Shown here piece after piece: positions 1 through 64,000 of a stretch of DNA of 64,000 nucleotides. The stretch comes from Chryseobacterium sp. (GTDB taxonomy: Bacteria; Bacteroidota; Bacteroidia; Flavobacteriales; Weeksellaceae): positions 558,001 to 622,000 of the forward strand of contig NZ_VOXE01000001.1 in the NCBI RefSeq assembly GCF_008014695.1, written 5' to 3'. The stretch's first letter is position 1. Each line of letters begins with the position of its first letter. A model generated the notes under the pieces. It had not been told where the DNA came from and did no database searches. It saw only the letters and a list, made by a program, of their open reading frames with translations. Made by a program: the position numbers and the translations under genes.

Positions 1-825
1 AGCAATATCTTTTGTTGAGATCAGGCCGCAAATAAAAGCCGCACCCGCAAAAGCGGTGACTTCAAAAAACATCTGCAAAGCCGTCGGGAAACCGATTTTC
101 AGCATTCGGTCGAACATCTCTCGGGAAAATTCTGTGATTTTCAGTGAAAATTCTCTGATGTAACGGTGGGTTTCTTCTTTTTTCAGCAGTACATAATACA
201 GGAACACCATCATGAAGATTCGGGCAATTAAACTGGCCAGAGCCGAGCCCTGCACGCCCATCTGAGGAAAACCGAAAAGCCCTTTGATAAAAACATAATT
301 CAGAATGATGTTAATGACGTTGGCAATGATTGTCGCCTTTGTAACGCCAATCGTGTACGATAATCCTTCGGAAACTTCACGTAGCGTCTGAAAGGCCATG
401 AACGGCAGAATACTCACCGCCATAATGGTGAGAAAACTGATTGTATCCGGAATTATTTCTTTCGGCTGATCCATATGATACAGCAACGGCAATGCAAACA
501 GAAGCAAAAGCATCAGAATAAAGCCAATTCCCATGTTGATCACAAAACCGTGGCGGAAAACCGAATTGATTTTCTGATGGTCGTTCCGTGAATGCGCTTC
601 GGAAACCAAAGGCGGAATGGCAAAAGAAAAGCCCAGCGCAAAAACAAAGATTGAAAAAAAGACGGCATTTCCCAGCGAGACAGCAGCAAGCGCTTTTGCG
701 CCCAAAAGTTTTCCAACAATAATGTTGTCGAAAAGATTTACGGAAACCTGTCCGACCTGCGTGAGCATTACGGGCAGCGCAAGTTTAAGGCAGTCGCGGG
801 TGTATTTTGCGTTGAGAAATAGCAT
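1..825 (-). CDS. MATE family efflux transporter (3' part cut by window edge)
   Basis: The reading frame opens at the ATG at 825 and stays open to base 1, giving 275 residues of the N-terminal part. Hydrophobic helices run through the fragment, and the motifs LALPVMLTQVGQVSVNLFD and LLGAKALAAVSLGNAVFF are typical of the first two helices of MATE (NorM/DinF-like) drug/sodium antiporters, which export cationic compounds across the inner membrane. A full member has about 440-460 residues and 12 helices, so roughly 60 percent is present. It lies just downstream of the hairpin that follows the sigma-54 regulator, so it is probably a separate transcript. The substrate cannot be told from sequence. 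Confidence 0.88.
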   Translation of the reverse strand, partial: MLFLNAKYTRDCLKLALPVMLTQVGQVSVNLFDNIIVGKLLGAKALAAVSLGNAVFFSIFVFALGFSFAIPPLVSEAHSRNDHQKINSVFRHGFVINMGIGFILMLLLLFALPLLYHMDQPKEIIPDTISFLTIMAVSILPFMAFQTLREVSEGLSYTIGVTKATIIANVINIILNYVFIKGLFGFPQMGVQGSALASLIARIFMMVFLYYVLLKKEETHRYIREFSLKITEFSREMFDRMLKIGFPTALQMFFEVTAFAGAAFICGLISTKDIA

Positions 826-826
826 T

Positions 827-860
827 AAAAAAGTTTGCAGCAAAAATACTGCAAACTTTT
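827..860 (-). terminator. Hairpin terminator after the sigma-54 regulator
   Basis: A 12-base stem (AAAAGTTTGCAG with CTGCAAACTTTT, 8-base loop) is followed on the minus strand by a T run. It lies between the stop of the regulator at 886 and the MATE start at 825. A-rich flanks on both sides mean it could work in both directions. Confidence 0.6.
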
Positions 861-885
861 CCGTTTTTTAAGATTGAGGAGAAAA

Positions 886-2070
886 TTATTTTCTTACGAA
901 ACTGGCTACGTCTTCAGCCGAAACCGGATTGGATCCCAGAATCAGGAGCCTTTCAACTACGTTCCGGAGTTCTCTGATATTTCCTGTCCATTTAAAATTT
1001 TCAAGGGCTTTTATAGCCTTATCGTCGAACTGTTTCTGAGCAGTCCCATGTTCATCCGAAATCAATTTTGAAAAATGCTGCACCAGGAGTTTAATGTCCT
1101 CTTTTCTTTCATCTAAAGGCGGTACGTAGATTTCGATGACTGAAAGGCGGTGGTAAAGATCTTCCCGGAACTTTCCGGATTCAATTTCTTTCTGCATGTC
1201 TTTATTGGTTGCGGCCAGAACACGCACGTCCACTTTAATTTCCTTGTCGCTCCCAACAGGCGAAACCTTGCTTTCCTGAAGCGCACGAAGCACTTTTGCC
1301 TGAGCAATCAGACTCATGTCGCCAATTTCATCCAGGAAGATGGTACCATTGTTGGCGAGTTCAAATTTGCCCTGTTTGTCTTTTATAGCACCAGTAAAAC
1401 TTCCTTTTACGTGTCCGAAAAGTTCAGATTCAATAAGCTCAGAAGGAATGGCGGCACAGTTTACTTCGATCATAGGACCTTTGCTGCGTTCACTTTGGGA
1501 GTGGATTGCATGAGCCACGAGCTCTTTTCCTGCACCGTTCGGGCCGGTAATTAAAACTCTTGCATCAGATGCGGCAACTTTTTCGATCATGTCCTGAATC
1601 TTCTTTAAAGGAGCCGATTCACCGATCATTTGATATTTCTTGTTGACTTTCTTTTTTAAAGTTGTATTTTCAATTTTTAAATGCTGGTTGGTTTTCTGCA
1701 AATTCCCTTTGTCCAGAGCATTTTTAACACTCGTAATGAGCCGGTTGATATCAATCGGTTTCGAAATAAAATCATAAGCACCTTCTTTCAGACAGTCAAC
1801 TGCGGTATCAATATCGGCATGACCGGAAATCATCACAAAGGTGGTATCCGGTTTTTTCTGTAATGCTTCCTTTAAAAGTTCTGTCCCTGAAAGTTTTGGC
1901 ATCTTAATATCTGAAACCACTAAGGCGAAATCTTCTTTTTCAATTTGTTTAAGCCCCTCCAAACCATCGTCTGCAATTACAAATTCATAATCGGTTAATT
2001 CATCGGATAAAATACTCTGAAGTACTCCTGAAATGGCCTTTTCATCTTCTACTATTAAGATTTTCTGCAT
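886..2070 (-). CDS. Sigma-54-dependent response regulator without DNA-binding domain
   Basis: NtrC-family protein of 394 residues. The receiver domain (about 1-120) has the acidic pair D9/E10, phospho-acceptor D54 and K104. A short linker leads to a sigma-54 AAA+ domain with Walker A GPNGAGKE (176-183), the sigma-54 contact loop as GSFTGA (223-228) and Walker B GTIFLDEIGD (242-251). It ends at about the end of the AAA+ lid (RNVVERLLILGSNPVSAEDV), with no room for the usual Fis-type helix-turn-helix. It may activate sigma-54 promoters from solution or through partners. No histidine kinase is adjacent. Confidence 0.9.
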   Translation of the reverse strand: MQKILIVEDEKAISGVLQSILSDELTDYEFVIADDGLEGLKQIEKEDFALVVSDIKMPKLSGTELLKEALQKKPDTTFVMISGHADIDTAVDCLKEGAYDFISKPIDINRLITSVKNALDKGNLQKTNQHLKIENTTLKKKVNKKYQMIGESAPLKKIQDMIEKVAASDARVLITGPNGAGKELVAHAIHSQSERSKGPMIEVNCAAIPSELIESELFGHVKGSFTGAIKDKQGKFELANNGTIFLDEIGDMSLIAQAKVLRALQESKVSPVGSDKEIKVDVRVLAATNKDMQKEIESGKFREDLYHRLSVIEIYVPPLDERKEDIKLLVQHFSKLISDEHGTAQKQFDDKAIKALENFKWTGNIRELRNVVERLLILGSNPVSAEDVASFVRK

Positions 2071-2146
2071 TCGTTACAATTTATGGATTTTATAAAAAAT
2101 TAGTTTAAATTTTGCCGATAATGTAGCAACTATCATACCCAAAAAA

Positions 2147-2809
2147 TCAGTTTCTGCGCCCGAAGATCGCAGAACCAACTCTTACGGAGGTTGAGCCACA
2201 TTCAACTGCTGTCATATAATCATCCGACATTCCCATGGATAGGGTAGTAAGAGGTCTTAATTTTGAAAGCTGATCGAATAACTGTTTGAGGAACAAAAAT
2301 TCCTGACGGACCTGGTTTTCATTATCGGTGAATGTTGCCATTCCCATTAATCCTGTAATCTCTACATTTGGAAATTTACCGTTCAGATACTCCTGAAAAA
2401 GTTCTTTTGCTTCTGAAATTTCAAGACCGAATTTGGTTTCTTCCGCAGCAATTCTCACCTGGAGCAACACTTTGATCTTCCGGTTGAATTTCTCAGCCTG
2501 CCTGTCGATTTCAGTCAGTAATTTTTCGGAATCCACGCTCTGAATGGTGTCAATAAACTCTGCGATGTATTTTACCTTATTGGTCTGCAGATGTCCGATT
2601 AAATGCCACTGAATATCATTCGGGAGCAGGGGGAATTTTTCAATAAGTTCCTGAACCCTGTTCTCACCGAATATTCTCTGCCCCTGATCATAAATTTCTT
2701 TAATTTTTTCCGCAGGCTGTGTTTTCGAAACTACGGTAAGCTGTACGGCTGGAGGTAAAGTCTGCAGGATTGCTTTATATTCCTGTGCAATATTGAGATT
2801 TTCGGACAT
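2147..2809 (-). CDS. YggS/PLPBP family pyridoxal phosphate-binding protein
   Basis: 220 residues of the alanine-racemase-fold family without known catalysis, which handles pyridoxal 5'-phosphate homeostasis in the cytoplasm. The PLP lysine lies in VSKTQP near residue 29. The family block GENRVQEL, the IQWHLIGHLQTNK segment, and the phosphate-binding end MGMSDDYMTAVECGSTSVRVGSAIFG are all intact. Length matches the family. It sits alone between the regulator and the sirtuin with about 70-base gaps on each side, so it is probably monocistronic. Confidence 0.93.
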   Translation of the reverse strand: MSENLNIAQEYKAILQTLPPAVQLTVVSKTQPAEKIKEIYDQGQRIFGENRVQELIEKFPLLPNDIQWHLIGHLQTNKVKYIAEFIDTIQSVDSEKLLTEIDRQAEKFNRKIKVLLQVRIAAEETKFGLEISEAKELFQEYLNGKFPNVEITGLMGMATFTDNENQVRQEFLFLKQLFDQLSKLRPLTTLSMGMSDDYMTAVECGSTSVRVGSAIFGRRN

Positions 2810-2881
2810 ATTTTTATATGGAAATAAAATGAATGCACGAATTTAACGAAATTCAGGAGGATGACCAAAAGCGTTTTTATC

Positions 2882-3568
2882 TCAGGATTCAGAAACAAGT
2901 ATTCCCTTCAGTTTTTTCATTCCTTCGGTTGCTGAAACTTTAAAGAAATTGACCCTTTTAGAAAAACTGTTTTCAAGATGAGGATCAATGACAAAAACTT
3001 CACAGTGTTGCGGAATGTGATGAATAAGTCCAGCCGCAGGATACACCTGCATGGACGTCCCGATAATCAGAAAAATATCTGCTCGCGCTGCAATTTCCAT
3101 TGCTTTTTCCATTTCGGGAACTGCTTCTCCAAACCATACGATATGCGGACGCAACTGTACGCCGTTTTGGTCCAGATCCCCTAAATTCAGATCATCTTGC
3201 CAGTCCAAAATTGGAATTTCAGAATCGACCGGTTTTGCTTTTTTCAGTTCCCCATGAAGGTGGGTGATTTTGGAAGAGCCGGCTCTTTCATGCAGATCAT
3301 CTACATTCTGTGTGATAATTTCTACCTCAAAATCAAGTTCCAGTTCAGCAAGAATCCGGTGTGCATCATTTGGTTCCACTTCCTTCAGCTGGCGTCGTCG
3401 GGCATTGTAAAAATCAAGCACCAATTTTGGATTTCTCACAAAACCTTCCGGTGATGCAACATCTTCAATACGGTGCTCTTCCCAGAGTCCGTTGGAATCT
3501 CTGAAAGTTTTTACGCCGCTTTCCGCAGAAATTCCGGCGCCGGAAAGGACTACGAGTTTCTTTTTCAA
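2882..3568 (-). CDS. cobB: NAD-dependent protein deacylase, sirtuin (Sir2/CobB)
   Basis: Rossmann-type sirtuin with GAGISAESG (10-18), TQNVDDLHERAG (87-98) and catalytic His in HLHGEL (about H105). Y54 and R57 form the YxxR motif of class III sirtuins, which prefer succinyl/malonyl lysine. No cysteine pairs of the usual zinc ribbon are visible after the catalytic loop, so it appears zinc-free. The start chosen is TTG at 3568, which overlaps the TGA stop of the upstream DUF72 gene (TTGA) and places the NAD motif near the N-terminus as in relatives. The alternative ATG at 3619 adds 17 residues with no family similarity. The TTG assignment is inference. Confidence 0.88.
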   Translation of the reverse strand: MKKKLVVLSGAGISAESGVKTFRDSNGLWEEHRIEDVASPEGFVRNPKLVLDFYNARRRQLKEVEPNDAHRILAELELDFEVEIITQNVDDLHERAGSSKITHLHGELKKAKPVDSEIPILDWQDDLNLGDLDQNGVQLRPHIVWFGEAVPEMEKAMEIAARADIFLIIGTSMQVYPAAGLIHHIPQHCEVFVIDPHLENSFSKRVNFFKVSATEGMKKLKGILVSES

Positions 3569-4290
3569 CTTAAAATTTTCTTTAAATATAAGGCATTTTT
3601 GAGGGCGGCAGTTCCCCACGTATTGTTGAAAAAAATGTATACAGTCTGGCCGGCATTTCTGATATGCTCAGCCAGTTTTTCCATTTCAGATTCTGAATAT
3701 TCCGATTTAAAAAGCACCGGAACGCCATGTAGGCGGTAATACACCATATCATTACTGTTCATGATGAAATCGTCCGGAAGGTCTTTTGGAAAACTGACGC
3801 CGGAAAAAACGATGTTTTTTTTCTTTAAAGTTTTCATGACTTCCTCATTCCACCAGGATTTGTGACGGAACTCCACCACGTTCAGAAAATCAGGAGCAAC
3901 GGTTGCAATTACTTTTTGGAGATTTTCATCGCTGAAATGAAAAGAGGGCGGCAACTGAAACAGAAATCCTGCCAGTTTTTCCTTTAAACCCGTTTGAATA
4001 AACGTGCAGAAGACTTTTGTATCATCGTGAGTTTCGGTAAGCCTTCTGAAATGCGTAAATGACTGTGGGATTTTAATGAAAAACCTGAAATCCTTACCCG
4101 TAAGACCATACCAGTTCTCCAAAGTCTGCTGCCGAGGTCGCCGGTAAAATGTGGAATTAATTTCAACCGAATTGAATTTTTCGGAATAATAGGTAAGCTG
4201 CTCTTTCGCCGGAAGGGTGTCCGGGTAAAAATAGCCTTTCCAGTCGCGGTTTGAAAAACCGGAACAGCCAATAAAAATTTTATTTTTCAT
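3565..4290 (-). CDS. DUF72 (YecE-like) family protein
   Basis: 241 residues starting MKNKIFIGCSGFSNRDWKG, the usual opening of DUF72 proteins, a TIM-barrel family of unknown biochemical function. Family marks include FNSVEINSTFYRRP, FFIKIPQSFTH, FLFQLPPSF, VEFRHKSWW and the YYRLHG strand. Length is normal. Its ATG overlaps the end of the upstream gene by 11 bases, and its stop overlaps the likely sirtuin start, so the three genes are probably co-translated in one operon. Confidence 0.9.
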   Translation of the reverse strand: MKNKIFIGCSGFSNRDWKGYFYPDTLPAKEQLTYYSEKFNSVEINSTFYRRPRQQTLENWYGLTGKDFRFFIKIPQSFTHFRRLTETHDDTKVFCTFIQTGLKEKLAGFLFQLPPSFHFSDENLQKVIATVAPDFLNVVEFRHKSWWNEEVMKTLKKKNIVFSGVSFPKDLPDDFIMNSNDMVYYRLHGVPVLFKSEYSESEMEKLAEHIRNAGQTVYIFFNNTWGTAALKNALYLKKILS

Positions 4291-4882
4291 ACTTAACCAA
4301 GCCTTCTGTCAATGATTTCCACTGAAATTTGCTTCCGGCAATCATTCCGCCAACCGCTACTAGAGCGTTTCTGATTTTTTTCAGAACATTCAGATCGTCA
4401 GTGTTTGGCACTTCATTTCTGCCATGAACTTCGGCTGAAATCTTTAATCCATCGCGTTTGATCAAAAAATTGGAAGTCGCCTTTTCATCAAAGAAATGAG
4501 CGGTTTTTTCATCAGATTTAGTGGGATCAGGAGCAGGGCGAACCCGAATATACACGGATTCGGAATGGGCTTTTTTCTCCTCTTCAATATGCTCGACCTG
4601 CACCCAATCAAATTCGTTGCCGGTACTGTTATGTAGTCCGGGAACTTTAATGCTGAAATAATCTCCAATGTTTGGTTTTCCCAGAAGAATATTTCCATTT
4701 TTATCCCGAAGGGAAAATTCCGCTTTTTCTTCGCCTGCAAACAGTTCCCAGGAATTCACATCGAAAAAACGTTTTTTAACCGTTTCAAAATGCTCGGCAG
4801 CCATCATTTCGTTTTCCATCTCCATATCGGAAACCGTATCGCTTTGCGCGCCGGTTTTTTGCTGTGGTATTTTTTCTTCCAT
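4280..4882 (-). CDS. Conserved hypothetical protein upstream of DUF72-sirtuin
   Basis: About 200 residues, soluble, no signal peptide and no domain I recognise. The N-terminal 40 residues are acidic and Gln/Met/Glu-rich. A central part (NSWELFAGEEKAEFSL; GDYFSIKVPG) looks like a small beta-rich domain, followed by an Ala/Lys-rich C-terminus. The ATG at 4882 is chosen because the longer frame from 4912 would begin inside the terminator of the upstream DJ-1 gene. It overlaps the DUF72 start, which suggests shared expression. Function unknown. Confidence 0.8.
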   Translation of the reverse strand: MEEKIPQQKTGAQSDTVSDMEMENEMMAAEHFETVKKRFFDVNSWELFAGEEKAEFSLRDKNGNILLGKPNIGDYFSIKVPGLHNSTGNEFDWVQVEHIEEEKKAHSESVYIRVRPAPDPTKSDEKTAHFFDEKATSNFLIKRDGLKISAEVHGRNEVPNTDDLNVLKKIRNALVAVGGMIAGSKFQWKSLTEGLVKYEK

Positions 4883-4883
4883 G

Positions 4884-4907
4884 ATAAAAAGCCCGGAAAA
4901 CCGGGCT
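4884..4907 (-). terminator. Rho-independent terminator of the DJ-1/PfpI gene
   Basis: A GC-rich perfect stem AGCCCGG / CCGGGCT with a TTTT loop is followed by TTTTT on the minus strand, 10 bases after the stop of the DJ-1/PfpI gene. It also decides the start of the next gene at 4882. Confidence 0.85.
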
Positions 4908-4916
4908 CGCATTTAA

Positions 4917-5453
4917 TTATTTGCTGAATTCTTCTATTATCCTTTTGTTGAAAGCTGGAAGATCTTCCGGCTTGCGGCTTGTCGTAAGGTTTCCGTCTGT
5001 TACCACTTCTTCATCCACCCAATTGGCGCCCGCATTCTTTAAATCCTTGGAAATAGCATTAAACGAAGTCATTTTACGGCCTTCAACCACTTCAGCATTA
5101 ATCAATGTCTGCGGACCGTGACAGATCGCAGCGACCGGCTTGTTGGCACTGAAAAAATCCTTGACAAAACTCACCGCTTTCTCATCTGCGCGTACCGCAT
5201 CTGGATTCAGAACTCCGCCGGGCAATAGGAGCGCGTCGTAGTCACCAACTTTTGCCTCAGAAACAGTTTTGTCGACCTTTACAGCATTGCTCCATTCGTG
5301 GTCTTTCATCGCTTTAATTTCTCCGGATTTCAGTGAAACAATTTCTACAGTTGCTCCGGCGTCTTTTAAGGCTTGTACTGGGCTTTCCAGTTCCGACTGT
5401 TCGTATCCATCAGCTGCCAGTACCGCAACTTTTCTGTTATTTAAATTTGTCAT
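4917..5453 (-). CDS. DJ-1/PfpI family protein (type 1 glutamine amidotransferase-like)
   Basis: 178 residues with the PfpI/YhbO layout: E18 in DGYEQSELESP, the nucleophile elbow AAICHGPQ with C111 and H112, and the ending LPAFNKRIIEEF. Members of this group act as deglycase/chaperone-like stress proteins or intracellular proteases; the exact activity is debated and cannot be told here. It ends in a strong hairpin and lies next to the DUF892 gene, another protein often seen in general stress regulons. Confidence 0.92.
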   Translation of the reverse strand: MTNLNNRKVAVLAADGYEQSELESPVQALKDAGATVEIVSLKSGEIKAMKDHEWSNAVKVDKTVSEAKVGDYDALLLPGGVLNPDAVRADEKAVSFVKDFFSANKPVAAICHGPQTLINAEVVEGRKMTSFNAISKDLKNAGANWVDEEVVTDGNLTTSRKPEDLPAFNKRIIEEFSK

Positions 5454-5471
5454 AATTGTATTTTTTATTTG

Positions 5472-5503
5472 AAAAGGGCAACAAAAATATTTGCTGCCCT
5501 TTG
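5472..5503 (-). terminator. Probable terminator of the DUF892 gene
   Basis: Minus-strand hairpin with stem AAAGGGCA / TGCCCTTT, extended by a weaker inner pairing, lies between the DUF892 stop (5537) and the DJ-1 start (5453). The T tail is short, so it may be a weak terminator or a leader structure of the DJ-1 mRNA. Confidence 0.45.
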
Positions 5504-5536
5504 GTAATTTTTGTTAAGCAGACTGAACTGCTTTTA

Positions 5537-6070
5537 TTATTTTGCTTTAAGATTGATTTCGGTCTTGGCCAATTTGGTAAGATCCTTATCACATGATTTT
5601 TCCTCGTTCAAAGTTGCCAGCAATAACTGCATCACTTCTTTTTCACCCAATAATTTCGCATAGGTAGCCAAAGTACCGTAAGAAGCGATTTCATAATGCT
5701 CGACTTTCTGTGCCGCAGCAATGATAGCCGCATCGCGAACTGCACCCGGTTCAGTTTCTTCCATGATTCCTTCTGCTTCTTTAAGCAAGCCATCCATAGC
5801 ATCACATTTCACTGCTTCCGGTTTTAATTTTAAAGCTTTGAAGGCATCCTCCAATCTTTTTACCTGATCTTTGGTTTCATCCAAATGCAGGTTAACCGCA
5901 TCTTTCAGTTTTTTTGAAGTGGCGTTTTTGGCCATCTTCGGAAGGTTTTTAACGAGTGCTTTTTCTGCCCAGTATAAATCCTTCATTCCGTCAACCATAA
6001 AGTCTTTCAGTTTGTCAGCCGCATCCTTTTTAGGAGCGATTTTTCCGTTTGTTGTGGTTTTTTTTGCCAT
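5537..6070 (-). CDS. DUF892 (YciE/YciF) ferritin-like protein
   Basis: About 177 residues from MAKKTTT at 6070. The longer frame to 6118 adds an AT-rich leader that is unlikely to be coding. After a Lys-rich N-terminus comes LKDFMVDGMKDLYWAEKALVKNLPKM, typical of the YciF family of four-helix ferritin-like proteins. Candidate metal ligands are E/H residues in AEKALV, HLDETKDQV and KVEHYEIASYG. The family is linked to stress response in enterobacteria, but the reaction is unknown. Probably monocistronic. Confidence 0.92.
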   Translation of the reverse strand: MAKKTTTNGKIAPKKDAADKLKDFMVDGMKDLYWAEKALVKNLPKMAKNATSKKLKDAVNLHLDETKDQVKRLEDAFKALKLKPEAVKCDAMDGLLKEAEGIMEETEPGAVRDAAIIAAAQKVEHYEIASYGTLATYAKLLGEKEVMQLLLATLNEEKSCDKDLTKLAKTEINLKAK

Positions 6071-6189
6071 AATATAATTTTTAATGTTTTTTAATAATGA
6101 TTTTATAAATATAATCAATTAATTACGATATTCCGCAATCATAATAATTTTTATTTGCTACTAATCTCGAAAAAAGATAAAAACTGTAA

Positions 6190-8727
6190 TTAATTGTTTA
6201 TTTTATTTAAGTCCACCTGATTAAGTCTTAAAGAATTCAGGATTACAGAGACAGAACTTAAACTCATTGCTGCTGCTGCAATCATCGGACTTAAAAGTAT
6301 TCCGAAGAACGGGTACAGCAAACCTGATGCAAGCGGAATGCCAAAAACATTATAAACGAACGCAAAAAATAAATTTTGTTTGATATTTCTCAAAAGTTTT
6401 TCGCTTAAAATTCTGGCTTTCACGATTCCCAGAATGTCACCTTTCAGCAAAGTGATCTCTGAACTTTCAATTGCAACATCGGTTCCGGTCCCCATTGAGA
6501 TTCCTACATCCGACTGGGCGAGAGCAGGCGCATCATTGATTCCGTCTCCGGCCATGGCAACGGTTTTCCCAGATTGCTGAAGTTTTTTAATTTTCGCGAG
6601 TTTATCGTGGGGAAGCTGGCTCGCAAAATATTTTTCGATACCCAAGGTTGTGGCGACAGCTTTTGCAGTATGCTCGTTGTCGCCGGTCATCATGATGATT
6701 TCCACCTTATTTTTCTGCAGATAATCAACAGCCTGTTTGGAGGTTTCTTTTATTTTATCTGAAAAACTTAGAAATCCGAGAACTTTTTTACCATACGAAA
6801 TATAAGAGACCGTTCTGGCTTCATCCTGTTTGCCGGTGACTATCTTTTTCAGATTTTCAGGTATTGTAATATCGAATTGATTTAAGAGTACTTCGGTCCC
6901 CAATAAGACTGTTTCTCCGTTAATCGCTGCTTTTATCCCTTTTCCTGAGATGTTTTCGAAATTTTCTGTTTTCTCAAAAACCGTGTGTTCTTTTTTATAT
7001 TCCTTCAGAACTGCAGCAGAAAGAGGATGTTCTGAATTCTGATTCAGCGCTGCTGCGAGTTTCAGTATCAAGGCTCGGTCTGCATTTTCTGAGGCATACA
7101 TTTCCTCCAGACTTGGTTTTCCTTCAGTCAGAGTGCCCGTTTTATCGGTAATCAGAACATTCACCTTTGCCATCTGTTCCAAAGCTTCCGCATTACGGAT
7201 CAGAATTCCGTTTTTCGCCCCTTTTCCGATTCCCACCGTCAAACTCATCGGCGTTGCCAAGCCTAAAGCACACGGACAGGCAATAATCAGCACCGCAACA
7301 GCATTTACAAATCCCAGAATTAAGCCGTTTTCTCCTGCAAAAATAAACCAGGCAAAAAATGTGAGTACCGAAACCGCGATAACAGCCGGAACGAAAATCT
7401 TCGCTACTTTATCTGCCAATTTCTGAATCGGTGCCTTGCTGCGGCTCGCTTCATTCACCATTTTAATGATTTGAGAAAGCAATGTCTCGTTGCCCACTTT
7501 TTCAGCCAGCATCAGAAAAACGCCGTTTCCGTTGATGGTTCCCGAAGTCACCTGATCTGCTGTTTTTTTCTCGGTCGGAATTGGTTCTCCGGTAATCATG
7601 CTTTCATCAACCGTAGATTCCCCTTCGGTTATTTTACCGTCGACCGGAATTTTCTCGCCGGGTTTTACGCGAAGAACATCACCGGTTTTAATGTCAGAAA
7701 GCGGCACTTTTTTCTCCTGTCCGTCCACCACTAAGTTCGCTTCGCTCGGTGAAAGGTTCATGAGTTCTTTTATGGCGTTTCCGGTTTTTTTATGAGCGGC
7801 GGCTTCCATGAGTTGTCCTAAAATAACAAGAGTCAGAATAACACAAACCGCTTCAAAGTATAGCGGAATCTCTCCTCCGTGGGAAATTTCATGCGGGAAG
7901 AGCTGCGGATATAGCAATGCTGCAATACTGAAAATAAATGCAGCGGCTATTCCCAGTGCAATGAGGCTGAACATATTGAGATTCCAGGTTTTAAAGGAAT
8001 TCCAACCGCGTTTCATTAAAAACCAGCCTGCATAAAACAAAACCGGAAGCGTTAAAATGAGTTCTACAATTCCCTGGGTTCTTCCGGAAATGCCAAAATC
8101 GAAAAACATTCCACCCATGGAAAGAATGAAAACCGGAACCGTAAAAACTAAAGCGGTGATGAATTTTTTCTTTAAGTTTTCCAAGGTTTTATCTTCGGAA
8201 ACTTCGCCGGGTTTGCCAGGAATCTGAACGAGATCCATTCCACAAACCGGACAGCCAACGTTGGAATCATAGACCTTATCGCCTTCGCAAAACATCGGAC
8301 AATAATATTTTCCGGCATTGTTCTGCTGTTCTAAAATCGATTGCTTTAATCCGTCGGATTTTAACTCTTCATGAGTTCCCGAATTTTCTACAGAGCTTTT
8401 TGAAAGAAGTTCAGGTGTAATTTTCTCCAGATGCATGTGACACACGGGACAGCCGGAATCGGATTCATAGGTTTTATCAGCTTCGCAGAACATCGGACAA
8501 AAATATTGGCCAATTTTTTCTTTGAAATTTTTCGGAAGATGGGATTTGGAGAATGCGGCTTTTTTGTTTTGATAATCGGCTCTTTCCTCAATAGGAACCA
8601 GAAACATATTGCAGACCGGACAGCGTTTTCCGGGTGCGAAATACACTTTTTCACCTTCACATTCCATAGGACAGTAGTACACGGAACTGGGCGAAATTTT
8701 CGCTGACGGATGATTATGATTTTCCAT
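6190..8727 (-). CDS. Cu+-exporting P1B-type ATPase with three N-terminal metal-binding modules
   Basis: About 845 residues from MENHNHPS at 8727. Three repeats of the pattern YxCPMxCExxKxY...CPVCxM occupy about 17-46, 75-104 and 141-169; these are heavy-metal-binding (YHS-like HMBD) modules, and no GMTCxxC domain is present. The core has eight predicted helices, the actuator TGEP loop, CPC in [12 protein letters not shown], the phosphorylated Asp in [22 protein letters not shown] and [10 protein letters not shown]. The last helices contain YN and MSLSS, the Cu+ (P1B-1) signature. It pumps copper out of the cytoplasm. It overlaps the upstream thioesterase gene by 14 bases. Confidence 0.93.
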
Positions 8728-9112
8728 CTCGCAAGCGCTGTTCAATAAATTCAATCTGGGTTTTCCCGTGTTTCGTGGGTTTTCCATCATCGTCAACACC
8801 AACAAATACAATCCTGTCGATTGTAATAATGGTCTGGCGGGTCATCATATTTCTTACATCGCACTGCAAAGTGATCGAAGTATTCCCGAACTCAATGGCT
8901 TCGATTCCAATTTCGATGATGTCACCCTGTCTTGCAGAACTGATGAAGTTGATTTCAGAAATGTATTTGGTAACGCAGCGTGGCGTTTCCAGCTGAACGA
9001 TGGCGTAAAGCGCCGCCTCTTCGTCGATCCACTGCAAAAGCCGACCTCCGAAAAGCGTGTGATTTGGATTCAGGTCTTCCGGTTTGATCCATTTTCTTGT
9101 ATGATAATTCAT
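8714..9112 (-). CDS. Acyl-CoA thioesterase (hotdog fold)
   Basis: 132 residues with the opening [21 protein letters not shown], in which the Asn/Gly/Asp constellation is typical of YciA/BACH-type thioesterases that hydrolyse acyl-CoA to free fatty acid and CoA. The strand [13 protein letters not shown] matches the hotdog core. Length fits a single domain, which works as an oligomer. Its end overlaps the ATPase start, but a functional link with copper export is not obvious. Confidence 0.9.
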
Positions 9113-9203
9113 GTTTTTACTTTCAATTGAATGTAAATTTACTTGAAAAAATCAGAAATCAGGCTAATTTCCGTCATTCAGTATCATAGAAAAAACAAAT
9201 AGA

Positions 9204-9617
9204 TCAGCCTTTTTTAGTCCGCATTGCCTTTACTTTTTTAACTTCCGGATCTTCAACAAATTTCTGGTACTCTTCGCTTTCTACCGGATAGAGTGCGACT
9301 TTCCCATCAGAATTGCTGTGAACGCCGAAACCGTAACGTTTGCCAAGAGCGGAAGACCGGAAACAGGCCTGGCCTTTTGAAAAGAACTGTTTTCTGGCTT
9401 CGGTTTTTTCAGTTTCAGTAATGTCGTTTTTCTGAACATAGCATTCAAACATCACATCATCAGAAGAAAACCGATAAGGATTTTTGGAAATCATGTCGTA
9501 CTGAATTTCAGCCAGCGTTCTGTTTCGTTTCATCGGCGGAATTTCACTTTCTGAAACGGGACAGTCTTCTGCAATTTCGATAAAAGTGTCTTTATAATTC
9601 GTGGTATGGGTTTTCAT
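9204..9617 (-). CDS. DUF6157-type small protein
   Basis: 137 residues, soluble. The opening NYKDTFIEIAEDCPVSESEIPP and the later SSALGKRYGFGVHSNSDGKVALYPVESEEYQKF resemble the DUF6157 family, known only from sequence. Several charged residues and the conserved KRYGFG segment suggest a compact fold, but no catalytic pattern is evident. It stands alone with gaps of 90 and 130 bases. Family assignment is from memory of the consensus. Confidence 0.78.
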   Translation of the reverse strand: MKTHTTNYKDTFIEIAEDCPVSESEIPPMKRNRTLAEIQYDMISKNPYRFSSDDVMFECYVQKNDITETEKTEARKQFFSKGQACFRSSALGKRYGFGVHSNSDGKVALYPVESEEYQKFVEDPEVKKVKAMRTKKG

Positions 9618-9753
9618 TTTTAGGTTTTAATGGTTATGAGGGTGTGAATTTATGGGATTTTTTAAATAAAAAAAGTGCCCAAGACAATTATGTTGTCGAG
9701 AAATTCCTTTAAATTCTATAAAAATGGCTCACGCCAATTTCCTCAGCATCTAA

Positions 9754-10223
9754 TTATTTTGATAAATTTGGGTCAGAGATAGGCATACAGTCCCTGAAAA
9801 TAGGATAAAAGTACTGTAGTTTAAACTTCATTTTTTCTTTCTCATCATGATACTGTTCAACATTTCCTTCTTTTATTATCCACCATTTTGAACGCCCGTC
9901 GAAATAAACGGTGTCATTAAGATTAATGGTTTTATATTTTACGAATGCATATTGAACATAGTCGTCAAACTTCATTTACATATTTTAAAATTCTGACTGA
10001 ATCTACGATCCTATCAAAGCTGGGAGAACTAAAGTCTTGCGTAATAAAAGTTTTATCTTCAAAATTCATTTGCCAAAATCGAGCTATCTTAAAATCCATT
10101 TCATCAGTAGATTCATCAACTTGCTTAAAAATAATTACCTTCTCAATGAGATGATCTTTATTAGTTACGCAACTGAAAAATATTAGAAGAGAAAATATTA
10201 AGTATATATTTTTTTAATTTCAT
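9754..10223 (-). pseudogene. Frameshifted lipoprotein gene of unknown function
   Basis: Two open stretches in different frames join into one plausible protein. From the ATG at 10223, dropping one base of the seven-base A run (plus-strand T run 10209-10215) gives MKLKNIYLIFSLLIFFSC, a clean lipoprotein signal with lipobox Cys, then about 60 further residues ending in a TGA at 9965. Skipping one T near 9967-9969 joins NEV to DDYVQYAFVKYKT, the frame of a 73-codon ORF (9975-9754) that ends PISDPNLSK. Total would be about 153 residues. Both indels lie in short homopolymers, so decay, slippage or sequencing error are all possible. Alternatively the 73-codon ORF is an independent gene overlapping by 11 bases. 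Confidence 0.55.
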
Positions 10224-10228
10224 TGCTT

Positions 10229-10426
10229 TTACGTTTTTAATAGGAACATATATTGAGAAATATTTTTATGCAGTATATTTCTTTGAAGTATTGCCATTAA
10301 AGTGATAAAATTAATAGAGATTGCCACTCCCATAAACATTATGCTATAAAATTTCCACATACTCTTGTTTTGAGGTTGCGAGCGCAATCTAAATATAACA
10401 TCAGTCCAAATTTTATACAAATTCAT
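10229..10426 (-). CDS. Short paralogue of the neighbouring membrane protein (probable truncated copy)
   Basis: 65 residues. The first ~47 align with the start of the 140-residue protein encoded just upstream: IWxDxIxRxxSQxQN, WKF, SIxFMG and INFI/LNFI recur in the same order. The copy stops where its neighbour continues into three more helices, so it is probably a degraded tandem duplicate, though a genuine one-helix protein is possible. Its ATG overlaps the neighbour's stop by 4 bases (ATGA). Confidence 0.6.
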   Translation of the reverse strand: MNLYKIWTDVIFRLRSQPQNKSMWKFYSIMFMGVAISINFITLMAILQRNILHKNISQYMFLLKT

Positions 10427-10845
10427 TTAATTAGCTTTAATAATAAAAATGCAGTTAATGCATAAATAGGTAAACTTAAAAATGATATAAGTAAATATGT
10501 ACCAATATATCTTCCATTATGATATTTATATTTTTCTATTAAACGCTCATATTTCCTATTGTAGAAAACTAAAGAATAATTTAGTAAAAGGGCAGGTAAA
10601 AAATAAGACATAATAAAACCTAAAATTGAATTCAATTTACTGTTTTCAATAAAAAAATTAATCTTAACGATAAATATTTTATCTATCATGTTTAAATCAC
10701 TTAAAAAAATAGAAATAACAATGAAGTTTAAACTCATCGCAATTCCCATAAACAATATTGAGAGAAATTTCCAGTTTTCCCTATTCTGAGACTGCGATTT
10801 AATACGCAAAATACAATCAACCCAAATAGTATAATAAAGTTTCAT
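10423..10845 (-). CDS. Hypothetical four-helix membrane protein
   Basis: 140 residues with hydrophobic segments at about 27-48, 67-80, 79-95 and 115-138, a short Arg/Lys-rich N-terminus (IWVDCILRIKSQSQNRENWKF) and a Lys/Tyr-rich loop before the last helix. I recognise no family. Base composition is more AT-rich than the flanking housekeeping genes, which suggests acquired or fast-evolving DNA. It heads a run of small orphan genes ending near 9754. Confidence 0.65.
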   Translation of the reverse strand: MKLYYTIWVDCILRIKSQSQNRENWKFLSILFMGIAMSLNFIVISIFLSDLNMIDKIFIVKINFFIENSKLNSILGFIMSYFLPALLLNYSLVFYNRKYERLIEKYKYHNGRYIGTYLLISFLSLPIYALTAFLLLKLIK

Positions 10846-11130
10846 ATCTAAGGATTATATTTATTTTGACATATAAGACTTTGGGAGGGACTAAGGTAAA
10901 AATATTTGGTGGGATTTTGTGGAATTTGGAGATTAACGAAAATGGAAACTTTTCGATACTCTTTAGACAAAGGCAAAACAGGAATGAAATAGTAAAATAA
11001 CTGATGTAATATTATACTCACAAAATCATTCTAAAAAGAATTCTCATGAATGTAAAAAGTAGAACAAAGTCAATACAGCAGGGTTTTCGAGAAAGATTGA
11101 GCACAAAATCGAGAGTAGGGATAAAGATAT
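10846..11130. other. Intergenic stretch between tRNA-Phe and the orphan-gene islet
   Basis: About 285 AT-rich bases without a convincing gene, repeat or -7 box. A 40-codon plus-strand frame (11046-11168) runs through the tRNA terminator and is not believable. No copy of the tRNA 3' end (attachment-site remnant) was seen here or near 9.65 kb. Confidence 0.5.
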
Positions 11131-11157
11131 TAAAAAAGCCCCTTAAAAAGGGGCTTT
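11131..11157 (-). terminator. Terminator of tRNA-Phe
   Basis: Perfect stem AAAGCCCCTT / AAGGGGCTTT with a TTT loop, followed by a run of six T on the minus strand, about 15 bases past the tRNA 3' end. A small palindrome (ACAACTAACAGTTGT) sits between tRNA and hairpin. Confidence 0.85.
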
Positions 11158-11171
11158 ACAACTGTTAGTTG

Positions 11172-11244
11172 TGGTTTCTCCAGGAATCGAACCAGGGACA
11201 CATGGATTTTCAATCCATTGCTCTACCAACTGAGCTAAGAAACC
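11172..11244 (-). tRNA. tRNA-Phe (anticodon GAA)
   Basis: Reverse complement begins GGTTTCTTAGCTCAGTTGG and ends GGTTCGATTCCTGGAGAAAC followed by C and discriminator A. Acceptor stem GGTTTCT/AGAAACC, D-loop GTTGGTAGAGC, anticodon stem ATGGA/TCCAT with loop TTGAAAA, and T-loop GGTTCGATTCC all fold correctly. The terminal CCA is not encoded. Confidence 0.97.
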
Positions 11245-11263
11245 TTTTCGTTTTGTTGTGGGG

Positions 11264-11295
11264 CAAAAGTATAAACTTTAGGCTTATGACACAAA
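11264..11295 (-). promoter_or_regulatory. Bacteroidota-type promoter of tRNA-Phe
   Basis: On the minus strand TTTG (11295-11292), 20 bases, then TACTTTTG (11271-11264) match the -33 TTTG / -7 TAnnTTTG consensus exactly. The tRNA starts 19 bases past the -7 box. Confidence 0.8.
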
Positions 11296-11329
11296 TTTTC
11301 AGCGAACTATTTTATGATTTTTACAAAAA

Positions 11330-13171
11330 CTATTGATTCTCAGACGGATTGTTTTCCTGTTCGCGACGGATGTGTTCGCTCATCTCCTCCAAAACAGGTT
11401 TAATGGTGCTTTCCGGAAGTTCGCTGATGCGGATATACATAAGCCCATCGATGGCATCATTGAAATTTGGATCCACATTAAATGAAATCACCTTCGCGTT
11501 TTGCTTGATGTATTTCTTGATCAGAACAGGAAGTCTCATTTCGGGTTCCAGATCATCGATTATTTTGTCGAGTTTATTGAGATCCGATTCCACTTCATCA
11601 AAAAACAGGTTTTTATCGCGGTCTTTCAGTTTTACTTTGAACTCTTTTTTAGGATGAATGTACTGCGCTACGGCTGAGTCGTAATAATGGGAACGCATAA
11701 ACTCAATCATCAGAGATTTGGAAAATGCTGAAAATTTATCGGAAATACTCACGCCGCCCATGAGGAACTTGTGCTCCGGATTCCGCAGACAGACATGCAC
11801 TATGCCTCGCCAAAGCAGGAAAAGCGGCAAGGGTTTCTGCTGATACTCCTGCGAAACGTAGGCTCTACCCATTTCAATCACTTTTCTGAAAAAAGGCTGA
11901 AGTTCGGGATCAAATTCAAACAGAGAACTGATGTAGAATCCTTCAATTCCGTACTTTTTCATGACTTCACTTCCAAGCGCCATTCTGTAGGCCCCTACGA
12001 GTCTTTTTGCTGCACTGTCCCAAAGAAAAAGATGGTGATAATGTTTGTCATATTCATCGAGATCAAAGGGCAGGTTGCTGCCTTCGCCAATGGCGCGGAA
12101 AGTCAGTTCGCGCTGTCTCCCGATCTCGCGCATGATAGACGGGATTTCATCGTAGGCCACAAAAAATACTTCATAGCTCCCGTTCTGGAAAAGCATTTTT
12201 TCGCTTTTATGCAACTTTTCAATCTCCCGGATCAGGTCTTCCTGCGGTGTTTCATCGATGATATTCTGCACGACATTTTCTTCCTTCAGGAGCGGAAAAT
12301 TGAGTTTTAGATTCGGCAGTTTGAGCTGTTCGGCAATCGACTTTCTTTTCTCGTAATAGGATTTAAGCATGTAAATCTTATTCTGAAGAAATTCGCCAAG
12401 TTCTTCCACGGATTCATGATCGTCCATTGTTTTTACCGGTACCGGTTTTCCAATCCGTATGCGGATGGGTTTCTCACGCTTGTGCATCATTTCCGCCGGA
12501 AGCATCATGGTTTGAAGATCTGCGTGCAGTTTGGAAATACGGTAGAATATATTGCTGTTCTTTGCGTGGAAATACATCGGAACAACGGGAACTTTTGCCA
12601 TTTTAATGAGTTTCAGCGCCGGTTTTTCCCAGGTTTTGTCCAAAATCTCACTGAATTCATTATTTTTATTTGAAACTTCGCCAGCCGGAAAAATACCTAC
12701 GCAGCCGCCTTCCTTTAAGTGCTGTAGTGTCGCGCGCATTCCGGTGGCGCTGTTTCGGACTTCTTTTCTGTTTTCAAAAGGATTTACGGGAATCACAAAA
12801 GGTTCCATCGGTTTGATTTTCTCCAGCAGGAAATTTCCCATTACCTTAAAATCCGGACGGATTTCAGTGAGAATTTTACACATTAAAATGCCGTCAATGG
12901 CCCCTAAAGGATGATTGGAAACCAGAATGAACGGCCCTTTTTTTGGAATTTTTGCAAGATCTTCCTTAAAAACGATATATTTTAAATCTCTTTCCCGAAC
13001 AAAGGAATCAAAAAAGTCTTTACCCGATTTTTCCTTGAGTTTATCATACAGTTTATTCACTTCATCAATTTTCGTCAAACGCATAGCGGCGGCGGCAAGG
13101 GGATTTTTAAGAAATCCCAGTTTGCTTAAACCGGATGCTCTAATCAGATCGTTTTTGGTAATAAGGCTCAT
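11330..13171 (-). CDS. olsF: Bifunctional acyltransferase, OlsF-like (PlsC + GNAT domains)
   Basis: 613 residues. The N-terminal domain is a PlsC/OlsA-type O-acyltransferase with SNHPLGAIDG (about 85-94) and the GIFPAGEVS block near 176. The C-terminal domain (from about 340) resembles the OlsB/hemolysin GNAT-like N-acyltransferase, with IGRQRELTFRAIGEG, HLFLWDSAAKRLVGAYR and FLLWRGI. This order is that of OlsF, which makes ornithine-type aminolipids by N- then O-acylation; in Bacteroidota the amino acid could instead be glycine. It acts at the inner membrane. Located 16 bases after the aspartate kinase gene, so probably co-transcribed. Confidence 0.82.
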   Translation of the reverse strand: MSLITKNDLIRASGLSKLGFLKNPLAAAAMRLTKIDEVNKLYDKLKEKSGKDFFDSFVRERDLKYIVFKEDLAKIPKKGPFILVSNHPLGAIDGILMCKILTEIRPDFKVMGNFLLEKIKPMEPFVIPVNPFENRKEVRNSATGMRATLQHLKEGGCVGIFPAGEVSNKNNEFSEILDKTWEKPALKLIKMAKVPVVPMYFHAKNSNIFYRISKLHADLQTMMLPAEMMHKREKPIRIRIGKPVPVKTMDDHESVEELGEFLQNKIYMLKSYYEKRKSIAEQLKLPNLKLNFPLLKEENVVQNIIDETPQEDLIREIEKLHKSEKMLFQNGSYEVFFVAYDEIPSIMREIGRQRELTFRAIGEGSNLPFDLDEYDKHYHHLFLWDSAAKRLVGAYRMALGSEVMKKYGIEGFYISSLFEFDPELQPFFRKVIEMGRAYVSQEYQQKPLPLFLLWRGIVHVCLRNPEHKFLMGGVSISDKFSAFSKSLMIEFMRSHYYDSAVAQYIHPKKEFKVKLKDRDKNLFFDEVESDLNKLDKIIDDLEPEMRLPVLIKKYIKQNAKVISFNVDPNFNDAIDGLMYIRISELPESTIKPVLEEMSEHIRREQENNPSENQ

Positions 13172-13187
13172 GTTGTCAGTTTGGTTA

Positions 13188-14426
13188 TCAGTGGGTGACC
13201 ATCTGTATGGTCTGTTTCGAAATCTGTTCGAGCAGTATTTTTTTGTCCTGGTAAAATTTATTCAAGTCGCTAAGGTCTGCATTTCTCACCGTAAAAAGGG
13301 AAACTCCTTTAACAAATTCAATATTGAACTGTTTATTGAGTTCGGCCTTGAGCAATTCTATATTGTTGAACTTGTCTTCCACACACAGCGCGAGCGAAAT
13401 GGCAGAATTCTGCATGAGTGAAATCTTGATTTTATACTTTGCCAAAAGCAGAAAAATGAGACTCAAATGGTCTTCAGCAATAAAGGAAAAATCGCGCGTC
13501 GCAATGCGGATCAGCACCTGATTTTCCTTTAGAATATAGGATTCAGTATATTCATTTTGGTCAGTCATTCCCACTTTTGTTCCGTTTTTTTCGGGTTCGA
13601 GAAATGATTTTACAAAGAATGGAATGTTTTTCTGTTGTAAAGGCTGCAGCGTTTTCGGATGAATGACAGAAGCTCCGTAATATGCCATTTCAATAGCTTC
13701 TTCGTAAGAAATGTTGGAAAGAAGGGAAACGTCTTTAAATTTCCGTGGGTCGGCGGTCATCACGCCGGGAACGTCTTTCCAGATCGTCATGGCTTCAGCA
13801 TTCAGACAATAGGCAAACACCGCTGCAGAATAATCTGAACCCTCTCTTCCTAAAGTCACCGTAAAATTATTTTCGTCGGAACCAATGAATCCCTGGGTCA
13901 CATAACAGATATTTCGCTGAAAATTTGAAATGTATTTTTCTGTTTTTTCCCAATTCACATTTCCATCGCGGTAAGAATCATCAGTTTTGAGGAAATCCCG
14001 TGCATCCATCCATTGGTTGAGAAAATTAATTTGATTGAGATAGGCACTGAGTATTTTAGAAGAGATGATTTCGCCACAGCTCACCACCTGATCGTAGACA
14101 AAATCATAATTGGGCGATTTATTTCTGCTCAAAAACGAGGAAATTTCGTCGAAAATCAGTTTAATTTCTTCAAATACAGGGTGTTTTTCAGAAAAAAGAC
14201 CGTCCGCAATATCGAAGTGATTCTGTTTAACATTTGTAATTTCATGTTGGAAATCTTCTTTGCCGAAATATAGTTCCACTACTTTTTCCAGAGCATTGGT
14301 CGTCTTTCCCATAGCGGAAACCACGAGCATGCAGTTTTCAAAACCCTGAGATTCCAAAACCCGACCGACATTTTTTATACCTTCCGCATCTTTTACTGAT
14401 GCACCTCCAAACTTAAAAACCTTCAT
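13188..14426 (-). CDS. Aspartate kinase (monofunctional)
   Basis: 412 residues. Phosphorylates aspartate, the first step to lysine, threonine, methionine and diaminopimelate. Kinase signature KFGGASVKDAEGI (5-17), the substrate/ATP regions FIGSDENNFTVTLGREGSDYSAA and WKDVPGVMTADPRKF, and YYGASVIHPKTLQPL are intact. The region after about 290 holds the paired ACT domains used for feedback control. No homoserine dehydrogenase domain is fused. Divergent from fbp across a 207-base region. Confidence 0.94.
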   Translation of the reverse strand: MKVFKFGGASVKDAEGIKNVGRVLESQGFENCMLVVSAMGKTTNALEKVVELYFGKEDFQHEITNVKQNHFDIADGLFSEKHPVFEEIKLIFDEISSFLSRNKSPNYDFVYDQVVSCGEIISSKILSAYLNQINFLNQWMDARDFLKTDDSYRDGNVNWEKTEKYISNFQRNICYVTQGFIGSDENNFTVTLGREGSDYSAAVFAYCLNAEAMTIWKDVPGVMTADPRKFKDVSLLSNISYEEAIEMAYYGASVIHPKTLQPLQQKNIPFFVKSFLEPEKNGTKVGMTDQNEYTESYILKENQVLIRIATRDFSFIAEDHLSLIFLLLAKYKIKISLMQNSAISLALCVEDKFNNIELLKAELNKQFNIEFVKGVSLFTVRNADLSDLNKFYQDKKILLEQISKQTIQMVTH

Positions 14427-14633
14427 CTAAATATTTCAAAATCAATAGTATAAATTACAATTCCACCTGTTTTAATTCTTCAACCAATCTTCAAAATTAT
14501 TGATTTAGTTCGAGAAAAAAAAGGAATGATTTTCTAATGGGATATTTATACCCTTTTTTGATCAAAAATTTGTACAAAAACGGTATAATTGAAAGAATTT
14601 TTACGAAATTTGAAAAAACATAAAAATAAACAG

Positions 14634-15650
14634 ATGTCAGAACAATCTTTTCAGACCCTTGGTGAATTTATTATCGATAAGCAGGACGATTTCCAGTATT
14701 CTACGGGAGAATTTTCGAGGCTTTTAAGTGCCATTCGCTTGGCTTCGAAAGTCGTGAACCGCGAGGTGAACAAAGCCGGAATCGCCAACATCATCGGAAA
14801 AGTAGGCGGCGATAACATACAGGGAGAAGAGCAGCAGAAACTAGACGTTCTGGCCAATGAAATTTTTATTGAGGCCCTTTCTCAGAGAGAAGTGGTGTGC
14901 GGAATTGCCTCAGAAGAGACCGACGATTTTATTGAAATAAAGGCCGGGTCAAACGCTCATTTAAGCAAATATGTGGTATTGATCGATCCATTGGATGGAT
15001 CCTCAAATATTGATGTGAATGTGTCTGTCGGAACCATTTTCTCCATTTACCGCCGTGTAACCGAACCGGGAACTCCCGTAACTTTAGAAGATTTTTTACA
15101 GAAAGGCGTCAACCAGGCAGCTGCCGGTTATGTAGTATACGGTTCATCGACCATGATTGTTTATACTACCGGAAACGGAGTGAACGGTTTTACGCTCGAT
15201 CCAAGTCTCGGAACCTATTATCTTTCACATCCACGGATGCAGTTTTCAGAAACAGGCAAAATTTACTCCATCAATGAAGGAAATTATATTAAATTTCCGC
15301 AGGGAGTAAAAGATTATATCAAATACTGTCAGCAGGAAGAGGATGATCGCCCTTATACCTCCCGTTATATCGGAAGTTTGGTGTCGGATTTTCACAGAAA
15401 TATGATCAAAGGTGGGATTTACATCTATCCATCCACTTCCCAGTCACCCAACGGAAAACTGCGTTTGCTTTATGAATGCAACCCAATGGCATTTCTGGCA
15501 GAACAGGCGGGAGGGAAATGCAGCGATGGTTTCAACCGGATTCTGGAAATTCAGCCGACTGAACTGCATCAGAGAGTACCTTTCTTCTGTGGAAGTTCAA
15601 AAATGGTCGAAAAAGCAGAGGAGTTTATGCAAAATGCAAAAGATGCCTAA
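14634..15650 (+). CDS. fbp: Class 1 fructose-1,6-bisphosphatase
   Basis: 338 residues from [12 protein letters not shown] at 14634; an upstream in-frame TTG at 14589 adds a Lys-rich stretch without family similarity. The metal site block EETDDF and [22 protein letters not shown] are typical of class 1 enzymes, as is [19 protein letters not shown]. Hydrolyses fructose-1,6-bisphosphate to fructose-6-phosphate in gluconeogenesis. menC begins at the base after its stop codon. Confidence 0.95.
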
Positions 15651-16655
15651 ATGACGGCGAAGTTTTCTTCCTATATCCTTAATTTTAAACAGCCGGGCGG
15701 CACTTCGCGTGGAATTCTGCATACGAAGGAGACTTTCATTCTGGAAATTTTCGAAAACGGAAAAAAAGGCGTCGGTGAATGTGCCCTTTTCCGCGGTTTG
15801 AGTTGTGATGATGTTCCTGAATATGAATCCAAACTGAAATGGCTCTGCGAAAACATCAATGAAAATCCCGCATTTTTAAGTTCTAAATTAAGCGCTTTTC
15901 CTTCCATTTGGTTCGGATACGAACAGGCTTTGTTGAATTTAAAAAACGGGGATTGTTTGTATTTTCCGAGCTCATTTACCAAAGGAAAAGCGAGGCTCAA
16001 AATCAACGGACTGATCTGGATGGGCGACGCATCATTCATGCAGAAACAGATTGAAGAAAAACTGAAAGACGGTTTCGACTGCATTAAATTAAAGATCGGC
16101 ACCGACTGGAAATCTGAAAAAGAAATTCTGAAAAATCTCCGTGAAAAATTCCCGGAAGAGCAGCTTGAAATTCGGGTAGATGCGAACGGCGGTTTTGATT
16201 TTAATGAAGCAAAAAAAGTCCTGAAAGAACTTTCTGAACTGAAGATTCATTCGATTGAACAGCCCATCAAAGCGGGAAATCTGGACCAGATGGCTGAACT
16301 TTGTGAAGAAACTCTAACTCCCATCGCTTTGGACGAAGAACTCATAGGGATTCTGGAACCTGAAGAAAAACAGAAACTTTTAGCCAAATTACAACCACAG
16401 TACATCATTCTGAAACCTTCATTAATTGGTGGCTTTTTGGGGTCTGATGAATGGATTTCGTATGCCGAATATTCAGGAATCGGGTGGTGGATGACATCCG
16501 CACTCGAAAGCAATATCGGTCTGAATGCCATTGCACAATATGCTTTTACAAAAAACCCCACAATTCCGCAGGGATTGGGGACTGGGGGGCTTTTCACCAA
16601 TAATTTTGAAAGTGCGCTCGAGCTTAGCGGGGACCAACTCAGATTTAAGGTTTAA
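15651..16655 (+). CDS. menC: o-Succinylbenzoate synthase
   Basis: 334-residue enolase-superfamily enzyme. The catalytic lysine pair KLK is at 146-148, metal ligands are D177 (RVDANGG), E203 (SIEQPI) and D228 (ALDEE), and the second base is K255 (ILKPSLIGG). The N-terminal capping domain and the GLGTGGLF C-terminus match menaquinone OSBS. It dehydrates SHCHC to o-succinylbenzoate. A dipeptide epimerase is the main alternative, less likely given menF in the same window. The gene abuts fbp and overlaps the converging DUF3575 gene by 4 bases. Confidence 0.85.
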   Translation: MTAKFSSYILNFKQPGGTSRGILHTKETFILEIFENGKKGVGECALFRGLSCDDVPEYESKLKWLCENINENPAFLSSKLSAFPSIWFGYEQALLNLKNGDCLYFPSSFTKGKARLKINGLIWMGDASFMQKQIEEKLKDGFDCIKLKIGTDWKSEKEILKNLREKFPEEQLEIRVDANGGFDFNEAKKVLKELSELKIHSIEQPIKAGNLDQMAELCEETLTPIALDEELIGILEPEEKQKLLAKLQPQYIILKPSLIGGFLGSDEWISYAEYSGIGWWMTSALESNIGLNAIAQYAFTKNPTIPQGLGTGGLFTNNFESALELSGDQLRFKV

Positions 16656-17401
16656 AATCGATATCCGATTGAAATTCCACTTCTGATTCCTGCCCATGGG
16701 CCGTCTAAAACTGCATCGGCACCGTGTTCATTTACGGTTGTCGTGTATTTTACAAGCGGAATGTCAAGATCGTCCAGGTTCTTTTTCAATTCTGCCTGCA
16801 TTTCCGGAGTCAGGGTTTCATTAGTTCTTCCTGAAACGGTGCCGCTGCCTTTTCCGTAATGTGCACCGACAAACCATGCATCCAGAACCCATTTCTTGGA
16901 ATTTCCCAAAAACCACTGCGCGCCAATCATTAAACCGCCGCTGGCACCCGAAACTTTTCCGGAAAAATTAAGCGGAAAGTCGTAAGCGAACCCACTGTAA
17001 GTCCCTCTGAAATCATACACAATATTGTTAACTTCGAAGGTAGAATAACGAAAATATGGTGCCAGATAAAATCCTTGTCCGAAGCCTTTTCCAAGATAGA
17101 TTCGGGGTTCAATAGTGAAATTACTCCCTTTAATTTCGGCATCTGCAGAAATGAGGGCATCGTTGTTATTAAACGATGATTCAAATGGGATTTTGCCGTT
17201 TCCTATAATTCCGAAACCGCCTGCAATTGAGATTCTTTTGCTGATGATTCTTTCATAAGTAAGATTGTAATTTCTCATGAAGTAACCGGCCACATTGGTT
17301 TTGATGATGTTGGAGACTTGTTTTACTTCTACAGTTGCGGAATCCTGAGCAAAACCGTGCTGAGAAAACAGCAACACTGCAAATAGAATTAATTTTTTCA
17401 T
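16652..17401 (-). CDS. DUF3575-type outer-membrane beta-barrel protein
   Basis: 249 residues with a Sec signal peptide (MKKLILFAVLLFSQHGFAQ) and alternating amphipathic strands ending in GIRSGISIGYRF, as in Bacteroidota barrel proteins. The opening VKTN-like segment IIKTNVAGYFMRNYNLTYERIISKRISIAGGFG is typical of DUF3575. A periplasmic or extracellular loop around 190-225 is polar. Function unknown; probably a small structural or adhesive barrel. Transcribed alone, convergent with menC. Confidence 0.82.
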   Translation of the reverse strand: MKKLILFAVLLFSQHGFAQDSATVEVKQVSNIIKTNVAGYFMRNYNLTYERIISKRISIAGGFGIIGNGKIPFESSFNNNDALISADAEIKGSNFTIEPRIYLGKGFGQGFYLAPYFRYSTFEVNNIVYDFRGTYSGFAYDFPLNFSGKVSGASGGLMIGAQWFLGNSKKWVLDAWFVGAHYGKGSGTVSGRTNETLTPEMQAELKKNLDDLDIPLVKYTTTVNEHGADAVLDGPWAGIRSGISIGYRF

Positions 17402-17537
17402 GGTATAGTTTTTTTGTTCAGATAAAATTAAACAAAAAACTCTTAAGCTTTACATTATATTTAGAGGATCCGTTCAATCTGATTTAAATTATTAATCCTA
17501 ATCGTTCTTTCGAATTTTTCTTTTCCCTGAGAATCCG

Positions 17538-17545
17538 TAAATTTG
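17538..17545 (+). promoter_or_regulatory. -7 promoter box of glnS
   Basis: TAAATTTG matches TAnnTTTG and ends 7 bases before the ATG at 17553. No TTTG is present 19-20 bases upstream. Transcription would begin at or just before the start codon. Confidence 0.6.
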
Positions 17546-17552
17546 CGCTACA

Positions 17553-19241
17553 ATGAACAATTCCATGGAAGAAGAAGAAAAAAAATCCCTCAATTTTATT
17601 GAGCAAATAATAGAAGACGACTTAGCAAACGGTTTGGATCCAGCCAAACTGCGTTTCCGTTTTCCACCGGAACCAAACGGTTATCTGCACGTGGGTCATA
17701 CGAAAGCCATCTGCATCAATTTCGGTTTGGGAGAAAAATACGGTGCTCCAGTGAATCTGCGTTTCGACGATACCAATCCCGAAAAAGAAGAACAGGAATT
17801 TGTAGACTCCATTAAAGCAGATATCGATTGGCTCGGATTTAAATACGATCAGGAACTTTATGCTTCAGATTATTTCGACCGCCTTTACGAGTGGGCTGTT
17901 CAGATGATCAAAGATGGAAAAGCGTATGTAGATGAGCAGCCTTCTGAAGAAATAACCGCTCAAAGAAAAAATCCTTTTGAAGACGGAATTGATTCTCCTT
18001 TCCGGAGCCGTCCGGTGGCCGAAAGTCTGGAACTTTTTGAAAAAATGAAAAACGGTGCTTTCGATGAGGGCGCGATGTCGCTCCGTGCAAAAATCGATAT
18101 GAAATCGCCGAATATGAATATGCGCGATCCCGTGATGTACAGAATTCTGAAAAGACCGCATCACCGTACCGGCGAAAAATGGAAAATTTATCCAATGTAC
18201 GACTGGGCCCACGGTGAGTCGGATTACATTGAACAGATTTCACATTCTTTGTGTTCCTTAGAGTTCGAAAATCACCGTCCGCTGTACGATTGGTATCTGG
18301 ACCAGGTGTACGAAGAAAATACGGTGAGAAACAAACAGAGAGAATTTGCAAGGATGAATGTTTCTTACATGATTACTTCCAAGCGAAAACTTCAGCGTCT
18401 TGTTGCTGAAAACGCCGTTTCAGGCTGGGATGACCCAAGAATGCCTACAATTTCAGGAATGCGGAGATTGGGATTTACCCCAACGGCCATCAAAAAATTC
18501 ATTGAAAGAGTAGGAGTTGCCAAAAGAGAAAATCTTATCGACATTCAGCTGCTTGAATTTTTTGTGAGAGAAGATCTGAATAAAATTTCGACCCGCGTCA
18601 TGGCGGTTGTGGATCCGGTGAAACTTATCATTGAAAATTATCCTGTTGATGTCGAAGAATGGCTGGAAACGGAGAACAATCCAGAAGATGAAAATGCAGG
18701 TACCAGAGAAGTTCCGTTTTCCAGAGAACTTTATATTGAAAGAGAAGACTTTAAGGAAGAGGCCGATAAAAAGTTTTTCCGCCTAAAACTGGGCGGTGAA
18801 GTACGTCTCAAATCCGCTTACATCATTAAAGCAGAACGTGTGGATAAAGATGAAAACGGGGAAATCACTACCATTTACGCTTCTTATGACCCGAAAAGCA
18901 AATCCGGAAGTGGAACGGAAGAAAGTTTAAGAAAGGTAAAAGGAACTTTGCATTGGGTGTCGGCAAAACATGCGCTCCCCATTGAAATCAGAATCTACGA
19001 CAGGCTCTTTACCACTCCGCAGCCGGATGCGGAAAAAGAGACGGATTTTATGGACTTCATTAATCCGGAATCCTTAAAAACAGTTCAGGGTTTTGCCGAA
19101 CCAAGTCTGAAAAATGCAGAAATCGGGAAGCACTATCAGTTTCAGCGCATCGGATATTTCACGCAAGACAGGGATTCATCTGGTGAGAAAACTGTCTTTA
19201 ACAGAACCGTTACTTTAAAAGACGGTTACAAACCGGAGTAA
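17553..19241 (+). CDS. glnS: Glutaminyl-tRNA synthetase
   Basis: 562 residues. Class I synthetase with FPPEPNGYLHVGHTKAI (HIGH motif as HVGH) and the KMSKS-like loop MITSKRKLQ, both in the GlnRS rather than GluRS form; NPFEDGIDSPFRSRPVAESLELF and YDWAHGESDYIE are also GlnRS-type. The C-terminal two beta-barrel anticodon-binding region is complete (ending TVTLKDGYKPE). Start could also be the ATG at 17565 given how close the -7 box lies. Confidence 0.96.
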   Translation: MNNSMEEEEKKSLNFIEQIIEDDLANGLDPAKLRFRFPPEPNGYLHVGHTKAICINFGLGEKYGAPVNLRFDDTNPEKEEQEFVDSIKADIDWLGFKYDQELYASDYFDRLYEWAVQMIKDGKAYVDEQPSEEITAQRKNPFEDGIDSPFRSRPVAESLELFEKMKNGAFDEGAMSLRAKIDMKSPNMNMRDPVMYRILKRPHHRTGEKWKIYPMYDWAHGESDYIEQISHSLCSLEFENHRPLYDWYLDQVYEENTVRNKQREFARMNVSYMITSKRKLQRLVAENAVSGWDDPRMPTISGMRRLGFTPTAIKKFIERVGVAKRENLIDIQLLEFFVREDLNKISTRVMAVVDPVKLIIENYPVDVEEWLETENNPEDENAGTREVPFSRELYIEREDFKEEADKKFFRLKLGGEVRLKSAYIIKAERVDKDENGEITTIYASYDPKSKSGSGTEESLRKVKGTLHWVSAKHALPIEIRIYDRLFTTPQPDAEKETDFMDFINPESLKTVQGFAEPSLKNAEIGKHYQFQRIGYFTQDRDSSGEKTVFNRTVTLKDGYKPE

Positions 19242-19260
19242 ATAAATTCCCAGAAAATAG

Positions 19261-19291
19261 AAGCCTTTCAGTTTTAACTGAAAGGCTTTTT
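19261..19291 (+). terminator. Terminator of glnS
   Basis: Perfect 13-base stem AAGCCTTTCAGTT / AACTGAAAGGCTT with a TT loop and a T run, 20 bases after the glnS stop. On the opposite strand it lies just after the 29-codon ORF and could terminate that transcript too. Confidence 0.88.
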
Positions 19292-19297
19292 AGTTGT

Positions 19298-19387
19298 TTA
19301 CACATTACCGTTAACGAAAATTGTTTCCTTAAGTTTCAATACCCACCTTCTGTAGTGGATTTTGTAATTCTGTAGTAATTTTTTCAT
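19298..19387 (-). CDS. Candidate 29-residue basic small protein
   Basis: ATG at 19387, TAA at 19300-19298. The peptide begins MKKLLQNYKIHYRRWVLKLK and ends NGNV: Lys/Arg-rich, one Trp, amphipathic if helical, no signal peptide. A TATATTTG -7 box (19415-19408) lies 20 bases upstream and the glnS hairpin lies just downstream, so it has the parts of an independent ~120-base transcript. I know no family. It may instead be a non-coding RNA. Confidence 0.42.
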   Translation of the reverse strand: MKKLLQNYKIHYRRWVLKLKETIFVNGNV

Positions 19388-19407
19388 AATCGTAATTATT
19401 AATTGTT

Positions 19408-19415
19408 CAAATATA
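19408..19415 (-). promoter_or_regulatory. -7 promoter box for the 29-codon ORF
   Basis: TATATTTG on the minus strand matches TAnnTTTG, 20 bases before the ATG at 19387. No TTTG -33 element is evident. Confidence 0.45.
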
Positions 19416-19606
19416 CAATGATAATTTGATATTAATATTACATAAGTCTTAAATATTTTTAAATGATCTTTTAAACCTAGTCAATCAGTTTTCTAAAATC
19501 ATTACAAAATGTGCATCAAGACAGTCTTACATAATTTATTAGAAAAGTTTTATGCTACAGTTGTATCTTTTTTAGAAAAATATTAAAAAAACTAATATAT
19601 AGGCCT
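19416..19606. other. AT-rich intergenic stretch
   Basis: About 190 bases after the glycosyltransferase stop. No gene, clear terminator or repeat could be supported. Confidence 0.4.
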
Positions 19607-20893
19607 TTACAGAATCTGAGAAAACTTCTGCGTTAAATTTTTTCTGGAGAACTGTACAATATCACGCGTATCAACATTCAATTTTCCGAATTTCCAGTCA
19701 TTGTATTTTTCCAAGATAAAAGCCTTTAACATTGAGGAATCGTCATATGAGAAATGTTGACCAGCGTGAGTTTCCATAAGAATTTTCTTAACATCGCTGT
19801 CTTTGGGACCGAAAGAAATGATCTCTTTTCCGGAGGCCAGGTATTCAAAAATTTTGCCAGGAATAATACCCTTTGAACTTTCATTCGGGAAATTGGTCAT
19901 CATGAGTACATCAGAAGCCTGCATCTGTAAATTAGCTTCAGAATGCGAAAGATATCCCAGATTTCTTACAGAATTTCTGAGCGCTGAACTGTCAATTTTT
20001 TCTAAAATTTTACTGTCAATTTTTCCAACGAACCGCAGTTCAAAATCATTCTTGAAATCTGTGTTTTCCTGAACCATTTCCCCAAGAACTTTCCATAAAA
20101 TTTCAGGATTTCGCAGCTGTTCCAGCACGCCAATATAACTCAGAACAAATTTTTCTCCGGAATCTTCGGATTTAATGGTCTGTTCAGGAAAAACATCATA
20201 ACCATTTGTGATACACACTGCATTCGCTCCTTTTTTCCGGAAATTCTCGGCGTCGGTATAACTGGTTGCCAAAGTGATATCGGCTTTCTCAAATACTTTC
20301 TGTTCCAGACTGCGGTGCTTACGGTCGGCAGATTTGGTCAGTTTAAGGTGCTGGTAATAGGAAATTTCGGTCCATGGATCGCGAAAATCTGCAATCCATT
20401 TAAGTTCCGGGAATTCTTTCTTCAGTTCCAGACCAATCAGGTGCATGGAATGCGGGGGACCTGTCGTGACAAACGCATCAAAATGATTTTCCTTTAGATA
20501 CTTTTTCAAAAATGTAACGGAAGGTTTTACCCAGAAAACACGGGCATCCGGAATAAAAAAATTACCGCGGATCCAGACTGAAATTTTTGATTTCCAGGAC
20601 TGGTTTCCGCCGACATCAAACTGTCCGGCTTTGAATTTTTTATTGTCCTTTCCGAACCATTCTGCAAGCTGGTATGGCTCCCAAATCTTCGTTTTTATAA
20701 TTTCCAGATTCTTCGGGACGTCTTTTTCCAAAGTTTCATCAATGATCGGATAGCTTGGGTTTTCCGGAATGAAAACAGTGGGTTTCCAGCCGAATTCTGG
20801 CAGGTACTTTACAAATTTTAACCAACGCTGAACACCGGGACCGCCTGCAGGAGGCCAGTAATAGGTGATGATTAAGATTTTTTTGTTTTCCAT
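19607..20893 (-). CDS. Family 4-like glycosyltransferase
   Basis: 428 residues. N-terminal Rossmann domain opens with ILIITYYWPPAGGPGVQRWLKFVKYLPEFGW, a common signature of GT4 enzymes in Bacteroidota; FDAFVTTGPPHSMHLIGLEL and KWIADFRDPWTE follow. The C-terminal donor-binding region includes NFPNESSKGIIPGKIFEYLASGKEIISFG with the E of the E-x7-E motif. It probably transfers a sugar from a nucleotide donor to a cell-surface glycan. Last gene of a probable operon after the YfhO gene (24-base gap). Confidence 0.85.
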   Translation of the reverse strand: MENKKILIITYYWPPAGGPGVQRWLKFVKYLPEFGWKPTVFIPENPSYPIIDETLEKDVPKNLEIIKTKIWEPYQLAEWFGKDNKKFKAGQFDVGGNQSWKSKISVWIRGNFFIPDARVFWVKPSVTFLKKYLKENHFDAFVTTGPPHSMHLIGLELKKEFPELKWIADFRDPWTEISYYQHLKLTKSADRKHRSLEQKVFEKADITLATSYTDAENFRKKGANAVCITNGYDVFPEQTIKSEDSGEKFVLSYIGVLEQLRNPEILWKVLGEMVQENTDFKNDFELRFVGKIDSKILEKIDSSALRNSVRNLGYLSHSEANLQMQASDVLMMTNFPNESSKGIIPGKIFEYLASGKEIISFGPKDSDVKKILMETHAGQHFSYDDSSMLKAFILEKYNDWKFGKLNVDTRDIVQFSRKNLTQKFSQIL

Positions 20894-20917
20894 ATCTTAA
20901 ACGCTGAAGAAGATTTT

Positions 20918-23494
20918 TCAGTCTTCCAACATTGAAAGTTTTTCGGAAATGTTTTTCTCCTTTCTTCGGTAAAGCATATAAATCCCAAACGCAGAAAGCA
21001 GCACAAACACGCCAAAGCAGATCATCGAAATTATTTTACCAGTTTGGATTACTGCAGGTTCAAAAACCATTTTCACATTATGCGTTCCTGCTGGAACATG
21101 TACGGCTCTCAAGAGATAATCAGCTTTGATGTATGGCACTTCCTTTTCATCAACAAAAATTTTCCATCCTTTCGGATAGTAAATTTCTGAGAAGACAGCC
21201 AATTGTGGTGTTTTCGACTGGGTTCTAAACTCCAGTTTATTTGCCTCGTATTTGGTCAGTTTTAAAAATGCAGTTGAATCGGGCGCTAAATTTTTTCCTT
21301 CGAAATATTTTCTATCGTCATCGGAAACAACCGCTGTTTTTTTCGTGTTCAGTTCACCAATGAGCTGTATTTCTTCGTTTGGAGATTTTACAAACTTCAC
21401 GTCAGAAACAAACCATGCATTTCCGTTCGTTTTAGGATTAATAACCACCTGCGGATTCTGAGCTTCTCCGAAAATCATGTATTTCGTGTTCAGCAGGTTC
21501 AGGATCCGTGGGATCTTTACGGTATCCATCTTGTTGAAATACTGATTGATGAGATCATCGTAACGTCGAAGTTTCACTGCATGATAGCCTCCGATTGAGG
21601 ACTTGAAATAGGAAGTATTGGTCTCGCTAAAAGTTCCAAGTGTCTGGTTGTAAATCCGATAATGGTTTTTGTCTTTTTCAGCAATCGTTTCCAGAGTTTT
21701 GTTTACATTCGCATTGGCCAGAAGCGATTGCAGATTGGCGTTATCGCCTACTTTCTGCATGAGCAGATCTGAATTTTCAGTCTGAAAAGGATTTTCGGTA
21801 AAAGTTTTATCGATGAAATTATCGTTGTTCAGATATCTTTTGTTCACGCTCCATAAATCCAGCAGACTTACAAGACCAATAATTATTAAAGCGATATTCT
21901 GGCTGAGTTTCTTCTTTAAAGTAAAATATAACACTCCAGCAGTGATTGCTACATAAAGAATGGCTTTGAGCGCATCTGCACGGAACATCGCGAATCTTTC
22001 ATCTACCAAAAACTCGAGAAGATAGGGGGGAAGGTATGTTTTTTCGTTGGCGGTATGGAAACCCAAAATAGCTTTTCCGAAAAGCAACAGCAAAACGGTG
22101 ATTCCGAGAACTGCAGCGCTCACATAAATAAGGATTTTCTTTTTGTTTTCTTCGGTTAAGATGTTCTCAGCAGAAGTCTCCGTTTTTTCGGCGGAATTAA
22201 AAAACCGATAAAGACCGATGATTGCGATGAGCGGGAACAGCAATTCTACCACGACCAGAATCGAACTTGGCGCACGGAATTTATTATAAAAAGGAACAAA
22301 ATCGATGAAAAGATCCGAGACGAACATCAGGTTGCTTCCCCACGCCAAAAAAACGGTGAGAATAGATGCTCCCAAAATCCAGTACCGGTATTTTTTCCAC
22401 GCGAAGAAAAATCCTAAAATGGCCAGAAAGCACACCACAGCACCCTGATAAGCAGGACCCGAAGTTCCGGGCTGTTCGCCCCAATACGTCAAAGATCCAA
22501 AACCCTGTGAAATTCTATCCATTTCCTGCTGTGACGAAACATTGCTCTGCACCATTTCCTGAACCTGGCCCATCATTTCTTCGGAACCTTCTTCGTTGCT
22601 TGAGCCTCCCATTAACCTTGGAATAAACAAATTCAGGGTTTCAAGTTTGCCGTAACTCCACATCAGCATGCTTTCTTTGTCCATTCCGGATTCTCCCGAA
22701 GAATTCACTTCGTTATCAAGGATCTGTTTGCCACGCACTGTTTCTGTAATATATTCAGAATTGGCCAAAATCCGCTGAGCGTTCATTCCAATTCCCAAAA
22801 CAAACGCGAAAGCCAGCAATCCGGTAGAAATTCCAAAATGTTTCCAGCCGGTTTTCCCCTGAAAAGCACGGATGAGTTCAGAAATAAATAGAAATCCAAG
22901 TGCAATAAAAAGGTAATAGGTCATCTGCGGGTGATTCGCTGCAATCTGAAGCCCCATAGATAGAGCAGTCACAATAAACCCAACAATATATTTTTTCCGG
23001 ATATATACGAGCAGAATTCCGGCCAGAAGCGGCGCAAAATATGCCACTGTATGGATTTTTCCGTTATGCCCGGCGGCGAGCGCAATATAAAAATAGGTGG
23101 AGAGTCCAAAAAAAGTTGCCCCCAAAAGTGCATACTTCCAGTTCCTCACGACCACCATTCCGAGCAGAAAAAATCCGGAGAAAAGTAGAAAAATATAATT
23201 GGCAGGTTTCGGTAAAAAATTCAGGACATCATCGATTGTTTTCACAAAATCGCCGCGAAACTGCGCGCCCATCTGGTAAGTCGGCATCCCGCCGAACATG
23301 GAATCGCTCCAATAGGTTTCTTTACCGTTCTGCGCCCGGTAATCCAACAACTCTTTTGCGCCGCCTTTGTACTGCACAATATCGTGCTGAAACAGCTGTT
23401 TCCCTGATAATACAGGATTCGCATATACCAAAGCCAGCACCACGAAAGCGATGAGGCTTGCAATGATGAATATTAATTTTCTGTTTTTTGCCAT
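20918..23494 (-). CDS. YfhO family large membrane protein
   Basis: 858 residues with about 13 predicted helices and a C-terminal extracytoplasmic domain (about 560-820) followed by one last helix (IISMICFGVFVLLSAFGIYML). The start NPVLSGKQLFQHDIVQYKGGAKELLDY and LGLSTYFYIALAAGHNGKI-type regions match YfhO, a GT-C-like family linked to glycosylation of lipoteichoic acid or surface polymers. Pairing with the glycosyltransferase downstream supports a role in surface sugar transfer, but donor and acceptor are unknown. Confidence 0.85.
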   Translation of the reverse strand: MAKNRKLIFIIASLIAFVVLALVYANPVLSGKQLFQHDIVQYKGGAKELLDYRAQNGKETYWSDSMFGGMPTYQMGAQFRGDFVKTIDDVLNFLPKPANYIFLLFSGFFLLGMVVVRNWKYALLGATFFGLSTYFYIALAAGHNGKIHTVAYFAPLLAGILLVYIRKKYIVGFIVTALSMGLQIAANHPQMTYYLFIALGFLFISELIRAFQGKTGWKHFGISTGLLAFAFVLGIGMNAQRILANSEYITETVRGKQILDNEVNSSGESGMDKESMLMWSYGKLETLNLFIPRLMGGSSNEEGSEEMMGQVQEMVQSNVSSQQEMDRISQGFGSLTYWGEQPGTSGPAYQGAVVCFLAILGFFFAWKKYRYWILGASILTVFLAWGSNLMFVSDLFIDFVPFYNKFRAPSSILVVVELLFPLIAIIGLYRFFNSAEKTETSAENILTEENKKKILIYVSAAVLGITVLLLLFGKAILGFHTANEKTYLPPYLLEFLVDERFAMFRADALKAILYVAITAGVLYFTLKKKLSQNIALIIIGLVSLLDLWSVNKRYLNNDNFIDKTFTENPFQTENSDLLMQKVGDNANLQSLLANANVNKTLETIAEKDKNHYRIYNQTLGTFSETNTSYFKSSIGGYHAVKLRRYDDLINQYFNKMDTVKIPRILNLLNTKYMIFGEAQNPQVVINPKTNGNAWFVSDVKFVKSPNEEIQLIGELNTKKTAVVSDDDRKYFEGKNLAPDSTAFLKLTKYEANKLEFRTQSKTPQLAVFSEIYYPKGWKIFVDEKEVPYIKADYLLRAVHVPAGTHNVKMVFEPAVIQTGKIISMICFGVFVLLSAFGIYMLYRRKEKNISEKLSMLED

Positions 23495-23541
23495 ATTATA
23501 ATTGATTGCTGAAACTTTGATGAGCTTCCGGAAAGGATTTT

Positions 23542-23775
23542 CTACTTTTTGTAATCGTTATTTTCTTTAATTTCCTCGTAGTCTACCGTTTCGGCATCCC
23601 ATTTTACCTTTTGGCTGACCTTTTTGTCGGCTTCTCTGGAATTATCTGGTTCTTTTTTCTGATTGAAAGCAGAAGGGAAATTCCTGTAAAATCTGGTCAG
23701 AAAAATCCTTTTCAGGATGTTCCATACAAAAAATATAATTACGGTTGCGAGAATTAACTCCAATAGATATTTCAT
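23542..23775 (-). CDS. DUF4834-type small membrane protein
   Basis: 77 residues: one N-terminal helix (LLELILATVIIFFVWNIL), then a short basic/hydrophilic tail with QKKEPDNS and a conserved-looking end VKWDAETVDYEEIKE. This layout is typical of the Bacteroidota DUF4834 family found next to YfhO genes. Function unknown. It sits 47 bases before the YfhO start and 30 bases after the DUF6263 gene. Confidence 0.82.
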   Translation of the reverse strand: MKYLLELILATVIIFFVWNILKRIFLTRFYRNFPSAFNQKKEPDNSREADKKVSQKVKWDAETVDYEEIKENNDYKK

Positions 23776-23805
23776 GATTTCAGAAATATTTAAAATGTTT
23801 AAAAT

Positions 23806-24855
23806 TTATTTTGACGCAGGATTCACCATTACCGTTGAATTGGAAACCGATTTCATGTTTTTGGTCTGTTTGCCGTCTGAAAGTGTTTCAACCTGCGAAG
23901 TCTTTACGTTAATGTTCTGGTTGGTGATCCAGCCGGATTGTTGGTCCAGCGTTACTGTGCCGGTCTGCGTAAGTTCTGAACTCATGCTTCTGGTAATGCC
24001 TTCCTGTGTTCTTTTCTCAGATTTGTATGGAATCCCTCCATTTACGGTGATAACTGCTTTACCATCTCCAACGCTTTTTAAAGCATAGGTAGTGGTCAGT
24101 TTTACTTTTCCGTCCGGTGTTGCATTTTCTGTGTGGGTCCATTTCTCTCCAAGTTTTACCCCCTTCTCCGGAATGAGCATTAGATTTTTTGTAAACTGTT
24201 CACTCATTGACTTTTCCCCGAAACTGTTTTTAAAGCTTTTCAGAAAATCTGCTTTCGCAGCAGCATCCTTAATAAAAGTTGCTGATGAAGCGGCAACTTT
24301 CGTATAAATTGGTTCAAATCCGGTAATTGAAAGGATTTTTCCGTTTTCCTGCATTTTCATCTTCAGTTTGTTACCTACCAAAGCTTTGTTGATGGTCCAC
24401 ATCATTTTCATGTTGTCATCTTTCGGAGCGGACTGCTTGGTATCAACCACCATCGTTTTTCCTCCGGAAGTCTGGGAACTTCTTTTGCCGATCAGATTAA
24501 TTGTAATATCATAAACTCCTTTATCATAACCATTCACGAGAAAAGACATTTCATCAGTCGATTCACTCGTTCCGCTTTGTGATTCACCGGTTGGTGAAGT
24601 AACGGTCTGAACATCGCGCTGATAAGTGGTTAAAGGATAAGTTTTACCAACTTCCAGATTAAAAGACTGTATATACACTCCGGATGAATCTCTGATGGCC
24701 ATTTTATCTGCTGTATTTTCCTCAGATTTTTCCACCGGAACTTCGACATTAATGGTTTTTCCTGTTGCAGGATCTACCTTAGTGATGGTTTTTGTCTCTT
24801 TATTGCAGGAGATTAAAGTGATGGCAAGTATGGCGAATGCTGTAATTTTTTTCAT
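23806..24855 (-). CDS. DUF6263-type lipoprotein
   Basis: 349 residues. Signal peptide with lipobox LISC (Cys17). A Thr/Lys/Glu-rich spacer leads to a beta-rich domain with YPLTTYQRDVQT, MSFLVNGYDKGVYDITINL and LMLIPEKGVKLGEKWTHT, matching DUF6263, a Bacteroidota family of unknown function. Cell-envelope location is inferred from the signal. Co-directional with rlmB upstream (53 bases) and DUF4834 downstream. Confidence 0.82.
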   Translation of the reverse strand: MKKITAFAILAITLISCNKETKTITKVDPATGKTINVEVPVEKSEENTADKMAIRDSSGVYIQSFNLEVGKTYPLTTYQRDVQTVTSPTGESQSGTSESTDEMSFLVNGYDKGVYDITINLIGKRSSQTSGGKTMVVDTKQSAPKDDNMKMMWTINKALVGNKLKMKMQENGKILSITGFEPIYTKVAASSATFIKDAAAKADFLKSFKNSFGEKSMSEQFTKNLMLIPEKGVKLGEKWTHTENATPDGKVKLTTTYALKSVGDGKAVITVNGGIPYKSEKRTQEGITRSMSSELTQTGTVTLDQQSGWITNQNINVKTSQVETLSDGKQTKNMKSVSNSTVMVNPASK

Positions 24856-24908
24856 AAATTTTAAGATGGCTTGTAAGCTATGTAGAATTTGGTTTTTAGT
24901 TTTTTATT

Positions 24909-25661
24909 TTAAATTTCCTGCGCTATTTTTTGGCGAACGGCTTCATAAAGTATGGCACCACATGCTACAGAAACATTCAAAGACTGTGTTTTTCCCTCAA
25001 TCGGGAGTTTGATCTTTTCATCAGCATGATGCATTACTTCCTTGGAAATGCCTGTTTCTTCATTTCCCATCACCAAAGCGCAGGGCTGGGTAAAATCTAC
25101 TTCGTAAACCGATTTCTGAGCCTTTTCAGTAGCTGCAAAAACCTGTACTCCTGATTGCTGAAGAAAATCCACAGCGTGTGCGAGATTTTTTTCCTTGCAG
25201 ATTTTCAGATTGTATATCGCTCCTGCAGAAGTTTTAATGGCATCCGAATTAATCGGAGCGGAGCCTTTTTCCGGAAGAATTACCGCATGAACTCCGACGC
25301 ATTCTGCCGTTCTGCAGATCGCTCCAAAATTCCGAACATCCGTCAGGCGGTCAAGAATCAAAAGAAATGGCGTTTTGCCTTCTTCAAAAAGCTGGGGCAG
25401 AATATCTTCGATTTTTTCAAAAGGTACATCAGAAATAAATGCAACTACCCCCTGATGGTTTTTCCGGGTAAAGCGGTTCAGCTTTTCCACAGGAACGTAA
25501 TTAGGGCGTATTTTATGTTTCCCCAAAAGCTGTTTCAGTTCGTAGTACAAATCTCCCTGCAGCGCATTCTGCATAAAGATTTTATCGATGGATTTTCCTG
25601 CTTCCAGTGCTTCAATTACCGGCCGGAGGCCAAATATAAAATCATCTTTTTTGTCCGTCAT
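24909..25661 (-). CDS. rlmB: 23S rRNA 2'-O-methyltransferase RlmB-type (SPOUT)
   Basis: 250 residues. N-terminal substrate-binding domain (FGLRPVIEALEAGKSIDKI), then the SpoU/TrmH knotted catalytic domain with ILDRLTDVRNFGAICRTAECVG (motif 1), ALVMGNEETGIS (motif 2) and LPIEGKTQSLNVSVACGAILYEA (motif 3). RlmB methylates G2251 in the P loop of 23S rRNA; other TrmH paralogues are the alternative. Probably the first gene of the operon running to the glycosyltransferase. Confidence 0.9.
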   Translation of the reverse strand: MTDKKDDFIFGLRPVIEALEAGKSIDKIFMQNALQGDLYYELKQLLGKHKIRPNYVPVEKLNRFTRKNHQGVVAFISDVPFEKIEDILPQLFEEGKTPFLLILDRLTDVRNFGAICRTAECVGVHAVILPEKGSAPINSDAIKTSAGAIYNLKICKEKNLAHAVDFLQQSGVQVFAATEKAQKSVYEVDFTQPCALVMGNEETGISKEVMHHADEKIKLPIEGKTQSLNVSVACGAILYEAVRQKIAQEI

Positions 25662-25700
25662 TTTTTCTTTAATATAATTTGTTCTGACTTGCTGTCATTT

Positions 25701-26171
25701 TTAAAAAGTTTCCCCCAGAATCGCTCTTTTCTGGGCCAACGCGTAACCATAATGCAGGGTTTCGTGCATGTTGTTAAATATAATCGCATCCTGAATGCTC
25801 TTCAGATCCATCCCAAAACTGGTGGTATAAGGGGTGTAATCTGAAAAAAAATCGGCGTCATAATCCTTCATGAGAATTTTTGAAGTTTCCGTGAGCAGAA
25901 AAGCGAGGTCGTCAACTTCCGACTGCTGCACGTTCAGATTCGGCATGGTCCCTTTTTTATAGGTTTCAATCCAATACTTATCTATGCGGAAAGGATTTCC
26001 GCTCAAGTAATAACACAACAACTGCTGCGTGGCCACTGTGTGGGCAATATTCCAGTAAATATTATTGTTGAAACCATCCGGAATGCTTAGCAAATCTTTA
26101 TGGGACGTATTCTGAAGAATTTCCAGAAGGTTTTTTCGGATCTGCCGGTGCGCCTGAAAATGATAATTCAT
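25701..26171 (-). CDS. DinB family protein
   Basis: 156 residues, four-helix DinB/YfiT-like fold. Candidate metal-binding histidines appear in NIAHTVATQQ and NMHETLHYGYA. The family includes thiol-dependent transferases and many uncharacterised members; no substrate can be proposed. Preceded by a good promoter match at 26191-26221. Confidence 0.85.
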   Translation of the reverse strand: MNYHFQAHRQIRKNLLEILQNTSHKDLLSIPDGFNNNIYWNIAHTVATQQLLCYYLSGNPFRIDKYWIETYKKGTMPNLNVQQSEVDDLAFLLTETSKILMKDYDADFFSDYTPYTTSFGMDLKSIQDAIIFNNMHETLHYGYALAQKRAILGETF

Positions 26172-26190
26172 TTGAGCTAATTTTAATCGA

Positions 26191-26221
26191 CAAAAATAAG
26201 TTAATTAACTGAACATCACAA
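26191..26221 (-). promoter_or_regulatory. Promoter of the DinB gene
   Basis: Minus strand: ATTG-type -33 element (TTG at 26221-26219), 20-base spacer, then TATTTTTG (26198-26191), a full match to TAnnTTTG. The ATG is at 26171. Confidence 0.55.
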
Positions 26222-26417
26222 TTTGTTGCGGCAGGTTATGAAGTATTTCAGCAGATTTTAAGAAAACTTTTAGTTTTAAGGCATACAATAAGCTAAAATT
26301 ATCAAAAACCTTATGAACAGGGCAGATTATTTAACAAATTTTAACTCAAAATTGGCATTGATTTAGTAGATTGTTGCAGGTATTTATCAGAAATTTACAC
26401 TTTAATTTTAAAACTCT

Positions 26418-27422
26418 ATGTCAGAACTACATCAAGCCGAAGATATCAGACAGCTAACCGAAAAAGTAAGAGAGCAGAATTACTTTTTTTCACTTTTAAA
26501 ACAGGAAATCAACAAAGCAATTATCGGACAGGAATACATGATAGACCGTTTACTGATCGGTCTTCTTGGCAATGGCCATGTTCTTTTGGAGGGAGTACCG
26601 GGTCTTGCAAAAACCCTAGCGATCAAAACGCTGGCCGATGCAGTTCACGGCGAGTTTTCCAGAATCCAATTTACGCCCGATTTACTTCCGGCAGATGTAG
26701 TGGGGACGCAGATTTACAATATCAGGGAAAATGATTTCTCCATTAAAAGAGGCCCCATTTTCGCGAATTTTGTTCTGGCAGACGAGATCAACCGTGCGCC
26801 ATCAAAGGTTCAGTCGGCTTTGCTTGAAGCGATGCAGGAAAAACAGGTAACAATTGGGGATGAAACCATGGCACTTCCCAAACCTTTTTTGGTTCTTGCA
26901 ACACAGAATCCAATCGATCAGGAAGGAACTTACATTCTTCCGGAAGCGCAAAGTGACCGTTTTATGCTGAAGTGTAAAATTGACTATCCTGAATTTGAGG
27001 ATGAAAGAAAAGTAATGAGAATGGTTGCAACAGCTCATCAACCACAAATCAGACCTGTGATCTCTCTTGAAAATGTGGTAGAAGCAAAAAATCTCATCAA
27101 CCAGATCTATCTCGACGAGAAAATTGAAAAATATATCCTTGATATGGTTTTTGCAACTCGTTTCCCGGAACGTTACGGCCTTGCCGAACTTAAAAATTAC
27201 ATTAGTTTCGGAGCTTCTCCGAGAGCTTCCATCAATCTGGCAATTGCATCGCGGGCGATGGCATTTCTGAAAAACCGGGCATTTGTGATTCCGGAAGATG
27301 TGAAAGAAATTGCCAAAGATGTCCTGAGACACCGTATCGGACTGAGTTTCGAAGCGGAAGCCGAAGAAATTACCGCAGAAGAAATTATAGACCGGATTTT
27401 GGGCAAAGTTCAGGCGCCATAA
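26418..27422 (+). CDS. moxR: MoxR-type AAA+ ATPase, first gene of the aerotolerance operon
   Basis: 334 residues. Walker A EGVPGLAKT, Walker B NFVLADEINRAPSK, sensor region LATQNPIDQEGTYILPEAQSDRFMLK and the C-terminal lid are complete. MoxR proteins act as chaperones that insert cofactors or remodel VWA partner proteins. Here it leads moxR-DUF58-batD-like-batA-batB-batC-batD in the usual Bacteroidota order. Upstream 245 bases hold no clear TAnnTTTG box. Cytoplasmic. Confidence 0.94.
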   Translation: MSELHQAEDIRQLTEKVREQNYFFSLLKQEINKAIIGQEYMIDRLLIGLLGNGHVLLEGVPGLAKTLAIKTLADAVHGEFSRIQFTPDLLPADVVGTQIYNIRENDFSIKRGPIFANFVLADEINRAPSKVQSALLEAMQEKQVTIGDETMALPKPFLVLATQNPIDQEGTYILPEAQSDRFMLKCKIDYPEFEDERKVMRMVATAHQPQIRPVISLENVVEAKNLINQIYLDEKIEKYILDMVFATRFPERYGLAELKNYISFGASPRASINLAIASRAMAFLKNRAFVIPEDVKEIAKDVLRHRIGLSFEAEAEEITAEEIIDRILGKVQAP

Positions 27423-27478
27423 TTAAAAGATTCATTCAATTATATTAAAAACCCATTACCTCATATTTAAGACTTTAA

Positions 27479-28342
27479 ATGCAGATCAAAGACATCATTA
27501 AAAAAGTAAAGCAGATTGAAATTCGCACCCGAAAAAAATCGGAGGCTGCTTTAATGGGTCAGTATCACAGTGCATTTAAAGGACAGGGAATGACCTTCTC
27601 AGAAGTCCGACCCTATCAGTCCGGAGATGAAATCCGAAGAATCGACTGGAACAAAACAGCCCGTTTCCGGGAACCTTATGTAAAGGTGATGGAGGAGGAA
27701 AGGGAGCTGACGATGATGCTGGTTGTGGATATTTCCGCGTCAATGGATTACGGCACCAAAACGCAGCTTAAACGGGAGTTTGTAGCTGAAATTTGCGCAA
27801 GTTTGGGATTTTCAGCGGTCGGTAACAATGACAAAGTGGGTTTGATTCTCTTCGCTGATAAAGTGTACAAAGTAATCCCGCCCCGAAAAGGACGTAAACA
27901 TATTCTGGCGATCATCAGCAATATTCTTACGGTAGATTATATTCCTGCTCCCTCCAAAATTGATGCGGCCATGGAATATATGATGGGTATTTTCAAGAAG
28001 AAATCACTCGTGTTCCTTTTTTCTGATTTTGAAGATGAATATGATTCGAAAATGTTGCGCGTAGCTTCAAAAAAGCATCAGGTTTTAGGAATGCGCATCT
28101 TTGATGAGAAAGATAATGAAATCCCCAATGTGGGATACTCGTTATTCACTGATGCAGAAACCGGAAAACAGATTTGGGCGAATACTTCCAGCTCGAGATG
28201 GCGGTATGATTTTGCGGAAGCCCAGAAACAGAAAGTGAAAAAAGTGGAGGAGGATTTCGAAAATTCTTCCGCCGGCTTTATGAATATGAATACCGGAGAG
28301 GACTATTCAAAATTCCTTTACCAGTATTTCAGAAAAAAATGA
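27479..28342 (+). CDS. DUF58 domain protein of the Bat operon
   Basis: 287 residues. The DUF58 signature FSEVRPYQSGDEIRRIDWNKTARFREP lies at about 40-66, and a VWA-like core with the MIDAS-type sequence VVDISASMDYG follows. Typical partner of MoxR; probably recruited to the membrane proteins of the operon. Its stop overlaps the next start (ATGA). Confidence 0.92.
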   Translation: MQIKDIIKKVKQIEIRTRKKSEAALMGQYHSAFKGQGMTFSEVRPYQSGDEIRRIDWNKTARFREPYVKVMEEERELTMMLVVDISASMDYGTKTQLKREFVAEICASLGFSAVGNNDKVGLILFADKVYKVIPPRKGRKHILAIISNILTVDYIPAPSKIDAAMEYMMGIFKKKSLVFLFSDFEDEYDSKMLRVASKKHQVLGMRIFDEKDNEIPNVGYSLFTDAETGKQIWANTSSSRWRYDFAEAQKQKVKKVEEDFENSSAGFMNMNTGEDYSKFLYQYFRKK

Positions 28343-29274
28343 CAGCATGCATGATGATAAAGAATAACAGCAGAATTTTAAAAAATATTTCCCTTTTTAC
28401 ATTTATTTTCCTCGGTGTTTTTGCCAATTCGCAGACACTGGGTTCCAGATTGGAGAAAAAGACGCTTGCCCTTGGAGAAGTAGTAGTATTTCGGGTTTTG
28501 ATTTCCGATCTTCAAGGCAAGGATGTGGTTTCCGCGCCAAAAAATGAGCTTTTACCCTTCCATTTTGAAGAGGTGAAAGACAGCATCAATAAAAAACCAG
28601 ATGTTTACGAAAGAACCATTGAATTTGCTGTGTTTGAAGAAGGTAAATTCACCATTCCCCCGTTGGATTTTAAAATTGGCGGAGAACTTTACCAAACCGT
28701 TCCATACGAAGTGGAAGTCATCAATACTGCACAAAAAGGTGACGTGATTAACGACATTATGAAAAACAAGGAGGTGAATCTTGGAGTTCAGGATTACTGG
28801 CAACTTTACAAATGGTATGTTCTAGGATTTTTAATTCTTGTCGCTTTAATTTTTGTTATTTATCAGATCGTCAAATATGGGAAACGTAGGAAAGATTCGC
28901 CGGTTGTAATGACCAACCAGACCCTGAAGGATCTGGACCAGCTGAAGAAGAAAAAATACATCGAAAATGGCGATTACCGCTCATTTTACGTTGAACTCAT
29001 CGATATTTCCAGAAATTTCATCACCAAACAATACCGCATTCCGGCAGATGTTCTGCTTACCGATGATCTGATTGATGTAATGAAGATGAACAATACCATT
29101 TCTCAGGAAAATGAAAAGGTAGTAGAAGAGATTTTTCTCCGGGGCGATCTTGTTAAATTTGCCAAAACATTTCCGGATCAGGCTCTTATGGAAAATGATT
29201 TTGAGAATATAAAGGCCTTTGTCAAAAGATCATCTAAGGATCTCGAATTTGAAAAACTGAGAAAAGATGTTTAA
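28339..29274 (+). CDS. BatD-like membrane-anchored protein
   Basis: About 311 residues; starts at 28339, 28351 or 28354 are all possible. Signal sequence (NISLFTFIFLGVFANSQ), a beta-rich extracytoplasmic domain of about 120 residues, a single helix (YVLGFLILVALIFVIYQIV), and a cytoplasmic tail with helical segments (LDQLKKKKYIENGDYRSFYVELIDISRNFI). The layout is that of a short BatD-type protein. Overlaps both neighbours (4 and 8 bases), so tightly coupled to the operon. Confidence 0.85.
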   Translation: MTACMMIKNNSRILKNISLFTFIFLGVFANSQTLGSRLEKKTLALGEVVVFRVLISDLQGKDVVSAPKNELLPFHFEEVKDSINKKPDVYERTIEFAVFEEGKFTIPPLDFKIGGELYQTVPYEVEVINTAQKGDVINDIMKNKEVNLGVQDYWQLYKWYVLGFLILVALIFVIYQIVKYGKRRKDSPVVMTNQTLKDLDQLKKKKYIENGDYRSFYVELIDISRNFITKQYRIPADVLLTDDLIDVMKMNNTISQENEKVVEEIFLRGDLVKFAKTFPDQALMENDFENIKAFVKRSSKDLEFEKLRKDV

Positions 29275-30271
29275 TGCCTTCAACGACTTCGAATTTTACA
29301 GTCCGTGGTTTTTACTGCTATTCCTGCTGTTTATCCCTTTGCTGATAAGAGATATCAGCAGCAAAAAGAGAGCGGGTATCAAAGTTCCGAGCACAGCAGA
29401 AATGAAGGAAAGTCAGGGGATTGTCTTTGTACTTTTTCTGCTGAAAATTTCAAAATATCTAATTCTTACCTGTCTTGTTATTGCGATGGCAAGACCTCGG
29501 ACTTTTTCTATATCAGAGGATTACAACGCCAATAAAGGGATTGACATTATGCTCTCGGTAGATGTGTCTTACAGTATGCTTGCAAAAGATTTGGATCCGG
29601 ACCGACTGACGGCTCTGAAAAAAATTGCAAGAAGTTTTGTCGAGAAACGACCTGCCGACAGAATTGGTTTGGTTGCTTATTCAGGAGAAGCATTTACTAA
29701 AGTTCCCGTAACTTCAGATCATTCTGTACTGATTGAAGAGCTTAACAATCTCAACCCATTGGAACTGGAGCAGGGAACCGCAATTGGCGAGGGCCTTTCG
29801 GTGGCGGTAAGTCATTTGAAAGACAGCAAAGCCAAATCCAAGATTATTATTTTAATGACAGACGGCGTAAATACGATTGAGAACGCAATGCCTCCTCAGG
29901 TCGGTGCTGAACTGGCCCGCAGTAATAATATTAAAGTATATTCAATTGGAATTGGAACCAACGGTTACGCATTGATGCCAACACAATTAGGTCCCTTTGG
30001 AGACCTTATTTTTACTGAAGCAGAAGTGAGGATTGATGAATCTGTTTTACGGGAAATTGCACAGACCACGGGCGGAAAATATTTTCGTGCAACATCCAAT
30101 CAAAGTCTTGAAGAAGTCTACAACGAAATTAACCAGCTGGAAAAGACGGATGTAAAATCAGCAAAAATCTATCATTATCAGGAATATTTCCGGACCCTGC
30201 TGTTTATTGCGCTCGCGGTTTTAATAATAGATGCGTTTCTGCGCTGGTATTTATATAAATTTTTGAATTAA
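29267..30271 (+). CDS. batA: VWA domain membrane protein BatA
   Basis: 334 residues: N-terminal helix pair (about 10-25 and 54-75), VWA domain with MIDAS DVSYS (98-102), LMTDGVN, and a C-terminal helix (YFRTLLFIALAVLIIDAFLRW). BatA of Bacteroides is needed for aerotolerance and forms a complex with BatB and BatC. The VWA domain probably faces the periplasm. Overlaps the gene before by 8 bases and batB by 1 base. Confidence 0.92.
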   Translation: MFNAFNDFEFYSPWFLLLFLLFIPLLIRDISSKKRAGIKVPSTAEMKESQGIVFVLFLLKISKYLILTCLVIAMARPRTFSISEDYNANKGIDIMLSVDVSYSMLAKDLDPDRLTALKKIARSFVEKRPADRIGLVAYSGEAFTKVPVTSDHSVLIEELNNLNPLELEQGTAIGEGLSVAVSHLKDSKAKSKIIILMTDGVNTIENAMPPQVGAELARSNNIKVYSIGIGTNGYALMPTQLGPFGDLIFTEAEVRIDESVLREIAQTTGGKYFRATSNQSLEEVYNEINQLEKTDVKSAKIYHYQEYFRTLLFIALAVLIIDAFLRWYLYKFLN

Positions 30272-31281
30272 TGGATTGGTATATTGAAAATTACTGGCTC
30301 TTTTTGCTGCTGTTGCTTTTTCCGGTGCTGGTTTTCCTAATTGTTCAGTTTACAAAATGGAAAAAGAACAAGAGGTTAAATTTTGCGGAAGAGAAATTCC
30401 ATCAGGATCTTTTTGAAAAAAAGTCGAAATTTTCGGCGGTTTTACCGGTCCTGTATCTGACAGCCGTTTTATTTCTGATATTTTCGATCATCGATCTTCT
30501 GAAAGGCTCCGAAGATGTGAAGACCCTGCAGAAAATGAACAATGTTATTTTTGTGCTGGATGTTTCCAATTCCATGAATGCCGAAGATATTCAACCCAAC
30601 CGATTAACGGAAGCCAAAAATATCATTATTGGGACAATGGATAAAATGAAGAATGACAAAGTCGGGATTGTGGTTTTTGCGGGCGATGCTACTTCTGTGA
30701 TGCCTTTAACCACCGATTATTCCACTGCAGAAACCTATATTGGTGGACTCGAAACAAATATTATGAAAGTTCAGGGAACTGATTTCCTGAAAGGAATGCA
30801 GGTTGCGTCGGAGAAATTTAAAAATGTAGCAAAAGGATCACGTAAGATTGTTCTGGTGAGCGACGGCGAAGACAATGAAGGTAATGAAGATGCAGCCATA
30901 AAAGAAGCTAAGAGAGAAGGAATGACTGTTATAACAGTTGGAATCGGTACCGATGAAGGCGCGCCGGTTCCGGAATATGCCTTCGGACAGTTAATGGGTT
31001 ATAAAACCGATCTGAATACCGGCGAAACCGTAATTTCTAAAAGGCAGACCGAAGCGCTGAGAAAAATCGCTTCTTCTACGGAAGGTTCCTATATCGACGG
31101 GAATAATCTGGAACAGGCTTCGCAGGAAATTGTTGATGCACTTAACAGGAAAAACACCTCTTCAGAAACACTTATAAAATCTCAAAATGCCATTCATTAT
31201 TACCAGTATTTTTTGGCGGTTTCTCTTTTCTTTTTTTTGGTTATTTATTTATTCAATCCGAAAAAAGATCTCAATATTTGA
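30271..31281 (+). CDS. batB: VWA domain membrane protein BatB
   Basis: 336 residues with the same build as BatA: helices at about 10-28 and 58-75, MIDAS DVSNS in FVLDVSNSMNAEDI, VSDGEDNEGN, and a C-terminal helix (YYQYFLAVSLFFFLVIYLF). Start codon shares a base with the batA stop (TAATG). Expected partner of BatA and BatC in the periplasmic complex. Confidence 0.92.
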   Translation: MDWYIENYWLFLLLLLFPVLVFLIVQFTKWKKNKRLNFAEEKFHQDLFEKKSKFSAVLPVLYLTAVLFLIFSIIDLLKGSEDVKTLQKMNNVIFVLDVSNSMNAEDIQPNRLTEAKNIIIGTMDKMKNDKVGIVVFAGDATSVMPLTTDYSTAETYIGGLETNIMKVQGTDFLKGMQVASEKFKNVAKGSRKIVLVSDGEDNEGNEDAAIKEAKREGMTVITVGIGTDEGAPVPEYAFGQLMGYKTDLNTGETVISKRQTEALRKIASSTEGSYIDGNNLEQASQEIVDALNRKNTSSETLIKSQNAIHYYQYFLAVSLFFFLVIYLFNPKKDLNI

Positions 31282-31365
31282 TGGTTCAATTCTTGTAAAC
31301 CCTTTAAGCCCTTTATTTAACCCAATTTTAACATTTAAACCCCTGTTTCTTAACATTTAAACGAA

Positions 31366-31373
31366 TAATTTTG
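31366..31373 (+). promoter_or_regulatory. Internal -7 box before batC
   Basis: TAATTTTG matches TAnnTTTG and ends 4 bases before the batC ATG at 31378, within the 96-base gap after batB. It may give a leaderless batC-batD transcript besides the main operon mRNA. Confidence 0.55.
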
Positions 31374-31377
31374 TATC

Positions 31378-32109
31378 ATGCGTAATAAATTTTCTTTTCT
31401 CACGTTATTAATGATTTTTTTCGCCGGTAATGTATCGGCACAGGAAAATTATAATACCCTCATTTTTGAAGGCAATAACGATTTCGACAGGAAAAATTAT
31501 GATGCAGCCGCTTCCAAATATCTGAAAGCCATCGGCGAAAATAATAAAGATTTCACTGCCCATTACAATCTTGGTAATGCTCTGTATAAAAGTAAAAAGT
31601 TTGAAGAAGCGAAGGCAGAGTTCGAAAAAGCGCAGGATCTTTCCAAAAATTTTGCCGATAAAGCTGCCGCCCTTCACAACCTGGGAAATTCATATATGCA
31701 GACAAATAATGCCGAAAAAGCTGCTGAATTTTACAAAAAATCCCTGAAGCAGGATCCTTACAACGAAGCTACACGGAAAAATTATGAGATTGCGAAGCTG
31801 AAGGAAAAAGAAAATCAGCAGGAGAAAAATCAGGATAAATCCGGCGGCGGAGGCGGTAAAGGAAATAAGAAAGATCAGCAGGAAGGTGAGGGCGATAAGA
31901 AACAGAAAAGCGGAGGAAACGGTGATGAACAAAAAGGAAACGGTGACGGAGAAAATCCGGATAAAAACCAAAATCCCAGGAACAGCATGCCGAAAGAACT
32001 TCAGGATGCTTTGCTGAACAGAGTAGCCAATAAAGAAAGGGAAACAGCCAAAAGAATTTTAAACAAAGGTTCCTATTCGGTGCCGGAAAGCAATGCTAAA
32101 GACTGGTGA
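31378..32109 (+). CDS. batC: TPR protein BatC
   Basis: 243 residues. Signal peptide ending GNVSAQ, then TPR motifs over about 25-145 (AASKYLKAIGENNKDFTAHYNLGNALYKS; KAAALHNLGNSYMQ; AAEFYKKSLKQDPYNEATRKNYE). The C-terminal ~100 residues are low-complexity, Lys/Gln/Gly/Asn-rich (GGGGGKGNKKDQQEGEGDKK), then PKELQDALLNRVANKE. BatC is thought to scaffold the BatAB complex. Stop overlaps batD (TGATG). Confidence 0.9.
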   Translation: MRNKFSFLTLLMIFFAGNVSAQENYNTLIFEGNNDFDRKNYDAAASKYLKAIGENNKDFTAHYNLGNALYKSKKFEEAKAEFEKAQDLSKNFADKAAALHNLGNSYMQTNNAEKAAEFYKKSLKQDPYNEATRKNYEIAKLKEKENQQEKNQDKSGGGGGKGNKKDQQEGEGDKKQKSGGNGDEQKGNGDGENPDKNQNPRNSMPKELQDALLNRVANKERETAKRILNKGSYSVPESNAKDW

Positions 32110-33851
32110 TGAAACAGAAGATCTTCTTTTTCTTCCTTAATTTTATGGCTGTAGCTTCTTACGGTCAGGTAACTTTGGTGCCCGTTATAGAAGGAGAGGA
32201 TTTCAAGGTAAACCAACGGTTCAACATTACTTATGTTCTTGAAATAAAAGGAGACAGCTACATTCAGGAAACACCTCTGCAGCTTCCGGATTTTTCGAAA
32301 TTCAACATGATCGGCACCGCATCTGATCAGAAGACTTATGCTGACCCCAAAAAGAACTTCATCATCAACCAGATTATTTATCAGGTGGTTCTGGAGCCAA
32401 AGCAGTCCGGAACCATTAAAATAGGTTCTGCGAGGGTGATCGTAAATGGTGAAATTTACCGAACCGAGCCTTTTGACATCTATATTTCCCCGGCTGAAAA
32501 AACAGCAGTCGCTGTAACAAAACCAGCGGACGATATTTATCTGAATCTGGAGATTGAAGACAGAGTGGTCTATAAAAACCAGCCAACCATAGCGGTTTTG
32601 AAAGCGTATTCTAAAAATTTCGATAATTTCCGGAAGGTAAAGAATATTCAGACTCCGCAACAGCACAATGTAAATTTCAAAACGGTCAGCAACCGGAAAT
32701 CTGAAATTGAAACAACCGGAAACCTATCTTCACAGGTAATTGCGGTGTATATGATTTTCCCGAAAGAAAGCGGGAAGGTTTCTGTAAAATCTGTTTCGGC
32801 GATGATAAAAAATACCGTTTCCGAAAATAAAATCCTTTCCAATAAAGTAAATCTGAATGTTAAAGATCTTCCGAAGGAAGCCCCGGAAAGTTTTCGAAAT
32901 GCCGTAGGGAATTTTAAAGTTCAACTCATTAACCGTTCCGAAGGAAAAGTAGAAACAGACAAACCCATCAATGTAACCGTGAGGCTTTCCGGAGAGGGAA
33001 ATCTTGGAAATATAAAACTTCCCGCCATACTTGAATCTGATCATTATAAAGTATTTCCGTCGAAAATCATCAATCATATCAAGACCGGAAAAACCGGCAT
33101 GAAAGGTGAAGTATTGGCAAATTACATCATTGTTCCTCAAAAACCTGGATCAATTTCCATACAGACTGACGAATTCAGTTTTTTTGATCCATCTGAGAAA
33201 AAATATGTTTCGTTACCGCCTCAAACTATTGAAATCAGTGCTTTTACCCATGCGGAAATTCTGGATGACCAAACCACCTTGGAAAAGGTGAACAATTATA
33301 CCAACACTGTTCTGGAAACGGTAAACAGTCCCGTAATTCATACTTCGAAACTGAAGGTTAAGGAAAATGCCGGCATCAACTGGAACGCTGTACTCCTGAA
33401 TTTCGGAGTGTTTTTCGGGGTCGTGCTGTTGGGTTTCCTGTACCGCAGACATCAGCGGAAACAGAAAGCACTTGTCATGCAAAAAGTATCAATGAAAGCT
33501 AAAGCTTCGGGAAGTGTAGCGGACAGAGAAAATGAAATTCGGAGCCAACAGAATGTTGAGCTCAGCGCATATTTTATTTATTTGGAAAAACAGCTTAAAA
33601 ACCGTGAATGGGAAGGTTTCTTTAAAACTTTTGAGGAAATGAAGCTTGAAGTCAGAAAAAGTTTTTCAGCGGAAAATGAATCGGAGTTCAGAAATATTCT
33701 GGAAAGGGAGAGAGGCCCAAAAATTACCGAAGAATATCGGAATCTTATTCAGAGAATTCAAATTGAAAGATTTGCGCCGCTACATCTCGAAGAAAATATC
33801 ATCGAAATATACGATCAGACGGTTGAATTATACTCCCAAATTAGCAAATAA
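32109..33851 (+). CDS. batD: BatD-type protein
   Basis: 580 residues from ATG 32109; a GTG three bases earlier is less likely. Signal peptide (MKQKIFFFFLNFMAVASYGQ), several Ig-like beta domains with PLQLPDFSKFNMIGTASDQ, KPINVTVRLSGEGNLGNIKLP and FSFFDPSEKKYV, one helix near 430-445 (VLLNFGVFFGVVLLGFLY), and a cytoplasmic helical tail. Matches BatD (oxygen tolerance) in build. Last gene of the operon. Confidence 0.9.
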   Translation: MKQKIFFFFLNFMAVASYGQVTLVPVIEGEDFKVNQRFNITYVLEIKGDSYIQETPLQLPDFSKFNMIGTASDQKTYADPKKNFIINQIIYQVVLEPKQSGTIKIGSARVIVNGEIYRTEPFDIYISPAEKTAVAVTKPADDIYLNLEIEDRVVYKNQPTIAVLKAYSKNFDNFRKVKNIQTPQQHNVNFKTVSNRKSEIETTGNLSSQVIAVYMIFPKESGKVSVKSVSAMIKNTVSENKILSNKVNLNVKDLPKEAPESFRNAVGNFKVQLINRSEGKVETDKPINVTVRLSGEGNLGNIKLPAILESDHYKVFPSKIINHIKTGKTGMKGEVLANYIIVPQKPGSISIQTDEFSFFDPSEKKYVSLPPQTIEISAFTHAEILDDQTTLEKVNNYTNTVLETVNSPVIHTSKLKVKENAGINWNAVLLNFGVFFGVVLLGFLYRRHQRKQKALVMQKVSMKAKASGSVADRENEIRSQQNVELSAYFIYLEKQLKNREWEGFFKTFEEMKLEVRKSFSAENESEFRNILERERGPKITEEYRNLIQRIQIERFAPLHLEENIIEIYDQTVELYSQISK

Positions 33852-33865
33852 CCATTTTTTATTTA

Positions 33866-33873
33866 TAATTTTG
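33866..33873 (+). promoter_or_regulatory. -7 promoter box of marC
   Basis: TAATTTTG matches TAnnTTTG, 18 bases before the ATG at 33892, in the short gap after batD. Confidence 0.5.
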
Positions 33874-33891
33874 CGAAATTAATAATGAGCA

Positions 33892-34488
33892 ATGTTTGAA
33901 TTTTTCAGTTTAAAGGAAACACTTACCACTACGATGGTTCTGTTTGCGGTAATCGATATCGTAGGGTCCATCCCGATTATTGTAAGCCTGAAGCAGAAAT
34001 TCGGAAAAATTGAAGCAGAACGTGCCACCATAGTTGCGTGTGTCCTCATGATCGCCTTCCTTTTTATTGGTAATAATATCCTGAAGTTCATTGGTGTTGA
34101 TGTGAATTCTTTCGCGATTGCGGGAGCGTTTGTCATTTTCATCATCGCAGTTGAAATGATTCTGGGTATTGAGATTCAAAAAAATACCGAATCCAAATCG
34201 GCATCGATCGTTCCTATTGCATTTCCGCTGATAGCAGGAGCCGGAACCTTAACCACAACGCTTTCGCTGCGTGCGGAATATCATGACATCAATATCATTG
34301 CAGGCATCATCCTGAATACAATTTTTGTATATTTGGTGCTGAAATCAGCCAACTGGCTCGAACAGAAAATGGGCGACGGGACTTTGCAGGTTTTGCAGAA
34401 AGTTTTTGGAATTATCCTCCTCGCAATTTCCATTAAATTGTTCACTGCTAATTTTGCACAGCTGTTTTCGACCTATGTTAATTTTTAA
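33892..34488 (+). CDS. MarC family membrane protein
   Basis: 198 residues, six predicted helices, with MarC marks FAVIDIVGSIPIIVSLKQKFG, IPIAFPLIAGAGTLTT-type segment and LQKVFGIILLAISIKLFTANF. The family is found widely and was once thought to affect antibiotic resistance; its substrate is unknown. Followed after 13 bases by a small membrane protein that may be co-expressed. Confidence 0.92.
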   Translation: MFEFFSLKETLTTTMVLFAVIDIVGSIPIIVSLKQKFGKIEAERATIVACVLMIAFLFIGNNILKFIGVDVNSFAIAGAFVIFIIAVEMILGIEIQKNTESKSASIVPIAFPLIAGAGTLTTTLSLRAEYHDINIIAGIILNTIFVYLVLKSANWLEQKMGDGTLQVLQKVFGIILLAISIKLFTANFAQLFSTYVNF

Positions 34489-34501
34489 AAAATCTTAGAT
34501 C

Positions 34502-34696
34502 ATGCAGACCATTTACAAAGTATTTTTAGTGCTTTTCTTAATATTTATCGCCTTCAATCTTTATGTGATCGAGTGGGACCTCGGAATTATGCATGAAGAA
34601 AATTCAAAATTCATCTTGTCAATTTCTGCTGCAGTAATCGGTATTATTTTGCTTTTTGCCCTGAATACCTGGAGCAAGCTGACTGTAAAAAAATAA
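34502..34696 (+). CDS. Small two-helix membrane protein
   Basis: 64 residues: helix at 5-22 (YKVFLVLFLIFIAFNLYV), a short acidic loop (EWDLGIMHEENSK), helix at 37-56 (FILSISAAVIGIILLFAL), basic end. The hydrophobic pattern and position 13 bases behind marC support it as a gene. No family recognised. Convergent with menF, one base between stops. Confidence 0.75.
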   Translation: MQTIYKVFLVLFLIFIAFNLYVIEWDLGIMHEENSKFILSISAAVIGIILLFALNTWSKLTVKK

Positions 34697-34697
34697 T

Positions 34698-35672
34698 TCA
34701 GCTGTAAAAAGCTAGATTTTTTAGGATTGCTTGTGATTTCAGTTCAGTTTCCTGCCATTCTTTTTCCGGGATGCTGAGCGTGGTTATTCCACCGCCAACA
34801 AAAAGTTTTGTGGCATTTTTGTAGAATTTTGCACAGCGTAGATTTACAAAATACAGGATATCTTCTTCCTTTTCAATTCTGATGTAACCTGCATAAAATT
34901 CCCTCGGATATCTTTCAAAATTTGCAATTGCTTTTTTACAAAAATCTCTCGGAATTCCGCAAACCGCAGGAGTTGGATGAAGTTCGGAAATTAAATTTTC
35001 AAGATATTTTTCTTCTGTTTTTATTTTAAAATCGGTTCTTAAATGTTTAATATCTCCCGAAATATGATCGTAAGTTTCGGAAGAATGAATTTTTGAATTG
35101 TATTTTTCTAAAATTTTTAAAATATAATCAGAAACAGGTTTTTGTTCCTCGATTTCTTTCTCCGTCCAGTTTTCTTTTACAGGAAGCGTTCCCGCCAAAC
35201 TCATCGTTTCAAAATCCTTATTTTTTTTGTTGAATATTCCGAGAATTTCAGAAAAAGCGCCTATCCAACAAACTCCGTTATCCAAAAAGAAGTAAACAAA
35301 GGCATTTGGATAATTTTCACATAAATTCAAAAAAGTTTGAGACAGATTAATTTTTTTTTCGGGAAATTCGTTTATTTTCTGTCGGGAATAGACCAATTTT
35401 TGGAGCGAATTTTCGTTTATGAAATCGATAACTTCCTTAAGTTTAGTTAAATATTCGTCTTTACTTTCTTGTTTAAAATCAAGGATCTCGCTATTAATTT
35501 CATCAGAAAATTTTTGGTTCTGAAGAATTTCTTCTTTCTTAATTTCAACTATATTCCCTTTAAAATCTAACCTTTCAAATTCATCAAATGAAACAACACT
35601 GATGGCAGTTTCAGAACTATTTCCGTGAACGGAATAATATTTATCGTTAAAAGGCAGTTTGAATAAAATCAT
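34698..35672 (-). CDS. menF: Isochorismate synthase (chorismate-binding enzyme)
   Basis: 324 residues of the chorismate-utilising fold: MSLAGTLPVKENWTEKEIEEQKPV (with the conserved GT and E), SELHPTPAVCGIPRDF and the binding loop FYAGYIRIEKEEDILYFVNLR. Converts chorismate to isochorismate, entry to menaquinone (or a siderophore). menC elsewhere in the window favours menaquinone. The N-terminal part is shorter than in enteric MenF, as usual in this phylum. Confidence 0.88.
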   Translation of the reverse strand: MILFKLPFNDKYYSVHGNSSETAISVVSFDEFERLDFKGNIVEIKKEEILQNQKFSDEINSEILDFKQESKDEYLTKLKEVIDFINENSLQKLVYSRQKINEFPEKKINLSQTFLNLCENYPNAFVYFFLDNGVCWIGAFSEILGIFNKKNKDFETMSLAGTLPVKENWTEKEIEEQKPVSDYILKILEKYNSKIHSSETYDHISGDIKHLRTDFKIKTEEKYLENLISELHPTPAVCGIPRDFCKKAIANFERYPREFYAGYIRIEKEEDILYFVNLRCAKFYKNATKLFVGGGITTLSIPEKEWQETELKSQAILKNLAFYS

Positions 35673-35701
35673 TGGACATTAATAGGAAGCCCGAAATTAA
35701 T

Positions 35702-36520
35702 CTAAAAAATTTGCATAAAAAAAATTTTGCAGCTTTTTAAAAAAACATAACCAATTCCGAAGAGATAACTGTATTCTGTAAATCCTTTTTCATTGGTTAA
35801 AATATTGAAGTTAAACTCTTTGTTTTTTAATTGCAGTTTGTCCAAAGTATGGGTTTGGACTTCTGCAAACAATTTAATTTTTGGAACAATCCGATATTCT
35901 AACCCGAAAGTGCTTCCAATGCTTACATTTTGGCTTTTAAAATCGGCTAATTGCGAGAGCACATCGTTCTCAGGTGCCAGAAACTGCATTTTGTAGCTGG
36001 TTTTGTTTAAGGAGAATCCCACAAAAGGTGTAATTTTTTTCCAATCGTACTTTACTTTAAAAATTGCCACCCATTCCGAATGTCGGTTGTTGAATTTCTG
36101 AAAAAGCAGGGGTTCGTCTTTTTCCGTAAAATAAAAACCGTTCAAAATCGTATCATCTTTATTGCCGTCCAAATCGAAAGTGGAATTCCAAAGATGGTAT
36201 TGCAAACCTGTGGAAAAGGAAAAATTCGGGAAGAAAAAATACCGCTGAACTTCAATACCAAAACCATATCCAAGCTGTGCTTTATCGCTAAAATCTTTAA
36301 AAAATTCATTTTTTTTAATCCCGGCAAAAGCATTTCCGGAGAAATTCCATTTTTTCTCTTCTTTTATCATTTGCTTTTCGGTCGTTAATTCTTTTTTCTC
36401 TTCCACATACACGGTATCGTGAATAATTTCTTCCTCATAAACAATGATGGTATCGTTTTGAGCTTTTACAGTAATTGAAAAAATAATGAGCAAAAACAAG
36501 AATAGTCGGGAAAAAGGCAT
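35702..36520 (-). CDS. Outer-membrane beta-barrel protein of the sigma islet
   Basis: 272 residues: signal peptide (LFLFLLIIFSITVKAQ), an acidic periplasmic stretch with TIIVYEEEIIHDTVYVEE, then strand-rich sequence (GNAFAGIKKNEFF, FFFPNFSFSTGLQYHLW, ITPFVGFSLNKTSYKMQF, VSIGSTFGLEYRIVPKIKLFAEVQTH) ending YLFGIGYVF. The last 13 residues (LKSCKIFFMQIF) follow two long T runs and may reflect a slipped frame. Starts 1 base after the sigma gene stop, so surely co-transcribed. Family not recognised. Confidence 0.75.
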   Translation of the reverse strand: MPFSRLFLFLLIIFSITVKAQNDTIIVYEEEIIHDTVYVEEKKELTTEKQMIKEEKKWNFSGNAFAGIKKNEFFKDFSDKAQLGYGFGIEVQRYFFFPNFSFSTGLQYHLWNSTFDLDGNKDDTILNGFYFTEKDEPLLFQKFNNRHSEWVAIFKVKYDWKKITPFVGFSLNKTSYKMQFLAPENDVLSQLADFKSQNVSIGSTFGLEYRIVPKIKLFAEVQTHTLDKLQLKNKEFNFNILTNEKGFTEYSYLFGIGYVFLKSCKIFFMQIF

Positions 36521-36521
36521 G

Positions 36522-37652
36522 TTATTTATTTTTTTTGATGAAAATGGTTTCCCGTTTAATGATTTTTTTCACGATGATCACTTTGTTTCTTTGTTTGGCT
36601 TGCATGGTATCTGAAATTGGAATAATTTCAACAGCTTTTTCTTGATCAGAAAATGGGCTCGCTGCAAATAAAGTGTTTTGTGTAGGTTCTTTACTGGGAA
36701 CCTTTTCTGCAATTTTTACAGATTTTTTGGCAGGGGTTTCTGTAATGTCAAAATTTTCAGAAGTTTTTATTTCTGCAATTTCAGAAGGAAATTTTTCATT
36801 TATTTGCTTAGCAGGTTTGATGTCATTCTCTATTTTCACCGGAGCATTAACTGTCGTTTTCGTGGATTGAGTATTTATTTTATTAAAAAAGAAAAGGGAA
36901 GAAAAAACGGTGAAGATTAACACTAGAAATGCAACGGCTTTTATCGAAGGTTTTTGTTGGTGTTTTTTTACTTCGTAAGGGATATTTCCAAAATTTTCAG
37001 ATAAAGTTGGTCTTTGAGGATGGATCCTTAAAGCTGAAAGTTTGTTTCGATACATTTGCGCCCAAACTAAATTTCCGAAACCTAAAAATACAAGTAGCAA
37101 AACTCCTTTTTTTCGTCTTTTTTGTTCTGTAGAAGAAGACCTACTTTCCAAAAGATAATGCCGGATCGATTTTTTGGCACGTAAAAGATGAGATTTTGAA
37201 GTGTTGAGATTAATGTCAAGGTGTTTACAAATATCGGAATGGCTGTAATGGTCGATAAAATACATATTGAAAACCGACTTTTGCAGAAAAGGAAGCTGAT
37301 CGATGGAAGCCAATAATTCTTCCGAAGAAAAATCATACGCCAAAACCTCGTTCTGTTCAAAAGCAGTAGAATTATTATCCGACATAGCTGGAATTTGTTG
37401 AGTTTCTATAGACACAAATTGGGTTTTTGCAGTTTTTTTTAAAAATTGCAAGGCATTATTAATCACGATTTTCTTCAGCCAACCCGAAATGTTTTTGTCA
37501 TCTTTCAGTTGATGCACATTTTGAATAGCGGTAATAAAACTCTCCTGAAGAATATCTTCCGCTGCATAAACATCGGCAACATACCTTCGGCAAACCCCCA
37601 AAAGTTTGGGTGATAATTGCGTGTAAATATGGTTCCAGTCTTTGTTTTGCAC
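36522..37652 (-). CDS. ECF-type sigma factor fused to a transmembrane anti-sigma-like tail
   Basis: 376 residues, about twice a normal ECF sigma factor. Sigma-2 (about 8-75: YVADVYAAEDILQESFITAIQN, WLKKIVINNALQFLKK) and sigma-4 (about 112-165: LPFLQKSVFNMYFIDHYSHSDI, NTSKSHLLRAKKSIRHYL) are complete. Then follow a hydrophobic stretch (183-201), YRNKLSALRIHPQ...LSENFG, a clear helix at 238-256 (KAVAFLVLIFTVFSSLFFF) and a ~120-residue polar Lys/Thr/Pro-rich tail. The short soluble box before the helix recalls the N-terminal part of Bacteroidota anti-sigma factors, usually a separate gene. The protein may be membrane-held and self-inhibited. Sits between a lipoprotein gene (3 bases) and a barrel gene (1 base). 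Confidence 0.82.
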   Translation of the reverse strand: MQNKDWNHIYTQLSPKLLGVCRRYVADVYAAEDILQESFITAIQNVHQLKDDKNISGWLKKIVINNALQFLKKTAKTQFVSIETQQIPAMSDNNSTAFEQNEVLAYDFSSEELLASIDQLPFLQKSVFNMYFIDHYSHSDICKHLDINLNTSKSHLLRAKKSIRHYLLESRSSSTEQKRRKKGVLLLVFLGFGNLVWAQMYRNKLSALRIHPQRPTLSENFGNIPYEVKKHQQKPSIKAVAFLVLIFTVFSSLFFFNKINTQSTKTTVNAPVKIENDIKPAKQINEKFPSEIAEIKTSENFDITETPAKKSVKIAEKVPSKEPTQNTLFAASPFSDQEKAVEIIPISDTMQAKQRNKVIIVKKIIKRETIFIKKNK

Positions 37653-37655
37653 TTT

Positions 37656-38663
37656 TTAGTTTTGGACGACGAAAATCGAACGAAATGAACCATTTGGAAT
37701 AGAAGTTCCTGTAATACTTTGGGTAATAACATTATTTATGTACACTTTATAAGAATTTTGTTTTGTCTTAATCAAATAAACATTGTTATTAAGTACAAAC
37801 ATATCAGAAATCACATAATAATCATTATCAACAGGTACAATTATGTGATTATTATTTTTATAATAATAATTATTCAAATATGATGATGAAATATACAGAT
37901 CATTCGTGTATTTATCAGTAATAAACTTTCCTTCTGATAAATTTGGGTTTGAAATTGTATCTACAAAATAGTTAACATTTGTATTTGTATTGTTATAATA
38001 AAATGTACTGTTTGGACCTGTTGTTTCATGTTTATTATATAAAACCAATACTCCTTGATTTGTCTTTACAAAACCATGCATCCAACTTGCATTGACCGGG
38101 AAAAATGTATTGTCTATAAAATAACCCACCGGAAAAGAACTGCTTATATAGACATGATTGTCGAAATAGGCAATTTCATCAGGAAAAACTGGGTTGGAGT
38201 TTTGGTACACAATATTTTTTACATTATTTTTCCAAAAACAAAGTTCATATTGTAAAGCAGGAGGGGCTGTTACATTTTTAAACATACCTGTAATATATGT
38301 TTCATCATTACTAACCGTAAAATCGGTAATAGTATAATTTGATCCAGCAGCAATGTTTAAATACTGTTCAATATCATATTTTACGTTATTCTTCCAAAAA
38401 AAAGATTTTCCGTTTTGGTATGAGGAACCAAAGACAAAAATATTATTATTTTCTATTATTATTTTTGAGAGAGAGATGTTATCGCCAAATGGTAACACAT
38501 GCTTCACATTATTTTTCCAATAACATGCTTGATTAAATTCAGATCCGGCAACATACACATCCACAGAATTCATCAATTTTTTCTCGTCTGGTAAAACTTC
38601 ATCTCTGGAACAAGACGAAAGAAATAAGAGTAAAAAAGCAAAGGGCAAAAAAAGCGTTTTCAT
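37656..38663 (-). CDS. WKNN-repeat lipoprotein of the sigma islet
   Basis: 335 residues. Lipoprotein signal with lipobox LSSC (Cys18). Degenerate repeats of about 50 residues carry the sequence [Y/F]WKNNVK (ACYWKNNVKHVL, SFFWKNNVKYDI, LCFWKNNVKNIV) and strands such as NIFVFGSS, HVYISSS, DLYISSS and NVYLIK, suggesting a beta-propeller-like fold. Very rich in Asn and Tyr. Probably exposed at the outer membrane. First gene of the islet, 3 bases before the sigma gene. Related Bacteroidota proteins have WKNG repeats (from memory); function unknown. Confidence 0.78.
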   Translation of the reverse strand: MKTLFLPFAFLLLFLSSCSRDEVLPDEKKLMNSVDVYVAGSEFNQACYWKNNVKHVLPFGDNISLSKIIIENNNIFVFGSSYQNGKSFFWKNNVKYDIEQYLNIAAGSNYTITDFTVSNDETYITGMFKNVTAPPALQYELCFWKNNVKNIVYQNSNPVFPDEIAYFDNHVYISSSFPVGYFIDNTFFPVNASWMHGFVKTNQGVLVLYNKHETTGPNSTFYYNNTNTNVNYFVDTISNPNLSEGKFITDKYTNDLYISSSYLNNYYYKNNNHIIVPVDNDYYVISDMFVLNNNVYLIKTKQNSYKVYINNVITQSITGTSIPNGSFRSIFVVQN

Positions 38664-38722
38664 ACAAATTAGTTTTGGTTCTTACTTATAAGATTCAAAA
38701 AAGTAAAAAAGTTGCAGAAAAA

Positions 38723-38755
38723 TAAAAAAACCTTTCAAAATTTGCTTGAAAGGTT
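38723..38755 (-). terminator. Terminator between the thioesterase and the sigma islet
   Basis: Minus-strand stem AACCTTTCAA / TTGAAAGGTT followed by seven T, about 15 bases after the thioesterase stop. It separates the thioesterase transcript from the lipoprotein-sigma-barrel genes. Confidence 0.8.
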
Positions 38756-38771
38756 TAGATGATTTTTTAAA

Positions 38772-39206
38772 TCAAGATAACTTATTGCGCGGAATGATAT
38801 TGTTGGTCATTGTGGTATGATTGATCAGGCTGCCCTTTTCGTCCCGGATTTCTATCTCAGAAACGTGCATTGTATTACCTCTTCTGATGAATCTGGCGGT
38901 TCCGGTTACCATTCCGTGGCGTTTGCTTTTCAGGTGGTTGGAGTTGATGTTTGTTCCCACGGGAACCACTTTTTCAGCATCCACGCTGATGTATGAAAGA
39001 CACGAACCCAAAGTTTCGGCCAAAACACAGCTTGCACCGCCGTGAAGAATTCCGTAAGGCTGATGCACTTTCGGCGTTACAGGCATCGTTGCGGTAAGGG
39101 TTTCCTCTGTAACATCTGTGAAAATAATATTGAGCGTTTTTCCGAGGGTTTCTTCACCCCAGTTATTCAGCATTTCAAGAATTTCTCTTTTTTTTGAATT
39201 ATCCAT
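38772..39206 (-). CDS. PaaI-type hotdog thioesterase (possible DHNA-CoA hydrolase)
   Basis: 144 residues from MDNSKKREILEML at 39206; the longer frame to 39395 lies inside the upstream acyltransferase gene. The hotdog motif PYGILHGGASCVLAETLGS (with the active-site Glu) and SNHLKSKRHGMVTGTARFIRRG are typical of PaaI/EntH enzymes. In Bacteroidota such genes often stand next to menF and act on 1,4-dihydroxy-2-naphthoyl-CoA; here the sigma islet lies between them. Substrate assignment is inference. Confidence 0.85.
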   Translation of the reverse strand: MDNSKKREILEMLNNWGEETLGKTLNIIFTDVTEETLTATMPVTPKVHQPYGILHGGASCVLAETLGSCLSYISVDAEKVVPVGTNINSNHLKSKRHGMVTGTARFIRRGNTMHVSEIEIRDEKGSLINHTTMTNNIIPRNKLS

Positions 39207-39225
39207 TTTTAGTACGGGTGTATAT

Positions 39226-39792
39226 CTAATAAATTTTGGGATTCCAGTTTTCAGGATTTTTTGGAGTAATTTTTTTGTAATATTCCTGCATTTCCTCCAT
39301 AATGCTTTCAAAACTGCGGGTTTCCAGATCGTGAACAGTGATGATTTTGCCCAAATAAATGATTTTGTGTTTAAAGTCCCCGGCAGCGACCACAATCGGG
39401 ACTTTTGCTGCCAAAGCCATATGGTAGAAACCTTTCCGCCATTTCGGAACCCAGCTTCTTGTTCCTTCCGGCGTAATTACCAGACTGAAACTGTCTTTCT
39501 TAAATTCATCCACTACAAATTTAATGAGGTCGTTTTTCTGGCTTCTGTCAATACCAATACCGCCCAAAGCTCTGACTATGGAACCGTACCAAGCTTTGGT
39601 GTGTTCGTCTTTAATAATAATTTTCAACGGTTTATCCAGCGCCCAGTACGCCAGATTTCCAAGGAGATATTCCTGATTGGAAGTGTGTGGCGCCACAACC
39701 AGAATACAGCGGTCCAGATTATTCACATCGCCTTCCAATACAATCTTCCAGCCCACAATCCACATCATCAATTTCCCGATCAGTTTCTTCAT
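39226..39792 (-). CDS. Lysophospholipid-type acyltransferase
   Basis: About 188 residues from MKKLIGKLMMWIVGWK at 39792; the longer frame begins with TTG at 39813, inside the upstream terminator. PlsC-like fold: VVAPHTSNQEYLLGN in place of the HX4D motif (here H-X4-E), SLVITPEGTRSWVPKWRKGFYHMA (EGTR motif) and VPIVVAAGDF. Probably acylates a lysophospholipid at the membrane. The Asp-to-Glu change at the catalytic dyad is notable. 19 bases before the thioesterase gene. Confidence 0.85.
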   Translation of the reverse strand: MKKLIGKLMMWIVGWKIVLEGDVNNLDRCILVVAPHTSNQEYLLGNLAYWALDKPLKIIIKDEHTKAWYGSIVRALGGIGIDRSQKNDLIKFVVDEFKKDSFSLVITPEGTRSWVPKWRKGFYHMALAAKVPIVVAAGDFKHKIIYLGKIITVHDLETRSFESIMEEMQEYYKKITPKNPENWNPKIY

Positions 39793-39811
39793 TTTTTTTA
39801 ATTTTTTAAAC

Positions 39812-39842
39812 AAAAAAGTATAACCAAATTTTGGTTATACTT
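39812..39842 (-). terminator. Terminator of the 20-codon ORF
   Basis: Minus strand AAGTATAACCAAA / TTTGGTTATACTT with a 1-base centre, followed by TTTT. It lies between the small ORF stop (39870) and the acyltransferase start (39792). A loop this tight would open a few inner pairs. Confidence 0.72.
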
Positions 39843-39869
39843 ACAAATATATCGAATTAATAATTGTTC

Positions 39870-39932
39870 TTAAAATAAACTGCTTACGAAATCAACGACT
39901 TTTATTGCGATTTCAACTACAAACTGTACCAT
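39870..39932 (-). CDS. Candidate 20-residue amphipathic peptide gene
   Basis: ATG at 39932, TAA at 39872-39870, encoding MVQFVVEIAIKVVDFVSSLF. Polar residues Q3, E7, K11, D14 and S17/S18 fall on one face of a helix and Val/Ile/Phe on the other, a pattern seen in membrane-active or membrane-anchoring micropeptides. A TAATTTTG box lies 35 bases upstream and a strong hairpin follows, so promoter, ORF and terminator make a self-contained ~150-base unit. I know no family; it could instead be a small RNA. Confidence 0.5.
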   Translation of the reverse strand: MVQFVVEIAIKVVDFVSSLF

Positions 39933-39967
39933 GATTTTTTTGTTTTAAGGTTAATTTATTTGATATT

Positions 39968-39975
39968 CAAAATTA
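39968..39975 (-). promoter_or_regulatory. -7 box of the 20-codon ORF
   Basis: TAATTTTG on the minus strand matches TAnnTTTG; the expected transcription start would leave a leader of about 30 bases. No TTTG -33 element was found. Confidence 0.5.
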
Positions 39976-40065
39976 ACAGTACGAATTTAATAATTATTTT
40001 CTAATATAACCGAAATCAGTATGTTAAATTTTAATTAAAATTTTGTTTTTAATGATGAACAAGCG
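39976..40065. other. AT-rich intergenic stretch
   Basis: With the adjoining small ORF and hairpins this completes the 330-base gap between the acyltransferase and PspC genes. Nothing else could be supported here. Confidence 0.4.
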
Positions 40066-40105
40066 AAAAGCGAAATTTTTTATTTGATTAAAAGCATTCG
40101 CTTTT
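40066..40105 (-). terminator. Possible terminator of the PspC gene
   Basis: Inverted repeat AAAAGCGAA / TTCGCTTTT with a 22-base loop, about 20 bases after the PspC-protein stop. The large loop and missing clean T tail make it weak. Confidence 0.35.
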
Positions 40106-40122
40106 ACACTTATCCACTCTCA

Positions 40123-41820
40123 TTATTTGGTTTTAATGGAAATTTCTTTTTTGCCGTTTTTAATGGAGATGTCCACATCCTGAAGTTTGTCGAAATCCAG
40201 TTTCATGGAATCAATCACTTTATCGGCAGCAGCTTTCGGCATTTTTTTACCGTTAATGATCACGCTGTCTTTATCATTAGAATCATACTGAATAGTAGAA
40301 CCGTTGATCTTGATCTTATTGTTTTCAATTACCACATCGTTGCTGTCGTCATCGTCGTCTGTTCCGTCTCCGTTTAAATCACCTTCTATTTGAAGACCAT
40401 TCTCTTTAACTTTAAAGACTTTTGTATCCTGAGGAACTACGAGTTCGTAAGTCACATTGTAATCCCGGAAACGCTGCTGGTAAGGATATTTAACGAAATT
40501 GGGAAGCAGAATTTTATTGTCCTGGATTTCCACCGGAACGGTCAGCTGAACCGGCACATTATAACCTTTTCCTTCTTTTTTAACAATAAGGTAAGGTGCT
40601 GTGATATCGGCTTTTCTCGTAACTTCAACATAAGGATAGTCTTCCTCGTACACCATTTTTTTGTCTGAGAAAATATCATCGTCATACGCTGTAAAGTTCT
40701 GCGGAATGTTAATCTGTTTTACATCTACATAAAGACTATCTGAAGTCGTATTGATGGCAATATTTTCTGTTTCTTCTTTATCCCCTTTATAAATCATGTC
40801 TTTTTTAGCCATGTTGATTCCGAAATAGGTTCCGAAAGCCAAAAGAATAAGGAAAAGTGCTCCAACAACGTATCCTACATTTCTCAGCTGCGTTTTCGGC
40901 GAAATTAATTTTATGGCCATCAGACTGAAAAGCAGGGCAGGAATTAAAGTTCCGATCAACATCATGGCGTAGAGAACGTTATTCATTCCGTCATCTTCAA
41001 AAAGGAAATTGAATTCATTCATTCCCGGGAAATCAGGATTTCCGAAAAGACCGAAGATGAAAAATGCTCCGATGATGCTTCCCAATGCCATTAAGGCAAA
41101 AATACTTCCTAGGACATAACGAATTACATTCCAGATTCCGCTTCCTGCATTGTTGATATAGGGTTTGTTTTCCGTATAAATTTCTCCGACTCTTTGCGTG
41201 GATTCATTTGCAAACTGAACCAGTTTGTTGGATTCACTTTTTAAATTGTCGAAATTCATCGGCTTTCCCTTCATTTTCAGAAAATCTGTGGCCGTTTCTG
41301 CCTTAGGCAGAACGATCCACAGAATTATATAGATGAGAATGATGAGGGAAGTGGAGATGGCGGCGGTAAAGATCCCTAAAACTGCTATTCCAAGCCAAAT
41401 GGCACGCATTGCGGTAATGTCCATTCCAGTGTAATGCGCTAAACCAGCACAGACTCCGGCGATTTTTTGTCTTTCCGGATCGCGGAAGAGCTGTTTTGCG
41501 CCGCTGTAATTTGCAGAAGTACGTCCGTTTTTTGTATTTTTTTCGGAAAAATAAGCTTCTTCCTGTTCTTCAATCACTTCGGGTTTCCCGATCTGGGCAA
41601 TAACTCTTTCCACATCGACATCATTGATGACTTCACGTTTACCTAAGGTATCCTTGAAGATTTCAACCATTCTGATCTCGATATCGTGCATCACTTCATC
41701 CGCTTCAGAAACATCCAGAGAACTTCTGAGTGCAGCAAGATAGTCGCTTAACTTGATATATGCATGTTCCTCAATGGTGAATGAGAAACCTGCTAGTCCT
41801 ATTGAGAGTGTTTTGTTCAT
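40123..41820 (-). CDS. PspC domain membrane protein, partner of PadR
   Basis: 565 residues from MNKTLSIGLAGFSF at 41820; the longer frame to 41967 lies within padR. A cytoplasmic N-terminal helical domain (about 20-95, LRSSLDVSEADEVMHDIEIRMVEIFKD) precedes the PspC domain (about 113-165: RDPERQKIAGVCAGLAHYTGMDITAMRAIW, then a helix). Four further helices follow (to about 340), then a beta-rich C-terminal domain with an Asp-rich turn (DLNGDGTDDDDDSND), which resembles a Ca2+-binding loop. PadR-PspC pairs are thought to respond to envelope stress. The gap to padR is 5 bases. Confidence 0.88.
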   Translation of the reverse strand: MNKTLSIGLAGFSFTIEEHAYIKLSDYLAALRSSLDVSEADEVMHDIEIRMVEIFKDTLGKREVINDVDVERVIAQIGKPEVIEEQEEAYFSEKNTKNGRTSANYSGAKQLFRDPERQKIAGVCAGLAHYTGMDITAMRAIWLGIAVLGIFTAAISTSLIILIYIILWIVLPKAETATDFLKMKGKPMNFDNLKSESNKLVQFANESTQRVGEIYTENKPYINNAGSGIWNVIRYVLGSIFALMALGSIIGAFFIFGLFGNPDFPGMNEFNFLFEDDGMNNVLYAMMLIGTLIPALLFSLMAIKLISPKTQLRNVGYVVGALFLILLAFGTYFGINMAKKDMIYKGDKEETENIAINTTSDSLYVDVKQINIPQNFTAYDDDIFSDKKMVYEEDYPYVEVTRKADITAPYLIVKKEGKGYNVPVQLTVPVEIQDNKILLPNFVKYPYQQRFRDYNVTYELVVPQDTKVFKVKENGLQIEGDLNGDGTDDDDDSNDVVIENNKIKINGSTIQYDSNDKDSVIINGKKMPKAAADKVIDSMKLDFDKLQDVDISIKNGKKEISIKTK

Positions 41821-41825
41821 TGTAT

Positions 41826-42161
41826 TTAGTTTATAGTTTTTAGAGTAATTTGATTCACGGAATCGGTAAGATCGTTCCAAGTGTTCAGAAGTTCGGTGAG
41901 AAACAGTTGACCTTTTTCGGTGATCTGGTAATATTTTCTCGGTGGACCTCCTGTGGATTCTTCCCATCGGTAGGAAAGAAATTCGCCGTTTTTCAATCTG
42001 GTGAGGAGCGGGTAGAGCGTTCCTTCCACCACATCCAGTTTTCCTTTTTTGAGTTCGTCGATCAAATCAGAAACATACATTTCTCTTTTGTCAATAAGAC
42101 TCAAAATACAGAATTCCAGAATTCCTTTTCGCATTTGCGCTTTGGTGTTTTCTGTGTTCAT
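41826..42161 (-). CDS. PadR family transcriptional regulator
   Basis: 111 residues. PadR winged helix with GILEFCILSLIDKREMYVSDLI, EGTLYPLLTRLKNGEFLSYRWEES and PPRKYYQITEKGQLFL. Dimeric DNA-binding repressor; in this pairing it normally controls its own operon with the PspC membrane protein. A -7 box lies at 42235-42242, so the leader is long enough for an operator, though no inverted repeat stands out. Confidence 0.93.
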   Translation of the reverse strand: MNTENTKAQMRKGILEFCILSLIDKREMYVSDLIDELKKGKLDVVEGTLYPLLTRLKNGEFLSYRWEESTGGPPRKYYQITEKGQLFLTELLNTWNDLTDSVNQITLKTIN

Positions 42162-42234
42162 TTTGTGAGGTTATTATTTGGTTTTAAAATTGGTGTTTTA
42201 TTACGTTAAAAGTTATACCCTTAACTTTACATGG

Positions 42235-42242
42235 CAAAGATA
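42235..42242 (-). promoter_or_regulatory. Promoter of padR-pspC
   Basis: TATCTTTG on the minus strand matches TAnnTTTG; an ATTG lies 21 bases upstream in the -33 place. Leader of about 65 bases. Confidence 0.6.
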
Positions 42243-42342
42243 TGTAAATAAATTAGTATTATGCAATACAAAGTAGTGAAATAATTTTAGAAAAATATAT
42301 AACTGATTGATTTTCAATGATAATAATTTTTAAAACAGGATT

Positions 42343-42996
42343 TTATTTGACATATTTATAAAACTTGAGATCATCAATACCGTTAATTAGAATTGTTGAA
42401 CCGTTTTTCAGCAGATAGATTCTGTTGGAAACATCCATTACCTGTTCATACTGATGATCCGATATAATGACTCCTTTGGTTTTGCATTGAGTAGTGAGTA
42501 ATCATTTGATTTCATCAGTCATTTGGGGAGCGAGACTTTGGAATGGCTCGTCGAGGAGGATAAATTTACTTTCAGAATAAAGGATGAGCAGGATTTCGAT
42601 GAGTTTAAGTTCACCGCCGGAAAGTGTTCTTGGTTTTGAGTCGAGAAAAGGGGAAATAAAGGGATGCAGAAAAAGTTTTTCAGCATTTTCCCTGTTCGTG
42701 AAAACTTTAATACTGTTTTTAATTTTTACATGAGCGGGAAGAAAATGATACTGTGGAAGAAAAGAAATCATTCCGCGGTTTTGGCTGACATTTTTCAGAA
42801 TAACACCATCAATCCTCACAAATTTGGTGTCAGCAGTTTCCAGACCTGCAATAATTTTTAAAAGAGTTGATTTCCCCGAACCGTTCCGGCCGAGTAAGCC
42901 CACGACTTCGCCGCTAGTACAGCCGATAAAAATATCCTGAAGTATTTTTTTATCCTTAAAGGTTTTGGTGATGCTGTCGGCATGAAGACTACTCAT
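42343..42996 (-). pseudogene. ABC transporter ATP-binding protein interrupted by one stop codon
   Basis: From the ATG at 42996 the frame encodes Walker A GLLGRNGSGKSTLLKI, signature LSGGELKLIE and Walker B FILLDEPFQS, then meets TGA at 42504-42502 right after MTDEIK. The same frame stays open for 52 more codons (LLTTQCKTKGVIISDHQYEQ..., including the H-loop His of SDH) to TAA at 42345-42343. The stop would be CGA (Arg) with one base change. Without the H-loop the truncated product should not hydrolyse ATP normally. Start overlaps the small membrane protein stop (ATGA); a start at 43050 is possible but lies within that gene. Confidence 0.8.
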
Positions 42997-43274
42997 AACA
43001 TTCCGGTAATTAATTTTACGAAAACACTTATAGCAATCGTGGAAATCCACAAAATTTTCCGGGAGAATCCTAAGTTTGCGTAGAAGACATATTCATTTGC
43101 AAACCTTGCTTCATATATGAAATAATGCATCAGAGGCGCAATAACCAAAAATGATATTCCGGCAGCATTAATATTAAATGAAGAACCGATGAATAAAGCT
43201 AAAAAAGAAAACAGAAACGCAGGAATCATGATTCTGCTGTAGAACATCCGTAATATGTTGATCTTTTTTATCAA
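42993..43274 (-). CDS. Small membrane protein paired with the ABC ATPase
   Basis: 93 residues with three helices (about 15-30, 34-53, 72-90) and a short basic N-terminus (MIKKINILRMFYSR). It lies 8 bases after mutS2 and its stop overlaps the ATPase start. It is too short for a normal ABC permease, so it may be a membrane anchor of the ATPase or a separate factor. No family recognised. Confidence 0.72.
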   Translation of the reverse strand: MIKKINILRMFYSRIMIPAFLFSFLALFIGSSFNINAAGISFLVIAPLMHYFIYEARFANEYVFYANLGFSRKILWISTIAISVFVKLITGML

Positions 43275-43282
43275 TTTTGAAA

Positions 43283-45433
43283 TTAAATCCGCTCCAGTTC
43301 CTCTGCCGAAATCTGTGTTTTAAACATGCCGTAATTCACGGTGACCTTCTGGTTTTTGTCGATTTTTTCAATGGTTCCGACTGAAGTGGAGCCTGAAATT
43401 CTTACTCTTTGTCCGATTTTCATCCATACTGCGCGGTCTTTTACCCGTTTGTCCTCCAGTTTTTCGTTTGTTTCGGCTATTTTCTCAATCACATCTGTTT
43501 TTTTAAGCTGCTGTGTGATTTTCCGTTTTACGATCTGCAGTTTCTTGGTTTCATCTTTGTCTGAGCCCAGTTTGCGGAATTTCTCCTGTTCCAGGATTTT
43601 TACGAAATCTTTTACAACGTCTTTCCGCGATTTTCCTTTCACATAAGAATCAATAAACCCTTCAATCTTGTTTCCGAACTGCAGTTTGCGGTGTTCCTCC
43701 TCATACAGTTTCTGAAAATTAAAGAGTTTCTGCTGCAGCTGTTCGTTCAGTTTTTCCAGATTCTCCTTTTTATTCTGGGTCGAATCGCGTTTTTCCGTAA
43801 GGTCGGTTTTCAGTTTTTCGACCTCAAACTTTTCCTGCTGCAGTTTTACGATCGTTTTATCGAGATTAATGATATCGTGCTCTACCTTTTTCTTGGCAGC
43901 GTCGATGATGTATCGCGGAATTTTATTTTTTTCCGCCACTTCAAATGTAAAAGAACTTCCTGCCTGTCCGACTTCCAATTTGTACAGGGGCTCCAGCGAA
44001 TGTTCATCAAAGAGCATGGCCGCATTCTGCGCGTTCGGGAGCTGTTCTACGACCAGTTTGATGTTCGTGTAATGTGTGGTGATAATTGCAAAACTTTTGT
44101 TGTCATAGAAAAATTCCAGAAAAGCTTCAGCCAAAGCACCGCCGAGTTCGGGATCGGATCCGGTTCCGAACTCATCGATGAGCAAAAGGGTCTCCGCATC
44201 GGATTCCCGGATGATTTCGGCCATTTTTTTCAGGCGTGAAGAATAGGTGGAAAGGTGGTTCTCGATGGACTGATTGTCGCCAATGTCCGTCATGATCTTG
44301 TCAAAGAAAAACATCTCAGATTTAGGATGTACCGGAACCAGAATTCCGCTCTGGATCATGAGCTGCAGCAGTCCGACGGTTTTCAGCGTAATGGACTTTC
44401 CGCCCGCATTCGGTCCGGAAATACACAGGATCCGGTTGTGCTCCGTTAACGTGAGCGACTGCGGGAAAATTTCCTTTTTTTCGACCTGATTTCTGAGATA
44501 AAGCAGCGGATGAAAGGCATTGACGAGGCGAAGCGTTTTGTGGCGGTTGATTTTCGGCAGGATTCCTTTTATTTTTTCTGAAAATTTGGCTTTGGCTCTC
44601 GTGAGGTCCAGATCAAAAATATAGGCTTGATATTCGGCAAGCTGCGGCTGGAATTCTGAAATTTCTGCCGTAAGTTTCCTGAGGATTTTGTCGACTTCTT
44701 TTTTCTCTTCCTCAATGTCTTCGCGAAGTTTGAAATGGTGTTTCACCACCGTATCCGGTTGCATAAAAGTGATCGAACCGGTCTTTGAGACGCCGAGAAC
44801 TCTTCCGTTCACACGTTTTTTATATCCCGATTTCACCGCCAAAACCCTTTGGTCATCAATAATGCTTTCGCGGATGTCGTCCAAATAATCGGTGGAGGAT
44901 AATGCGGTAAGTGCTTTGTTGAAATTTTCCTGAATGGCTTTTCTGGCGTGGGAAATTTCGGCTCTTAAAACTTTCAGAATGGGGGAGGCTTCACTTTTTA
45001 CTTCTCCGAAACGGTTGAAGACCTTGTCGATCTTCTCAATTATTTCTTTCCGGAATTCGAGAACTCTAACATCGTTATTCAGATGTTCAAAAACACCTTC
45101 GAAAACAGGATAAAATTTTTGAAGTTTCCCGATTTGCTCCGTCAGATTTTTGATTTTGATGAAAGCAGGATTATCGAGCCGGAAATTCTCAATAAGCATG
45201 AGTTGAAGTTCCTCTTCGATATCATCGTATTCATTGAAAGGTATGGCGTTGTCGCTTTCAAAACTCGTCAGAAATTCTGAGGTTTTTTTTAATGAAATTA
45301 CCGCTTCTTCCAAAGGAAGAGGCTTCAGATTCTGGATTTTTTCTGCGGTTTTATGAGAATAGGCAAACGGGGAAATTTCCGAAAGCAGTTCCGGAAATTC
45401 AAGTTCTTCTAATTGGTCTTTTGTAATATGCAC
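43283..45433 (-). CDS. mutS2: MutS2-type protein lacking an Smr domain
   Basis: 716 residues starting with GTG at 45433 (HITKDQLEELEFPELL). The MutS2 clamp/lever region is followed by the ATPase with Walker A SGPNAGGKSITLKT, Walker B LLIDEFGTGSDPELGGALAEAFLE and THYTNIK, then a long coiled coil (about 530-620). The C-terminus ends in a small KOW-like barrel (GQRVRISGSTSVGTIEKIDKNQ) without the Smr nuclease domain of typical MutS2 (~780 residues). MutS2 acts in anti-recombination or ribosome rescue, depending on species. Absence of Smr may be normal in this lineage. Confidence 0.9.
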   Translation of the reverse strand: MHITKDQLEELEFPELLSEISPFAYSHKTAEKIQNLKPLPLEEAVISLKKTSEFLTSFESDNAIPFNEYDDIEEELQLMLIENFRLDNPAFIKIKNLTEQIGKLQKFYPVFEGVFEHLNNDVRVLEFRKEIIEKIDKVFNRFGEVKSEASPILKVLRAEISHARKAIQENFNKALTALSSTDYLDDIRESIIDDQRVLAVKSGYKKRVNGRVLGVSKTGSITFMQPDTVVKHHFKLREDIEEEKKEVDKILRKLTAEISEFQPQLAEYQAYIFDLDLTRAKAKFSEKIKGILPKINRHKTLRLVNAFHPLLYLRNQVEKKEIFPQSLTLTEHNRILCISGPNAGGKSITLKTVGLLQLMIQSGILVPVHPKSEMFFFDKIMTDIGDNQSIENHLSTYSSRLKKMAEIIRESDAETLLLIDEFGTGSDPELGGALAEAFLEFFYDNKSFAIITTHYTNIKLVVEQLPNAQNAAMLFDEHSLEPLYKLEVGQAGSSFTFEVAEKNKIPRYIIDAAKKKVEHDIINLDKTIVKLQQEKFEVEKLKTDLTEKRDSTQNKKENLEKLNEQLQQKLFNFQKLYEEEHRKLQFGNKIEGFIDSYVKGKSRKDVVKDFVKILEQEKFRKLGSDKDETKKLQIVKRKITQQLKKTDVIEKIAETNEKLEDKRVKDRAVWMKIGQRVRISGSTSVGTIEKIDKNQKVTVNYGMFKTQISAEELERI

Positions 45434-45437
45434 GAAG

Positions 45438-45445
45438 CAAATTTA
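45438..45445 (-). promoter_or_regulatory. -7 box of mutS2
   Basis: TAAATTTG on the minus strand ends 4 bases before the GTG start at 45433, so the message would be leaderless or nearly so. Confidence 0.5.
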
Positions 45446-45481
45446 ATGATTATTTGAGAATGGGCGCTTATGTAATTTTTG

Positions 45482-45489
45482 TAAATTTG
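45482..45489 (+). promoter_or_regulatory. -7 box of ung
   Basis: TAAATTTG matches TAnnTTTG, 33 bases before the ATG at 45523. It supports the 45523 start over the longer frame from 45454. Confidence 0.45.
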
Positions 45490-45522
45490 GAAGCTGTCAA
45501 ATCAACATTCAGGATTGAAATT

Positions 45523-46164
45523 ATGGATTGGAAAACCGTTTTAGAACCCATCAAAAATTCAGATTATTTTGAAATGCTGTGGAAAAAAGTGAAGGAAGAA
45601 TATGCTACAGCAAAATGTTTTCCACCGAAAAACCAGATATTCCGGGCGCTGGAACTCACACCATTTGAAAAAATAAAAGTCGTAATTATCGGCCAGGACC
45701 CTTATCATAACGATTATCAGGCGAACGGACTTTGCTTTTCGGTCTCCGAAAATGTGGCGACACCGCCGTCCCTCAAAAATATTTTTACGGAACTTCAGGA
45801 TGATCTGGGAGTTGTAAGAACAAAAAAAGAGCTCGATGATTGGGCAGAACAGGGTGTTTTATTATTGAATGCAACCCTTTCGGTGAAAGCACATGCTCCG
45901 AATTCACACAAAGATCTGGGCTGGGAAAAGTTTACGGATTTCATCATCAAGGAGATTTCAGATCAAAAAGAAAATGTGGTATTCGTTTTATGGGGCGCAT
46001 TTGCACAAAAAAAGGAGGAACTGATAGATTCCTCCAAACATTTTATCATTAAATCAGCACACCCGTCGCCGTTTTCTGTTTACCGTGGTTTTTACGGGAG
46101 CAAACCTTTTTCAAAAATCAATGATTTTCTGAAATCGAAAAATCTAGAAATTATTTCCTGGTAG
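45523..46164 (+). CDS. ung: Uracil-DNA glycosylase, family 1
   Basis: 213 residues from MDWKTVLEPI. Catalytic GQDPYH (57-62, D59), the uracil-binding region GLCFSV and the HPSPFSVYRGFYGSKPFS loop are intact; LLNATLSVKAHAPNSHKDLGWEKFTD is typical of the family. Removes uracil from DNA. The 3' end overlaps the converging lipoprotein gene by 14 bases. Confidence 0.96.
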   Translation: MDWKTVLEPIKNSDYFEMLWKKVKEEYATAKCFPPKNQIFRALELTPFEKIKVVIIGQDPYHNDYQANGLCFSVSENVATPPSLKNIFTELQDDLGVVRTKKELDDWAEQGVLLLNATLSVKAHAPNSHKDLGWEKFTDFIIKEISDQKENVVFVLWGAFAQKKEELIDSSKHFIIKSAHPSPFSVYRGFYGSKPFSKINDFLKSKNLEIISW

Positions 46165-46852
46165 CGCCGCCCCGAGCGGTCGGGTCTATCGTATTTGATC
46201 CGTCTTTAACGATGGTAATGCCTATTTTGTAATTTCCTGAAAGACTTTTAAAACCTCTGGACTCCGTTGGATAAGGTTCTACATTTACTAAAGTGATTCT
46301 ATAACCGTTAAAAAGAGTGGATTTTGAGTAACCTTTTGATGGCATATCCAATGTTGACAAAGTTATAGTTCGCGGTCTTGTGTATGTTCCCATCAGCTCA
46401 ATTTCCGCAGTAGCAACTCCTTGCCAAATACAGTTTACTCCTGTCGGACAGCGGCTGTCTTCTGTCATTTTTTTGAAAGTAACATTCATTTCGTACTCGC
46501 TCAGGAAACGGTTTTCTCCTTCTTTAAAAAAAATGGCCGCCCTTTTTCCGCTTTGTACAGAACGGGAAGCCGATTTGCCAGTCACATTCGGATTTGAAAC
46601 CGACGAAACATTTCCGGTATGCTTACCAGGAGAAACCTGACTCTTTTCTTTTGGAGTTTTTGCTTCGGGTACTGCATCAGTTTCTGCGATTGCTTCCTGT
46701 TCTTTTGAAGTGGAATCCGGAGTTAATGTTTTCACGGATCCAGAATTTTCTGTTGATGTGGTGACAAGATCCGAATTTTTTTCAGTGTTTTTGGTGCTGC
46801 ACATGGCTAAAGTTAGTACAGAAGCCCCTGTTAATATGAGTTTATGAAGCAT
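46151..46852 (-). CDS. Hypothetical lipoprotein with Cys-containing C-terminal domain
   Basis: 233 residues from MLHKLILTG at 46852. Lipobox LAMC (Cys18), then ~75 residues of low-complexity Ser/Thr/Lys/Pro sequence, probably a flexible spacer, then a compact domain (about 108-220) with DSRCPTGVNCIWQGVATAEIEL, holding a likely disulfide. Similar Cys-x5-Cys domains occur in Bacteroidota lipoproteins of unknown role. Starts 4 bases after the DUF456 stop, so probably the same transcript. Confidence 0.75.
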   Translation of the reverse strand: MLHKLILTGASVLTLAMCSTKNTEKNSDLVTTSTENSGSVKTLTPDSTSKEQEAIAETDAVPEAKTPKEKSQVSPGKHTGNVSSVSNPNVTGKSASRSVQSGKRAAIFFKEGENRFLSEYEMNVTFKKMTEDSRCPTGVNCIWQGVATAEIELMGTYTRPRTITLSTLDMPSKGYSKSTLFNGYRITLVNVEPYPTESRGFKSLSGNYKIGITIVKDGSNTIDPTARGGATRK

Positions 46853-46856
46853 TGTT

Positions 46857-47348
46857 TTAATTTTTAATAATATCAATCACAACTACCAAAAACATTGCCA
46901 AACCAACAATGAAGTTGAAGGCCGTACCGTAGAGAAATCCGATAAAAGCTCCTTTTGTAGAGTTCCAGGCCTTCTTTCTGTCGCTCGCATCATGAAGAAG
47001 TTCCCCGATAAATACACCTGCAAACATTCCGATTAAAAAACCGAACGGAAGCGGGATAAAAAACATTCCTATCAAAGTTCCGATCACGGAACCGATGCTT
47101 CCCCAACGCGTGCCGCCATATTTCCGGTTTGTTTTTGCAGGAATCACATAATTCAGTACGACTGAAACCGCTGTAAGAAGCACGAAAATCCAGATATAAA
47201 CCATTGAAAGTGGGGTATCGGTCCCGAATTTATAAATCAGTAATCCGCATAAACTGAGCAGTAACCCCGGAAGAACCGGAAGAAAAGTTCCAAGAATTCC
47301 GAGAATGAGCAGAATGATACTCGCTGTTTGAATAAGGCCGGTGTCCAT
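46857..47348 (-). CDS. DUF456 family membrane protein
   Basis: 163 residues, four to five helices with many Gly residues: ILGIFLPVLPG-like opening (LILGILGTFLPVLPGLLLSLCGLL), RKYGGTRWGSIGSVIGTLIGMFFIPLPFGFLIGMFAGVFIGEL and a KAWNSTKGAFIGFLYGT region, all typical of DUF456. Function unknown. Divergent from the mechanosensitive channel. Confidence 0.9.
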   Translation of the reverse strand: MDTGLIQTASIILLILGILGTFLPVLPGLLLSLCGLLIYKFGTDTPLSMVYIWIFVLLTAVSVVLNYVIPAKTNRKYGGTRWGSIGSVIGTLIGMFFIPLPFGFLIGMFAGVFIGELLHDASDRKKAWNSTKGAFIGFLYGTAFNFIVGLAMFLVVVIDIIKN

Positions 47349-47363
47349 ATGTTTTTATTTTGT

Positions 47364-47394
47364 TAAAAATACTTATTAATAAATGAATCACAAA
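47364..47394 (-). promoter_or_regulatory. Promoter of the DUF456 gene
   Basis: Minus strand TTTG (47394-47391), 19 bases, TATTTTTA (47371-47364; 7 of 8 consensus). ATG at 47348. Confidence 0.55.
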
Positions 47395-47403
47395 CAGTTT
47401 TCT

Positions 47404-47411
47404 TATTTTTG
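47404..47411 (+). promoter_or_regulatory. -7 box of the mscS-type gene
   Basis: TATTTTTG matches TAnnTTTG and ends 5 bases before the ATG at 47417. Confidence 0.55.
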
Positions 47412-47416
47412 CATTG

Positions 47417-48679
47417 ATGAAAGACGAATTACAACAGACCAAAGATTTAATCACGGAAATCAGCGATGCGGTTCATTATTTTGTGGTGGATAATATCTCT
47501 GATGAATGGATGGTTTTAGTCAGTGTAAAAGTATTGTTGCTTACCGCTTTTATTTTTTTCATCGATTTTTTCCTCAAACTTCTGGTCCGCATTTTTCTCG
47601 CTACGTTTAAAGACGAGGAGAAACATCCTGTTTTTAAGGCTTTGTATACCTCGAAAGTCATCAACTCGATGGCACATCTTGTCGCAATGATGATTGGCAG
47701 ATTTGCCCTGTATTCTGTTTTTTCAAGGCGCCATCCTGAAAGTTTTGCCGTTCTGGACAGGCTTATGGAAGTTGCCGTTGTTTTAATCGTTGGTGGAATG
47801 GCCCTGCGGGCAATCAAAGCGGTCGAAAATTATTACTTCTATAAAAAAGATTATTACAGGATTGTGGCGTTGCGCGCAATTTCGCAGACCTTGCGGATTT
47901 TTGGAAGCTTCATCTTTGCAGTCATCATCATCAGTATGGTATTCGGAATCAGTGGGGCGACTATTTTAGGAAGTCTCGGAGCGATTACCGCGGTATTGGT
48001 TTTGGTTTTTCGGGACACGATTCTCGGTTTCGTAACCGGAATTCATGTCGCCACATCACAAAACATGAAAGTGGGAGACTGGATTGGCATTCCAAAATAC
48101 AATCTGGAAGGCAATATCCTCGACATTAACCTGCTAACAACCAAAATCCAGAATTTCGACAAAACCATTTCCACCATTCCGACCTACGATTTACTATCAA
48201 CGGAGATAAAAAATCTTCAGGTGATGGCTGAAAGCAATACCCGGAGAATCAAAAGATCCATTATTTTCAACATCAATTCCTTTACATTTCTGAACCGTGA
48301 GACTATAGAAAAGCTGGAGAAAATTAATCTCATTTCTGATTATCTGGAACAGAAAAAAAATGAAATGATCGCGGAAAGAGAATCCATCCCAAATTCCGAA
48401 CTGCTCATCAACGGAAGACAGCTTACCAATATTGGCGTCTTCCGGGAATATGTTTTCAACTATCTTAAAAAAAGCGAACATATTGATCAGGAAGGGACAC
48501 TTTTAGTCAGACAGCTCGAAAATACACCGCAGGGAATGCCTCTGGAAATCTACTGTTTCACCAATAATTCCGAATGGTCGGGCTACGAAGAAATTATGGC
48601 CGATATTTTCGATCATTTGCTAGTGGCTTCCAAGGAATTTAATCTCGAAGTGGTACAGTTCTCAAAAATCGCAAATTGA
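47417..48679 (+). CDS. MscS-family mechanosensitive channel (YbdG-like)
   Basis: 420 residues from ATG 47417; a TTG just before is not needed. Five helices in the first ~190 residues; the pore helix and upper beta domain show SGATILGSLGAITAVLVLVFRDTILGFVTGIHVA, then VGDWIGIPKYNLEGNILDINLLTTKIQNFDKTISTIPTYDLLS. The long C-terminal cytoplasmic domain resembles YbdG/MscM channels that open on osmotic downshock. The next gene starts 1 base after its stop. Confidence 0.92.
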   Translation: MKDELQQTKDLITEISDAVHYFVVDNISDEWMVLVSVKVLLLTAFIFFIDFFLKLLVRIFLATFKDEEKHPVFKALYTSKVINSMAHLVAMMIGRFALYSVFSRRHPESFAVLDRLMEVAVVLIVGGMALRAIKAVENYYFYKKDYYRIVALRAISQTLRIFGSFIFAVIIISMVFGISGATILGSLGAITAVLVLVFRDTILGFVTGIHVATSQNMKVGDWIGIPKYNLEGNILDINLLTTKIQNFDKTISTIPTYDLLSTEIKNLQVMAESNTRRIKRSIIFNINSFTFLNRETIEKLEKINLISDYLEQKKNEMIAERESIPNSELLINGRQLTNIGVFREYVFNYLKKSEHIDQEGTLLVRQLENTPQGMPLEIYCFTNNSEWSGYEEIMADIFDHLLVASKEFNLEVVQFSKIAN

Positions 48680-48680
48680 A

Positions 48681-49400
48681 ATGACAAAACTCAGTGTAAA
48701 TATCAACAAAATTGCCACCCTGCGAAATGCCAGAGGCGGCGAGTTCCCAAGCGTTACGGAAGCTGCGGTGAAACTGCAGGAATTCGGAGCCCAAGGAATT
48801 ACCATTCATCCGCGTCCGGACGAGAGGCACATCACACGAAAAGATGTGTACGATCTGAAACCGCTTGTTTATACCGAGTTTAATATTGAAGGAAATCCGC
48901 ACCGTTCTTTTATTGATATGGTTCTTGAAGTAAAGCCGGAGCAGGTGACTTTGGTTCCCGATGCTGATGATGCCATTACCTCAAACGCCGGTTGGGACTG
49001 CGAGAAACATGCAGGTTTTTTAAAAAATGTCATCGCTGAATTTAAAAATGCCGGCATCAGAACTTCTGTATTTTTGGATCCCGATCCGCAAATGGTAAAA
49101 TTTGCCGCTGAAACCGACACCGACCGGATTGAACTCTATACCGAGTCATACGCTAAAAATTATTCGGAAAATAAAGAAGAGGCGATAAGACTATACATTG
49201 AAACGGCTTCGGAAGCACAAAAATACAGACTCGGAGTAAATGCAGGACATGATTTAAGCCTTGAAAATCTGAAATATTTTGCAGACAATATCCCGAATCT
49301 GCTTGAAGTATCCATCGGGCATGCCCTTATCTCGGAAGCTTTGTATATGGGAATGGAAAATACTGTTCAGGCCTATCTTAAAAGGCTGGCAAAATGGTAA
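48681..49400 (+). CDS. pdxJ: Pyridoxine 5'-phosphate synthase
   Basis: 239 residues. LSVNINKIATLRNARGG, ITIHPRPDERHI, VTLVPDADDAITSNAGWD, ELYTESYA and GVNAGHDLSLENL match PdxJ, which condenses 1-deoxy-xylulose 5-phosphate with 3-amino-2-oxopropyl phosphate to pyridoxine 5'-phosphate. Complete length. Follows the channel gene with a 1-base gap, so translationally linked. Confidence 0.96.
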   Translation: MTKLSVNINKIATLRNARGGEFPSVTEAAVKLQEFGAQGITIHPRPDERHITRKDVYDLKPLVYTEFNIEGNPHRSFIDMVLEVKPEQVTLVPDADDAITSNAGWDCEKHAGFLKNVIAEFKNAGIRTSVFLDPDPQMVKFAAETDTDRIELYTESYAKNYSENKEEAIRLYIETASEAQKYRLGVNAGHDLSLENLKYFADNIPNLLEVSIGHALISEALYMGMENTVQAYLKRLAKW

Positions 49401-49435
49401 AAATCGCTTTATTGTTGACCATAAAAACTGATTAA

Positions 49436-50224
49436 ATGGAAATTCTGCACTCAAAAATTTACGGAGAAGAAAAATCCGGAACACCGCTGCTTGTTTTTCA
49501 CGGACTTTTCGGAATGCTCGATAACTGGGGCAGTTTCGGGAAAGAAATGGGGGAGTTTTTCCCTGTTCATTTAATTGATTTAAGGAATCACGGAAAAAGT
49601 TTTCATTCCGAAGAAATGTCGCACGACGATCTTGCGCACGATATTTCACATTACATGGAAGCCCACAATCTACAGAAGGTCAATCTTTTGGGCCACTCAT
49701 TAGGCGGAAAAGCCGTGATGCAGTTTGCAATAAAATATCCGATAAAAGTAGGGAAACTCATCGTCGTTGATATTGCTCCGAAAGCATATCCTCCGCATCA
49801 TCAGGGAATTATCAAGGCACTTGAAAGTGTTGATTTTCAAAAACTCACAACACGCCAGGAAGTGGAGGAATCATTGAAACAATACATTCCTGAGAAATCA
49901 GTCATTCAGTTTCTGGCAAAAAGTCTTTACTGGACCGCAGATAAAAAACTGGCGTGGCGTTTCAACCTTCACACGCTTTCAGAAAAATACGATCAGTTTG
50001 TTTCCAATGCGATTAAATTCGGCGTTTTTACCGGCGAAACACTGTTTATCGGCGGCGAAAAATCCAATTATATTCTGCCTCAGGACGAATTTCAGATCAA
50101 ACAGCAGTTTCCGCATGCATCGGTAGTCACGATTAAAAATGCAGGACATTGGGTTCAGGCGGAAAACCCCACCGATTTCAATGAAGTGGTAAAGGATTTT
50201 CTTTCAGAAAACAGAATCGATTAA
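49436..50224 (+). CDS. Alpha/beta hydrolase (YbfF-like esterase)
   Basis: 262 residues. Nucleophile elbow GHSLGGKA (Ser near 83), LVFHGLFGMLDNWGSFGKEM (oxyanion region), HLIDLRNHGKSF and the final NAGHWVQAENP (catalytic His). Closest in pattern to YbfF-type acyl-CoA/ester hydrolases. Located 35 bases after pdxJ and 17 before an epimerase-like gene; likely part of the same run. Substrate unknown. Confidence 0.88.
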   Translation: MEILHSKIYGEEKSGTPLLVFHGLFGMLDNWGSFGKEMGEFFPVHLIDLRNHGKSFHSEEMSHDDLAHDISHYMEAHNLQKVNLLGHSLGGKAVMQFAIKYPIKVGKLIVVDIAPKAYPPHHQGIIKALESVDFQKLTTRQEVEESLKQYIPEKSVIQFLAKSLYWTADKKLAWRFNLHTLSEKYDQFVSNAIKFGVFTGETLFIGGEKSNYILPQDEFQIKQQFPHASVVTIKNAGHWVQAENPTDFNEVVKDFLSENRID

Positions 50225-50241
50225 ATATCAAATAACCGCTC

Positions 50242-51252
50242 ATGATTTTAGTTACCGGTGCAACAGGAATTCTCGGAAGAGTAATCGTTTTGGAATTGCT
50301 GAAGCGCGGAAAGGTGGTTCGCGCCACGAAACGAAAATCAAGCGATCTTAAAGAAGTCCGGAATTCCTTTAAATTTTACACCGAAAATCCCGATGACTTT
50401 TTCAGTAAAATTGAATGGACTGAGGTGAATTTCGATACCCTCGACTCACTGCATAACGCCTTAAAAGGGGTAGAAGAAGTCTATCATTGCGCGGCGAAAG
50501 TCAGTTTTCATCCCGGATCGCGGAAGGAAATGTACGAAACCAATATTGTAGGCACCAAAAACCTGTTGTATGCATGCGAAAATTCTTCCGTCAAAAAGTT
50601 CTGTTTTGTGAGTTCTGTAGCGGTTTTGGATGGTGTTAACGAAGACGGAAAACTCGACGAAAGCTCCGATTTCAATTCCAAAGTGGAGCACTCGCCTTAC
50701 GCAAAATCAAAACATTTTGCCGAAATGGAGGTGTGGCGTGCTTCCGCAGAAGGCCTGGACACAGTGATTGTAAATCCGGGAGTCATTCTCGGAAGCGGAA
50801 ACTGGAATTCAAGCAGCAGCGAAATTTTCAGCACTTTCGAAAAATATCCGTATACCATGAGCGGAACCACATCTTATGTTGACGTGCGCGATGTGGCAAA
50901 AATTTGTGTTGATTTAATGGAGCAAAATGTGTTCGGTGAAAGATTTATTCTGATTTCAGAAAACCGAAAATATTCGGATATTGCCGATGCAGTCCGGAAA
51001 AAATTAGGAAAATCAAGAGCAAAAATACTTTCCCAATCCATATTGGATTTCGGTTATGTTTTATACCTACTTTTCGGCTGGCTTTTCCCAAAACTCAGGA
51101 TGATGAACCGCCAGAATCTGGACACCGTCACTTCAGAAAGTGTGGTTTCCAATGAAAAAATACTCAAAAAATTGAATTATCAGTTCATTCCGGTTTCGGA
51201 AAGTATTGATTTTCACCTCCATAACTATATTTCCGATAAAAACGCTAAATAA
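50242..51252 (+). CDS. NAD-dependent epimerase/dehydratase-type SDR
   Basis: 336 residues. Extended SDR with the nucleotide loop VTGATGILGRVIVLELL (4-20) and the catalytic YAKSK (about 154-158). GVEEVYHCAAKVSFHPGSRKEMYETNIVGTKNL matches the family that includes dihydroflavonol-reductase-like enzymes. Its stop overlaps the next start (TAATG), tying it to the acyl-CoA ligase, so a lipid-related role is possible. Confidence 0.88.
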   Translation: MILVTGATGILGRVIVLELLKRGKVVRATKRKSSDLKEVRNSFKFYTENPDDFFSKIEWTEVNFDTLDSLHNALKGVEEVYHCAAKVSFHPGSRKEMYETNIVGTKNLLYACENSSVKKFCFVSSVAVLDGVNEDGKLDESSDFNSKVEHSPYAKSKHFAEMEVWRASAEGLDTVIVNPGVILGSGNWNSSSSEIFSTFEKYPYTMSGTTSYVDVRDVAKICVDLMEQNVFGERFILISENRKYSDIADAVRKKLGKSRAKILSQSILDFGYVLYLLFGWLFPKLRMMNRQNLDTVTSESVVSNEKILKKLNYQFIPVSESIDFHLHNYISDKNAK

Positions 51253-53021
51253 TGCTGATGAATATTGCTGATTTTCTGAATATCAATGCCGAAAAATACG
51301 CCCAAAAACCCGCTATTGGATACAAATCTAAAGAGAAATGGAAGGAACTGAGCTGGAAAAAGTTCAGAAACATGGTGTTTAAGACAGCAAATGCACTGAA
51401 AGAAGCAGGAATTGAAAAATGCGACCGCGTTGCCATTTATTCTGACAATTCTGCGGAATGGATTACTTTTGACCTAGCCGTGCTGGCTCTCGGAGCGGTG
51501 ACGGTTCCTGTATATTCAACAAACAATCAGGAGCAGACCGCCTATATTTTGGAAGATTCCGAAGCCAAAATGATCCTGGTCGGAAATCAGGAACAGTACA
51601 ATTCCTGCTACGAAATATCACAGAAAAGTGATTTCTTAAAGAAGATTATTGTGGCCAAAAAAACGGTTTGGAATATCAATGAAGGCAGTTCGTATTTCGA
51701 AGATTTCATCAGTAAAAGCTCAGATCTGTTTGAAATCTGTCCGAAAAACGAAGACGATCTTGCAACCCTTATTTACACTTCCGGAACAACGGGTATTCCA
51801 AAGGGTGTCATGCTGTCGCACGGAAATTTCAAAAAATGTTTCGATGCCCATTTCGACTTTTTCAAATTTAAAAACTTCGAAAATGAACACTCCCTGGCTT
51901 TTCTACCTTTAAGCCATGTTTTTGAACGCAGCTGGACACTCCTTTCCCTTTATGGCGGCGCAAAAGTTTCCTTTTTGGAAAACACCAAGCTCATTGCACA
52001 TACTTTAATGGAAATTAAACCGACGATGATGTGTGCAGTGCCGAGATTTTACCAGAAAATTTATTCCGGAGTCAATGAAGCGGCAAACGGAGGATCCGGA
52101 ACAAAGAAGAAAATTTTCGTCTGGGCAATGAGTGTGGGAAGTGAAGTGGCAGAGCTGAAAAGAACCAATAAAAATATTCCAATTGGTTTAAATCTTAAAA
52201 ATGCTGTTGCAAACGCGCTCGTTTTTCAGAAAATTAAAAATAAAATGGGTGGAAACCTCTGGTTTATGCCCTGTGGAGGCGCTTCTATTTCTCCTGAAGT
52301 GACGCGTTTTTTTGATGCGATGGGCATTCACCTGACCGTTGGGTACGGTTTGACGGAAACGACCGCAACTTTAACCGCATTTCCCTTTACAGGATACAAA
52401 CACGGCAGCGCCGGGGTCCCTTTGGGCGATACTCAGATAAAAATCAGTGAAAACAGTGAAATCTTCGCCAAAGGAAGTGGTATTATGAAAGGCTATTATA
52501 AAAAACCGCAGGAAACCGCTGAAGTTTTTACTGAAGACGGATGGTTCAAGACAGGCGATGCCGGAGAATTCGACGAAAACGGAAATCTCACAATTACCGA
52601 CCGGATCAAGGATCTGATGAAAACCTCGAACGGAAAATATATCGCTCCGCAGCCCATCGAAAACATGCTTTCCAACAACAGCCTGATCGAGCAGGTAATG
52701 GTCGTTGCTGAAGGAAAGCCCTTCGTTACGGCGTTGGTTGTTCCCAATTTTGAGTTTTTAAAACTGCAGCTGGAAAAACTGAATATCCCTTTTACTTCCT
52801 GGAAAGAAATCGTAAACCTGCAACAGATTAAAGACCTTTATCATCAGCATATTGAACAGGTCCAGGAGCATTTATCAGGTTTTGAAAAAGTGAAAAAATT
52901 CGCCTTGATGGCCTCAGAATTCGAAATCAGCAGCGGTGAAATCACCCCGACTTTAAAAATCAAAAGAAATACAGTCCTCAAGAAATATGAGGAATTGATC
53001 GATAAAATGTACGCTAAATAA
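51252..53021 (+). CDS. Long-chain acyl-CoA synthetase (AMP-forming)
   Basis: 589 residues (start 51252, or 51258 at MNIADFL). AMP-binding motif LIYTSGTTGIPKGVMLSHGN, GYGLTETTATL and the C-terminal WFKTGDAGEFDENGNLTITDRIKDLMKTSNGKYIAPQPIEN with the adenylation lysine region are intact. Activates fatty acids to acyl-CoA at the membrane. Coupled to the SDR gene before it; mvaD follows after 37 bases. Confidence 0.94.
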   Translation: MLMNIADFLNINAEKYAQKPAIGYKSKEKWKELSWKKFRNMVFKTANALKEAGIEKCDRVAIYSDNSAEWITFDLAVLALGAVTVPVYSTNNQEQTAYILEDSEAKMILVGNQEQYNSCYEISQKSDFLKKIIVAKKTVWNINEGSSYFEDFISKSSDLFEICPKNEDDLATLIYTSGTTGIPKGVMLSHGNFKKCFDAHFDFFKFKNFENEHSLAFLPLSHVFERSWTLLSLYGGAKVSFLENTKLIAHTLMEIKPTMMCAVPRFYQKIYSGVNEAANGGSGTKKKIFVWAMSVGSEVAELKRTNKNIPIGLNLKNAVANALVFQKIKNKMGGNLWFMPCGGASISPEVTRFFDAMGIHLTVGYGLTETTATLTAFPFTGYKHGSAGVPLGDTQIKISENSEIFAKGSGIMKGYYKKPQETAEVFTEDGWFKTGDAGEFDENGNLTITDRIKDLMKTSNGKYIAPQPIENMLSNNSLIEQVMVVAEGKPFVTALVVPNFEFLKLQLEKLNIPFTSWKEIVNLQQIKDLYHQHIEQVQEHLSGFEKVKKFALMASEFEISSGEITPTLKIKRNTVLKKYEELIDKMYAK

Positions 53022-53058
53022 TTTAAGTTAATTTGAATTTTCTCCACATAACAAAAAT

Positions 53059-54114
53059 ATGGAAAACGAATTTTTAGGAAATAAAATATTTGAGGTCTAC
53101 AGCCAAACCGTTTCAGCAAGCTGTCCTTCCAACATTGCTTTAATCAAATATTGGGGGAAATATGCTGACCAGATTCCGGCAAATCCGAGCATCAGTTATA
53201 CGCTGAACAACTGTAAAACCAATACTTCTATTGAATTTCTTGCGGGAGAAAAATTCTCTGTTCGGACTCTTTTAGCCGGAAACGAAGAACCCAAATTTGC
53301 TGAAAAAATTGAAAAGTATTTCAGAAATATCGAAAAATACCTTCCCTGGATTCTGAAAGGGAAGTATATTATTAAAACCGAAAATACTTTTCCCCACAGT
53401 TCGGGAATTGCCAGTTCTGCTTCCGGTTTTGGAGCCATTGCAAAATGCCTCATGGAACTTGACGGATATTTTTCGGGCAAACTTGCAGATGAAATCATCA
53501 TTAAAAAAGCGAGTTTTCTCGCCAGATTGGGTAGTGGAAGCGCCTGCAGAAGTCTTTATAATGGATTGGTGGTTTGGGGAAAAACTGCTGAAGTAGAAAA
53601 CAGCTCTGATCTTTTCGCGGTTCCGTATCCGGACAAAGAAATCCACTCTGCATTTAAAAATTTCAATGATTGGGTGCTTCTTATTCACGAAGGGGAAAAA
53701 TCTGTCAGTTCGACGGTGGGACATGGTCTCATGAAAACCAATCCTTATGCAGAAAGAAGGTTTCAGGAAGCGCATGAAAACTTTAAAATTTTAAAGGAAA
53801 TCCTGAGAACAGGCGATCTGAAAAACTTTATCAAACTTGTTGAACATGAAGCATTGACGCTTCACGCGATGATGATGATGAGTGATCCTGCCTTCATTCT
53901 GATGAAATCCGGCACGCTGGAAGTCATCAATAAAATCTGGGAATTCAGAAACACAACAGGTTTGCCTTTATTCTTCACTCTGGATGCAGGAGCGAATGTG
54001 CATTTGTTGTTTCCAGGAGATAAAAGCGAAGATAAAATCAAGGAATTTATTATAAAAGAGCTGCTTCAGCATACCCAGAATAATGGGGTAGTGAAGGATG
54101 TGATGAGATTTTAG
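53059..54114 (+). CDS. mvaD: Diphosphomevalonate decarboxylase
   Basis: 351 residues of the GHMP kinase superfamily: ASCPSNIALIKYWGKY, PHSSGIASSASGFGAIAKC (phosphate loop), GSGSACRSLYNGLVVWG and FTLDAGANVHLLFPG. Converts mevalonate diphosphate to isopentenyl diphosphate, showing that isoprenoids come from the mevalonate pathway here. No other mevalonate gene lies in the window. Confidence 0.94.
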   Translation: MENEFLGNKIFEVYSQTVSASCPSNIALIKYWGKYADQIPANPSISYTLNNCKTNTSIEFLAGEKFSVRTLLAGNEEPKFAEKIEKYFRNIEKYLPWILKGKYIIKTENTFPHSSGIASSASGFGAIAKCLMELDGYFSGKLADEIIIKKASFLARLGSGSACRSLYNGLVVWGKTAEVENSSDLFAVPYPDKEIHSAFKNFNDWVLLIHEGEKSVSSTVGHGLMKTNPYAERRFQEAHENFKILKEILRTGDLKNFIKLVEHEALTLHAMMMMSDPAFILMKSGTLEVINKIWEFRNTTGLPLFFTLDAGANVHLLFPGDKSEDKIKEFIIKELLQHTQNNGVVKDVMRF

Positions 54115-54163
54115 TCATTTTTTTGTTAAAAAACTTGAAAAGTAAAAACTTTAATTCTTTAAA

Positions 54164-54541
54164 ATGAAAATCCACCACATTGCCATTATCTGTTCTGATT
54201 ATGAAGTTTCCAAGAAATTCTACACCGAAATTTTGGGACTTAAAATCCTGCGCGAAGTGTACCGTAAAGAACGGCAGTCATATAAACTCGATTTAGGCAT
54301 CGAAAACAATTATATCATCGAACTTTTTTCTTTTCCGAACCCGCCGGAACGGCCTTCAGATCCAGAAAGCTGCGGACTCCGGCATCTGGCTTTTTCCGTA
54401 GAAAATGTGGAACGGAAAAGGGATGAACTGTTGAATAAGGGACTAGACTGCGAAGAAATCCGCGTGGATGAATTTACCGATAAAAAATTCTTTTTCACTC
54501 AGGATCCGGATCGCCTGCCACTGGAATTTTACGAATCGTAA
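54164..54541 (+). CDS. VOC family protein (glyoxalase-like)
   Basis: 125 residues: two beta-alpha-beta-beta-beta units with HHIAIICSDYEVSKKFYTEILGLKIL, YIIELFSFPNPPERPSDPESCGLRHLAF and DPDRLPLEFYE. Candidate metal ligands H5, E(LF), H and the last Glu sit in usual places. Resembles the SMU1112c/YaeR subgroup of unknown substrate. Length normal. Confidence 0.9.
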   Translation: MKIHHIAIICSDYEVSKKFYTEILGLKILREVYRKERQSYKLDLGIENNYIIELFSFPNPPERPSDPESCGLRHLAFSVENVERKRDELLNKGLDCEEIRVDEFTDKKFFFTQDPDRLPLEFYES

Positions 54542-54556
54542 TTACAGACCGCTGCA

Positions 54557-54934
54557 TCAATGGGCAAAACCCATCATGAAGCTGAAGACCATGATTCCCA
54601 GAACGATCAGCGACACCACCACGTAGGTGTAATCTTTTTCTTTAAGATAACCAATCAGCGCAAAAATAATCCGCATGAGTGGGGTGAAAATAAGAATCAG
54701 TATACCGAGCTGAATAATGGCCATTCCTTCAAATTTACCCAATGAGATCCAGAAATCATGGAGAATATTACCACCTCTGTTTTCAAGGGATTCATAATTT
54801 TTAGGCATTTTGAAACCTTCCAGAAAAAGTTTGATGAAACCAAAGAGTGAGACCACTACGGATATCATGACACCCAACCGGAGTAAATTTCCGATTGACC
54901 TGTTTAAATCCAAATCTGTAAAATGGCGTTTCAT
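54557..54934 (-). CDS. DUF1634 family membrane protein
   Basis: 125 residues, three helices: LGVMISVVVSLFGFIKLFL, GMAIIQLGILILIFTPLMRIIFALIGYL, and the last YVVVSLIVLGIMVFSFMMGFAH. These match DUF1634, which usually follows a TauE/SafE exporter gene, as here with directly adjoining coding sequences. Probably an accessory part of the exporter. Confidence 0.88.
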   Translation of the reverse strand: MKRHFTDLDLNRSIGNLLRLGVMISVVVSLFGFIKLFLEGFKMPKNYESLENRGGNILHDFWISLGKFEGMAIIQLGILILIFTPLMRIIFALIGYLKEKDYTYVVVSLIVLGIMVFSFMMGFAH

Positions 54935-55765
54935 TTATTTAAAATTATGGCTGATTCCGTTGTACATCATGTAGATTGAAAGAATGGTCACTACGATTGC
55001 GAAAACAGCTTTCAGTTTTTTAGTTTTTGAAACCATCAGTGTTTTTGAGCCGATATAGCTTCCAACCACCACCCCGATCAGCACCGGTGCGACAATTACC
55101 GGAATGATTTCCCCGCGCTGAAAATAAATTAGGGAACTGGCCACTGCCGTAACGCCAATCATAAAATTGCTCGTTGTTGTGGAAACCTTAAACGGAAGTT
55201 TCATAATATTATCCATTCCGAGAACTTTTAAAGCGCCAGAACCGATTCCCAGAAGTCCCGACATCACTCCGGCGAAAGCCATCATCAGAAATCCTGAAAC
55301 GGTATTACGCGCAGAATAACTTTTCATAACCCCTTTATCCGGAAAACTGCCGTAAAGTTTCAGCCTTTCTTCTAAACTTCCCTTGATCAAAGGCTCCTGA
55401 TGATCGGGTTTTTTCTTTAAACTTAAAATTACCGTCACAATTAAAATGCTCGCGAAAATGATTCCGATGGTGTTGGCATTCAGATATCCCGAAATTAAGG
55501 CACCAACTATTGCTCCGGACGTGGTGGCGATTTCCAAAAACATCCCTATCCTCATATTTGTAAATCCTTCTTTAACAAAAGCGACTGCAGAACCTGAGGA
55601 AGTTCCAATAACCGAAATAAGTGAAGCACCAATTGCATAATGCATTGGAACACCAAAACCCAGCGTCAATAAAGGAATGATGATTACGCCGCCTCCCAGT
55701 CCCGTCAGCGAACCGAGCAAACCGGCTGAAACCGCTCCGAAAAACAGAATTAATATTTCCGACAT
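54935..55765 (-). CDS. TauE/SafE family sulfite/anion exporter
   Basis: 276 residues, eight predicted helices. The two repeat signatures GSLTGLGGGVIIIPLLTLGFG (about 18-38) and GVMSGLLGIGSGALKVLGMD (about 166-185) define the family, which moves sulfite, sulfoacetate or related anions across the inner membrane. The stop touches the DUF1634 start, so the two are one operon. Confidence 0.92.
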   Translation of the reverse strand: MSEILILFFGAVSAGLLGSLTGLGGGVIIIPLLTLGFGVPMHYAIGASLISVIGTSSGSAVAFVKEGFTNMRIGMFLEIATTSGAIVGALISGYLNANTIGIIFASILIVTVILSLKKKPDHQEPLIKGSLEERLKLYGSFPDKGVMKSYSARNTVSGFLMMAFAGVMSGLLGIGSGALKVLGMDNIMKLPFKVSTTTSNFMIGVTAVASSLIYFQRGEIIPVIVAPVLIGVVVGSYIGSKTLMVSKTKKLKAVFAIVVTILSIYMMYNGISHNFK

Positions 55766-55861
55766 TTCACAAAGTTATGAATTTATTAGTGTTTTAGGGG
55801 TTTCTAAGATGAAAAAAATGATAAGGATTATTTTTCTGGTTGTATAAACTGCCGTCTATCT

Positions 55862-56929
55862 TCAGCGATTATCTGATTGCTCCTTTTTACCTTCCCCAAT
55901 CAATTCCTGTACTTCCTCAGCCTCTTCAGTATCGAGTATTTTAACGTCTTTCTCCTGCTGCTTGTCTCTGTGATTAACCTGAAATTCACAAAGAATCGGG
56001 AAATGGTCTGAACCGATGTATCCAAGTGTTTCAAGTTTTACGACAAAAATCTCGGGACTGTGAAACAGCAGATCCAGCGGAACACGAAAAAACCAGTATT
56101 TTGCATGAAAAGTAGCTAGAATTCCCCTTCCAACACGGGCATCAATCAGTTTGCTGGTTTTACGGAAAAGGATTGAGGTTTCGGACCAGGCAACGGTATT
56201 GAAATCACCGATGACCATGGAAGGAAGATTGTTTTTCTGGACTTTTTTAGCCACGCAGAGCAGGTCCCCGTCACGTTCCTTGGAGGTTTTTTCTTCAGTC
56301 GGGCTTGGCGGCGGTGGGTGAACTGCAAAAATCACAAAATCGTATCCGTCGGATGTCTGAAGGTACACTTCTATGCTAGGTAAATCGTCGGCAACAAAAA
56401 AATGAATTTCAGCCTTCAAAAACGGAATCTTCGAGTACAAATGCATTCCGTAAGTGTTGTCAAGGGTCATTTTCTGCGTATACGGATAATCTTTTTCAAG
56501 GATTCGATTCGCATTTTCCCATGCGGAATTGCTTTCCATCGTGATGAAAATATCCGGCTCGTGTTCCAAAATGAGCTTTTGGAATTTTTCGAAATCTTTA
56601 TTGAATTGATAAACATTTGCGGAGATCACTTTTACAGTCTCCGAAGAAGAAGATTTCTTAACAACCCGTTTTCTTCTGTAAAATTTCGTGTAACGGATCA
56701 GAATATAGAGATGGTAAACAATAAGTACCGACTGTATGGTATTGATGACCCAGAACCATATCGTCTTTTCAATAAAAAAAATACTCAGCCCCAGAACAAT
56801 GACCTGCAGTACAAGCAACTGGATTTTCATAAATTCCGGCACGCGGAAGATCCAGTGCTGGTTTTTAGAAAAGGGGAGTACACTCAGAATGATGAGTACA
56901 CCCGATAAAATGTTTAAAAAAAGTTCCAT
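55862..56929 (-). CDS. Membrane-anchored endonuclease/exonuclease/phosphatase family protein
   Basis: 355 residues from MELFLNILSG at 56929; the longer frame to 57004 is AT-rich and unconvincing. Three N-terminal helices (about 1-85), then a DNase-I-like domain with ISANVYQFNKDFEKF, HEPDIFITMESNS, SMVIGDFNTVAWS (catalytic DxN) and IGSDHFPI (catalytic DH), and a charged Glu/Lys-rich tail. The catalytic domain probably faces the periplasm. Substrate could be DNA or a lipid phosphate. Confidence 0.88.
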   Translation of the reverse strand: MELFLNILSGVLIILSVLPFSKNQHWIFRVPEFMKIQLLVLQVIVLGLSIFFIEKTIWFWVINTIQSVLIVYHLYILIRYTKFYRRKRVVKKSSSSETVKVISANVYQFNKDFEKFQKLILEHEPDIFITMESNSAWENANRILEKDYPYTQKMTLDNTYGMHLYSKIPFLKAEIHFFVADDLPSIEVYLQTSDGYDFVIFAVHPPPPSPTEEKTSKERDGDLLCVAKKVQKNNLPSMVIGDFNTVAWSETSILFRKTSKLIDARVGRGILATFHAKYWFFRVPLDLLFHSPEIFVVKLETLGYIGSDHFPILCEFQVNHRDKQQEKDVKILDTEEAEEVQELIGEGKKEQSDNR

Positions 56930-57005
56930 AGTTAGTATTGCAAAGTAAAAATAAAAAAACTTTATTTGTATGCTTTTGAGAAAAATCTTGAAAAAATAAG
57001 TCATT

Positions 57006-57037
57006 TTTGCGCCTTAAAGATTGCTTTTGTAATTTTG
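57006..57037 (+). promoter_or_regulatory. Bacteroidota-type promoter of purK
   Basis: TTTG (57006-57009), 20-base spacer, TAATTTTG (57030-57037): a full match at both elements. ATG at 57101, leaving a leader of about 60 bases; no purine riboswitch fold was recognised in it. Confidence 0.78.
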
Positions 57038-57100
57038 CCCGAACTTTAAGCAGTTCATCAAACACCAAAATGATAAACTTCATCAATTAAAATCAAGATT

Positions 57101-58210
57101 ATGAAAATCGGAATTCTCGGAGGCGGACAGTTAGGCCGGATGCTCATACAGGAAGCATTGAAATATGATGACGAATGGTTTACGCTTGATCCGGCAAAGG
57201 ATGCGCCTTGTAGCGGAATTTCCAATTTTACCGAAGGCAGTTTCAATGATTATGACACCGTTTTTGATTTCGGGAAAGGAAAGGATGTTGTTTCAATAGA
57301 AATAGAACACGTGAACGTAGATGCGCTTATGGAACTGGAGGAATGTGGAATCAAAGTAATTCCGAGTCCGCAAATTATTCAGACCATTCAGCAGAAAATC
57401 TTACAGAAAAAGTTTTATCTCGCCAATGACATTCCAAGTCCTGATTTTCAAGCGATTCAGCATAAATCTGAAGCCGATTTCCCTCTGCCTTTTGTTCAGA
57501 AAATGAATACTGGCGGCTACGACGGAAAAGGCGTTCAGGTCATTAAGACAGCAGAAGATCTTCAGAAATTATGGGATGTGCCTTCGGTCCTGGAAAGTCT
57601 GGTAGATATCGATAAAGAACTTTCCATCATTATCGCCATCACTGAAAACGGCGAAAGCCGCACTTTTCCGGTTACCGAAATGATTGCAGACCCAAAACTC
57701 AATCTGCTTGACTTTAATATCTGTCCCGCTGAAATTGATGAAGATGCAGAAAACCAGATCCGGAAGATCACTGAAAAATTTGCTGAAGCCGCTCAGTCTC
57801 CCGGACTTTTTGCAATTGAGCTTTTTCTGGATAAAAAAGGAAAAATTTGGGTGAATGAAACAGCTCCGCGGCTTCACAACTCAGGCCATCAGACACAGGA
57901 AGGAAACGCAAATTCTCAGTTTGAACAGCTTTACAGAGTTCTTAAAAATCTTCCGCTTGCAGATACGGGCAGTTTAGGTTTTTCAGGAATGCTGAATTTA
58001 GTGGGTGAAGAACACTTTTCGGGAAAAGTAAAATATGAAGGTCTGAATGAAGTACTGAAATTACCCAGAACTTACGTCCATCTCTACGGAAAAACTGAGA
58101 CAAAACCGGGTCGGAAAATGGGTCATATCAATGTACTTGCTGATTCCAGACAGGATCTGATGGAAAAACTGGGACAGATTAAATCTATGGTAAAGGTGAT
58201 TTCTTCTTAA
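57101..58210 (+). CDS. purK: 5-(Carboxyamino)imidazole ribonucleotide synthase
   Basis: 369 residues, ATP-grasp enzyme. ILGGGQLGRMLIQEA (4-18), DVVSIEIEHVN, LPFVQKMNTGGYDGKGVQVI, FAIELFLDKKGKIWVNETAPRLHNSGHQT and GRKMGHINVL are typical PurK blocks. It makes N5-CAIR from AIR, ATP and bicarbonate; purE, the next step, lies 1 kb downstream beyond a converging transporter gene. The 3' end overlaps that gene by 26 bases. Confidence 0.96.
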   Translation: MKIGILGGGQLGRMLIQEALKYDDEWFTLDPAKDAPCSGISNFTEGSFNDYDTVFDFGKGKDVVSIEIEHVNVDALMELEECGIKVIPSPQIIQTIQQKILQKKFYLANDIPSPDFQAIQHKSEADFPLPFVQKMNTGGYDGKGVQVIKTAEDLQKLWDVPSVLESLVDIDKELSIIIAITENGESRTFPVTEMIADPKLNLLDFNICPAEIDEDAENQIRKITEKFAEAAQSPGLFAIELFLDKKGKIWVNETAPRLHNSGHQTQEGNANSQFEQLYRVLKNLPLADTGSLGFSGMLNLVGEEHFSGKVKYEGLNEVLKLPRTYVHLYGKTETKPGRKMGHINVLADSRQDLMEKLGQIKSMVKVISS

Positions 58211-59102
58211 ACATTGTTTTTCGGTAATTCATGATGAAAACCCCGCTGATAATGAGCAGTGCAGCCAAGATAAATTTTACAGTAATTTCCTCATTCAAAA
58301 CCAACCATCCCAGGAATATCGCAATCACAGTGTTTACATAAGAAAGCATAGAAACCTGCGTGGGCAGAAGTTTTTTCAGAGCATAATTAAAGGCGAAATA
58401 GGCAGTTACTGACCCAAAAAGCGCCAGGTATACTGTAGCCAGAATACTTCGCGTCGACCATTCTTCAAAATTGTAACTTTGAGAAAATGCGAAAGCAAAG
58501 ATAACCTGTACAATGCCCGCAAAAGCAAACTGATAAAAGAGATTCAGAAACAGGTTTTCGTTCCGGTACTGTATTTTTTTGGTGTAAATCGTTCCGCCGG
58601 CCCAACCGCAGATGGCAAGGAAAAGCAGAAATATTCCGGACAGATAATCAGGATTTGTGAGATCTGAAATTCCGTTCCAGAAAATGAATACCACTCCAGT
58701 AAAACCGAATAAAATCCCGATGACAGAACGGTAAGAAAATTTTTCGAGGCCGAAAACCACACTTCCGATCAGAACCATTATCGGTGACATGGAACTAACG
58801 AGCGACGCCAGACTACTGGAAATATGCGCTTCCGCGACAGTGGTAAGGCCATTGGCAGTTATCAGCATCAAGGAGGAGAGCGTGATCTGTACCAGAAAAT
58901 TCTTCCTTCCGATCCATTTCAGTTCTTTTTGGGAAATCAGGAAAATCAGCAACAGTAAAGCCGCTAAAAGCTGCCGGATTCCGGCTACAAACCAGGGGGG
59001 AATGGTTTCCACGCCAATCTTGATGCCGAGGAATGTGGTTCCCCAAACAAGCGCCACCGTTAAAACCGCTAAAACTAACTTTACATCTCTCGAAAAATTC
59101 AC
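58185..59102 (-). CDS. EamA/DMT family transporter
   Basis: 305 residues, ten predicted helices as two EamA repeats (about 10-140 and 155-295). VLTVALVWGTTFLGIKIGVETIPPWFVAGIRQLLAALLLL and the second-repeat PTQVSMLSYVNTVIAIFLGWLVLNE are typical of RhaT/YdcZ-like metabolite exporters. Start is GTG at 59102 with a -7 box 4 bases upstream. Lies between purK and purE on the other strand. Substrate unknown. Confidence 0.9.
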   Translation of the reverse strand: MNFSRDVKLVLAVLTVALVWGTTFLGIKIGVETIPPWFVAGIRQLLAALLLLIFLISQKELKWIGRKNFLVQITLSSLMLITANGLTTVAEAHISSSLASLVSSMSPIMVLIGSVVFGLEKFSYRSVIGILFGFTGVVFIFWNGISDLTNPDYLSGIFLLFLAICGWAGGTIYTKKIQYRNENLFLNLFYQFAFAGIVQVIFAFAFSQSYNFEEWSTRSILATVYLALFGSVTAYFAFNYALKKLLPTQVSMLSYVNTVIAIFLGWLVLNEEITVKFILAALLIISGVFIMNYRKTMFKKKSPLP

Positions 59103-59106
59103 GGTG

Positions 59107-59114
59107 CAAAATTA
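59107..59114 (-). promoter_or_regulatory. -7 box of the EamA transporter
   Basis: TAATTTTG on the minus strand ends 4 bases before the GTG start at 59102, predicting a leaderless message. Confidence 0.5.
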
Positions 59115-59190
59115 GCTTTTTCACGCGTGAAGCAGGCCGATTTTATTAAATTTTCATAACTTTAAAAATTCAATTCAAACTTCAGTTAAA

Positions 59191-59691
59191 ATGGTCGGAA
59201 TAATTATGGGCAGCCAGAGCGATCTGGCGGTAATGCAACAGGCAGCGGATTTCCTGAAATCTTTGGAAATTCCTTATGAATTAACGGTTATTTCGGCCCA
59301 CCGCACTCCGGAAAGAATGTTCGATTATGCTAAAACCGCACAAAAACGCGGACTGAAGGTGATTGTTGCCGGAGCAGGAGGCGCGGCGCATCTTCCGGGA
59401 ATGGTGGCGAGCTGTACCACATTGCCGGTAATCGGCGTTCCAATTTTATCTTCGAACTCAATTGACGGTTGGGATTCGATCCTGTCGATTCTGCAGATGC
59501 CTTCAGGAATTCCTGTAGCAACAGTTGCGCTGAACGGCGCAATGAATGCCGGAATTTTGGCGGCAAAAATCATTGGAAGTTCTGATGCTGGAGTTTCAGA
59601 AAAACTAGAAATTTATCAGAATTCGCTAAAAGATAAGGTGCTTGGCACCGTGGAAGAGATCAGGAAAACCCACCCGAACCAGTACGATTAA
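59191..59691 (+). CDS. purE: N5-carboxyaminoimidazole ribonucleotide mutase
   Basis: 166 residues, class I PurE: VGIIMGSQSDLAVMQQAADFL, YELTVISAHRTPERMFDYA, VIVAGAGGAAHLPGMVAS and GVPILSSNSIDGWDSILSILQMPSGIPVATVA are all present. Rearranges N5-CAIR to CAIR after PurK. No -7 box was found near it. Confidence 0.97.
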   Translation: MVGIIMGSQSDLAVMQQAADFLKSLEIPYELTVISAHRTPERMFDYAKTAQKRGLKVIVAGAGGAAHLPGMVASCTTLPVIGVPILSSNSIDGWDSILSILQMPSGIPVATVALNGAMNAGILAAKIIGSSDAGVSEKLEIYQNSLKDKVLGTVEEIRKTHPNQYD

Positions 59692-59724
59692 CACTGGATC
59701 ATCAGGAATTGTCAGTTTTAAAGA

Positions 59725-60363
59725 TTACTTCAAAAGAAAATTCATAAGGTCCATGTAGTTTTTCTGGTTCACGCTGTGACCGCTCATGTATTCCCGAAAA
59801 CTGAAGTAGCAGCTTAAATCATAAAGCATTTCCGCAGCTTTTCTACCTTCTTCCAGAGGAATGACCACATCATCGGTGCCGTGAGATACAAAGAAACGAA
59901 GGTTCTCGAGCTTTTTTTTGTCTTTTACGATGTTTTCAAGCAGTTTTTCTTCCGCATAACAGCTCATACAGGCAACCTTTGAAAAAAGTTCGGGATTTTC
60001 TAGTGCCAGCGCATAACTTAAAATTCCGCCCTGGGAGAAGCCGCACAAATGGGTTTTGTTATCCGACAGTCCGTATTGGTTGGAGACCCTTAAAATAGTT
60101 TCCAGAATTCCTTTTATCGATTCTTTCGCCTGCGGAACATCTACACGGTTTTCAAGATCATTGAAATCAATGTCGTACCACGAAAAACCTTCAAAATCTG
60201 TTGAAAGCGGCGCGCGGATACTCACGACAAGCCAGTCTGCAGGCAGGGTAGGAACGAAGGAAAACAGATCTTCCTCATTGCTGCCATAACCGTGAAGCAG
60301 TATTAAAAGTGGGGTGGAAGACGTAATGGTTTCTGGTTCGCGAATAAGATATTTGAAGTCCAT
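59725..60363 (-). CDS. Phospholipase/carboxylesterase-type alpha/beta hydrolase
   Basis: 212 residues from MDFKYLIREPE at 60363. LLILLHGYGSNEEDLFSF, GFSQGGILSYA (nucleophile Ser), GTDDVVIPLEEGRKA (Asp) and the late SGHSVNQKNY (His) give the full triad of the YpfH/carboxylesterase 2 family. The longer frame to 60438 overlaps the -7 box and is not used. Cytoplasmic; substrate unknown. Confidence 0.9.
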   Translation of the reverse strand: MDFKYLIREPETITSSTPLLILLHGYGSNEEDLFSFVPTLPADWLVVSIRAPLSTDFEGFSWYDIDFNDLENRVDVPQAKESIKGILETILRVSNQYGLSDNKTHLCGFSQGGILSYALALENPELFSKVACMSCYAEEKLLENIVKDKKKLENLRFFVSHGTDDVVIPLEEGRKAAEMLYDLSCYFSFREYMSGHSVNQKNYMDLMNFLLK

Positions 60364-60367
60364 GCAG

Positions 60368-60375
60368 CAAAGATA
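60368..60375 (-). promoter_or_regulatory. -7 box of the hydrolase gene
   Basis: TATCTTTG on the minus strand ends 4 bases before the ATG at 60363, fixing the start and predicting a leaderless message. Confidence 0.55.
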
Positions 60376-60483
60376 AACTTTTCTACGATTGCCCGAAAAG
60401 GAGAAATGTGCAGTTTTTTGAAAAAAATTAACTTCCATTTAAAGAAAAAAACTATATTTGAAAGATTAAAATCAATTTTAAAG

Positions 60484-60903
60484 ATGAAAAATATTTATAG
60501 TTCGAAGCGTTTACTGAAATTCGGCTTTTCAATGATTTTGCTGTCTTCTGTATTAGGAGTGGTTTCTTCCTGCAAAAAAGATGATGAACCTGATTTCACC
60601 TCACATAATGTACAGTTTAAGGTGGAAGCCACAAACGATGTACATATTAAAGCGATTGTAACGCAGGTCGGAACGGTTCAGACTTCCAATTATGTGGTGA
60701 CCGGAACCTCATGGAACAGCGAAAACATCAATGTAAACTCAACTCAAGGTTCTGTAAATATCGCCTCCACAGCAGACGGCTTCGATGCTGATTCAAAACT
60801 TATCGTGAAAATTCTGGTAGACGGTGAGTTAAAAAAGACAGACACAGCCAAAGGTCTTGATCTGAAAGCAATGACCACCTACAGTTTTTACAAACAGTTC
60901 TAA
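60484..60903 (+). CDS. Small lipoprotein of unknown function (possibly MmpS-like)
   Basis: 139 residues from MKNIYSSKRLLK at 60484. Lipoprotein signal with lipobox VSSC (Cys near 28), then a ~100-residue beta-rich domain with NVQFKVEATNDVHIKAIVTQVG, TGTSWNSENI and KLIVKILVDGELKK. The strand pattern recalls MmpS-type accessory domains, but this is weak. Followed by a terminator, so monocistronic. Confidence 0.72.
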   Translation: MKNIYSSKRLLKFGFSMILLSSVLGVVSSCKKDDEPDFTSHNVQFKVEATNDVHIKAIVTQVGTVQTSNYVVTGTSWNSENINVNSTQGSVNIASTADGFDADSKLIVKILVDGELKKTDTAKGLDLKAMTTYSFYKQF

Positions 60904-60939
60904 ATTCTATTCGGCCTACTTCCGGATTTAAAAAATAAA

Positions 60940-60978
60940 AAATGCTAAAATCAGATTTCTGGTTTTAGCATTTTTGTT
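60940..60978 (+). terminator. Terminator of the small lipoprotein gene
   Basis: Stem AAATGCTAAAA / TTTTAGCATTT around a 12-base loop, followed by T-rich sequence, 37 bases after the stop. Could also serve the desaturase gene that converges from the other side. Confidence 0.75.
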
Positions 60979-60996
60979 TTGGGGTGATCCGGGCAA

Positions 60997-61749
60997 TTAG
61001 ATTTCTCTATTTACCGGTGCAACAGGATTCAGCCGGATGAGTTTCATTTTATCGAGCAGAAGCATAATGCAGTAGGTGATATCGATTTCATGCCATCTTA
61101 CGCCGCCGAAATTAGCACGTCCACCGAATTTATGGTGGTTGTTATGATAACCTTCGCCCATCATCAGCCAATCGAAACGGAAGAGATTTTTGGAAGTATC
61201 TGAAACCTTGAAATTTACATAACCGTAAATATGTGCAAACCAGTTGATGATGACTCCGTGAATCGGTGCCATGAAATAAGCCACCGGCAGAAAGAGCCAT
61301 TCCCACCACGCGGTTGCAAAAAAATAGAAGAAAGCAGTGTAAGCAAGTGCCCAACCGATTCTGGAACCCCATGAACTCGCAAACCGGTCGAAACCTTCCC
61401 ACTGCGGAACATTTTTAGTGAATTTCTCTTCGATTTTCAATTTCTGCTGATTGATCTCGGTGTAAATTTTCTTTGTCCGCCACATCATTGTAAAAAGATT
61501 GTGGTCATATTTCGGGGAGTGCGGATCTTTTTCGGTATCGGCGTAAGCATGGTGCATCCTGTGCATTACTCCGTAACCATACGCAGAAAGATAATTGGAG
61601 CCTTGTGTAAACCAGGTTAAAACAAAACAGAGTTTTTCGCCAAATTTTGACATTTTGAAAGTCTGATGCGCGGCATATCGGTGAAGAAAAAAGGTCTGAA
61701 AAAAAAGCCCTGAATACCACAGAACTGCAATAAATATTAAAATTCCCAT
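60997..61749 (-). CDS. Acyl-CoA/acyl-lipid delta-9-type desaturase
   Basis: 250 residues, membrane di-iron desaturase with three His boxes: HRYAAH (24-29), HRMHH (about 64-68) and YHNNHH (about 197-202). Four helices frame the active site. Introduces a double bond in fatty acyl chains at the membrane. ATG at 61749 with a -7 box 17 bases upstream. Confidence 0.93.
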   Translation of the reverse strand: MGILIFIAVLWYSGLFFQTFFLHRYAAHQTFKMSKFGEKLCFVLTWFTQGSNYLSAYGYGVMHRMHHAYADTEKDPHSPKYDHNLFTMMWRTKKIYTEINQQKLKIEEKFTKNVPQWEGFDRFASSWGSRIGWALAYTAFFYFFATAWWEWLFLPVAYFMAPIHGVIINWFAHIYGYVNFKVSDTSKNLFRFDWLMMGEGYHNNHHKFGGRANFGGVRWHEIDITYCIMLLLDKMKLIRLNPVAPVNREI

Positions 61750-61765
61750 ACATTAAGTTAAGCTG

Positions 61766-61773
61766 CAAAATTA
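61766..61773 (-). promoter_or_regulatory. -7 box of the desaturase gene
   Basis: TAATTTTG on the minus strand, 16 bases before the ATG at 61749. Confidence 0.5.
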
Positions 61774-61821
61774 CGCTGATTTAAAGGATTTTTCATCAAT
61801 AACACAGTTTTACGTTATGCA

Positions 61822-61854
61822 CAAAATAGAAGACCGGAAAAATTCCCGGTCTTC
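61822..61854 (-). terminator. Terminator of tyrS
   Basis: Minus-strand stem GAAGACCGG / CCGGTCTTC with an 8-base loop, then TATTTTG, about 25 bases after the tyrS stop. Confidence 0.75.
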
Positions 61855-61880
61855 ATCAATTATTTATTGTCAAAAGAATA

Positions 61881-63176
61881 TTACACAGCTTTCACGATAA
61901 AATAATTCTTTTTCCCTTTTTGCAAAAGCAGGAATTTACCGTCGATAAGGTCTTTTTCTGTCACTTCAAAAGTGTCGCTCACCTTTTCTTTATTAATGGA
62001 GATGGAATTGCCCTGAAGTTCTCTTTTCGCTTCACCTTTAGATTTTAAGAAACCTGATTTCTCCGAAATCAAGTCAATGATATTTTGGCCAAGTACTTCA
62101 GTTTTCGGAACCTCTTTCTGCGGAACCCCGTCGAAAATTTCCAGAAATGTCGCTTCGTCTAGATTTACAAGATCTTCGGCAGTAGAACGGCCGAAGAGAA
62201 TTTCAGAAGCTTTCTGGGCTTTTTCGAATTCCTCACGGCTGTGCACCCAAACCGTCACTTCTTCCGCGAGTTTTTTCTGCAGTTTTCTTTCGTGCGGGGC
62301 GGTTTTATGATCTCCGATAAGATTTTCGATTTCCGTTCTGCTTAAAAAAGTGTAGAATTTAATGAATCTTTCGGCGTCTTCATCGGTGGCATTCACCCAA
62401 AACTGATAGAATTTATATGGGGAAGTCCTTTTCGGGTCGAGCCAGTAATTTTCTCCGCTTTCGGATTTCCCGAATTTGGAGCCGTCTGACTTTGTAATGA
62501 GCGGAACTGTTAAAGCAAATGCATCACCCTGCACTTTTCTGCGGATAAGTTCGGTTCCTGTGGTGATATTTCCCCACTGATCCGAGCCGCCCATCTGCAT
62601 TTTTACATTATTATTTTTATAGAGATGCAGGAAATCATAGCCCTGCAAAAGCTGATAGGTAAATTCCGTGAAACTCATTCCCTCCGCGCCGTTTTCACCA
62701 GTAATTCTCTTTTTCACAGATTCTTTCGCCATCATGTAATTCACAGTGATGTTTTTACCCACATCACGCACAAATTCCAGGAAGGAAAACTCTTTCATCC
62801 AGTCATAATTGTTAACCAGTTCTGCTTTATTGTCTTCTGTTCCGTCGAATTTCAAAAATTTTGAAAGCTGGTTTTTAATACAGTCTACATAATGATTGAG
62901 GGTGGCTTCATCCAAAAGGTTCCGTTCGCTGGACTTTCCGGATGGATCACCGATCATTCCGGTCGCGCCGCCCACCAAAGCGATCGGTTTATGACCGTGC
63001 TGCTGAAAATGAGCCAGTATTTTGATCTGAATTAAACTCCCGATATGCAGAGAATCCGCGGTAGGGTCAAAACCTATGTAGGCGGTTGTTATTTCTTTGT
63101 TGAGCTGTTCCTCGGTTCCGGGCGTCATGTCAGCAAAAAGTCCGCGCCACTTCAGTTCTTCAATAAAAGGATTCAT
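61881..63176 (-). CDS. tyrS: Tyrosyl-tRNA synthetase
   Basis: 431 residues from [12 protein letters not shown] at 63176 (63182 also possible). Class I motifs ADSLHIGSL (HIGH-like) and KFGKSESG (KMSKS-like), tyrosine-binding region [27 protein letters not shown], and a C-terminal S4 RNA-binding domain (about 365-430). Standard length. A TATATTTG box lies 22 bases upstream. Confidence 0.96.
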
Positions 63177-63197
63177 TTTCATAAAAATTTTGAGTCG

Positions 63198-63205
63198 CAA
63201 ATATA
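63198..63205 (-). promoter_or_regulatory. -7 box of tyrS
   Basis: TATATTTG on the minus strand matches TAnnTTTG, 15-21 bases before the possible ATG codons at 63182 and 63176. Confidence 0.5.
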
Positions 63206-63426
63206 GGAAAATTCGGCAGGAAGTTTGTGAGATGAATGGAGGTCAAAAAACTCAAACTCCAATGCAAAAATTTGTTTTAAAAATATTCAGTGGTTTGAAT
63301 TATCAAAAAAATGTTCCTCAATCCCAACCTGAGCTTAAATTGAATGAAAAAGTCTTTCAGATGCTTATTTTCCTATTTTAAATTATAAACTTTCATAAAA
63401 TAAGGGGTTTTGCACCTTCTTTTCTC

Positions 63427-63434
63427 TAAATTTG
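63427..63434 (+). promoter_or_regulatory. -7 box of the SDR dehydrogenase gene
   Basis: TAAATTTG matches TAnnTTTG, 27 bases before the ATG at 63462. A TTTG lies only 14 bases upstream, closer than usual. Confidence 0.45.
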
Positions 63435-63461
63435 ACTGAACATGAACTTTAAAAACACATT

Positions 63462-64000
63462 ATGGAGGTTTCCTTAAAAAATCAAATAGCGGTTATCACC
63501 GGTGCATCCAGCGGAATTGGAGCAGGAATTGCAAAATCGATGGCCGAAGCCGGAGCAACAGTTGTTGTGAATTACCCGTTTGACGGTGCGCTCGATCAGG
63601 CCAATTCGGTACTGCAGGAAATTACCCAAAAAGGCGGAAAAGGAATCGTTTACCAATGTGATGTTTCGAAAGAAGATGAAGTGATAAAAATGTTTCACGA
63701 GGTTGTTGAACAACTCGGCACCGTGGATATTCTGGTGAACAACGCCGGAATTCAGAAAGATGCAAAATTCACCGAGATGACTCTTGATCAGTGGAATGCG
63801 GTAATCGGTGTGAATCTTACGGGACAGTTTCTCTGCGCCCGCGAAGCAATCAAAGAATTTCTCCGCCGCGGTATAGACCTTTCGCGTTCTGCGGCATGCG
63901 GAAAAATCATCCACATTTCTTCGGTTCATGAAATCATTCCGTGGGCGGGACATGCGAATTATGCTTCGAGTAAAGGAGCAATACGAATGCTGATGCAGAC
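63462..64000 (+). CDS. SDR oxidoreductase, glucose 1-dehydrogenase type (cut by window edge)
   Basis: Frame opens at ATG 63462 (MEVSLKNQIAVITG) and runs off the window after about 179 residues. Classical SDR with TGASSGIGAGIAKSM, NNAGIQKDAKF, catalytic Ser in IIHISSVHE and YASSK in HANYASSKGA. Annotated relatives are glucose 1-dehydrogenases, though SDR substrates are hard to predict. The first 150 residues show no defect. Confidence 0.88.
   Translation, partial: MEVSLKNQIAVITGASSGIGAGIAKSMAEAGATVVVNYPFDGALDQANSVLQEITQKGGKGIVYQCDVSKEDEVIKMFHEVVEQLGTVDILVNNAGIQKDAKFTEMTLDQWNAVIGVNLTGQFLCAREAIKEFLRRGIDLSRSAACGKIIHISSVHEIIPWAGHANYASSKGAIRMLMQ

Follow-up and report, generated by a model that had tools for sequence, protein, structure and literature searches.

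A sigma factor joined in one chain to a membrane-bound, anti-sigma-like tail is encoded in a cassette of three genes within the window, which is the whole stretch of 64,000 nucleotides of Chryseobacterium sp. DNA analyzed here. The gene lies between those for a repeat lipoprotein and a candidate outer-membrane barrel protein (Table 1). From the sequences of the proteins and the promoter, we consider it fairly probable that the cassette is a self-contained cell-surface signalling unit, whose tethered sigma factor would be released to transcribe its own operon. The ORF coordinates leave gaps of 3 bases between the lipoprotein gene and the sigma fusion and of 1 base between the sigma fusion and the barrel candidate, all on the minus strand, in agreement with the three-gene layout of a preliminary description of this DNA.

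Table 1. Positions of the cassette, its flanking genes and its predicted features in the window.
Feature	Position	Strand	Remarks
Hotdog thioesterase (paaI side)	38772-39230		cassette flank
ECF-type promoter candidate TGCAACTTTTTTACTTTTTTGAATCTTA	38689..38716	minus	25 bases upstream of lipoprotein start
WKNN-repeat lipoprotein	38663-37656	minus	335 aa; lipobox Cys18
Sigma/anti-sigma-like fusion	37652-36522	minus	376 aa; GTG start
Sigma region 2, residues 9-76	37425..37628	minus	PF04542, E 3.3e-13
Sigma region 4, residues 111-162	37167..37322	minus	PF08281, E 2.6e-12
Hydrophobic two-helix hairpin, anti-sigma-like, residues 182-208	37029..37109	minus	consensus QLLVFxGFGGLLWAQTFxSKFSDF
Predicted membrane helix, residues 235-256	36885..36950	minus	model helix and hydrophobicity, 92 sequences
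Predicted disordered tether, residues 261-361	36570..36872	minus	pLDDT block means <50; poorly conserved
Basic C-terminal motif NKVIIVKKIIKRETIFIKKNK, residues 356-376	36525..36587	minus	family consensus KVIVVKKIIQRDTIFVER
Barrel candidate (outer membrane)	36520-35702	minus	272 aa; signal peptide by eye
Acidic double-DT motif DTIIVYEEEIIHDTVYVEEKKE, barrel residues 23-44	36389..36454	minus	near N terminus
menF	34698-35672		cassette flank

According to conservation and the predicted model, sigma regions 2 and 4 of the fused chain lead into an anti-sigma-like hairpin; beyond it come a single membrane helix, a tether predicted as disordered and, at the C terminus, a conserved basic motif. The tail (residues 170-376) matched no Pfam family at E up to 1. 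Structure prediction of the tail, as suggested in the preliminary description, returned the membrane helix, the hairpin and the disordered tether; of the two hairpin helices, the first (182-189, pLDDT about 67) was of low confidence and the second (193-208) reached about 80. The hairpin sequence is conserved across the fused-sigma family. With the membrane part kept, the tail profile scored 26.8 against the N termini of free anti-sigma factors, compared to 18.8 +/- 0.4 for shuffles, none of 60 shuffles scored as high, and the hhalign probability was 64%. The part before the membrane helix alone gave a weak result, with 1 of 60 shuffles equally high. By eye, the likeness to the anti-sigma segment was clearer in two further proteins (L319/L320). 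The hydrophobic stretch at 182-199 was considered as a second membrane helix and is disfavored by the summed insertion cost, which over 92 sequences averaged +4.4 around this stretch and -0.8 for helix 235-256 (without position weighting). The hairpin is thus unlikely to span the membrane, while helix 235-256 likely does. Charge before this helix exceeded that after it in 51 of 92 sequences, with 23 ties, giving mild support for an N-in topology. A Foldseek search with the sigma model mainly returned sigma factors as top matches and was uninformative on the tail. The sigma part scored below the curated cut-offs of both TIGR02985 (91.1 versus 126.4 bits) and NF058625 (GFO_1088/PG0214; 79.9 versus 130 bits).

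Of 320 family genomes, 90 (86 from Chryseobacterium) encode the fused sigma as one open frame of 353-412 aa. The tail search matched 94 genomes; in G251, G254, G255 and G266, only part of the tail was matched, by frames 825 or 133 aa long, and these four were left out of the count, as were extra broken fusion copies in G077. Since the tail lies in a single frame in so many genomes, both a frameshift, which the preliminary description had considered, and an assembly artefact are rejected; the single chain of sigma and membrane tail that this description had proposed is real and conserved. The barrel candidate was the next gene after the sigma fusion in 89 of 91 loci and at least one lipoprotein gene was present in 82 of 91, so the three genes do co-occur; with this conserved gene order, an artefact or chance neighborhood has a negligible probability. 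An unfused sigma factor in the same place, which the preliminary description had named as evidence against the unit if the three genes also failed to co-occur, was not seen: the site was without a sigma gene in 35 congeners of the window genome and in 40 cassette-free Chryseobacterium loci.

A class-wide profile search scored at most five candidates per genome, which makes the fused total a lower bound; among the matches listed, full-length fused proteins were present only in G000, G092, G436 and G503, that is, in at least 4 of 395 genomes. Frames of 603-629 aa in G667, G723 and G646 were inspected as one-chain, Dma3-like proteins and rejected, as they merely run ahead of ordinary sigma genes. 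In a tree of 57 rows, which omitted nine divergent free sigma factors (L022-L030), held fewer Chryseobacterium rows and included L319/L320, the 25 fused proteins formed one group (support 100/97). In an earlier tree of 68 rows, the divergent free sigma factors L022-L030 (branch 3.1) fell among the fused proteins, and the fused label therefore needs two changes on that tree. Some loci carry an accessory ORF, for which PrcB_C scored 22.5 and 20.6 bits in two samples (cut-off 24) and gave no match in a third.

The cassette promoter has the ECF-type form TGCAACCTTTT-N10-CATCTTA. Its spacer measured 10 bases in 86 of 86 matches, although 5-14 were allowed in the search. The window genome holds a single match at up to one mismatch, that of the cassette. 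The exact scanning form was present in 78 of 90 cassette-bearing genomes versus 2 of 230 other family genomes, and both of the latter are deletion scars; 12 cassette genomes have the promoter in changed form only, and in two of these, G087 and G120, the match precedes a small extra ORF. Among more distant fused cassettes, 9 of 11, seven of them in Bacteroidales, were preceded by the promoter when as many as 3 changes were allowed, compared to 0.4 expected by base shuffling; at L239 and L240, it was not found at 3 changes. Cassettes without the lipoprotein still had the promoter in 8 of 9 genomes, and a distant orphan lipoprotein gene in G215 (L310) bears it with one mismatch. As the promoter is nearly confined to the cassette, the latter looks self-regulated and nearly single-target. 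The term "self-contained" in the preliminary description was truer than its author could know. Off-cassette matches in G200, G228, G238 and G247 lie near genes that were not recognized as cassette genes.

Against Pfam, the barrel candidate matched only PF02462, weakly and below the cut-off (E 0.0037), and the candidates elsewhere were also below Pfam cut-offs or without a match. The double-DT pattern was present in 83 of 91 barrel ORFs and absent from the other 8, versus 1 of 923 other ORFs of at least 150 aa. The C-terminal end of the sigma chain was positively charged in 99 of 100 sigma/partner pairs, and the net charges of sigma end and barrel motif anticorrelated (r -0.67; r -0.57 within the family; relatedness ignored). 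Pattern and charge together suggest that the basic sigma end would pair with the acidic barrel strand. The Bacteroidales motif partner does not resemble a plain barrel, and for this reason the designation as an outer-membrane sensor may fail for the group as a whole.

The release of a tethered sigma could proceed as follows. At rest, the anti-sigma-like hairpin would hold the adjoining sigma domain inactive at the inner membrane. The chain would cross the membrane once, the disordered tether would reach through the periplasm, and the basic end VIVVKKIIQRDTIFVER would bind the acidic N-terminal barrel strand DTVYVYEKVIVYDTIYLEK. A surface event, sensed by the barrel and possibly also the lipoprotein, would break this contact; the tether would then be trimmed and an M50/RseP-like intramembrane protease candidate, for which the window genome has one match, would free the sigma domain. 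The freed sigma would transcribe its own operon from nearly one promoter, and the additional lipoprotein, sigma and barrel would amount to positive feedback. The arrangement would correspond to a trans-envelope anti-sigma factor of the Dma type split in two, with the inner half joined to sigma. We only tentatively propose the wider reading, a two-piece trans-envelope wire made through charged beta-strands and serving as a one-target, self-amplifying switch; together with its promoter, this switch would have spread across the Bacteroidota and would repeatedly have been discarded.

The sigma factor might instead work uncut, with the surface event altering the contact of hairpin and sigma so that sigma is active while membrane-bound. 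In ECF41 and ECF238, conformational change is the described mode of action of the C-terminal extension (PMC8999054), and no protease was evident among the cassette genes. However, a membrane helix with a long disordered tether suits proteolysis better, and IutY, the nearest studied layout of known mechanism, is cut by Prc and RseP (PMC5411451); we regard an uncut sigma as unlikely. Somewhat less doubtful, and compatible with the release model, is that the lipoprotein is the central component of a surface-variation switch (as a binding protein or as a coat that is S-layer-like or faces phages), the barrel being a mere clamp or exit route. The lipoprotein of the window has three exact WKNN copies, its remaining repeats being degenerate, and is confidently predicted to be a beta-propeller (AlphaFold pLDDT 89.4; VIA-align Z 18.6-20.5 to propellers including BtuG surface lipoproteins). 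Its gene is the first of the operon and is duplicated in some loci (2 copies in 6 of 91, 3 in 2 of 91). Where one lipoprotein gene follows another, a separate promoter is present in 7 of 9 gaps; the copies diverge rapidly, with 29-44% identity to the window protein, and the cassette is often lost. Against a central lipoprotein, sigma is kept without it in 9 of 91 loci, and the available stretches of L238-L247 show none.

The history of the locus was also considered. The preliminary description had suggested an insertion between paaI and menF, and several observations on the window genome fit a recent mobile cassette. It was absent from 35 of 35 congeners, none of which has a scar and in which paaI adjoins menF except for an intervening ORF of 361 aa (G010) or 61 aa (G028), and L237 has all three cassette genes together at a different site. 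Against this, most cassettes share the site; 86 of the 173 Chryseobacterium genomes carry one there. Of the 87 cassette-free genomes, 40 were read at the site and 80 searched with the profile; the 3' end of the barrel gene was kept in 30 of the 40 loci read, and the promoter in three. Because of these scars, a recent insertion is rejected for the family, and relatives appear to have often discarded the cassette. Over 90 loci, sigma identity is correlated with menF identity (r 0.78), although neighbors could move jointly, and in the 57-row tree the window copy branches apart from the main group of Chryseobacterium (94/92). For the window genome itself, whose genus has 35 other members, we consider recent insertion improbable.

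Among known systems, IutY and the Dma proteins from Bacteroides, Dma3 in particular, come closest. Dma proteins, which are reported only from Bacteroidota (PMC13088901), run from an anti-sigma segment through a membrane helix and a disordered tether to a barrel, and Dma3 is fused to sigma. The single membrane helix and the long tether have predicted counterparts here, and the N-terminal sigma domain is shared with Dma3 (BT_2778/BT_2779), to which the fusion was compared by described architecture. In Dma proteins the barrel belongs to the same chain, whereas here the chain ends at residue 376 and the barrel candidate is the next gene; the propeller lipoprotein belongs to the window operon. IutY (ECF243) of Pseudomonas putida, a member of another phylum, is likewise a single membrane protein, made up of sigma and anti-sigma (PMC5411451; PMC8999054), has an outer-membrane partner and shows the proteolytic release proposed for the cassette; FoxR is shielded from proteolysis by the FoxA signalling domain (PMC11637429). 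Unlike IutY/FecR, the window tail has no FecR/STN periplasmic domain match in Pfam at E up to 1, and the place of the TonB-dependent receptor is taken by the small barrel candidate. ECF48/52/53 of Actinobacteria carry a membrane-spanning C-terminal extension with expected cleavage (PMC8999054, PMC5826349), but differ from the cassette in their zinc-finger anti-sigma, envelope type and lack of an outer-membrane partner. The view that sigma and anti-sigma are normally separate genes thus held for the free-sigma loci seen, while fusions are known from IutY, ECF48/52/53 and Dma3. SIO28919.1 of Chryseobacterium scophthalmum, listed under ECF240 with extensions (Table 2 of PMC8999054), may be the same protein as the window fusion, likened by genus and extension from its description; the window sigma is below the TIGR02985 cut-off. 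With BtuG-type lipoproteins, the window lipoprotein has the propeller fold in common (Z 18.6-20.1), which shows no function; identity is 7-11%, and no TonB-receptor-sized gene is among the listed neighbors of the window cassette.

Here, an uncommon sigma layout comes with a promoter recognizable in the genome sequence, and the genus includes many named species; a single reporter would therefore suffice to test the entire circuit. As a two-piece version of Dma proteins, the cassette would show whether a covalent link spanning the periplasm is needed or not. For gene circuits in Bacteroidota, a dedicated sigma factor with about one promoter would be a tidy building block. The scars left by repeated loss would make it possible to study, as a natural experiment, the conditions under which it pays to retain such a switch.

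The three genes between paaI and menF were arranged in the window as the preliminary description had it, with gaps of 3 and 1 bases. Within the fusion, a clear family match was obtained for the sigma part, and no family was matched by the 200-residue tail. The tail alone, used as query, was matched in 94 of 320 family genomes, in 90 of them within a single frame of 353-412 aa: 1/36 in the window's genus (g1), 86/173 in Chryseobacterium (g26), and 2/2 and 1/1 in the further Chryseobacterium-titled groups g27 and g40. A sigma domain stood ahead of the tail in all 90 loci read, which represent 89 cassette genomes (G077 twice), the window's own locus being kept apart. At sequence level, the proposed fusion of a sigma factor with this tail is real. 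When 80 of the 87 hit-free g26 genomes were searched with a profile, six partial matches were returned, all weak (E 6e-5 or worse) and none in the vicinity of menF. Genome G077 had several cassette copies, among them an inverted one and one whose sigma frame is broken; contig C2 was 27.8 kb long, and the copies may be a real duplication or an assembly artefact.

Positions of the cassette genes and of related loci
Feature	Sequence	Position	Strand
WKNN-repeat lipoprotein	window	38663-37656	minus
Fused sigma	window	37652-36522	minus
Barrel candidate	window	36520-35702	minus
Cassette copy	G077:C1	545436	
Cassette copies	G077:C2 (L096)	2665; 25598	
Orphan propeller lipoprotein	G215:C56 (L310)	1044-2072	minus

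A scan of named genomes retained 80 loci, of which 67 were fused, 12 were called as free sigma factors and one (L251) received no call by script. The fused loci comprised 56 of Chryseobacterium type (one titled only Weeksellaceae), 9 from Bacteroidales, one from a Flavobacteriales MAG and one from a Limnohabitans-titled MAG (L237). The last held a complete trio at a site other than paaI-menF; its title (Pseudomonadota) on a cassette of Bacteroidota type is probably due to bin contamination. Sampling across the class added two further fused members. In a sigma-domain tree of 57 sequences, from which nine divergent free sigmas were dropped after an earlier tree had placed that set among the fused ones, all 25 fused sequences formed one group (support 100/97).

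Gene order was counted over 91 loci, the window's own and 90 fetched ones. In 89 the sigma gene was directly followed by the barrel gene, the remaining two showing a broken barrel frame and a contig end, respectively, and menF came next in 90. By script, paaI was ahead of the cassette in 87; the misses were two contig ends, G230, where it was not called, and the window, where it is actually present. Lipoprotein copies numbered 0 in 9 loci, 1 in 74, 2 in 6 and 3 in 2, so that at least one was found in 82/91; the suggested co-occurrence of the three genes held at sequence level. The lipoprotein was modelled with confidence as a propeller (pLDDT 89.4) and resembled several propellers including the BtuG surface lipoproteins (Z about 20). 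One or two extra small ORFs lay between paaI and the lipoprotein gene in 30 loci; two of three sampled resembled the PrcB C-terminal domain with scores below the cut-off. Small lipoproteins were seen in this interval at L095, L100 and other loci, and a small lipoprotein ahead of the cassette is a possible fourth member.

As a recent event, the insertion suggested at first was not borne out for the family. Of the 87 Chryseobacterium genomes lacking the cassette, 40 were read at the locus. All had paaI followed by menF, and in 30 of them a remnant of the barrel gene's 3' end adjoined menF; most remnants measured 23-68 codons, and G193 had a longer, weaker stretch. The candidate promoter (see below) was also left in the scars of G133, G169 and G199, and in G169 the first 58 lipoprotein codons ran into the barrel's end. 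These remnants show at sequence level that the cassette was repeatedly lost at this site in Chryseobacterium. In the window's genus the cassette was absent from all 35 other genomes, where paaI adjoined menF except for intervening ORFs of 361 aa (G010, L172) and 61 aa (G028). The 361-aa ORF at the cassette site of G010 was different from the cassette. No scars were found in these 35 congeners; for them, loss would be the simpler reading.

Upstream of the lipoprotein genes we found a recurrent block, TGCAACCTTTT-N10-CATCTTA, the candidate promoter of the cassette. With up to 2 substitutions in the first half, up to 1 in the second and spacers of 5-14 admitted, it preceded 82/92 lipoprotein genes and 4/24 sigma genes with a gap of more than 60 bases in front, and the spacer was 10 in all 86 matches. 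In G074, G148, G184, G207 and G217 a second promoter match lay 515-519 bases upstream of the first, in keeping with the possible fourth member ahead of the cassette. The scanning pattern TGCAACNTTTTN11ATCTTA had a single match in the window's genome, even at one mismatch. Exact matches occurred in 80/320 genomes, namely 78/90 with the cassette and 2/230 in which the tail search had detected none, both of the latter being cassette scars; the reversed control matched in 4 genomes. In the remaining 12 cassette genomes the pattern differed at one or two positions, and the only copies in G087 and G120 preceded a small extra ORF. Eight of nine genomes with a lipoprotein-free cassette kept the exact pattern. 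Among more distant fused loci, with as many as 3 changes allowed, it preceded the cassette in 9/11, where base shuffles predicted 0.4; the two class-wide members had a TGCCACC variant there, and 42 free-sigma loci gave three scattered matches at 3 changes. The association of promoter and cassette is shown at sequence level; most simply, the fused sigma would recognise the cassette promoter and mostly regulate itself. Off-cassette matches exist in G200, G228, G238 and G247. In G215, an orphan propeller lipoprotein gene far from the cassette had the promoter with one mismatch and is a likely target in trans.

In the structure model of the fused sigma (mean pLDDT 69) the sigma domain was good. 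Helix 182-189 was of low confidence (about 67) and helix 193-208 of fair confidence (about 80), followed by a helix at 235-256 and disorder beyond. The hairpin formed by the first two of these helices, together with the third, aligned tentatively with the start of free anti-sigma proteins. The basic motif at the tail's end was net positive in 99/100 pairs of sigma and partner, the protein encoded after it. The N-terminal segment of the partner was net negative in 83/97 and zero in 13/97, and a double-DT motif at its start was found in 83/91 barrel ORFs versus 1/923 other ORFs. The two charges were anticorrelated (r -0.67, n 99; -0.57, n 88 within the family), kinship being still contained in these values. 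The Bacteroidales partner (L238-L247; 231-236 aa, or 277 as called) kept the double-DT motif and showed by eye two hydrophobic stretches and no evident barrel. We infer that the tail would silence the sigma domain and contact the barrel, with cleavage and a signal as further elements.

Comparable proteins are described in the literature. IutY is a single-chain sigma/anti-sigma protein cut by Prc and RseP (PMC5411451), and in ECF48/52/53 the sigma factor is also fused to a membrane part (PMC8999054, PMC5826349). Dma proteins extend from the cytosol to a barrel in the outer membrane, and the sigma domain of Dma3 is N-terminal (PMC13088901). The cassette would work like Dma3, but its barrel candidate is a separate chain; since the same-chain barrel of Dma is lacking, we did not file it as Dma. 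A review table includes an extended ECF240 sigma from Chryseobacterium (PMC8999054), which may be the same protein as the fused sigma. A literature search of limited depth returned no description of this gene arrangement or its promoter. The three genes form a real, conserved and apparently self-regulated signalling cassette.
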